Shown: piece by piece, positions 1 through 35,525 of the stretch
How the letters are laid out: each line of letters begins with the position of its first letter
How positions within the stretch are numbered: the stretch's first letter is position 1
Assembly (NCBI GenBank): GCA_031275645.1
Contig: JAISOL010000018.1
Coordinates: forward strand, 1 to 35,525
Source of the DNA: Deltaproteobacteria bacterium
GTDB lineage: Bacteria > Desulfobacterota > Desulfovibrionia > Desulfovibrionales > Desulfovibrionaceae
Reading direction: 5' to 3'
Length of the DNA: 35,525 nt
The notes under the pieces: generated by a model
The model's input: only the letters and a program-made list of their open reading frames with translations
What the model was told of the DNA's origin: nothing
Database searches by the model: none
Translations under genes and position numbers: made by a program

Positions 1-319
1 CACTGCGGCTCGTCAGATTCGGAAGAATTGAATGACCCTGCAAAGAAAGTGTTTCCATGACTGATAAGGGAATAGAGAAGCTAAAATTTTTCTAAAAAAT
101 CAAGAACAGAATGACCCTGATTCCAATTTGGCAAAGCTTGCGAAATGCGGCTTTTGGGACTACAAGCCATTGTTGACATCTGTTGACATCCTCCGCGGGC
201 TGACACGGCTTTGCCCGGCCGACAAGGAGAGTATGGAGCGGGAGAGGCAAAAAGGCAAGCCGCCCACGCTTGTCCGCGGGCGGCCTCCCAGGCATATTTC
301 AAAGGAGAAAGGATATTTT
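1..319. other. Leader region before putA, no convincing gene
   Basis: No complete gene is visible here. All three plus-strand frames are closed by a stop within the first 60 bases, so the tail of an upstream gene could end here, for example at the TGA at 58-60, but the frame cannot be decided. The stretch holds two copies of AATGACCCTG (31-40 and 111-120) and a perfect tandem decamer at 171-190. The putA frame is open upstream to a TTG at 128, but that extension is Arg/Lys-rich, has no ribosome-binding site and does not resemble a PutA N-terminus. I treat it as untranslated. Confidence 0.55.
171..190. repeat. Perfect tandem decamer TGTTGACATC x2
   Basis: Two identical adjacent copies of TGTTGACATC lie about 130 bases upstream of the putA start. 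Each contains TTGACA, which equals a sigma-70 -35 hexamer, but no matching -10 element is found at 16-18 bases from either copy. The site could be a regulator-binding site for putA or a replication-slippage duplication. Confidence 0.5.
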
Positions 320-3300
320 ATGAACAAGGAACTTGAAGCGCGGATTGTCGCCAGGGGCAGGGAATTTTTTGAAAGCATCAGCGGCGAGGCTCCCTCGATC
401 TTCAACAAAGGCTGGTGGATGGGCAAGGTCATGGACTGGGCCATGCGCAACGAGGATTTTAAGGTGCAGCTTTTCCGTTTTGTGGACGTCATGCCCTATC
501 TCAACGATTCAGAAAACCTGGTGCGGCATTTAAAGGAATATTTCGGCGGAAACGCGGGCGACGTTCCGGCCGCGCTCAAGTTCGGAGCCAATCTTTCAGG
601 CGTCGGCGGCTCCCTGACCGGGAAAATTCTGGGCAAAACCATACGGGCCAATATCGAGAGCATGGGCCGGCAGTTCATCATAGGCGAAAACGTCCGGGAA
701 GCTCTGGAAGGCCTTGTCAGACTCCGCAAGGATAAATTCGCCTTTACCGTCGATCTTCTGGGAGAGGCCACCGTGAGCGAGGAAGAAAGCGAAGCCTACG
801 CCCGCGGCTACCTGGAACTCCTGGAGGCTCTTGAGCGGGAACAGGATTCCTGGCCCTCCTTCGGGCACGATTCCCTGGATTGGGCTTCCCAGCCCAAGGT
901 GAACGCCTCCATCAAGCCTTCGGCCCTGTACTCCCAGGCCCGTCCGGTGGATGTGGAAGGCTCCGTGCGGGCCATTCTGGATCGCCTCAAGCCCATCTAC
1001 CGCAAGATCGTCGGCATGGGCGCGTCCATGTGCATAGACATAGAGCAGCTCAAATACCGCGAAATCACCGTTGAACTGTTCAAGCGCCTGCGCGCCGACC
1101 CTGAATTCATCCACTACCCTCATCTGGGGCTGGTGCAGCAGGCCTATCTGAAAGATACGGAAGAGCAGGTGCGCCTCCTTCTGGATTGGGGCCGCAAAAT
1201 GAAGCTGCCTTTTGCCCTGCGCCTGGTCAAGGGCGCCTATTGGGACGCGGAGACCGTGAGCGCCAGGCAAAACGGCTGGGATATACCGGTCTGGACAAGA
1301 AAGGCGGAAAGCGATCTGGCCTACGAGAAAATCGCCCGCATGCTTCTGGAGCAGCGGGATCTGGTGTATTTCTGCTGCGCCACGCACAACGTGCGGACCA
1401 TTTCCGCCGTCACGGAAATGGCCCGAAGCCTGGGAGTGCCGGATTCGCGCTACGAATTCCAGGTGCTTTACGGCATGGCCGAGCCGGTGCGCAAGGGACT
1501 TCTGAATGTGGCCGGGCGGGTGCGCCTGTACTGCCCCTACGGCGAGGTTGTGCCCGGCATGGCTTATCTGGTGCGCCGTCTTCTGGAAAATACCGCCAAT
1601 GAATCATTTCTGCGCCAAAGCTTTGCCGAGGGCGCGGAAAGGGATCGCCTGCTGGAGGACCCGGCCCTCACCCTGGAACGTGAAAAGGCCGGCCGGCCGG
1701 CCGCTCCTCCCAAAGCCGCCTCTCCCGTCTCCGCGGATTCCTGGCCGCCTTTCGCCAACGAACCCCCGCCCGACTTTACCGTAAAGGCCACCCGCGAAGC
1801 TTTTCCGGCGGCCATCGCCAAGGCGCGCTCCCTGGCCGGCAGGGAACTGCCCCTTTATATAGGCGGCAGGGAGGTGCGCACGGCCGAACTCATCCCCAGC
1901 ACCAATCCGGCGCGCGAGGAGGAAGTGCTCGCCAGGGTGTGCCAGGCCGGAGTCGCCGAAGTGGATGCCGCCGTCGGCGCGGCCGCGGGGGCTTTTGCCG
2001 GCTGGAGGCGCGTTTCGCCGGCGGAGCGGGCTCTCTGTCTGCGCCGGGCCGCGGCGGCGGCCAGACGGCGCATCTTTGAATTCGCGGCCCTGCAGGTGCT
2101 GGAAGTGGGCAAGCAGTGGGATCAGGCCTACAATGACGTGGGCGAGGGGATTGATTTTCTGGAATACTACGCCCGGGAAATGCTGCGTCTGGGCTCTCCC
2201 CGCCGCCAGGGGCGGGCGCCGGGCGAGCTGAACACGCTTTGTTTCCAGCCCAAGGGCCCGGCCGCGGTGATTTCGCCCTGGAACTTCCCCTTCGCCATTG
2301 CCGTGGGCATGGCCGGCGCGGCCATTGTCGCCGGCAATCCGGTGGTCTTCAAGCCCGCCTCCATTGCCTCGGCGGTGGGCCACAGTCTGGTGGAAATTTT
2401 CCGCGAGGCCGGGCTGCCGGACGGCGTCTTCAACTATTGCCCCGGCCGGAGCTCCGTTATGGGAGATCATCTGGTGCGGCACCCGGATATAGCCCTGATC
2501 TCTTTCACCGGTTCCATGGAAACGGGTCTGCGCATTATTGAAAAAGCCGGGGTCACCGGCCCAGGACAGAGCCAGGTCAAACGCGTAATCGCCGAGATGG
2601 GCGGTAAAAACGCCGTGATTGTCGACGATGACGCCGATCTGGACGAGGCCGTGACCCAGGTGACCCATTCCGCCTTCGGCTTCCAGGGTCAGAAATGTTC
2701 GGCCTGCTCCCGCGTGGTGGTTCTTGATTCCATCTACGATCGCTTTGTGGGACGCCTGGTGCGCGCCGCCGCCGCTCTTAAAATCGGCCCCGCGGAAGAC
2801 CCTTCCAACTTTCTGGGGCCGGTGGCGGACGCGAGTCTGGTTCCGAATATCCTGAAATATGTGGAACTGGCGGAAAAAGAGGGAAAAGTGCTGCTCAGGC
2901 GCGCGGATTACCCCGCGGGCGGAGCCTATGTTCCCCTGACCATTGTGGAGGGCATTACCCCGGAACACCGTCTGGCCCAGGAAGAGATTTTCGGTCCGGT
3001 GCTGGCGGTCATGCGGGCCGGAGATTTTGACGAGGCCCTGCGGATTGCCAACAGCACCCGCTTTGCCCTCACCGGGGCGCTGTTCTCGCGCAGCCCGGCG
3101 CATCTGGCCCGGGCGCGCGAGGAGTTCGACGTGGGCAATCTCTACCTCAACCGGGGAAGCACCGGCGCCATGGTGGATCGCCAGCCCTTCGGCGGCTACA
3201 AAATGTCCGGGGTGGGCTCAAAAACCGGCGGGCCGGAATATCTCCTGCAGTTCATGGACCCGCGCTGCATCTCGGAGAACACCGTACGCCGGGGCTTCAC

Positions 3301-3331
3301 CCCCATCGCCGAGGATGACGACTGGATCTGA
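320..3331 (+). CDS. putA: Bifunctional proline dehydrogenase / 1-pyrroline-5-carboxylate dehydrogenase PutA
   Basis: Oxidises proline to P5C with FAD, then P5C/glutamate semialdehyde to glutamate with NAD+, feeding electrons to the quinone pool. The 1003-residue protein has the ProDH barrel at about 130-450, with LVKGAYWD (302-309), ATHNVRT and the paired arginines of YLVRRLLENTANESF (416-430) that hold the proline carboxylate. The ALDH module at about 500-1000 has SPWNFPF (652-658), Glu759 in AEMGGKN and catalytic Cys793 in GQKCSACS. There is no N-terminal ribbon-helix-helix domain, so this is a non-repressor PutA. The length is close to that of short PutAs such as the Geobacter enzyme. The ATG at 320 is preceded by AAAGGAGAAAGG; the ORF is open further upstream, but without a ribosome-binding site. 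An Ala/Pro-rich linker at about 457-485 joins the modules. The next gene is an Na+/H+ antiporter on the same strand. Confidence 0.97.
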   Translation: MNKELEARIVARGREFFESISGEAPSIFNKGWWMGKVMDWAMRNEDFKVQLFRFVDVMPYLNDSENLVRHLKEYFGGNAGDVPAALKFGANLSGVGGSLTGKILGKTIRANIESMGRQFIIGENVREALEGLVRLRKDKFAFTVDLLGEATVSEEESEAYARGYLELLEALEREQDSWPSFGHDSLDWASQPKVNASIKPSALYSQARPVDVEGSVRAILDRLKPIYRKIVGMGASMCIDIEQLKYREITVELFKRLRADPEFIHYPHLGLVQQAYLKDTEEQVRLLLDWGRKMKLPFALRLVKGAYWDAETVSARQNGWDIPVWTRKAESDLAYEKIARMLLEQRDLVYFCCATHNVRTISAVTEMARSLGVPDSRYEFQVLYGMAEPVRKGLLNVAGRVRLYCPYGEVVPGMAYLVRRLLENTANESFLRQSFAEGAERDRLLEDPALTLEREKAGRPAAPPKAASPVSADSWPPFANEPPPDFTVKATREAFPAAIAKARSLAGRELPLYIGGREVRTAELIPSTNPAREEEVLARVCQAGVAEVDAAVGAAAGAFAGWRRVSPAERALCLRRAAAAARRRIFEFAALQVLEVGKQWDQAYNDVGEGIDFLEYYAREMLRLGSPRRQGRAPGELNTLCFQPKGPAAVISPWNFPFAIAVGMAGAAIVAGNPVVFKPASIASAVGHSLVEIFREAGLPDGVFNYCPGRSSVMGDHLVRHPDIALISFTGSMETGLRIIEKAGVTGPGQSQVKRVIAEMGGKNAVIVDDDADLDEAVTQVTHSAFGFQGQKCSACSRVVVLDSIYDRFVGRLVRAAAALKIGPAEDPSNFLGPVADASLVPNILKYVELAEKEGKVLLRRADYPAGGAYVPLTIVEGITPEHRLAQEEIFGPVLAVMRAGDFDEALRIANSTRFALTGALFSRSPAHLARAREEFDVGNLYLNRGSTGAMVDRQPFGGYKMSGVGSKTGGPEYLLQFMDPRCISENTVRRGFTPIAEDDDWI

Positions 3332-3428
3332 GCGCGCCCGTGGGGCTGGGCCGCCGATTTTGTTTTTCTTGCGATTTTATGGGGCTTTGGCTATGTTGGC
3401 TGGTGCATATCCAAGAATGGAGGGAGTG

Positions 3429-4862
3429 ATGCGTAAAGGAAAAATTAAATGGCTGCACGTCGTCATTGGAACCTTGCTGGTTATCCTGGCCTTTCCCGCC
3501 TCCGGCTTCGGAGCGGAACCGCATCTTCCGGGGCAGGGACTAGGAGCTTACTGGATCATTCCCTTTGTCTGCATGCTCCTGAGCATCGCCGTCTGCCCCC
3601 TGACCGTGCCGCATTTCTGGGAACACAACTTCGGCAAGGTGGCGGTGTTCTGGGGCCTGGCCTTTCTCGTTCCCTGCGCCCTGGTCTACGGCCCGGCGAC
3701 GGCTCTTTTTGAAGCCTGGCACGCCATCATTCTGGATTATGTGCCCTTCATCATCCTGCTCCTCTCCCTCTTCACCGTGGCCGGCGGGGTGCGCCTCACC
3801 GGTTCTCTGGTCGGGACTCCCCTGGTCAATACCGGCATACTCCTGATCGGAGCGCTGCTGGCAAGCTGGATGGGCACCACCGGCGCGGCCATGCTCCTGA
3901 TCCGTCCCATGCTGCGGGCCAACGCCCATCGCAGGTACAAAGTCCACTCCGTGGTCTTCTTCATCTTCCTGGTGGCCAACATAGGCGGCTGCCTCACCCC
4001 TCTGGGGGATCCGCCGCTCTTTCTGGGCTTTCTGAAAGGAGTGAGCTTCTTCTGGACCTTCACGCACCTGCTGCCCATGCTTCTGGTGGAAGCCGGGCTT
4101 TTGCTGGTCGTGTACTTTATCCTGGAAACAGTTCTCTACAACAGGGAAGGGCGGCCCGTTCCCCCGGCGGAAGAAACGGAGCATACCGAGAAGCTCGGCC
4201 TGGAAGGCAAGGTCAACCTGCTCCTGCTTCTGGGCATAGTTCTGACCGTGCTGCTCAGCGGTTCGGTGAATTTCGGGTCCGTGGAGATCTATCATGTGAG
4301 CATTCCCCTGCAGAATGTTATGCAGAACGTGCTCCTGCTCCTGCTGGCCGCCCTTTCCCTCAAGCTGACTTCCAGGGAAAGCCGCCGCCGGAACAACTTC
4401 ACCTGGGCGCCCATCCTGGAAGTGGGCAAGCTCTTTTTCGGCATATTCCTGAGCATGATCCCGGCCCTGGCCATTCTCCGGGCCGGAGAACAAGGCGCGC
4501 TGCACGCGGTGATCAGCCTGGTGACCCATGAAGGACAGCCGGTAAACCCCATGTACTTCTGGCTGACCGGATCCCTGTCCAGCTTCCTGGACAACGCCCC
4601 GACCTATCTGGTGTTTTTCAACACCGCCGGCGGGGATCCCGTCACCCTGATGGGGCCTATGGCCGAAACCCTGGCGGCCATTTCAGCCGGAGCGGTGTTC
4701 ATGGGGGCCAACACTTATATCGGCAACGCGCCCAACTTCATGGTGCGCTCCATAGCTGAAAACCAGGGCGTGCGCATGCCCAGCTTCTTCGGCTACATGG
4801 CCTGGTCCGTCGCCATTCTGGTGCCCAGCTTCGTCCTGCTTACCTTTATCTTCATAAACTGA
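3429..4862 (+). CDS. NhaD-like sodium:proton antiporter (ion transporter superfamily)
   Basis: Predicted inner-membrane antiporter of 477 residues with roughly 11-13 hydrophobic segments. It begins with a basic, signal-anchor-like N-terminus ending near FGAEPH. Features of the NhaD/IT superfamily include the re-entrant-type stretch NIGGCLTPLGDPPLF and, in the C-terminal half, SSFLDNAPTYLVFF, followed by ANTYIGNAPNFMV. Related proteins exchange Na+ for H+. The start is set at the ATG at 3429, seven bases after a GGAGGGA ribosome-binding site. The ORF is open much further upstream, but there it overlaps putA in another frame and is a shadow. The gene lies 97 bases after putA and 10 before the DUF218 gene. 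A link to sodium-coupled proline uptake is possible but not shown. Substrate is inferred from family only. Confidence 0.82.
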   Translation: MRKGKIKWLHVVIGTLLVILAFPASGFGAEPHLPGQGLGAYWIIPFVCMLLSIAVCPLTVPHFWEHNFGKVAVFWGLAFLVPCALVYGPATALFEAWHAIILDYVPFIILLLSLFTVAGGVRLTGSLVGTPLVNTGILLIGALLASWMGTTGAAMLLIRPMLRANAHRRYKVHSVVFFIFLVANIGGCLTPLGDPPLFLGFLKGVSFFWTFTHLLPMLLVEAGLLLVVYFILETVLYNREGRPVPPAEETEHTEKLGLEGKVNLLLLLGIVLTVLLSGSVNFGSVEIYHVSIPLQNVMQNVLLLLLAALSLKLTSRESRRRNNFTWAPILEVGKLFFGIFLSMIPALAILRAGEQGALHAVISLVTHEGQPVNPMYFWLTGSLSSFLDNAPTYLVFFNTAGGDPVTLMGPMAETLAAISAGAVFMGANTYIGNAPNFMVRSIAENQGVRMPSFFGYMAWSVAILVPSFVLLTFIFIN

Positions 4863-4872
4863 TTTCGCGGCC

Positions 4873-5487
4873 ATGCCTGCAAGCCGCCGGGATCGCGCGG
4901 GGAGGAAAACTCCCCCGCGATCCCGTTCCTCCCTGATCCTGCTGCTCTGCAGTCTGTTCCTGGGTCTGGGGGCTTCCTCCCTGATGATCTGCATTCAGGG
5001 GCTGCATGACCGGGTTTTTCCGGCGGATGCGGCGCTGGTGCCGGGGAACGAGATTTTTGTCGACGGCCGGCTCTCCCCCGGTATGCGGGCCAGGGTCAGA
5101 GCCGCCTACGGGCTTTACAGCCGACGTCTGGTCGGAGTGGTCATCGTCAGCGGCGGCACGGGCGCATCCGGAGCTAACGAAGCCCTGGCCATGCGGGATT
5201 ATCTGCTGGAACTGGGCCTCCCGGCCAAGGACCTGATCGTCGATCCGGAAGGAGCGGACGCCGGGGCCGCGGCCAGCTTCACCGGGCGCTACCTTGAGCG
5301 GAACAACCTGGAAAGCGTCATAGCGGTGAGCCAGTTCTTCCACCTGCCCCGTCTGGTCATGCTCCTGAAAAATGAAGGCGTCCCCAGAGTGGGTTCCCTG
5401 CACGCCGATCACTTTGAAGCGCGGGACGTTTTTTCGGTGCTGCGCGAAATTCCGGCCTGTTTTGCCCACTGGAGCAGGATAAAATAG
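4873..5487 (+). CDS. DUF218 (YdcF/SanA-type) membrane-anchored protein
   Basis: A 204-residue protein with a basic N-terminus and one hydrophobic segment at about 20-42. A compact DUF218-like domain follows: an early strand with VPGNEIFVDG, then VVIVSGGTG, EALAMRDYLLELGLP, IVDPEGADAG and ESVIAVSQFFHLPR. The family pattern is SGG...E...M...L...GI plus a final VTxxxHxxR-like strand, here VSQFFHLPR. Family members such as SanA and YdcF act in envelope or cell-wall integrity, or have unknown roles. The gene starts 10 bases after the antiporter stop, so the two are probably cotranscribed. The upstream Shine-Dalgarno is poor, which suggests translational coupling. The specific function is unknown. 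Confidence 0.75.
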   Translation: MPASRRDRAGRKTPPRSRSSLILLLCSLFLGLGASSLMICIQGLHDRVFPADAALVPGNEIFVDGRLSPGMRARVRAAYGLYSRRLVGVVIVSGGTGASGANEALAMRDYLLELGLPAKDLIVDPEGADAGAAASFTGRYLERNNLESVIAVSQFFHLPRLVMLLKNEGVPRVGSLHADHFEARDVFSVLREIPACFAHWSRIK

Positions 5488-5501
5488 CCGCTCTTTTTTG
5501 C

Positions 5502-5530
5502 TTGACGACTCCGCTCTTCCCGCCTAATTC
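5502..5530 (+). promoter_or_regulatory. Possible weak sigma-70 promoter before the cstA-family gene
   Basis: TTGACG (5502-5507) is followed after 17 bases by TAATTC (5525-5530), 35 bases before the cstA start codon. The -35 is good and the -10 poor, so this is only a candidate. Confidence 0.22.
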
Positions 5531-5565
5531 CAGAAATCAAGGTTAATCTTTGCTGCGAGGTAATC

Positions 5566-7407
5566 ATGGAAAGCCTTAACGGAATGAACGCCCTGACCCT
5601 GGTTTTTGTTTCCCTGTGCCTCTTTGCCATAGCCTACCGTTTTCACGGCCTGTTCATGGCCGACAAGGTGCTCCGCCTGAAGGACGAACGGGCCACGCCG
5701 GCGGTCAGATACGCCGACGGCAGGGATTATGTGACCACCAACAAGAATGTGCTTTTCGGGCATCACTTCGCGGCCATTGCCGCGGCCGGCCCCCTGATCG
5801 GCCCGGTGCTGGCGGCGCAGTTCGGTTTTTTGCCCGGCGCGCTCTGGATTCTCATAGGCTGCGTCCTGGCCGGAGCCACGCACGATCTCGTCATCCTTTT
5901 CGCCTCCGTGCGCCATAAAGGGCACAGCCTGGGGAATATAGTCAGCCGGGAAATAGGCCCGGCCACCGGCGTCGTGACCGGCATAGCGGTATTTTTCATC
6001 CTGCTGCTCGGTCTGGTCGGCCTGGCCCTGGCCTGCATCAACGCCCTGTACCACGCGCCCTGGTCTCTGTTCACCGTTTTCATCACCATCCCCATTGCCG
6101 TGATTATGGGCCTGATCATGAAATCGGGCTCGAAACGCGTCGGCCTGGCCAGCGTCATCGGCCTGGTTCTGCTGGTCGGCGGCATTGTGGGCGGACATTT
6201 CCTGATGCGCCCGGATCTTCTGGGAGAAATTTTCAGCGTCGAACGCGGCACCCTGATTTTCGCCCTGCCCCTTTACGGCTTCATCGCCTCGGTGTTGCCG
6301 GTCTGGATGCTGCTCGCGCCGCGCGACTACCTTTCCACCTACCTTAAAATCGGCACTGTGCTTATGCTGGCCGTGGGCATAATTTTTGTCCATCCCAATC
6401 TGCAAATGCCGGCGGTGACGCGCTTCTTTTCCGGCGGCGGCCCCATCATCGGCGGCCCCGCCCTGCCCTTCCTCTTTATCACCATAGCCTGCGGGGCGGT
6501 GAGCGGCTTTCACGCCATCATCGGCACCGGCACCACGCCGAAAATGCTGGGGAGGGAAAGGGAAGCCCTTTTTGTGGGCTACGGGGCCATGCTGGCGGAG
6601 GGCTTCGTGGCGATCATGGCCCTGATCGCGGCCTGCGCCATGATGCCGGGCGACTATTTCGCCATCAACACTCCCGGCGCCGCCTACCCGGCCCTGCTGG
6701 CCGCCAATCCCGAGCTGGCCGCGGTCGATCTGGCCTATTTCTCCGAGCAGATCGGCATCAGCCTGCAAGATCGCACCGGCGGCGCGGTCTCCCTGGCCGT
6801 GGGCATGGCTTACATCTTTCACAACATCCCTTACATGGAGGAACTCCTGGCCTACTGGTACAACTTCGCCATCATGTTCGAGGCCGTGTTCATCCTGGCG
6901 GCCGTGGACGGAGTCACCAGGGTCGGGCGCATCGCCATCCAGGAAAGCATAGGCCTCTTTCTGCCCCGCTTCAGGGATAAAAGCTGGCTGCCCGGAATAA
7001 TAACGGCCAGCGCCCTGTTCAGCTTTTTCTGGGGCTATCTGGCCTATTCCGGCAGCATCATGGCCATCTGGCCCCTTTTCGGCATAAGCAACCAGCTTTT
7101 GGGCGCCTGCGCTCTTATTGTGGGCACGACCATGCTTCTGCGGCTCGACCGGGGCAAATATTGCCTGTGCACGGCCATTCCGGGGCTGGCTCTGGCCGGC
7201 ATCACCTTCTGGGCGGGAAGCCTGCAGGTCTTTCAATCCTACATCCCCAGAGGGCAGTATCTGCTGGCGGGCATGGCCATTCTGCTCATGACGCTCATGG
7301 CCTTTGTCTTTGTCTCGGCTTTCCGGAAGTGGATGGAACTGCTCCGGATCAGAATAATAGTCAGGGATGAATACGGCGAGGCCGTCAAAGCGCTGGCCCA
7401 GGAGTAA
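5566..7407 (+). CDS. cstA: CstA-family carbon starvation / pyruvate or peptide transporter
   Basis: A 613-residue polytopic inner-membrane protein with about 16 hydrophobic segments. CstA-family signatures are present: [18 protein letters not shown] near the N-terminus, [37 protein letters not shown], and [19 protein letters not shown] in the middle. Family members (CstA, BtsT) import pyruvate or peptides, often under nutrient limitation. The length is like the shorter CstA proteins rather than the roughly 700-residue E. coli one. The ATG at 5566 follows GCGAGGTAATC. The gene lies between proline catabolism and proline synthesis genes. Pyruvate uptake would suit the oxoacid:ferredoxin oxidoreductase encoded downstream, but that link is inference. 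Confidence 0.92.
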
Positions 7408-7415
7408 TTCCGGCC

Positions 7416-7427
7416 GGAGGGGGGGGG
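7416..7427 (+). promoter_or_regulatory. Ribosome-binding site of proB embedded in a nine-G tract
   Basis: GGA is followed directly by nine consecutive G residues (7419-7427), two bases before the proB ATG at 7430. The homopolymer is the Shine-Dalgarno region itself, so slippage would change its strength or spacing. It fixes the ATG at 7430 as the start, giving 367 residues, the usual ProB length. Confidence 0.6.
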
Positions 7428-7429
7428 CG

Positions 7430-8533
7430 ATGGCGCGTACATTCGTCGTCAAGCTGGGCACCAGCATACTCACGGACGAGAACCTTGCCCTGAACCGGGA
7501 GCGTATGCTGGAGTTCGTCCGCTACTGCGCCAGAGCGCGGCGGCGGGGACAGCGCATCGTCCTGGTCACTTCCGGAGCCATTGCCGCCGGCCGGGCGCGC
7601 CTGGGCTTTCCGGAGCTGCCGCGTTCCGTGGCCAACCGGCAGATGCTGGCCGCCGTGGGCCAGATCCGGCTCATCCAAATCTGGGAGCAGCTTTTTGATC
7701 TCTACAATATCCGGGTGGGGCAGATGCTGCTCACCCGGGCCGACCTGGAAGACAGAGAACGCTTTCTGAACGCGCGCGACATGCTGCGTTCCCTGCTGGA
7801 TCGCGGCGTCGTGCCTGTAATCAACGAAAACGACGCGGTGGCGACCAATGAAATACGGGTGGGTGACAACGACAATCTCTCGGCCCTGGCCGCGGTTCTG
7901 GCCGGGGCCGAGAGCCTTCTGCTGCTCACGGATCAGTCCGGGCTTTTCAACACCGATCCCCGCTTTCATCCGGAAGCGGAACTTATCGCCCAGGTGGACC
8001 GCATTGACGATAAAATACGCGCTCTTGCCGGCGGCAGCGTTTCCGGCCTGGGCACGGGCGGTATGAGCACCAAAATTCAGGCGGCGGAAATAGCCACCAG
8101 GGCCGGCATACAGGTCGTCATCGCCTCGGGGAAAGAGCCGGAGCTGCTCGAAAAAATCCTGACCGGCTCCCCCGCCGGCACCCGCTTCACTCCCAGCGCC
8201 TCTCCGCTGGAAAACCGCAAACGCTGGCTCTTCGGCGCGCCTCCGGCCGGAGATCTGCGCATTGACGCCGGAGCGGCCCTGGCCCTGAGCGAAAAGGGCG
8301 GCTCCCTCCTGCCCAAAGGCATTACCGGGGTGGAAGGAAATTTCCCGCGCGGCGCCGTGGTGCGCCTCATTCCCCCGCGCCGCGGCCCCCTGGCCCGGGG
8401 TGTGACCCAATATAACAGCGAGGCTCTGTCCCTGCTGGCCGGGAGGCATTCCAACGAAATTTTTTCGCTTATCGGCTATGAATACGGCCCTGTGGCCGTG
8501 CATCGCGATGACCTGATTCTGCTCGGAGTATAA
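7430..8533 (+). CDS. proB: Glutamate 5-kinase ProB
   Basis: Phosphorylates glutamate to gamma-glutamyl phosphate with ATP, the first step of proline synthesis. The 367 residues equal the length of E. coli ProB. The N-terminal amino-acid kinase domain has [10 protein letters not shown] (6-15), [45 protein letters not shown] and the nucleotide loop [15 protein letters not shown]. The C-terminal region from about 275 is the PUA domain found in many ProBs, with [19 protein letters not shown]. The gene starts 22 bases after cstA and ends one base before proA, so proBA is an operon and may be coupled to cstA. ProB is usually inhibited by proline; the allosteric residues were not checked. Confidence 0.97.
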
Positions 8534-8534
8534 G

Positions 8535-9800
8535 ATGCCTGAATCTCTTGAAGCCGTCGGGCGCGCCGCCAAAGCGGCCTCCCGCGTCCTGGCCGGACTC
8601 GGCGCGGCCGAAAAAAACAGTCTGCTGCTGAATTTGGCGGACCTGCTGGAGGCGGAGCGGACAGCTCTGCTCGCGGCCAACGCCGCGGACATGGAAGAGG
8701 CCAAGCGCTCGGGCCTGAGTCCGGCTCTGCGGGATCGCCTCCATCTCTCCCCGGAGCGGCTCTTCTCCATGACCGGAGATCTGCGCCGGGTAGCCGCTCT
8801 GGAGGATCCGACGGGCAGGGTGCTGGACGGGCGCATTCTGGACAGCGGCCTGAGGCTTGTCCGGCGCCGGACGCCTCTGGGGGTGATTGCCGCCATTTAT
8901 GAAGCCAGGCCCAATGTGACGGTGGACATAGCCTCCCTCTGCCTTAAAACCGGCAACGCCGTGATCCTGCGGGGCGGCAGGGAAACCAGGCGCAGCAACG
9001 AGGCGCTGGCCGGAATAATCCGCGGGGCTCTGCGGGAGCGCAAACTTCCAGAAGAATCCGTACAGACTCTTCCGGGAGATGACCGGAAGCTGCTTCACGC
9101 CCTGCTCCGCCTGGATCGCTATATTGATATGCTGATCCCGCGCGGCGGGCCGGAACTGCAGGAGTTCTGCCGTGAAAACTCGCGGATTCCGGTGATTGCC
9201 GGCGGCATAGGGGTCTGCCACATCTTTGTGGACAAAAGCGCCCGGCAGGATCTGGCCCTGCCGGTGCTGGCCAATGCCAAGGTCCAGCGCCCCGGAGTCT
9301 GCAACTCCGTGGAAACGGCGCTCATCCATCAGGACATAGCGCCGGACTTCGTGCCCGCCCTGGCCGCCTGCCTGGGAGATAAAGGGGTGAGCCTGCATCA
9401 CGACGCGAAAGCCGGCTCCTTGCTTCCCGGGGATTGCCCCTGCCCCTTCTTTCCGCTGGAGGAGGGAGAACTGGACAGAGAATGGCTCAGCCTGGATCTC
9501 AATCTGGTCGTTGTAAGGGACCTGGACGAGGCCGTGGAGCACATCAACCGCCACGGCAGCGGACACTCCGACGCCATTCTCACGGAGAGCATGGAAAACG
9601 CCGAACGCTTTATACGCCTGGTGGATTCGGCCGCTGTCTATGTGAACGCCAGCACCAGATTCACCGACGGCGCGCAGTTCGGCCTGGGCGCGGAAGCGGC
9701 CGTGAGCACGCAAAAACTGCACGCGCGCGGCCCTCTGGCCCTGGAGGCGCTGACCACCTACAAATGGACGGGCTACGGAGCTTACAGCGTACGGGAATAG
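8535..9800 (+). CDS. proA: Glutamate-5-semialdehyde dehydrogenase ProA
   Basis: Reduces gamma-glutamyl phosphate to glutamate semialdehyde with NADPH, which cyclises to P5C. The 421-residue length is normal. Signatures are [18 protein letters not shown] (114-131), [12 protein letters not shown], the catalytic Cys256 in [15 protein letters not shown], and [21 protein letters not shown] starts one base after the proB stop, and the last codons of proB supply the upstream GGAG. No proC (P5C reductase) is present in the window, so the last proline step is encoded elsewhere. A terminator-like hairpin follows. Confidence 0.97.
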
Positions 9801-9862
9801 AGGAAGGGGCGGGCGCGGATATGACAAAATTTCGGGATAGCCCTTGCTCTGACGAAAAAAAC

Positions 9863-9889
9863 AGCGTACAGTTACGCTAAGGTATTTTT
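9863..9889 (+). terminator. Terminator-like hairpin after proA
   Basis: AGCGTA (9863-9868) and TACGCT (9873-9878) form a 6-bp stem with a 4-base loop, followed by AAGGTATTTTT. A second small hairpin, CCGGG/CCCGG, lies at 9890-9905. The position, between proA and the oxidoreductase operon, suits an intrinsic terminator, but the stem is short and the T tract is interrupted. Confidence 0.5.
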
Positions 9890-9965
9890 CCGGGTTCAGG
9901 CCCGGCGAAAATATGTCTCCGGATAAGGCCGCGACAAAATTATCCTCAAAACTGTGGGTTCAACC

Positions 9966-10226
9966 ATGTCCCGGATTGTTTTTCTGAGAGAGCGTTGCAA
10001 AGGCTGTATGCTGTGCGCCGATTTCTGCCCGAAGAAAATAATCGGCCGCTCTTCGCGGCTGAATAATCAAGGGTACAATCCCGCCGAGGCGCCGCGGATG
10101 GATCAATGCACCGGTTGCGCCTCCTGCGCCATGATCTGCCCGGATTGCGCCATTCGCGTCTTCCGATCCTCAAAAAGGCCGCGGCTGGAGGCGGAATATT
10201 CCGCCGGCGCGGGAAGGGGGGCATAA
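9966..10226 (+). CDS. 2-oxoacid:ferredoxin oxidoreductase, ferredoxin (delta) subunit
   Basis: An 86-residue 2[4Fe-4S] ferredoxin-type subunit. The two cluster motifs are CKGCMLCADFCP and CTGCASCAMICP, separated by about 30 residues, as in KorD/VorD. It passes electrons from the TPP-bound oxoacid to ferredoxin. I chose the ATG at 9966 because MSRIVF fits the family. A GTG at 9954 is in frame but adds only a short unrelated extension, and neither start has a strong Shine-Dalgarno. It is one base upstream of the alpha subunit and is the first gene of a four-gene operon. Confidence 0.9.
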   Translation: MSRIVFLRERCKGCMLCADFCPKKIIGRSSRLNNQGYNPAEAPRMDQCTGCASCAMICPDCAIRVFRSSKRPRLEAEYSAGAGRGA

Positions 10227-10227
10227 C

Positions 10228-11292
10228 GTGGATTCCGGCAGACGTCTTCTCCTCAAAGGCAACGAGGCCATAGCCTACGGCGCCATAGCCGCCGGCTGCG
10301 AATGCTATTTCGGCTATCCCATAACTCCCCAGAACGAAATTCCGGAACTGCTCTCTTCCGCTCTGCCGGCGGCGGGAGGGAATTTTGTCCAGGCCGAAAG
10401 CGAGCTTGCGGCCTGCAACATGCTTCTGGGCGCGGCGGCCACAGGCGCCAGAGCCATGACCTCCTCCTCCAGCCCCGGCATTTCCCTTATGCAGGAGAGC
10501 ATTTCCTACATGGCGGGCTCGGAACTGCCGGGGGTAATCGTGAACATGAACCGCGGAGGACCGGGGCTGGGAGACATAGGCCCGGCCCAGGGGGATTACT
10601 ACCAGAGCACCAGGGGGGGCGGACACGGAGATTACCGCACTCCGGTTCTGGCCCCTTCCTCCTGTCAGGAAGCTTACGACATGCTCATTGCCGCTTTTGA
10701 TCTGGCCTTCGGCTATCGCACTCCCGCTCTGGTTCTGGGCGACGGCATAATCGGCGCCATGAAGGAACCCGTCAATCTTTGGACGCCGGAAAGACGCGAT
10801 CACGGTGAAAGCGAGTGGAGGCTGGACGGAGCCAGGGGCAGGGAAAAACGTCTCCTCCGTTCCCTTTTTCTGGAAGAGGGCCTCCTGGCGGAGCACAATC
10901 GCCACCTGAGCGCCAAATATGCCGAAATGCAGCGGGAGGCCAGGGCGGAAAGTTTCATGGCGGAAGACGCGGAGCTTATTGTGGTGGCTTACGGCTCGCT
11001 GGGCCGCATAGCAAAAAGCGCTGTCCGTAAGCTGCGCGAGGCCGGGCACAGAATAGGGCTGCTGCGCCCCCTGCTGCTTTATCCTTTTCCTTCCGCCGCG
11101 TTGCGAAAACTGGCCGAAGAAGGACGGCGTTTTCTCACTATGGAGCACAATACCGGACAGATGGTGGACGATGTGCGTCTGGCCGTGCGCCTGTGCGCCG
11201 ATTCGGATTTCTACGGCCACATGCCCGGCTCCCTGCCCGGCGTTGAAGACCTTATGGCGCCCATGCTGGACGCCTTGCGGAGGAAATCATGA
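10228..11292 (+). CDS. 2-oxoacid:ferredoxin oxidoreductase, alpha subunit (KorA/VorB type)
   Basis: A 354-residue pyrimidine-domain and domain-II subunit. Motifs are KGNEAIAYGAIAAGC, YFGYPITPQNEIPE, AESELAACNMLLGAAATGAR, the TSSSSPGISLMQE stretch, and NMNRGGPGLGDIGPAQGDY. The enzyme decarboxylates a 2-oxoacid with CoA to an acyl-CoA while reducing ferredoxin. Paralogues use 2-oxoglutarate, branched-chain oxoacids or aromatic oxoacids, and sequence reading alone cannot say which. The length and lack of a fused gamma domain fit the VorB/KorA group. The start is GTG at 10228 after AAGGGGGGCATAAC. The stop overlaps the beta subunit start by four bases (ATGA). Confidence 0.92.
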   Translation: MDSGRRLLLKGNEAIAYGAIAAGCECYFGYPITPQNEIPELLSSALPAAGGNFVQAESELAACNMLLGAAATGARAMTSSSSPGISLMQESISYMAGSELPGVIVNMNRGGPGLGDIGPAQGDYYQSTRGGGHGDYRTPVLAPSSCQEAYDMLIAAFDLAFGYRTPALVLGDGIIGAMKEPVNLWTPERRDHGESEWRLDGARGREKRLLRSLFLEEGLLAEHNRHLSAKYAEMQREARAESFMAEDAELIVVAYGSLGRIAKSAVRKLREAGHRIGLLRPLLLYPFPSAALRKLAEEGRRFLTMEHNTGQMVDDVRLAVRLCADSDFYGHMPGSLPGVEDLMAPMLDALRRKS

Positions 11293-12098
11293 ACGCGGAA
11301 GCCGAAATTCTCGATCTTACCCCAAGAACGGATGAAATACTGGTTTTTGACAAGCCCGCCTCCCTGCGTTCCAGAATCACGCACTACTGCCCCGGCTGCC
11401 ACCACGGAGTGGCCCACCGCCTGGTGGCCGAACTTCTGGATGAAATGAGCCTGCGGGAAAGAGCCATTGCCGTCGGCTCCGTCGGCTGCTCGGTTTTCAT
11501 ATACAACTATCTGGACGTCGACGCCGTGGAGGCTCCGCACGGGCGCAGCCCGGCCGCGGCCACGGGCGTCAAGCGCGCCTGCCCCGACAAATTCGTCTTC
11601 ACCTACCAGGGAGACGGGGATCTGGCCTCCATAGGCATGGGCGAGATCATACACGCGGCCAGCCGGGGGGAGAAAATCTCCGTGGTCTTCATCAACAACG
11701 CCGTTTACGGCATGACCGGCGGCCAGATGTCCCCCACCACGCCGCTCGGCCAGAAAACCACCACCTGCTCCGAGGGGCGCCGTCTGGAACACGAGGGCGC
11801 GCCCATCCGCATGGCCGAAATTATAGCCTCCCTGGGCGGCACGGCCTACTCCGCCCGTTGCTCCCTGGACAGCGTCAGGAACATCCTCGCCGCCAAAAAA
11901 TCCCTGCGCCGCGCCTTTGAAGCCCAGGAGAAAAGAGAGGGCCTGGGCTTTGTGGAACTTCTTTCCGGCTGCCCCACCAACTGGCGCCTGGATCCGGTTC
12001 AGGCCAACGCCTATATCCGGACGGCGCTGATCCCCTGCTTTCCTCTCGGCGTCTTCAAGGATAAGCGGCTGGCCGGCTCTGAAGGAGAAGGGAAGTGA
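11289..12098 (+). CDS. 2-oxoacid:ferredoxin oxidoreductase, beta (TPP-binding) subunit
   Basis: A 269-residue TPP-binding subunit. It has YCPGCHHGVAHRL near the N-terminus, SVGCSVFIYNYLDVD, the HGRSPAAATG turn, and the TPP/Mg2+ motif GDGDLASIGMGEI followed by INNAVYGMTGGQMSPTTP, which is characteristic of the KorB/VorA group. It overlaps alpha by four bases at the start and gamma by four bases at the end, so the subunits are translationally coupled. Confidence 0.94.
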   Translation: MNAEAEILDLTPRTDEILVFDKPASLRSRITHYCPGCHHGVAHRLVAELLDEMSLRERAIAVGSVGCSVFIYNYLDVDAVEAPHGRSPAAATGVKRACPDKFVFTYQGDGDLASIGMGEIIHAASRGEKISVVFINNAVYGMTGGQMSPTTPLGQKTTTCSEGRRLEHEGAPIRMAEIIASLGGTAYSARCSLDSVRNILAAKKSLRRAFEAQEKREGLGFVELLSGCPTNWRLDPVQANAYIRTALIPCFPLGVFKDKRLAGSEGEGK

Positions 12099-12643
12099 GC
12101 GCCTACCTGGATGTGATCATAGCCGGCTTCGGCGGTCAGGGCGTCATGCTCGCGGGAAACCTTCTGGCCCATGCCGGCATGGATCTGGGCCTGAACGTGA
12201 CCTTTATCCCGATCTACGGCCCGGAAATGCGGGGCGGCACAGCCAACTGCACTGTGGTTATTTCCGAGGAGGAAATAGGTTCGCCCATAATCCGGCGCCC
12301 CAAGTCCGCGATCATTCTGAACCAGCCTTCCCTGGATAAATTCCAGCCGCGTATTGAGGACGGAGGCACGCAGATCGTCAATTCCTCCCTGGCGGACGTA
12401 TCCCTGGTGGAGAACGAACGCCTGCGCAGCCTCTGCATCCCGGCCGACGAGATCGCGGAAAAGCTGCGCAGCCGGCGGCGCCTGACGAACATGGTGGCTC
12501 TGGGCGCCTTTATCAGGGCCACGGGCATAGTCCCGCTGGAAAAAGCCGTGGCCGTTCTTTCCAAAACGATATCCGGGCACTATACCGGGCTCATACCCCA
12601 GAACGCGGAGGCCCTGAAAGCAGGCTACAACTATACGCCGTAA
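12095..12643 (+). CDS. 2-oxoacid:ferredoxin oxidoreductase, gamma subunit
   Basis: A 182-residue gamma subunit of the KorC type, with [17 protein letters not shown] at the N-terminus, [19 protein letters not shown], and the C-terminal helical region [17 protein letters not shown]. The start is GTG at 12095 within the beta stop (GTGA overlap), preceded by GGAGAAGG. It completes the ferredoxin-alpha-beta-gamma set. A small hairpin follows directly. Confidence 0.94.
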
Positions 12644-12658
12644 CCGGCAAGAGGCCGG
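12644..12658. other. Small inverted repeat after the oxidoreductase operon
   Basis: CCGGC (12644-12648) and GCCGG (12654-12658) form a 5-bp stem with loop AAGAG, directly after the gamma stop codon. On the plus strand it is followed by A residues, not T, so it is a poor intrinsic terminator for the upstream operon. Confidence 0.35.
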
Positions 12659-12678
12659 AAAAATCCTTGAGCCATAGA

Positions 12679-12724
12679 GCAATTAACGCTTCAAACAATC
12701 GCTTGGCGGCGGGCAAAGCCCGCC
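12679..12724 (+). repeat. 46-bp intergenic repeat, copy A
   Basis: Begins GCAATTAACGCTT and ends in a perfect 7-bp hairpin, GGCGGGC/GCCCGCC with loop AAA (12708-12724). A second copy, with about five differences including two single-base gaps, lies in opposite orientation at 18428-18473. It is preceded by TAGAGC, a hexamer that recurs at gene ends in this window. It looks like a short REP- or MITE-type palindromic element. Confidence 0.7.
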
Positions 12725-12905
12725 TTGCGGCTATACGGCGGCAAGGGTTCGCCCGCGAATCCCCAGTCATATCCGGGGGTCGGGAAGCGCTGGCCAAGCG
12801 GGAACTCCTGGCCTTGCTGGAAGATCGCCGGGAAACGGCCTCTCCGGCCGGCCGGGAAAGAATTGCCCGGTACTTCGCCGGCCATGCGCAAAGTAGAAAA
12901 GCCCC

Positions 12906-12920
12906 CTCCCTGGCAGGGAG
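12906..12920. promoter_or_regulatory. Perfect palindrome CTCCCTG-G-CAGGGAG
   Basis: A 7-1-7 perfect inverted repeat centred about 44 bases upstream of the -24 GG of the candidate sigma-54 promoter. It could be a protein-binding site for an activator or a bending protein. No poly-T follows, so it is not a terminator. Confidence 0.35.
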
Positions 12921-12955
12921 CTTCCGCCTGATCCACAGCCTGGACCCCTTAAATT

Positions 12956-12971
12956 TGGCCCGGAATTTGCA
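12956..12971 (+). promoter_or_regulatory. Candidate sigma-54 (-24/-12) promoter for the motA operon
   Basis: TGGCCCGGAATTTGCA matches the sigma-54 consensus TGGCACG-N4-TTGCW at all but one position. The -24 GG (12957-12958) and -12 GC (12969-12970) are separated by exactly ten bases. Transcription would start near 12982, leaving a leader of about 200 bases before motA. A sigma-54 activator gene is in the same window at 21862-22917. Confidence 0.55.
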
Positions 12972-13181
12972 GAAGGTACTGGAAAAGCCGTCTTCCGGGA
13001 CAAAGAGGCCCGCAAGCGCCGTTCAGGCGGTGCTGGCGCAGGCGCGGCCATTTCCGCGCAGGGGCTCATGTGTCCGCCCCCCCACGCGGAAGACGCGGAG
13101 GCGAGCCGCCCCCGGTTCGCCCGCCTGCGTCAAATGCGTGACAGTTTCGGGCCGAGACGGCAGAACCGACACGGGAGAGTT

Positions 13182-13982
13182 ATGGATTTCGCAACCCTGA
13201 TAGGCCTGGCGGTATCCTTTGCGTTGCTGGCGGAGGCTCTCAGCCTTGGAGGCGACCTTTCCATCTTTGTGAACGGGCCGGCCGCCCTGATTGTGCTGGG
13301 GGGAACCTTCGGCGCCACCCTGACCAATTATCCCCCGGGAGTGCTGCTCCGCGCCTCTTTGAACATAGGCCGGAGCGTATTAAGACGCGCTCCTTCCACC
13401 TCCCTGGTAATCGGGCAGTTCATGAATTTTGCCTATCTGGCCCGGCGCGAGGGCGTTCTGACCTTGGAAAACCAAATCCGGCTGCTGGACGACGCTTATC
13501 TGTGCAAGGGGTTGCAGCTCACGGTGGACGGACTGGAGCCGGAATACATACGCTCCATCCTGGAAATGGAAATAGACAGCACCCACGCCCGGAACTCGAT
13601 CGGGGTGGATCTGCTGAACGTCATGGCCTCTTATGCCCCGGCTCTGGGCATGATAGGCACGGTCATCGGGCTGATGCAGATGCTGCGTACCCTGAGCGAC
13701 CCCTCCAGCATAGGCCCGGCCATGGCCGTGGCCCTGATCACCACTTTTTACGGGGCTATTCTGTCCAACCTTGTTTTTCTGCCTCTCTGCGGCAAACTCA
13801 AGCATATTTCGCAGGAGGAAATCCGCGTCATGGAAATGCGGCTGGAAGGCATAATCTGCCTGGCCAAAGGCGAAAACCCCAGAGTAATCCGCGATCTTCT
13901 GGAAGGCTTTCAGTCTCCGGAGGAGAGGCGGAAAAATCCGGACATATCCCCCTTTGACCTGGGGAAAAATGAAAACGGCTAA
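13182..13982 (+). CDS. motA: Flagellar motor stator protein MotA
   Basis: A 266-residue integral membrane stator subunit with four expected membrane spans and a large cytoplasmic loop. Conserved features are GGDLSIFVNGPAALIVLGGT, SYAPALGMIGTVIGLMQML, and ALITTFYGAILSNLVFLPL. It forms the ion-conducting torque unit with MotB. The start is the ATG at 13182 after GGGAGAG. The frame is open 38 codons further upstream, but that part is Arg/Pro-rich and unlike MotA. The 3' end overlaps the next gene by 14 bases. A sigma-54-type promoter lies about 210 bases upstream. Whether the motor uses H+ or Na+ cannot be read with confidence. Confidence 0.95.
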   Translation: MDFATLIGLAVSFALLAEALSLGGDLSIFVNGPAALIVLGGTFGATLTNYPPGVLLRASLNIGRSVLRRAPSTSLVIGQFMNFAYLARREGVLTLENQIRLLDDAYLCKGLQLTVDGLEPEYIRSILEMEIDSTHARNSIGVDLLNVMASYAPALGMIGTVIGLMQMLRTLSDPSSIGPAMAVALITTFYGAILSNLVFLPLCGKLKHISQEEIRVMEMRLEGIICLAKGENPRVIRDLLEGFQSPEERRKNPDISPFDLGKNENG

Positions 13983-14859
13983 AGGCGGATTCGCGGCCAT
14001 GCGCTCCGGAAGAAGCTTTAAATCCCCCGCCCGCCAACCCTGGCTGATCATTTTTTCGGACATGATGACCCTGATGCTGACCTTTTTTATCATTCTGGCT
14101 TCCATGTCCGTGGTCAACGACAAGAACAGCATACAGGCGGTGGAATCCGTGCGCACGGTTTTCGGCCGCGCGGCGCGGGAGCTGGCGCACAACCCCCTGG
14201 TCGGGGGAGGCGCGGAAAGAGCCGAATCCGGGACGGAACATTCCCGCCAGAGCAGGCCGGGCCGGGGAGATACCGCCCTTACCGGAAATTCGCGCCTTCT
14301 GTTCGACGATAACCCGGACATACACGTGCGCTACGCGGAAGACGAGATCGTCATAGCCATTCCGGAAAATCTGCTTTTCACGGAGGGGAGCGTGGAAATA
14401 CTCCCGGAGGGCAGGCAATCCCTGAATCGCCTGCTGCCCTATTTTCACGCCATGCTCCATCCGGCGAGCATCCGCGGGTACAGCGCCACAGGTCTGGGGG
14501 AGGGGCTGCGCTCGCAGATAAACAACGAGCGGGTGGTTGACCCTTCCTGGAGCCTCTCTCTGGAGCGCGCTCTGTCGGTATACAAATATTTCGGGGCCAT
14601 GGGCGTGAATACTTCCCTGCTGCTTCTGGAAGCCTACGGCAGCCACCGCCCGCGTTTTTCCAACGACACGCCGGAAGGGCGCTTCAAAAACCGGCGCATC
14701 GAGCTGATTCTGGACAAGCGCAATCCCGGACTGCTCAACAGGATGGATGCCCTGAGCCCGGAACCGGCGCGGGGGCAGGAATATTACTTCCGCGACTTCC
14801 GTTTCGACCTGGATCTGCCCGGAGAAGACAGGCCGGGCGCGCGGGAGGGAGGGGACTGA
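13969..14859 (+). CDS. motB: Flagellar motor protein MotB (first of two)
   Basis: A 296-residue stator B subunit. The single N-terminal membrane segment follows PWLIIFSDMMTLMLTFFIIL and carries the conserved ion-binding Asp of the SDMMT motif. The C-terminal half is an OmpA-like peptidoglycan-binding domain with LLFTEGSVEILPEG, SLSLERALSVYKYF, LEAYGSHRPR and FKNRRIELIL. The usual Asp of the GHTD-type turn is replaced (GYSATG). The ATG at 13969 lies inside the motA end after CTGGGG; an ATG at 13954 is also in frame. It overlaps the second MotB-like gene by one base. Confidence 0.92.
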   Translation: MKTAKGGFAAMRSGRSFKSPARQPWLIIFSDMMTLMLTFFIILASMSVVNDKNSIQAVESVRTVFGRAARELAHNPLVGGGAERAESGTEHSRQSRPGRGDTALTGNSRLLFDDNPDIHVRYAEDEIVIAIPENLLFTEGSVEILPEGRQSLNRLLPYFHAMLHPASIRGYSATGLGEGLRSQINNERVVDPSWSLSLERALSVYKYFGAMGVNTSLLLLEAYGSHRPRFSNDTPEGRFKNRRIELILDKRNPGLLNRMDALSPEPARGQEYYFRDFRFDLDLPGEDRPGAREGGD

Positions 14860-15596
14860 TGCGGGCGGCGAAAAGATCCTTCTCTTCCTTCAAACCGGCC
14901 TGGCTGATCACCTTCGCGGATCTGACCACTCTGCTGCTGGTTCTGTTTCTGATGATTTTCAGTATGTCCTCCCTGGACGATTCCGTTTTGCGCAGCATCA
15001 GCTCCGGCCTGGACAGGCGGAAGGGCCTGCCCGGCGAAGCCGCCCAGGTGCCCGAGCGCATCCGGCTGGCCGCCCAGTTGCTGCTGAAACAGGAATATAT
15101 GGAGGAAAAGGAAAGCCTGGTCAAAGAGCTGCTCTTCCCTTCGGAAAGCTTGCCCCCGGACTTTGATAAAGGTACACTGGAAGACAGCGTACGCATACTG
15201 CCCCATAAAGACGGCATCATGTTCAGCCTGGACAACGCGCTGCTCTTTGAGCCCGGCAGCAGCGGCCTCCGGCCGGGAGGGCGGGATCTGCTCCGGAATC
15301 TGGCCTCGCTTGTGTATATTCTGCCGGGCGAGGTACGGCTCGACGGGCATGAGGAAGCCGGGGGGAGCGAGCCCGGAGCGGGCGGCAAAGACCCCTACCA
15401 GGCTTCCGTCGCGCGCGTTCTGGCCGCCTTGGGCGTGTTCCTGAACCAGGGGCATGCTCCGGCGCGTTTCAGCGTCAGCGCCTACGGCGGGGACAAAGCT
15501 CCTGAACCTTTCGCGGCCCGGCCCGGCAGGATGCGCGCGCGGCTTGAAATTCTGTTCAAAACCGGAAATACTTCCGACAAGGGGCCGCGGCCATAG
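14859..15596 (+). CDS. Second MotB-like / OmpA-domain stator protein
   Basis: A 245-residue protein with the MotB plan: basic N-terminus, PAWLITFADLTTLLLVLFL with the conserved membrane Asp, then an OmpA-like region (IMFSLDNALLFEPGSSGL). The C-terminal peptidoglycan-binding motifs are strongly degraded: the NRRIEI-type motif is replaced by RMRARLEILF and the GHTD turn by GHEEAG. It starts within the stop of the first MotB (TGATG) and is therefore coupled. It may form a heterodimer with MotB on MotA or a second stator type. Tandem motB/ompA genes next to motA are also seen in Desulfovibrio. Confidence 0.85.
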   Translation: MRAAKRSFSSFKPAWLITFADLTTLLLVLFLMIFSMSSLDDSVLRSISSGLDRRKGLPGEAAQVPERIRLAAQLLLKQEYMEEKESLVKELLFPSESLPPDFDKGTLEDSVRILPHKDGIMFSLDNALLFEPGSSGLRPGGRDLLRNLASLVYILPGEVRLDGHEEAGGSEPGAGGKDPYQASVARVLAALGVFLNQGHAPARFSVSAYGGDKAPEPFAARPGRMRARLEILFKTGNTSDKGPRP

Positions 15597-15664
15597 AGCG
15601 AATTGACATCCTCAAGCGCGGGACGCTCCAGGCGGCGGCCGATTAAACAGTTTACGGAGAAAAC

Positions 15665-16159
15665 ATGTCTCAGGACGACGAAGTGCCCAAAAAGAAAAAA
15701 GGCAAATTGAAATGGGTCCTGCTTGTGTTTATCCTGCTTTTGGGCGGCGGCGGCGGAGCGGCCTACTATTTCGGCTTTCTGGACAAATTCCTGAACCGGG
15801 GAGAGGGCACGGAAGACTCCCAGGGCAAGACGCAGCAGACCGGGGCGGCCGGCGTCGTTTCGCCCACGGCGACCCTGCCCACCCTTCTGGTCAATCTTTA
15901 CGATCCTCTGGGGCGGCGGTATATACAGCTGGATCTGGAGCTGGAACTGGTTTCGCCCGAAGTGGGCAAAGAAATACAGGCGCAGAACGCCCGCATCCGC
16001 GACAGCCTGATCCTGCTGCTTTCGAGCAAGACCTTTCCCGAACTCTCCTCTCAGGAAGGCAAGCATATTCTGCGCAACGAAATTCTGGATCGGCTGAATC
16101 AGGTGCTTGGAGGCCCCAAGGTTGTACGGGTGTTTTTCACAAATATGGTGATCCAGTGA
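15665..16159 (+). CDS. fliL: Flagellar basal-body-associated protein FliL
   Basis: A 164-residue single-pass membrane protein that surrounds stator units and aids torque. It has a Lys-rich cytoplasmic N-terminus (KKKKGKLKW), one membrane span with a Gly run (about 18-38), a short linker and the periplasmic FliL domain. That domain ends in RDSLILLLSSKTFPELSS, GKHILRNEILDRLNQVL and VVRVFFTNMVIQ, typical of the family. The ATG at 15665 follows ACGGAGAAAAC. The 68-base gap after the second motB-like gene holds TTGACATCCTC, which also occurs before putA, but no clear promoter. Confidence 0.93.
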   Translation: MSQDDEVPKKKKGKLKWVLLVFILLLGGGGGAAYYFGFLDKFLNRGEGTEDSQGKTQQTGAAGVVSPTATLPTLLVNLYDPLGRRYIQLDLELELVSPEVGKEIQAQNARIRDSLILLLSSKTFPELSSQEGKHILRNEILDRLNQVLGGPKVVRVFFTNMVIQ

Positions 16160-16187
16160 ACAAGGGGTTGAACCCGGGGAGCTAGTT

Positions 16188-16715
16188 ATGAGCGATGCTG
16201 ACAACCAGGATGCTCTGGCCGCGGAATGGGCCGCGGCTCTGGGAGAACAGAAAGAATCCGAAAGCGGCGCGGATGACGGCAAAAAAAGCGAAGACCAGGA
16301 ATCCCTGGCCGCGGAATGGGCCGCGGCCATGGCCGGCGAGGAGCAGGCCAGCGCGAAAAAAAGCAAGGAGCAGTCCTTCCTGTCCAGCAAGGCCAAGGAT
16401 GCCTCCTTCAAGGATCTGACAGAGGAAGCCAAGGCTCCGCGGGTGGATTCCGACCGCCGGGATCTGGACTTCATTCTGGACATACCCCTAGACGTATCGG
16501 CCGAACTTGGGCGCACCAGCCTTCTGATCAACGAACTTTTGCAGTTGGGGCAGGGTTCGGTGGTGGAACTTGCCAAAATGGCCGGCGAACCCCTGGAAGT
16601 ATATGTGAACGGAAAGCTGGTAGCCAGGGGTGAAGCCGTGGTCATAAACGAGAAATTCGGCGTGCGCCTGACAGACATCATAAGCCCCATAGAACGGATA
16701 AAACAGTTGGGCTGA
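16188..16715 (+). CDS. fliN: Flagellar motor switch protein FliN with duplicated N-terminal motif
   Basis: A 175-residue C-ring protein. The SpoA domain at about 90-175 is complete: LDFILDIPLDVSAELGRT, INELLQLGQGSVVEL, GEPLEVYVNGKLVARGEAVV, KFGVRLTDIISPIERIKQL. The N-terminal region carries the conserved FliN motif (DLWAEAL in E. coli) twice, as LAAEWAAAL and LAAEWAAAM, 30 residues apart, so the protein is longer than usual. The start follows GGGGAGCTAGTT. No fliM is present here. fliO begins two bases after the stop. Confidence 0.94.
   Translation: MSDADNQDALAAEWAAALGEQKESESGADDGKKSEDQESLAAEWAAAMAGEEQASAKKSKEQSFLSSKAKDASFKDLTEEAKAPRVDSDRRDLDFILDIPLDVSAELGRTSLLINELLQLGQGSVVELAKMAGEPLEVYVNGKLVARGEAVVINEKFGVRLTDIISPIERIKQLG
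16215..16237 (+). repeat. 23-bp perfect repeat in fliN, copy 1
   Basis: Begins CTGGCCGCGGAATGGGCC and encodes LAAEWAA. An identical 23-bp copy lies at 16305-16327, exactly 90 bases (30 codons) downstream in frame. The flanking CCAGGA is also shared. Confidence 0.9.
16305..16327 (+). repeat. 23-bp perfect repeat in fliN, copy 2
   Basis: Second in-frame copy of the fliN motif repeat at 16215-16237. Perfect nucleotide identity suggests a recent duplication or gene conversion, or strong selection on both residue order and codons. Confidence 0.9.
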
Positions 16716-16717
16716 GC

Positions 16718-17122
16718 ATGGACTCTGGGATTATTCCGGAATACAATCTGGCCGAATACTTCCTCAGTCTGGGCGTGCTCTTCGTCCTTCTGGGGCTGTG
16801 CTGGTTCGGGGTGCGCCTGCTCCGGCGCAGGGGCTCCTGGCGTTTTCTCACCCCCGCCCGGGGGCTGCAAATCGAATCCCGCCTGAGCCTGGGGCCGAAA
16901 AAATTGCTGCTGGTGCTTAAATACCGGGACAAACGCCTGCTCCTGGGGGTAACGGAACAGCAGATCTCCCTGCTGGACAGCTCTCCCCTGGAAGAGTATC
17001 CCGAGGAGGAAGAACCGGGCGAAGACGCCCCGGCGGACGTCTCAACGGAAGGCAGGCGCGCCGTCGCGGCCGGCTTGCCCGACTTCAGGAATTTGTTGCA
17101 TGGACTCGGCAAAAAGAAATAG
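16718..17122 (+). CDS. fliO: Flagellar biosynthesis protein FliO
   Basis: A 134-residue single-span membrane protein that assists FliP assembly in the flagellar export apparatus. The membrane segment is at about 13-35 (YFLSLGVLFVLLGLCWFGV). It is followed by basic residues and the FliO domain with LQIESRLSLGPKKLLLVLKY and RLLLGVTEQQISLL. The C-terminus is acidic and then basic, and variable as is usual. It lies between fliN and fliP and overlaps fliP by 23 bases. Confidence 0.9.
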   Translation: MDSGIIPEYNLAEYFLSLGVLFVLLGLCWFGVRLLRRRGSWRFLTPARGLQIESRLSLGPKKLLLVLKYRDKRLLLGVTEQQISLLDSSPLEEYPEEEEPGEDAPADVSTEGRRAVAAGLPDFRNLLHGLGKKK

Positions 17123-17918
17123 AACGCTTCCCGAGGGCGGGCGCCTCCCGGGCTTTTCCGGGAGCCGCGCGGCGGCTCTCTTGTTCTTCCTTCTGCTCTG
17201 CCTGTGGCCGGACAGTCTCCGGGCGGCTTCCCCGGACATGGTCATGCCCAATCTGCAACTCAGCCTTTCCGGCGGCGAGATGGAGCCCCGCTCCGTCTCC
17301 ATGCTTCTGGAAATCCTCTTTCTGCTTACCGTACTCTCCCTGGCCCCGGCCATTGTGCTCACCGCCACCTGTTTTACGCGCATCATCATCGTCTTCCATT
17401 TTGTGCGTCAGGCCATAGGCGTGCAACAGCTCCCTCCCAACCAGGTGCTGGCGAGTCTGGCCATTTTCATGACCGTGGCCATCATGTTCCCGGTGGGAAA
17501 GCAGATCAACGACAACGCCCTGCAACCCTACCTGGACGAGCGCATTGATTTCCGACTGGCTCTGCAGCGGGCCGAGGCCCCCATGCGGGAATTTCTCTTC
17601 AAGCAGACCAGGGAAAAGGATCTCTCCATTTTTTATACCGTCACGGGCATGTCCCGTCCGCAGAACCGGGATGAAGTGCCCTTCTCCTCGCTGGTGGCCG
17701 CCTTTATCATAAGCGAGCTTAAAACCGGATTCATCATCGGCTTTTTAATTTATATTCCCTTTCTGATTCTGGACATGGTGGTTTCCAGCATACTCCTGGC
17801 CATGGGCATGATGATGCTGCCTCCCATGATGGTTTCCATGCCTTTCAAGCTGCTGCTTTTTGTGATGGTGGACGGCTGGAGCCTGCTGGTGGGCACCCTG
17901 GTCAACAGTTTTTCATGA
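17100..17918 (+). CDS. fliP: Flagellar type III export gate protein FliP
   Basis: A 272-residue core protein of the flagellar export gate. It has an N-terminal signal peptide-like segment (about 24-43, ending RAASP), then the membrane core. FliP signatures include LSLAPAIVLTATCFTRIIIV, RQAIGVQQLPPNQVLASLAI, AFIISELKTGFIIGFLIYIP and SSILLAMGMMMLPPMMVSMP. The ATG at 17100 lies inside the fliO end, after CAGGA. fliQ follows 12 bases later. Confidence 0.97.
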   Translation: MDSAKRNRTLPEGGRLPGFSGSRAAALLFFLLLCLWPDSLRAASPDMVMPNLQLSLSGGEMEPRSVSMLLEILFLLTVLSLAPAIVLTATCFTRIIIVFHFVRQAIGVQQLPPNQVLASLAIFMTVAIMFPVGKQINDNALQPYLDERIDFRLALQRAEAPMREFLFKQTREKDLSIFYTVTGMSRPQNRDEVPFSSLVAAFIISELKTGFIIGFLIYIPFLILDMVVSSILLAMGMMMLPPMMVSMPFKLLLFVMVDGWSLLVGTLVNSFS

Positions 17919-17930
17919 GGGAATGACGGC

Positions 17931-18200
17931 ATGACTCCGGAATTCATCATCGGCTTCGCGCGTCAGAGCATAGAACTGACCCTCATGATCTCCCTGCCCA
18001 TGCTGGGGGTGGGGCTGGCCGTGGGACTGGTCGTAAGCATTTTTCAGGCCGCCACCCAGATTCAGGAGATGACCTTGAGCTTCATCCCCAAGATTCTCTC
18101 CATTTTTTTGGTGCTTCTCCTCACCTTTCCCTGGATCATGGATAAAATCATCACGTATACGCGGGATTTGTTTTTGAACATTCCCAACTACATCCGATAG
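17931..18200 (+). CDS. fliQ: Flagellar export gate protein FliQ
   Basis: An 89-residue protein with two hydrophobic hairpin helices, the usual FliQ size. Motifs are ARQSIELTLMISLPMLGVGL, VVSIFQAATQIQEMTLSF and IPKILSIFLVLLL. It assembles with FliP and FliR in the export gate. The start follows GAGGGAATGACGGC. It is the last gene of the operon. fliR, flhB and flhA are not in the window. Its TAG stop is the first base triplet of a hairpin-rich gap. Confidence 0.97.
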   Translation: MTPEFIIGFARQSIELTLMISLPMLGVGLAVGLVVSIFQAATQIQEMTLSFIPKILSIFLVLLLTFPWIMDKIITYTRDLFLNIPNYIR

Positions 18201-18352
18201 AGCATTTCAACATTTGCCGAAATGCTCCGGCGGCCGCGCGAGCGGACGCCCGCCGCGAGGGCGCGGGCGCAATTCATTTGCGCCGGTGAGCGCCGGAGCG
18301 GGCGTGGAGCTGAAAGAACATGGATGTGCGACATCAAAGTGGAAATGCCCTA

Positions 18353-18490
<138 letters not shown>

Positions 18491-18505
18491 TTAGACTGAA
18501 ATGTT

Positions 18506-21500
18506 CTATATGCCCTGTGAAAAACGGGCGGCCTGATTGTCCAGGCGGTAGCCGGCCAGCTCGGAAGCCGCCATGCGCCCGTAGGTGGAGCCCGGATATT
18601 TTTCGGACAGATTTTCCAGAGCCCGGAGCCAGTCCGCCGTGTCGCCGCGCTTTTTGTAAAGACGGGAAAGCCGGTAGAGGGTGGCCTGGCCTTCCGCCGA
18701 ATCTTCGCCGACATATTGCAGGTACTGCCTGGCGTAATCCATGGCCTGCTGAAGCTGCCCGGCGTCTTCGGCTATATCCATCAGGGAGATTATCTGGGTT
18801 TTGATTTTTTCGTTGTCGGCCTGATCCGGATTGGCGGCGGCCAGATCCCGCAAAAGGTTCAGGGCATCCAGCCCGACGTAGTAGGCGCTCTCCAGATCGC
18901 GGTTAAGCTTGGCGCTGCGGCCGAAATAAAAGGCGACATTGGCCTGCTGGGCCGGAGGCAGAACTTTTCTTTCATAGAGACTGCCCCAGATGGGAGCGGC
19001 CGCCTCCGGGTTCTCTCTGTTCTCGTAGGCCAGAGCCAGGGAGTAATCCAACTGGGCCTTGGCCGGGACGCTGAGCTCCCAGAGCTCGATGCGCTGGGCC
19101 AGCTCCACTATATCTCCCCAGCGCAGATGTTCCGTGAGTATGTCCAAGGCCAGATACATGGCCAGCTCGGATATTTCGCCTATTTTCCCGCCGTAAAAAA
19201 ACGGCTGCAAAGTAAGCAGAGCCTCATCCATGAAGCCGCTGTTCCATTGGCTTACGGCCAGGGCCAGCCGGCTTTCCGGCACAAGGAACTCCTCCTGCGT
19301 GCGCAGGATGGGATAACGCTGCCAGACTTCGCGCGCTCTGGAGTAACGCTTGTCGTTGACATCCTCGGCTGAAAGCAGGGTAAAAGCGCCCAGAGCCACC
19401 TCACGCGCCCGCGGGACCAGGGGGCTGTTCGGAACGGCGGAAACTATTTCCGAGCACAGGTCTATGCAGTTTATGTAGTCTTTCTGCCACATGTTCCACA
19501 TGGCCAACTTGAGCTTGGCCAGATAGATCAGGGGGTTCTCCGGATACTCGCGGATAATGGTGCGGTAGGCTTCAGCGGCGCGGCGGTCGTAGGGGCGATC
19601 GAAAACCTTGTACATTCCGGTCAGCGTGGGATTGTCATAGATGCCGTCCTCGGCCAGGCGCATCAGGGAGATAATCCCTCCATCCCTGGAGGGGAAACGG
19701 TTTACCGCCTCCGTATAAGCCTGAATGGCCGCGTTGTGGTATTTGCCGGCCATATATATGTCTCCCAGACGGGTCAGGATTATGTCCGCGTCCTCCGCCT
19801 CCGGAACCAGGTTGTAATAGAGCCAGTAAGAGGAGCGGGCCTTGTCCAGATCCCCTACCCGGTAGGCCACGTCGCCGAACAGACTGAGCACCGGCGGGTA
19901 GTCCAGATAATAGGAGGGCCAGCGCAGTTCGGAAAATTCCATAATTTTGTGGGCTTCCTGGAACAGCCCCATGCGATAATAGGTACGGGCAAGGCCCATG
20001 GCGGAATCACGGGATATGGGATGATCCGGATAATTCAGCACCACATGGTTGAATTGCTCCGCGGCTTCGTTCATGTTGCCCTGTTTATACTGGTAATCTC
20101 CCCAGTAATAATAGGTCAGGGGTATGTCGTTGAAGGAAGGGAATCTCCGGCGCAACAGGTTGAAATAGGCGGCGGCCTCGTAGGAATTTTCCACCTTCAG
20201 ATTCAGAAAGCCGAGACGCAGATAAGCGGCGGCGTTACGCGATGAGGAGGTATTGAAATTTATGGCGGCGGTGGTGCTGTCCTGTATCTCCTGGTAATGT
20301 CCGGCCAGATCGTTTTCATACAGGGAAAAGGTGGCGTCGGCCAGACGGTGCAGGGCGGTCTCGCGCTGGGCGCGGCTCAGGTTCTGCTGTTTGACGAGTT
20401 TGCCCAGCAGATTCACCGCTCCCTGATAGTCCTGGTTGCCCATCAGGGCATCGGTTTCCTTGTTCGCGGCTTCCGGATCAAGGGGGGGCTCCACAGGACG
20501 CCCCAATTCGTCCACATAGACCACGGTTTTGGGAGGGGGAACCGGGGCGGAAGCCTCGGGAGCCGGAACTGGAGCAGCCGGAGGAGAAGGTGGGACAGAG
20601 GAGGGAGCCGGGGCGGGCGGGGCCGGAGTCCCGGAAGCCGGAGCCGCGGGCGGCGCTGGAGCGGCGGCGGGCAAAGGCGGCGGAGCCTGGGGGGAAGCGG
20701 GCGCTGAAACCTCGGGAGCCCCGGGAGACGAAGAAGAAGCCGGGACTGGAGCAACCGGAGGAGGCGCCGCCTCCAGGCTGTTTAAAGGCATATCCGCCGG
20801 CACACGCAGGATGACCGGAATCTTCCGCTCCACCCAGCCGGGATCGCGGGCGACGTTCAGTTTAGCCCTGTAAGCGAAGGGAGCTTCCACTTCCCGGTAT
20901 GCCTCCCTTCCCGTCTCTCCGGCCGCTTCCGCGGCCAGGGCCGGAGCGGCGGCCAGGGGCCAGAAAGCGCTCAAAAATTCCGCCGGGCCTCCGGAGAAGC
21001 CCGCTTCCTTTGACCATCTCCGCCAGGACAGGGGATCGCCTGCCGGAGGCGGAGGCGGCGGCAGTGGCAAAGTTTCCGGCATCTCCAGAAGGGGCCAGGC
21101 GGGCAGATTGTTGTAAGGAGTTCCCTCTCTCTCCGGCCCGTTCAACAGGGGAATAGGGGCGGAGCCGGAATTTCGCCCCACCGGGGGAGGGGTGGAGTCC
21201 GGAGGCTCCGGCCGGGCCAAATCCCCGGCCCGCTCCGCCCCGGGGGCGATCGCGGGAAGCGCGGGAGGCCCGGTTACGGCCTCGGGCTCGGGCTTCGGGG
21301 CCGTGGCCGGAAGCGGCGGCGAGCGGACTTCCGGGGCCTGAGTTTTCGTCCCGGAAACGTTTTTGTCAGGCCCGTGGAGGAGAGGCGCAAAGCTTGCTCC
21401 GGCCGGCCCGCTCCAGCGGCTTCCCAGAGGATCGGCGAAAATATCCACCTGTAGCATATTTTTGCCCGGCCTGGTGGCTATATAGCCGAAGGCGTCGGTT

Positions 21501-21811
21501 TTCAGCCTGAGGAAAAGGCCTTCCTCCCCCTTCTCCATGCCGTCGAAAAGAAGGGCCGCTGGCGGCGCGCTCAGATTGAAATCCTCCGGAACGGAAGAAA
21601 GAGCTATGGAAACGTCTTTGGCCCCGAAACGCCTCACCTCTCCTGCCGGGCCCTCCTCAGGGGCCAGCCTGACAAGAACTCGTTCCCGCTCCCGCAGGGC
21701 CTGCCATTCGGCTGAAAGAGCCAGAGCGTCCCTCTCCGGCCAGAGAAGGGCGAAAAGCAGCGCGGGCGCGAAAAGGAGCAAAGCCTTCGGGACAAATATG
21801 CGAGCGCTCAC
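18506..21811 (-). CDS. Large secreted/periplasmic TPR-repeat protein with Pro/Ala-rich linker
   Basis: A 1101-residue protein with a signal peptide (basic start, hydrophobic core LLLFAPALLFALLW, likely cleavage near ALALS). A beta-rich N-terminal part follows (about 30-135). Then come long low-complexity Pro/Ala/Ser regions, the longest at about 360-435. The rest, about 450-1090, is TPR-like helical repeats, with clear units such as AAAYFNLLRRRFPSF, AAEQFNHVVLNYPDHP and AIQAYTEAVNRFPS. Such repeats form protein-protein scaffolds in the envelope. I chose the GTG at 21811, after AAAGGAAATTTCA; a TTG at 21838 is in frame but has a weaker site. It is the last gene of a seven-gene minus-strand run, 50 bases after the sigma-54 activator. 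The exact role is unknown; envelope or motility-linked assembly is only inferred. Confidence 0.8.
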   Translation of the reverse strand: MSARIFVPKALLLFAPALLFALLWPERDALALSAEWQALRERERVLVRLAPEEGPAGEVRRFGAKDVSIALSSVPEDFNLSAPPAALLFDGMEKGEEGLFLRLKTDAFGYIATRPGKNMLQVDIFADPLGSRWSGPAGASFAPLLHGPDKNVSGTKTQAPEVRSPPLPATAPKPEPEAVTGPPALPAIAPGAERAGDLARPEPPDSTPPPVGRNSGSAPIPLLNGPEREGTPYNNLPAWPLLEMPETLPLPPPPPPAGDPLSWRRWSKEAGFSGGPAEFLSAFWPLAAAPALAAEAAGETGREAYREVEAPFAYRAKLNVARDPGWVERKIPVILRVPADMPLNSLEAAPPPVAPVPASSSSPGAPEVSAPASPQAPPPLPAAAPAPPAAPASGTPAPPAPAPSSVPPSPPAAPVPAPEASAPVPPPKTVVYVDELGRPVEPPLDPEAANKETDALMGNQDYQGAVNLLGKLVKQQNLSRAQRETALHRLADATFSLYENDLAGHYQEIQDSTTAAINFNTSSSRNAAAYLRLGFLNLKVENSYEAAAYFNLLRRRFPSFNDIPLTYYYWGDYQYKQGNMNEAAEQFNHVVLNYPDHPISRDSAMGLARTYYRMGLFQEAHKIMEFSELRWPSYYLDYPPVLSLFGDVAYRVGDLDKARSSYWLYYNLVPEAEDADIILTRLGDIYMAGKYHNAAIQAYTEAVNRFPSRDGGIISLMRLAEDGIYDNPTLTGMYKVFDRPYDRRAAEAYRTIIREYPENPLIYLAKLKLAMWNMWQKDYINCIDLCSEIVSAVPNSPLVPRAREVALGAFTLLSAEDVNDKRYSRAREVWQRYPILRTQEEFLVPESRLALAVSQWNSGFMDEALLTLQPFFYGGKIGEISELAMYLALDILTEHLRWGDIVELAQRIELWELSVPAKAQLDYSLALAYENRENPEAAAPIWGSLYERKVLPPAQQANVAFYFGRSAKLNRDLESAYYVGLDALNLLRDLAAANPDQADNEKIKTQIISLMDIAEDAGQLQQAMDYARQYLQYVGEDSAEGQATLYRLSRLYKKRGDTADWLRALENLSEKYPGSTYGRMAASELAGYRLDNQAARFSQGI

Positions 21812-21861
21812 TGAAATTTCCTTTCCGATATAAAGCAATTTATTCCGGTTCTATGCAATAA

Positions 21862-22917
21862 TTATTCCAGCTTTCTTTTTCTGAGTTTTTCAATCAGGGT
21901 GGTGCGTTTGATGCCGAGCAGCTCCGCCGCCTGATTCTTTACCCCGGCCGCCGAGGCCAGGGCTTCCAGCAACAGGCGTTCCTCCAGGGTGTCCAGAAAA
22001 TCTTTCAGATTCAGATTGTAGCGGGCAAGATCCGCCAGCGTGGGCCAGACAAAATCCGCCTTACCGGCGGGGAGCAGAGGCTGGTCCGAGGCGGCGAGCT
22101 GGGCGGCGGCCGTATCCGGAACCGGAGGCAGCGCCAGCACGTCTCCGGCCTGTTCCAATATCTTTCGCGGCAGGTCCTTGAGGCTCACCAAATCCGTTTC
22201 ACACAGAATGGCGAGTCTTTCCATTATGTTTTCCAATTCCCGCACATTGCCGGGCCAGGTGTAATGTTCCAGAGCCAGACGGGCCTCCGGGGAAAAAGAG
22301 GGCTTTTTCCGCCCGTTTTTCCGGCTGAAGGCGCTGAGGAAATGATCCGCCAACAGAGCCACGTCGCCGCCTCTGTCCCGCAAGGGAGGCAGATGAATGG
22401 GAATGACGTTGAGACGGTAAAAGAGATCCTCCCTGAAGCGCCCGGCCTCCACTTCCTGCTCCAGATCGCGGTTGGTGGCCGCCACAATGCGCACATCCAC
22501 CTTTTTACACCCGTTTCCGCCAACCCGCTCAATTTCTTTTTCCTGGATCACCCTCAGAATTTTTACCTGCAGCCCCGTATCCATTTCACCGATTTCGTCC
22601 AGAAAAATGGTTCCGCTGTCCGCCATTTCAAAGCGCCCCTGCCTGGTGCGCAGGGCATGGGTGAAAGCTCCCTTCTCATGGCCGAAAAGCTCGGATTCGA
22701 GCAGATCCTTGGGAATGGCTCCGCAATTTATGGGGACAAAGGGTTTGTCTCTGCGGGAGCTTTGCTGGTGCAGGGCGCGCACCAGCAGTTCCTTGCCGGT
22801 GCCGGATTCTCCGGTGACAAGCACCGTGCTGTCCGTGGGAGCCACTTTTCCCAGAAGGCGAAACACTTCCCGCAACGAAGCGCTTTGCCCGATGATGCCG
22901 CTTGGGCTTGTGTCCAT
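21862..22917 (-). CDS. Sigma-54-dependent transcriptional activator lacking a receiver domain
   Basis: A 351-residue enhancer-binding protein. The AAA+ domain starts almost at the N-terminus: Walker A GESGTGKE (36-43), sigma-54 contact loop GAFTHA (83-88, the usual form being GAFTGA), Walker B TIFLDEIGEM (about 103-112), and the arginine-finger region FREDLFYRLNVIPIHLPPLR. The C-terminus is a Fis-type helix-turn-helix (NQAAELLGIKRTTLIEKLRK) like that of flagellar activators of the FleQ/FlrC/FlbD group. Without a receiver domain it may be constitutively active or controlled by a partner, as with PspF. The ATG at 22917 follows AAAGGAGCAATCCGG. The gene lies 27 bases after tsaB. A good sigma-54 promoter precedes motA in the same window. 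Confidence 0.92.
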   Translation of the reverse strand: MDTSPSGIIGQSASLREVFRLLGKVAPTDSTVLVTGESGTGKELLVRALHQQSSRRDKPFVPINCGAIPKDLLESELFGHEKGAFTHALRTRQGRFEMADSGTIFLDEIGEMDTGLQVKILRVIQEKEIERVGGNGCKKVDVRIVAATNRDLEQEVEAGRFREDLFYRLNVIPIHLPPLRDRGGDVALLADHFLSAFSRKNGRKKPSFSPEARLALEHYTWPGNVRELENIMERLAILCETDLVSLKDLPRKILEQAGDVLALPPVPDTAAAQLAASDQPLLPAGKADFVWPTLADLARYNLNLKDFLDTLEERLLLEALASAAGVKNQAAELLGIKRTTLIEKLRKRKLE

Positions 22918-22944
22918 CCGGATTGCTCCTTTTTCCCGTCAATA

Positions 22945-23750
22945 TTATGACATAATCGGCCGCATGTACATAGGCCGGATATCGTCCCGGGAGTAGGAGG
23001 AATCCGGTTCATGCAGGGCGCAGCGCAGCAGGAAGGCCGGGCAGGGGTGATCAAATTCCGGAGGCAACGGGAGCGCGGGGCTTTTCCCGTCCAGGGACGC
23101 CCTGAAAAAATCGCGGTTGCGGCTCAGGCCCGAGCCCAGAATCAGCGCGGGCGCGTCCTGTTCCCGCAGGAGGGCGGCGCATTCCTCCAGCTCCAGGAAG
23201 AGCGGGGGAGAAAGGGCTTCCGGCAGCAGGGAGCCGGCGTCAACCCTCATGGCGGCAAAGCTCTGCGCCAGGATTGACCCGCGCCGGGCATGGACGAGCG
23301 CCCAGATTCGGGGAAGCCGGCGCTGAGGCCCGGCAAGCTCCCCGGAGAGGTTCAGGCTTGCGCCGGAGCGATAATCAAGAGAAGCCAGAGCGGCGGCCGC
23401 CAGCAGGGGCAGGTAAGGCAGAGCGGCTGTGCGCAGGCGCAATCCGCGGGCCAGAGCGGCGGCGCTGACGGCGGTGAGGCGCAGACCGGTAAAACCGCCC
23501 GGCCCGCTGACCACGGCCACCCGCCCGATCCGATCCGGAGCGAGCCCGAGGGCGGTCAGGGCATGATGCAGCGCCGGAACGAGCAGTTCCGCTCCCCTCG
23601 CCTTCGCCTGCCATTCCTGGGCGAAAAAAAGCTCCGTTTCCGGAGGGCCTGGGGAACTTTCAGGGGCGCAAGCGCCCAGAGCCAGCATGAGGCGGTCTTC
23701 GGCGGCGTTCAGGGCCAGGGTCAGTCCGCCCTGCCCGGGAGCGGCGTTCA

Positions 23751-23754
<4 letters not shown>
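22945..23754 (-). CDS. tsaB: tRNA t6A37 threonylcarbamoyltransferase complex subunit TsaB
   Basis: A 269-residue protein of the TsaB/YeaZ family, the partner of TsaD in placing threonylcarbamoyl on A37 of ANN-decoding tRNAs. It has the ASKHA N-terminal fold, [14 protein letters not shown], and the family hallmark [25 protein letters not shown] region at about 82-105. The C-terminus RPMYMRP matches the family ending RPxYLR. The ATG at 23754 overlaps the stop of the upstream hybrid kinase by four bases (ATGA); a second ATG follows at once. An essential housekeeping gene so tightly coupled to a sensor kinase is unusual. Confidence 0.9.
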
Positions 23755-26483
<2,729 letters not shown>

Positions 26484-26570
26484 CAAAATTCCCTCTATGC
26501 CCTGAAAGCTCTCCCTTCAAGGAAGGCGGATTCCGGATTGATGCCCGGCTTTCTCCGGGCAGTCCTTCGT

Positions 26571-27764
26571 TTAAAGCAGGCAGGCGATGATGGAATGCTG
26601 CTGAAAGCGGTTTTCCAGCCTGCCGTTTTCGGTTACCGGGCAGAATTCTCCTCCGGAATAGGCAAAGACATAGGGGAAGACCGTGCTTTGCAGCTCTTTC
26701 CGTATAAACTCGGATTCTTCCGTCGCATCCATCAGATCCAGGCTTCTGGAAAAACAGGCAAAAAACAGAAGAGCGTTCCGGAACGACTCCTCTTCGAAGC
26801 AAGCCGTCCTTATCTCCTCAATGAGTTCGGCGGCGCTTTCCAGCACGTTCCTGCCGGTGATCGCCCCCATTTCCAGGATGCCTCCGGTTTCCGGCGTATT
26901 GCCGCAAATCAGGTGCCCTTCCGGAGTCACGTCGTAAAAAACGCAGGTGGATGTTCTGCCGCCCGGGGAGCGTATGGTGGCCATAAAGAACAAAGCCGGA
27001 CTGAATCTGCCTTGTTCCGCGATGCCGAGTTTTTCCAGATGCTTTATCGCCGGCATGTTGTTGATGCTGAGCAATTTGTTGCCTTCCGCCCTGGTGATGA
27101 TCGCGCTCCGGCTGTTTTGGGGCGATATTGTCTTCAGAAAGAACCTGGGGGAGGCCGCTTCGCTGAGAAGCAGAATCGTCAGCCGGTCCGCGTAGGGCAG
27201 ACCGTTGTGGATGATCTGCGGCGAACGGATTTTTGTCGGCATATCCAGAGCGATGGAGCCGAATATCGGCACGCCCTCCGAAACGCGGTCCAGAACGCTG
27301 GTCACCGCATCCCCCGGCAGATTGAGCAGCAGGGGTTGAAAAACAAGCATCATGGAAGGTCTTCCGGCCAGGGAAGCCGCGGTCCGCGTGTACAGGGCGC
27401 GCAGTCTCTCTTCCGCTTCCTCCTCGGAGCGCAGAAGATGGGACGAACCCATTACGGTCAGAGAAGCTGAAAGACCGACGGAAAATTCCACCGTGTCGCT
27501 GGTAAGCACAACCAGGGAGAGCATGAACTGCGCCGAGAGATCGTTCGTCGCAAGACCCTGCGTGGTGCAGCCGATCACCTTGAAAGGCAGGCGCCCGCAC
27601 AAGGCGTTCACTACTCCGCTGTCAATGAAATCCAGATTACAAAACAGCAGGCCCACGGAATTTTTAAGCAATTTATTTTCTATGTCCGCGCGTTCAAGAA
27701 CCTCCGCAAGCGCAAGCTCCGCGTTATCGGCTTCGGACGTATACCCCACCAGCATTTTCAACAT
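26571..27764 (-). CDS. FIST-domain sensor protein (NosP-like architecture)
   Basis: A 397-residue protein made of FIST_N (about 1-200) followed by FIST_C (about 215-395), with no other domain. Family-like features are the N-terminal strand LKMLVGYTSEADNAE, VIGCTTQGL, VPIFGSIALD, NNMPAIKHLEKLGI, and the C-terminal AYSGGEFCPVTENG with RFQQHSIIACLL. FIST proteins bind small ligands. One group, NosP, binds haem and nitric oxide and controls a neighbouring histidine kinase. Here the gene sits between an HD-GYP regulator and a hybrid kinase, which is that kind of context, but haem binding is not visible in the sequence. The ATG at 27764 has GGAGAAAATA directly before it. The frame is open 40 codons upstream but without a site and overlapping the HD-GYP gene. 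Confidence 0.85.
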   Translation of the reverse strand: MLKMLVGYTSEADNAELALAEVLERADIENKLLKNSVGLLFCNLDFIDSGVVNALCGRLPFKVIGCTTQGLATNDLSAQFMLSLVVLTSDTVEFSVGLSASLTVMGSSHLLRSEEEAEERLRALYTRTAASLAGRPSMMLVFQPLLLNLPGDAVTSVLDRVSEGVPIFGSIALDMPTKIRSPQIIHNGLPYADRLTILLLSEAASPRFFLKTISPQNSRSAIITRAEGNKLLSINNMPAIKHLEKLGIAEQGRFSPALFFMATIRSPGGRTSTCVFYDVTPEGHLICGNTPETGGILEMGAITGRNVLESAAELIEEIRTACFEEESFRNALLFFACFSRSLDLMDATEESEFIRKELQSTVFPYVFAYSGGEFCPVTENGRLENRFQQHSIIACLL

Positions 27765-27822
27765 TATTTTCTCCGCCTGCTGTTCCATATTCAAAAACAG
27801 CCGTCTCCGGCACGCGGCGCGG

Positions 27823-28887
27823 CTATCCGTATTCCTTGAAGCGATCGGCAATCTCAGTAAAGATGTCCACCAGCAACGGCTCAAAATGAACTCCGCTTTC
27901 TTCCCTGATAATGCCCACGGCTTTTTCGTGGGAAAAAGCCTCCTTGTACGGGCGCGCGGAGGTCAGGGCGTCGTAAACGTCGGCAATGGCCATAAGGCGG
28001 CCCAGCAGGGGGATGTCCATTCCGGTCAGACCGGCGGGATAGCCAGAGCCGTTCCATTTTTCATGGTGCGCCCCCGCCAGGATTTTGGCGTAGCGCAGAA
28101 AAACTATCTCTTCATCGCCGCCGGCGATTTTTTCGATGATCCGGACGCCGAATTCGACGTGCTTTTTCATTTCATCGAATTCCTCGCGGGTCAGTTTTCC
28201 GGGTTTTTGCAGAATGCTGTCCTGAATGGATATCTTGCCCACGTCATGCAGTTGCGAAGACTGCTGCAGCAGATTGATATCCCAGCCTTCCGTCTCCTCC
28301 CTGTACAAGTCGCGCTCGCGCAACGCGGTCGCCAATATGCCCAGACAGCGCCTGGTGCGCTGCACATGGCCGCCGGTGGTGTTGTCGCGGGACTCCACCA
28401 GATCCCCCACCGTTTCCAGAATTTTGCCCTGGAGCTTGACGACGGTGGCGGTTTTTTCAGCCACCATGCGCTGCAGATTTTCGTTGTAGTCCAGCAGTTC
28501 CCTTTTCTGCGATTCCACCAGCAGATGCACCTCAAGGCGCTTGCGCAGCAAAGGAGGAGAAAAGGGCTTGGAAATGTAGTCGATCGCCCCCAGGCTGAGC
28601 CCCTCCAGTTCGCTGCCGCTGTCGGTTTTGGCGGTCAGGAAGATGACCGGGATATCCCTGGTGGCCGGACTGTTCTTGAGCACCTTTATCGCCTCGTAGC
28701 CGTTCATCTCGGGCATGTTTATATCCAGCAGGATCAAGTCAGGCGTTTTGCGCTCCAGAAGCTCCAGCATTTTTCCGGCGGAAGGCAGGGTGAAGACATC
28801 GTACGCGTCCGACAGGGCATTCTTGCCTATTTTCAGATTGGCTATGCTGTCGTCCACCAGCATGATCATCTTGCGCTCATTTGCCAT
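27823..28887 (-). CDS. Response regulator with HD-GYP cyclic-di-GMP phosphodiesterase domain
   Basis: A 354-residue two-domain regulator. The receiver (about 5-122) has Asp12 and Asp13, phospho-acceptor Asp55 in LILLDINMPEMNG, and Lys in YISKPFSP. A coiled linker (about 125-155) leads to an HD-GYP domain with GGHVQRTRR, the HD pair His214-Asp215 in LHDVGKI, HH at 274-275 and the GYP motif in WNGSGYPAGL, followed by IADVYDALTSARPYK. All metal and signature residues appear intact, so an active phosphodiesterase that degrades cyclic-di-GMP is likely. The ATG at 28887 follows GGGGAGGCTTTT. It lies 37 bases after the membrane hybrid kinase and 58 before the FIST gene. Confidence 0.95.
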   Translation of the reverse strand: MANERKMIMLVDDSIANLKIGKNALSDAYDVFTLPSAGKMLELLERKTPDLILLDINMPEMNGYEAIKVLKNSPATRDIPVIFLTAKTDSGSELEGLSLGAIDYISKPFSPPLLRKRLEVHLLVESQKRELLDYNENLQRMVAEKTATVVKLQGKILETVGDLVESRDNTTGGHVQRTRRCLGILATALRERDLYREETEGWDINLLQQSSQLHDVGKISIQDSILQKPGKLTREEFDEMKKHVEFGVRIIEKIAGGDEEIVFLRYAKILAGAHHEKWNGSGYPAGLTGMDIPLLGRLMAIADVYDALTSARPYKEAFSHEKAVGIIREESGVHFEPLLVDIFTEIADRFKEYG

Positions 28888-28924
28888 AAAAGCCTCCCCT
28901 AGGGTATTGTTGGATACTTACACC

Positions 28925-31900
28925 CTACCCGATCATAACGTCAATCACGGCGGAGGCTTTGTGGAACTCGGACATCAGGATCAGCTCGGAAATTTCCGCG
29001 ACGAGCTTCCCGGCGGAAGGCTCCAGAGGCGAGGAGTTCAGGCTCTCCAGCAATTCGTCTATGCTTTTCATGTCCTCTTCGGCCAGGGCTTTTTTCAGGA
29101 GAAGGAGCTTTTCCCGATCCGGGCGGGCGCCGCCGCCGGCATTGTCCTGCCTGTCTCGCATGCTTTCCCCGATTCTCTCCACCAGAGCCCCCAGTCCCTC
29201 GCAGAATTTCACCAGATGCGCGCGTATGGCCTGCGTGTCGCCGGCATTCCCGGCTTCTTCCAGGCGGGTGGCCATTTCAGCCAGTTCTTTCGCCCCTATG
29301 CTGGCTGAAGCGCTTTTCAGGGCATGCACCTGGGTGGTGAAAAGGCGTAAGGCCTCCTGGTCGCCGGCGGCGGGCATCGCGCGCAGCGCCTTGAGCCTGC
29401 CGGCGGCGTCCCGGCAATACAGGGAGAGCACATTGATGTAGCCGCTTTCCGAGCCGCCTGTGCCGGCGATTCCGGCTTCCACATCCAGCCCGGGAATATC
29501 CAGCTTTGAGCGGGAAGTCCGGGACGGCGCCGGCGCTTGCGCTCTGGCCGCGACCGGCAGGCGCTTGCCCGCGGGCAGCCATCTCTCCAGAATCCCCCTG
29601 AGTTTTAAAGCCTCTATGGGTTTGGGGAGATAGTCGTTGAAGCCGTTTTTCAGGAATATTTCCCGCACGCCGGAAAGAGCGTTGGCGGTGAGAGCGATTA
29701 TGGGGAGATTCCGGAAGCGCTCCCCCTCCATGGCCCGAATCCGCGCCGTCGCCTCCATGCCATCCATTCCCGGCATCATGTGATCCATGAACACAAGGTC
29801 ATATTCCTGTTCGCGCACTTTGAACACGGCTTCCTGCCCGCCGGAGCAGAGCTGCACTTCCATCTGATACAGCGAGAGAAAGCCCGCCGTCACCTGCAGA
29901 TTCGTATCTATATCGTCCACAACCAGCACTTTGGCCGCGGGCGCGATAAAATCCGCGCTGATTTTTTCCGGCCGCTGGAAACGAATTTCCGCCTCGTTCA
30001 GCATATTGGCCACAGAGACGCAATAAGCCGGCATGGTAAGGCCGCTCATACCCCGCCGCTCGGTGGAATCATCCAAATTCGCCAATAAAATCAGCTTTGT
30101 CCTCAGCCTTTCCTCCCTTACCGCCCGCTCGGCCCTGTCAAGGGCGTAAGAGGGGACAAAGGCGAAGGCCCAGCGCCCGCTCCGGAGTTCGGCCAGAAAG
30201 GCGTCAAGTTCAGGCGCGGCCATTGCCTCCACCCCAAGATTGTTCAGCGTCCGCAGTATGGAATCGGAGTAGCGCCTGAGCCTTGTATGAAAAAGCACGC
30301 TCTTTTTCTCCCGCTTTTCCACTTCGGCCAGAGGAACGGCCGTCTCAAAGGATTGCGGGAAGGTAAACCTGAAAAGCGACCCCTTTCCGTATTCGCTGCT
30401 CACGCTTATGTCGCCGCCCATGGCCCTGGAGATGCTTCTGGAGATCATAAGCCCCAGGCCGCTGCCTTCTATGCCCCGGTTGGATTTCGTGTCCAGACGG
30501 ATAAAACTGCTGAAAAGGCTCCCCATATCCTCTTTTTTTATGCCTATGCCGCTGTCGCGGACGTCAATATTCAGGACGATCGTGTGTTCTCCGGTGAATT
30601 CGCCGCTGACGTTCATGGCTATAAATCCTTCCCGGGTGTATTTGACGGCGTTGGAAAGCAGGTTGTTCAGCACTTCGCGGATGCGCGTCTCGTCGCCGAT
30701 CAGGCAGGCCGGGATGCGCGCGTCCACATTGGCCGTGAAGATAAGGGCCCGCTTGGAAATGCGCACCCGCGCGATGCTGATGGCGTCGTTGAGGACGGAG
30801 GCCAGCATATAGGGAGCGGCCTCGATTCTTAAATTGCCGGAGCCGATTTTTGACAGGTCCAGAATATCGTTGACAATGGAAAGCAGGTTTGTTCCGGATT
30901 TTTTGATGCCCGCGACGTATTCCAGAACCTTGGGCGGTTTTTCCTCATTCAGGGCCAGTTCGCTCATGCCGATGACGGCGTTCAGAGGAGTGCGGATTTC
31001 GTGGCTCATGCGGGCCAGAAAGGCGGATTTTTCGCGATTTTCTTCATCCGCCCGCATCCTGGCCCCGCTCAGGCGCAGCAGGATAAAGCTCAGGAGCATC
31101 GCCAGCGCGAGCCCCAGCAGGGAAAGAAGGGCGGCCGTGAAATGCAGGTCGCGGTAATAGGCGTAAAAAGGAACGACCAGCCCTATATTCCAGCCGTTGA
31201 ACATCTGCCGGAGAAAGAACACCGCCTCTGTGCCGTCGGTGTCCTTCAGCCTGAGGGAAACGGTTTTCTGAGCGGAAGGCAGTATGCTGTATATGCGGGC
31301 GTAATCGCCCCCGATCTGCCCCAGCGGCCGGCCGAGAAATTCGCTTTTGGAATGCCCCACCACAATCATGTGCTGGTTCGCGATTATGCCGTATCCGCCC
31401 GAATATGCCAACAGCGAAGGCGCGTAGGCGCTGAACCAGGAAAAATCCGCATCCAGAGCCAGGATGCCGCAATGTTCGCCGGTCTTGTCGTAAATGTTCC
31501 GCGCCGCCGAGAAGATCATGCTGCCGGCGCGCGCATCCGCATAGGGCACGGTATAGACAGTATCGACCCCGCCGGCGCGCGTGGCCGCGTCATACCAGGG
31601 CTGCTCCTGGGGCGTGTATTCCTCGCCCGGCTGAATTATGCCGGCGCTGTCGAAAAAATCTCCGCGTATATATGCGCGGATTCTGTAAAAAGACAACACT
31701 CCGGTTCTTTTCTGGCGTATCTGGCGGGCGGCCGGCGTGGGCGCCGTTTCCGAGCCGCCTGTGCTTTTTTTCTGGCGTATCTGACGGACGGCCCTGTTGA
31801 GATACTTCAGAATGTCCTCCTGGGATTCTCCCTTGTCCAGCATATCCCGCAGGTCGTTGCCCACCTGCCCCAGCACCAGATCCACCTCCGCCAGGTCGGC

Positions 31901-32068
31901 TTTGATGTTCGCCTCGGCGGCGAGCAAAGTTTCCTCCGCTCCGGTAAAAAGAGCTTTCGTCAAGATGTGGTTTATGGAGACGCAACTGATCAGCACAATC
32001 AAAAAAAACGCCAGAAAAATCAAAAACAGGTATAGCCGGTTCGCTTTAATCCGCTTTTTCCATTCCAT
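28925..32068 (-). CDS. Membrane hybrid histidine kinase with Cache-like sensor, receiver and Hpt domains
   Basis: A 1047-residue kinase. It has a membrane span at about 11-31, an extracytoplasmic dCache-like sensor (about 35-308, with EQPWYDAATRAGGVDTVYTV, then SAARNIYDKTGEHCGILALD), and a second span at about 310-332. HisKA follows with His355/356 in [20 protein letters not shown], HATPase ([24 protein letters not shown]), a receiver-like domain without Asp (about 588-692), a receiver with Asp762 in FMDHMMPGMDG, and Hpt with His915 in [14 protein letters not shown]. It resembles the PAS kinase at 23751-26483 from HisKA onward. The sensor holds a repeated RQIRQK 20 residues apart. The start at 32068 follows CAGGGGCGGACGGA. 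It heads the minus-strand signalling run, 111 bases after hom. Confidence 0.93.
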   Translation of the reverse strand: MEWKKRIKANRLYLFLIFLAFFLIVLISCVSINHILTKALFTGAEETLLAAEANIKADLAEVDLVLGQVGNDLRDMLDKGESQEDILKYLNRAVRQIRQKKSTGGSETAPTPAARQIRQKRTGVLSFYRIRAYIRGDFFDSAGIIQPGEEYTPQEQPWYDAATRAGGVDTVYTVPYADARAGSMIFSAARNIYDKTGEHCGILALDADFSWFSAYAPSLLAYSGGYGIIANQHMIVVGHSKSEFLGRPLGQIGGDYARIYSILPSAQKTVSLRLKDTDGTEAVFFLRQMFNGWNIGLVVPFYAYYRDLHFTAALLSLLGLALAMLLSFILLRLSGARMRADEENREKSAFLARMSHEIRTPLNAVIGMSELALNEEKPPKVLEYVAGIKKSGTNLLSIVNDILDLSKIGSGNLRIEAAPYMLASVLNDAISIARVRISKRALIFTANVDARIPACLIGDETRIREVLNNLLSNAVKYTREGFIAMNVSGEFTGEHTIVLNIDVRDSGIGIKKEDMGSLFSSFIRLDTKSNRGIEGSGLGLMISRSISRAMGGDISVSSEYGKGSLFRFTFPQSFETAVPLAEVEKREKKSVLFHTRLRRYSDSILRTLNNLGVEAMAAPELDAFLAELRSGRWAFAFVPSYALDRAERAVREERLRTKLILLANLDDSTERRGMSGLTMPAYCVSVANMLNEAEIRFQRPEKISADFIAPAAKVLVVDDIDTNLQVTAGFLSLYQMEVQLCSGGQEAVFKVREQEYDLVFMDHMMPGMDGMEATARIRAMEGERFRNLPIIALTANALSGVREIFLKNGFNDYLPKPIEALKLRGILERWLPAGKRLPVAARAQAPAPSRTSRSKLDIPGLDVEAGIAGTGGSESGYINVLSLYCRDAAGRLKALRAMPAAGDQEALRLFTTQVHALKSASASIGAKELAEMATRLEEAGNAGDTQAIRAHLVKFCEGLGALVERIGESMRDRQDNAGGGARPDREKLLLLKKALAEEDMKSIDELLESLNSSPLEPSAGKLVAEISELILMSEFHKASAVIDVMIG
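31711..31793 (-). repeat. Imperfect 23-bp direct repeat inside the kinase sensor domain
   Basis: TCTGGCGTATCTG occurs at 31711-31723 and 31771-31783, exactly 60 bases apart, with further similarity for about ten bases and a preceding T-rich tract. It encodes the two RQIRQK motifs. The intervening Gly/Pro/Thr-rich residues look like an inserted linker made by duplication. Confidence 0.65.
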
Positions 32069-32087
32069 TCCGTCCGCCCCTGCTCAG

Positions 32088-32110
32088 TCCGCAATCGTGT
32101 TCATTGCGGA
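32088..32110. promoter_or_regulatory. 8-bp inverted repeat between hom and the membrane kinase gene
   Basis: TCCGCAAT (32088-32095) and ATTGCGGA (32103-32110) are exact reverse complements with a 7-base spacer, in the 111-base gap. There is no T tract on either side, so it may be an operator or RNA hairpin rather than a terminator. No good promoter was identified in the gap. Confidence 0.4.
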
Positions 32111-32179
32111 ATTATGTTGACGTCTCTTTCGCGCCCGGCCATCCTTTGTCCTCATCAGAATTCCCCTTGCGGTCACAGT

Positions 32180-33511
32180 TCAGGCGGAAGGGGGCATGAC
32201 CCGGTAGCAGACCGGATCGGCGAAAAGAACGCCTGTGGCTTTCACCTGGGCCAAAGCCCTCGCCGCGTTCACGGGGGTTGTGGCGTGAGTCATGATCACG
32301 AGCGGCACTACATCTTTCTGCCCTCTCTGAATGGCCTGGGCAATGGAAATATCGTTTCCGGCCAGCACCGCGGCCACATCCCGCAGGACGCCCGGCCGGT
32401 CCAGGACCGTCAGCCGCATATAGTAACTGGCGCTTGTCTCCTGGGGGGGGAGTATCTCCGCCTGGGGCAGCTCCGGCAGAACATAGCCCAGGTTGTTGGG
32501 GCGGGCGCCTCTGGCGATCTGCAGAATATCGGCGGCCACGGCGCTGCCCGAGGGCAGGGAGCCGGCCCCTCTCCCGTGCAGAAAGACGGAACCCGCGGCG
32601 TTGCCTTCCACCCGCACGGCGTTGTAGGAGTCCCCCACGCTGGCCAGAAGGTAATTCCGGGGCACCAGGGTAGGGAAAACCCCGGCCTCCAGGCGCGGCC
32701 TTCCGCGCGAATTTTCCGCCTCCAGGCGGGCATAGCCCAGCAGCTTGATGTTGTAGCCGAATTCGCGGGCGAAGCCTATATCTTCCGGAGCCGTCCGGCT
32801 TATGCCCTCGACCGGCAGAAGAGAAAAAGGATAATCGACTCCCCAGGCCAGGCGTATAAGCAAAGTCAGCTTGTGGGCCGCGTCCAGCCCTTCCGTGTCC
32901 ATGCTGGGGTCGGCTTCCGCGAAGCCCAGTTCCTGGGCCTGCCTGAGGGCGAGATCAAAAGACATTCCCGTGGAGGTCATGGCGGAAAGAATATAGTTGC
33001 TGGTGCCGTTCAGAATTCCGAAAAGAGTGAGAATCCTGTTGGCCGACAATCCTTCCCGCAGGGTCTGCACAATGGGTATGGCGCCGCAGACGCTGGCTTC
33101 ATACCCCAGATGCAGGCCCCTGCGCGCGGCCAGGCGGAAGAGCTCTCCACCTTCTTCCGCCAGCAGGGCCTTGTTGGCCGTGACCACATGCTTGCCGGCT
33201 TCCAGGGCGCCCCGGATCAGCCGCCCGGCCTCTTCCAGGCCGCCCATGAGCTCGACTACCACCTCAATATCCGGATCCCGGATCAAATCGTCCATGTCGG
33301 CGCAAATTTTCGCCTGAGGGGGAAAAGGGCAGGCCCGCGCCCTGGCGGGATCGCGCACCAGGATGGAGCGTATGCGGATGGGCCGCTCGGAACGCAGCTT
33401 GAGATTATCCCGGTTCTCATCCAGAATCCTGGCCAGGCCGCGGCCCACTGTCCCGAAACCGGCCAGACCGAGGTTGAGCGGGCGCGCGCCGCTGTCCCGC
33501 CTAATCTCCAT
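32180..33511 (-). CDS. hom: Homoserine dehydrogenase with ACT domain
   Basis: Reduces aspartate semialdehyde to homoserine with NAD(P)H, at the branch to threonine and methionine. The 443-residue length is typical of monofunctional enzymes. It has a Rossmann start [71 protein letters not shown], and the catalytic-region [18 protein letters not shown]. The C-terminal ACT domain ([20 protein letters not shown]) suggests feedback by threonine. I chose the ATG at 33511, inside the aminotransferase end (11-base overlap) after GGGGGCGGAG. A run of eight G residues on the plus strand (32443-32450) lies in the coding sequence just before the ACT domain. Confidence 0.95.
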
Positions 33512-34685
33512 CTCCGCCCCCGGACAGAACTTTCCTGATTCCCCTGATGGCCTGTTTTGTCCTGTGTTGGTTCTCAATCAGGGCGAAACGCACGTATTCG
33601 TCGCCATAAGCTCCGAAGCCCAGGCCCGGGGAAACCGCCACATGAGCTTCGCGCAGAAGCAGCTTGGAAAATTCCACCGACCCCATTTTGCGGAATTCCT
33701 CCGGGATGCGCGCCCAGACAAACATGGTGGCCCCGGGCGGCGGCGTATCCCAGCCTATGCGGTTCAAGCCTTCAATCAGCCAGTCGCGGCGGCGGCGATA
33801 GGTCTCGCGTATCTCCTCCACGCAATCCTGCGGCCCGTTCAGGGCGACGGCGGCGGCGATCTGTATGGGCTGGAAAATTCCGTAATCCAGATAGCTTTTA
33901 ACGCGGGCCAGGGCATGCACGATTTCCCGGTTGCCGACGCAAAAACCGACGCGCCAGCCGGCCATGGAATAACTCTTGGACATGGAGTAAAACTCCACCC
34001 CCACTTCCTTGGCGCCTTCCGCCTGCAGGAAACTCGGCGGATTGCCCTCAAAGCCGAGGTCGGCGTAAGCCAAATCGTGGACGACCCAGATTTTGTGCTC
34101 ACGGGCGAAATCCACCACTTTTTGGAAAAATTCCGGAGTGGCCAGTTGGGTGGTGGGATTATGCGGAAAACTGATAATCAGCAGTTTGGGTTGAGGCCAG
34201 GTCTGGCGCGTGGCCTGGAGCAAATCTTCAAAAAAATCCCGATCGCGGCCAATGGGGATACGCCGCGCGTCCGCTCCGGCGATAATGGGAGCATAGGTAT
34301 GTATGGGATAGGTGGGATCAGGGGTAAAAACCACGTCGCCGGGCGAAAGCATGGCCAGGGAAAGATGCGCCAGGCCTTCCTTCACCCCGATGGTGGCCAC
34401 GGCTTCGCTGGCCGGATCAATGGAAACGCCGTAACGGCGCATGTAAAAATCGCTGATGGCCCTGCGCAGCCCGGGAATGCCGGCCGAGGCGGAATAGCGG
34501 TGATTGACCGGCTTTTGCGCCGCTTCCAGCAGCTTCTCCACAATATGCGGCGGCGTGGGCAGATCCGGATTACCCATGCTGAAATCCACAATATCAACAT
34601 TCTGACGCCTTAACTGCATCTTAAGTTCCCCCACCAAGGCGAAAACATAGGGAGGCAGACGCAGCATACGTGGAAATTCGCTCAT
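33501..34685 (-). CDS. Class I/II PLP-dependent aminotransferase (AlaC-like)
   Basis: A 394-residue fold-type I aminotransferase. It has [14 protein letters not shown] near the N-terminus, the [13 protein letters not shown] substrate region, [14 protein letters not shown], the PLP lysine in [15 protein letters not shown], and the C-terminal [17 protein letters not shown] with the carboxylate-binding Arg. The closest groups are AlaC alanine transaminases and LL-diaminopimelate aminotransferase-like proteins. The N-terminal [10 protein letters not shown] is typical of the former. It overlaps hom, so a role near aspartate-family amino acids is possible. The substrate is not certain. The ATG at 34685 follows CCAGGAGTTAAGGTA. 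Confidence 0.92.
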
Positions 34686-34701
34686 TACCTTAACTCCTGG
34701 A

Positions 34702-34776
34702 AATTTAGAGCAGATTATATACTTTTGGGGGAGATAATACTTGCGATCCCCGGACCAGTCAATTTAGAGCAGATTA
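34702..34776. repeat. Two perfect 16-bp direct repeats upstream of the aminotransferase gene
   Basis: AATTTAGAGCAGATTA occurs at 34702-34717 and again at 34761-34776, 59 bases apart, at 17 and 76 bases upstream of the aminotransferase start in the divergent region. They could be operator sites for the aminotransferase-hom operon or remnants of the TAGAGC-containing intergenic family. Confidence 0.8.
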
Positions 34777-34846
34777 GAATAACGGACACAGGTTTTGCCG
34801 GCCGGAGGCGCGGAATTTTTTTGAATTAAAAAAATAAAACTTTCTG

Positions 34847-34890
34847 TTTACAAAATTTTTTAATTTATATAACAGGAACTATTACTAATA
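34847..34890 (+). promoter_or_regulatory. AT-rich promoter region of rubrerythrin with small palindrome
   Basis: TTTACA (34847-34852) and a TATATAAC stretch (34866-34873) form a plausible but short-spaced sigma-70 promoter. TATTA-C-TAATA (34880-34890) is a perfect 5-1-5 palindrome just downstream, a possible repressor site. The stretch 34810-34900 is far richer in A+T than the coding DNA on either side. Confidence 0.35.
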
Positions 34891-34913
34891 AAAAATGACA
34901 CGAGGAGGCTGCA

Positions 34914-35408
34914 ATGACTAAAACCGATAAAAACCTCATGGACGCTTTTGCGGGAGAATCTCAAGCCAACCGCAAATATCTGGCCTATGCCGCCCAGGCG
35001 GACAAAGAGGGCTTCCCCCAGGCGGCCAGGCTTTTCCGGGCCGCGGCGGCCGCTGAAACCATACACTCCCACGCCCACCTGCGCAACGCCGGCAAGGTGC
35101 GTGACACTCTGGGCAATCTCAGGGACGCCCTGGAGGGCGAAACCCATGAGTACACCAGCATGTACCCCCAGATGATCAAAGAAGCCCAGGAAGAGGGCAA
35201 CAAGGCGGTGGCCCAGTATCTTCAGTGGGTGAACAAAGTGGAGGAAGTACACGCCGGTCTTTACAAAAAGGCTCTGGACGCGGGCGGCAGGGCCGAAAAT
35301 GTGGACTATTATCTTTGTCCGGTATGCGGCTATACCCACGAAGGGCCTCTGTCCGGTAAGTGCCCGGTGTGCGGCGCTCCCGGCGCGAGTCTGAAAAAAA
35401 CGGATTAA
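34914..35408 (+). CDS. Rubrerythrin
   Basis: A 164-residue peroxide-reducing protein of anaerobes. The N-terminal ferritin-like four-helix domain carries the di-iron ligands: Glu in FAGESQANRKYL, Glu in AAAETIHSHAH, Glu in LEGETHEYTSMYP, and EVHAGLYKKAL. The C-terminal rubredoxin-like domain has two CPVCG knuckles (YLCPVCGYTHEG and GKCPVCGAPG) for one iron. The length is slightly shorter than the classic 191-residue form, as in many gut anaerobes. The start follows ACGAGGAGGCTGCA, a strong site. It is divergent from the aminotransferase gene and likely monocistronic. It detoxifies hydrogen peroxide using electrons from reduced rubredoxin or NADH systems. Confidence 0.96.
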   Translation: MTKTDKNLMDAFAGESQANRKYLAYAAQADKEGFPQAARLFRAAAAAETIHSHAHLRNAGKVRDTLGNLRDALEGETHEYTSMYPQMIKEAQEEGNKAVAQYLQWVNKVEEVHAGLYKKALDAGGRAENVDYYLCPVCGYTHEGPLSGKCPVCGAPGASLKKTD

Positions 35409-35431
35409 AGCATTTGGCTCTAGTTGCTTTA
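35406..35431 (+). terminator. Possible weak terminator after rubrerythrin
   Basis: TAAAGCA (35406-35412) and TGCTTTA (35425-35431) form a 7-bp stem with a 12-base loop, overlapping the stop codon and followed by ATTATTG. It is AT-rich, with no real T tract, so only a weak candidate. Confidence 0.3.
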
Positions 35432-35469
35432 ATTATTGAAATGTAGTAGATGGTCGGTCAGAGGTGAAC

Positions 35470-35525
35470 ATGAAAAGAAGAGATTTTTCAGCTTTTCTGA
35501 CCAAAATCTGCTCATTGAGTCCAAA
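35470..35525 (+). CDS. Possible 5' end of a further gene, cut by the window edge
   Basis: An ATG at 35470 follows AGAGGTGAAC and opens a frame that stays open to the last base, encoding MKRRDFSAFLTKICSLSPK. It is too short to assign. The start could be a twin-arginine signal or the N-terminus of a transposase-like protein; both are guesses. Confidence 0.3.
   Translation, partial: MKRRDFSAFLTKICSLSP

Follow-up and report, generated by a model that had tools for sequence, protein, structure and literature searches.

The motA-motB1-motB2 genes of the window (the whole stretch of DNA that was analysed, 35,525 nucleotides long) probably encode a single heteromeric flagellar stator, in which five MotA subunits would surround one MotB1 and one MotB2. 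We give this reading, which is drawn from sequence comparison, a probability of about 0.57. The operon form is already known from Aquifex; what is new is the pairing, in relatives of the window's organism, of a MotB1 (B1) without the transmembrane (TM) Asp with a MotB2 (B2) that bears it.

One MotA and two MotB-like proteins in a flagellar operon

The window carries one motA followed by two motB-like genes, as in the original prediction, whose range of 13969-15596 covers both motB genes, with motA just upstream (Table 1). The motA and motB1 genes overlap by 14 bases, and the stop codon of motB1 and the start codon of motB2 share the sequence TGATG; these overlaps suggest coupled translation. 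For motB1, an alternative in-frame TTG start is possible at 13954.

Table 1. Features of the stator locus and neighbouring open reading frames (ORFs), in window positions
Feature	Position	Strand	Match or remark
ORF preceding motA	12667-13200		no Pfam match; weak NCBIfam match only
motA, 266 aa	13182..13982	+	PF01618 (MotA_ExbB), 105.1 bits (cut-off 22.9)
motB1, 296 aa from ATG	13969..14859	+	PF13677, 51.2 bits; PF00691, 39.4 bits
motB1 TM Asp31 codon (SDMMT)	14059..14061	+	
motB1 GYSA at the GHTD position	14476..14487	+	
motB1 NRR	14689..14697	+	intact
motB1 C-terminal RDFRF	14791..14805	+	extension beyond the OmpA domain; none in MotB2
motB2, 245 aa	14859..15596	+	PF13677, 46.0 bits; PF00691, 20.2 bits
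motB2 TM Asp21 codon (ADLTT)	14919..14921	+	
motB2 GHEE at the GHTD position	15345..15356	+	
motB2 RMRAR	15528..15542	+	decayed NRR
fliL, downstream of motB2	15665..16159	+	PF03748, 81 bits
fliN	16188..16715	+	TIGR02480, 103.8 bits
fliO	16718..17122	+	PF04347, 47.8 bits
fliP	17100..17918	+	named by eye from translation
fliQ	17931..18200	+	named by eye
Proline-rich, TPR-like ORF, 1110 aa	18506-21838	-	adjoins the flagellar genes; named by eye
Sigma-54 activator-like ORF	21862-22917	-	follows the 1110-aa TPR-like ORF; named by eye

Judged against Pfam cut-offs of 24 bits for MotB_plug and 27.2 bits for OmpA, the MotB_plug domain was above cut-off in both MotB1 and MotB2, and the OmpA domain was above it in MotB1 and below it in MotB2. 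In a Foldseek search, the models of the window Bs matched the periplasmic domains of MotS and MotB (best E 1.8e-8), and the periplasmic fold of 3KHN, the MotB-like DVU_2228 of Desulfovibrio vulgaris, known here from its title and a sequence match, likewise matched both. The structure models, with pLDDT values of 72.7 for MotB2 and 58.5 (mean) for MotB1, support an OmpA-like fold only and decide nothing on dimers.

The TM sequences of MotB1 and MotB2 differ, and each contains the membrane Asp that had been predicted for it, D31 in MotB1 and D21 in MotB2. The complete set of peptidoglycan (PG)-binding residues, which we take to be the Asp of GHTD, the Arg of LSxxRA and NRR, is absent from both proteins. 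MotB1 keeps NRR and LSxxRA and has GYSA in place of GHTD, so that the usual Asp of this turn is missing, as had been noted. MotB2 has GHEE and ends in GRMR-ARLE, with a gap in place of the NRR Asn and Ala in place of the first Arg; the loss of the NRR-type motif and the degraded PG-binding site originally reported for the second MotB were thus both found.

No further MotB_plug protein besides MotB1 and MotB2 was found in the window's genome, a metagenome-assembled genome of 1.81 Mb that is 89% complete, and its two further MotA_ExbB proteins have neighbours that, by eye, look TonB-like and TolA-like, which leaves motA-motB1-motB2 as the only recognisable flagellar stator of this genome. A plasmid search gave no match, nor did a first scan of genome contigs with the window MotB2. 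For comparison, three or four stator units can occur in Desulfovibrio species, according to the available text of a review (PMC9039648).

Conservation of the gene trio in Desulfovibrionales

A search of 150 Desulfovibrionales genomes, the window's included, gave some match in 119. We counted a MotB2 match as strong at E 7.7e-19 or better, the next match (7.2e-18) being another MotB. The motA-motB1-motB2 trio was complete and in order in 81 of the 84 other genomes with a strong match, and the regions of the remaining three (G027, G022, and G051) were cut or fragmentary. Within the window's genus, six of seven genomes, including the window's, have the trio. Within this clade the arrangement is nothing unusual, a point that the original prediction had not made. 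In trees of the order, the sampled B2 proteins formed one clade (44/44, and 27/27 in a second tree), as did the sampled B1 proteins (27/27); one row of the tree with 44 B2 (L022_oth) was a wrong ORF whose very long branch split B1, and it was omitted from later trees.

Two observations concern other members of the same family. Genomes of genera g8 and g19 have a second motA-motB-motB tandem (L214-L228), with Asp in both Bs at every TM that was read (none was for one second B), and we kept this tandem apart as another pair. The large genus g3 seems to be without this stator, having at most one MotB_plug match per genome and weak MotA matches only.

Across the order, the TM Asp was present in 79 of 88 B1 and absent in 9, and it was present in all 89 B2 with letters at that position. 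The Asp of GHTD was found in 0/89 B1 and 82/90 B2, and NRR in 85/89 B1 and 80/88 B2. As all 89 B1 lack the GHTD Asp, its loss in the window's MotB1 is not peculiar to the window; the original prediction had not recognised it as order-wide. B1 of the order has a conserved C-terminal extension ending in RDFxF. By its residues, B2 is a textbook MotB in most of the order. The idea that B2 of the whole order had lost the Asn of NRR was rejected, since a later comparison showed simply a gap in the window row.

Five of the eight B2 without NRR in the order come from the window's genus, and in three genomes of other genera (G093, G070, and G009) B2 lacks both the GHTD Asp and the NRR Asn, as separate losses. 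Within the window's genus, the two PG motifs of B2 form a gradient from GHSD/NRR (G155) through GHSD/GRR (G151), GHSD/DRR (G152), GHED/DAR (G154), and GHEE/QGR (G150) to GHEE/-AR in the window, and all six members keep the TM Asp. Such graded loss would suit a decaying duplicate with no distinct role in a small genome; we regard this explanation of the window's MotB2 as very improbable, since the ORF is open, the gene still lies in the operon, the TM Asp persists through the whole gradient, and Asp loss was not seen in any B2 read. A poorly anchored stator, as originally proposed, may exist in the window's organism and its closest relatives in the genus; most B2 of the order have the full site.

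B1 proteins without the transmembrane Asp within the order

The nine B1 without the TM Asp belong to all eight genomes of genus g26, two contigs of which are from Desulfonatronum, and to G032. One or both channel Thr are also lost from these proteins; the g26 B1 TM reads GWLLTFTGLMILIMAFF, and other B1s resemble PWLITFSDLMTLMLTFF. A B1 tree of the order, built without the TM and with three B1 rows (L152 among them) omitted from the count of Asp states, placed the changes of Asp state on two separate branches, which are most simply read as two losses. Median pairwise dN/dS in g26 (28 pairs each) was 0.121 for B1, 0.108 for B2, and 0.075 for MotA; these values are rough, as dS is high (0.84-1.44, with a B1 median of 1.44), and they suggest that the g26 B1 is under purifying selection.

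Asp-less B1 in tandems outside the order

Searches of the phylum gave more tandems; the queries were a g26 B1 (297 genomes) and a profile built from Asp-less B1s (395 genomes, and also the 21 genomes of one other order). Because B1-based queries favour Asp-less B1s, we then ranked 247 genomes of the phylum with MotA as the sole criterion and examined all of the best 60 outside the order (E 1.9e-57 or better), taking one region from each. Of these regions, 40 were newly taken for the MotA ranking (four of them, G242, G241, G353, and G331, had also come up earlier), 19 were shared with the B1 searches, and G358 made up the number. TMs were read with a score that ignores the Asp and Thr columns; four low-scoring TM reads (families f42 and f47) were read by eye, and as f47 was later added as a seed, its later TM score is partly circular.

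In this MotA-ranked sample, motA-B1-B2 occurred in 35 of the 60 regions. B1 was without Asp in 34 of the 35 (in G358, for example, B1 has Ala and B2 has Asp), and B2 had Asp in all 35; G260 was the only tandem whose B1 kept it. The remaining regions comprised 14 with one B, each with the Asp, 8 in which motA adjoins fliL with no B, and 3 truncated by the contig end, in which B1 lacks Asp. In an incomplete list of 19 lower-ranked regions, all had one B, with Asp in 18 and an unreadable TM in L391. All samples outside the order together gave at least 52 motA-B1-B2 tandems from at least 17 families, at one region per genome, and among the matches listed there B1 was Asp-less in 51 of the 52 and B2 had Asp in all 52. 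Each of five seemingly lone Asp-less Bs reaches a contig end or stops no more than about 310 bases short of it. The original suggestion that both Bs could conduct ions is kept for the window, and outside the order it describes the exception, 1 of 35 MotA-ranked tandems.

These counts bear on the alternative that two homodimeric stators, A5(B1)2 and A5(B2)2, share one MotA and differ in anchoring or load response. The TM Asp of both window Bs would allow it, as would the second tandem of g8 and g19, and each A. aeolicus B contributes a TM part that functions when joined to the periplasmic part of E. coli MotB, as given in the available text (PMC4525482). We nevertheless consider it unlikely: it fails for the Asp-less B1 of the order and of nearly all listed tandems elsewhere, although B1 stays linked to B2 in them.

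Inside the TM of 50 Asp-less B1s from tandems outside the order, no acidic substitute for the Asp was found; two of the 50 have a Glu five residues ahead of the Asp place. At the two positions of the channel Thr pair, Thr occurred in 4 and 18 of 51 B1, versus 43 and 47 of 51 B2, and the TM FF was present in 49 of 51 B1, which are full-length proteins. The PG residues were similarly frequent in the two proteins, with the GHTD Asp in 46/51 B1 and 45/51 B2, the LSxxRA Arg in 49/51 and 50/51, and the NRR Asn in 44/51 and 48/51. A C-terminal extension motif was found in 30 of 51 B1 versus 1 of 51 B2, and RDFxF-like endings recur among the Asp-less B1s of several further families. In the adjoining MotA, Pro153, Thr160, Thr188, and Pro201 were present in 50 of 50 Asp-less systems. 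The kept residues are those of a functional MotA and of a B that still occupies a MotB-like place and could hold the wall. The RDFxF extension of MotB1 may bind another motor part.

The same pattern admits another explanation, in which A5(B2)2 would be the motor and B1 an accessory outside the MotA ring, anchored in both membrane and wall and acting, for instance, as scaffold, load sensor, or inhibitor. Such a role would fit the tandems outside the order, whose B1 has mostly lost the ion residues and kept the PG residues and often bears the C-terminal extension. B1 nevertheless retains the MotB TM register, shown by the FF, and the Asp kept by most B1 of the order is hard to explain outside the ring. 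We therefore judge an accessory role quite improbable.

A phylum tree, from which L299 (B1 start cut off) was left out, splits the B1s, with at least six label changes forced by starred branches. In the tally of tandems, two f43 regions in which no pair could be read were classed as 'other'. That the B1s are not united may reflect several origins, exchange between copies, or a tree that is poor at this depth. In G260, the B1 (L340) has a B2-like, Asp-bearing TM and is nested among Asp-less B1s; an exchange of the TM between its two copies is possible. In families f76, f43, f39, and f96, two motB genes stand together, and the stretch read shows no motA next to them; both Bs have the Asp (separate motB-pair loci L259, L261, L267, L270, L271, L273, L275, L276, L336-L338, L343-L345, L347, and L365). 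The first three of these families have a motA elsewhere, immediately preceding fliL, at a distance of about 16-17 kb in f76.

Comparison with known stators

The window proteins share with canonical MotA5MotB2 and PomA5PomB2 stators the MotA family, MotB_plug, an OmpA-like PG domain, and a flagellar operon, and differ from them in having two diverged B genes, one of whose products is often without Asp. One A-type and two B-type subunits also make up the Xanthomonas ExbB-ExbD1-ExbD2 system, which is a TonB energiser and not flagellar.

The same gene order, one motA and then two motB, is found in the motA/motB1/motB2 operon of A. aeolicus, where, in the available text, the two Bs share 97% identity over their TM and N-terminal parts, and either B works with MotA once its periplasmic part is that of E. 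coli MotB (PMC4525482). Unlike these near-identical TMs, those of the window Bs differ, and the B1 Asp is lost in many relatives. The word 'heterodimer' is absent from the main text of that paper, in the version available.

The nearest motor with two Bs is AglR-AglQ-AglS of Myxococcus xanthus, which likewise has a single MotA homologue and two distinct homologues of MotB, and for which heterodimer formation between AglQ and AglS is stated to be unknown in the available text of two papers (PMC9120999, PMC9389320). That motor drives gliding and both of its Bs are predicted to have the Asp, whereas the window pair lies in an operon with fliL, fliN, and fliO; a gliding gene context was not found at the window.

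The TM Asp has been called universally conserved, and a MotB set was filtered on it, in the available text of one survey (PMC7787011). In the main text available of a 2025 MotAB survey in mBio (PMC12505986), 'aspart', 'Desulfo', and 'heterodimer' are absent. Our literature search, which had most subscription papers outside its reach, found no account of Asp-less tandem B subunits.

A putative heteromeric stator and its meaning

To our knowledge, an Asp-less B1 homodimer would conduct by no known mechanism. Since such a homodimer would be non-conducting, every B2 read has the Asp, and the pair is kept behind one motA in these tandems, a B1-B2 heterodimer is the simplest reading. In this stator, B1 and B2 would dimerise within the MotA pentamer, B2 would be the obligate ion carrier, and B1 would form the second half of the axle, with periplasmic contacts of its own through the C-terminal RDFxF extension. 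Both window Bs could still carry ions, and the holding of the cell wall may have moved from MotB2, with its decayed site, towards MotB1, which keeps NRR and LSxxRA. Of the two arrangements originally proposed, the A5B1B1' heterodimer is the better supported, given that the pair is conserved beyond the order with an Asp-less B1 retained, the complex itself being inferred.

Several points stand against a heteromer. Both window Bs have the TM Asp, and the motB pair of f76, f43, and f39, with Asp in both, is not next to the motA that precedes fliL. The split of the B1s in the phylum tree also counts here, since the pairs may have several origins. The function of either Aquifex B with MotA in a chimera makes homodimers possible in a two-B system, according to the available text (PMC4525482). 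Furthermore, the 5:2 turnstile model, as presented in the text available of PMC9389320, uses two binding sites, and a stator with one site may therefore not turn.

The pattern in many relatives suggests motors in which the two halves of the axle are unequal and just one would conduct. We propose tentatively, at a little short of even odds, that much of the phylum has an obligate MotA5-MotB1-MotB2 in which only MotB2 bears the Asp, a natural one-site 5:2 rotary motor, and that Desulfovibrionales keep or have regained the second Asp. As proposed, this motor is one carried by many relatives and not by the window. Asp-less B1 subunits would escape MotB surveys in which the Asp serves as a filter, as in the available text of PMC7787011. 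If the one-site motor is real, it would pass about 5 ions per MotA turn in 72-degree steps, compared with 10 ions in 36-degree steps.
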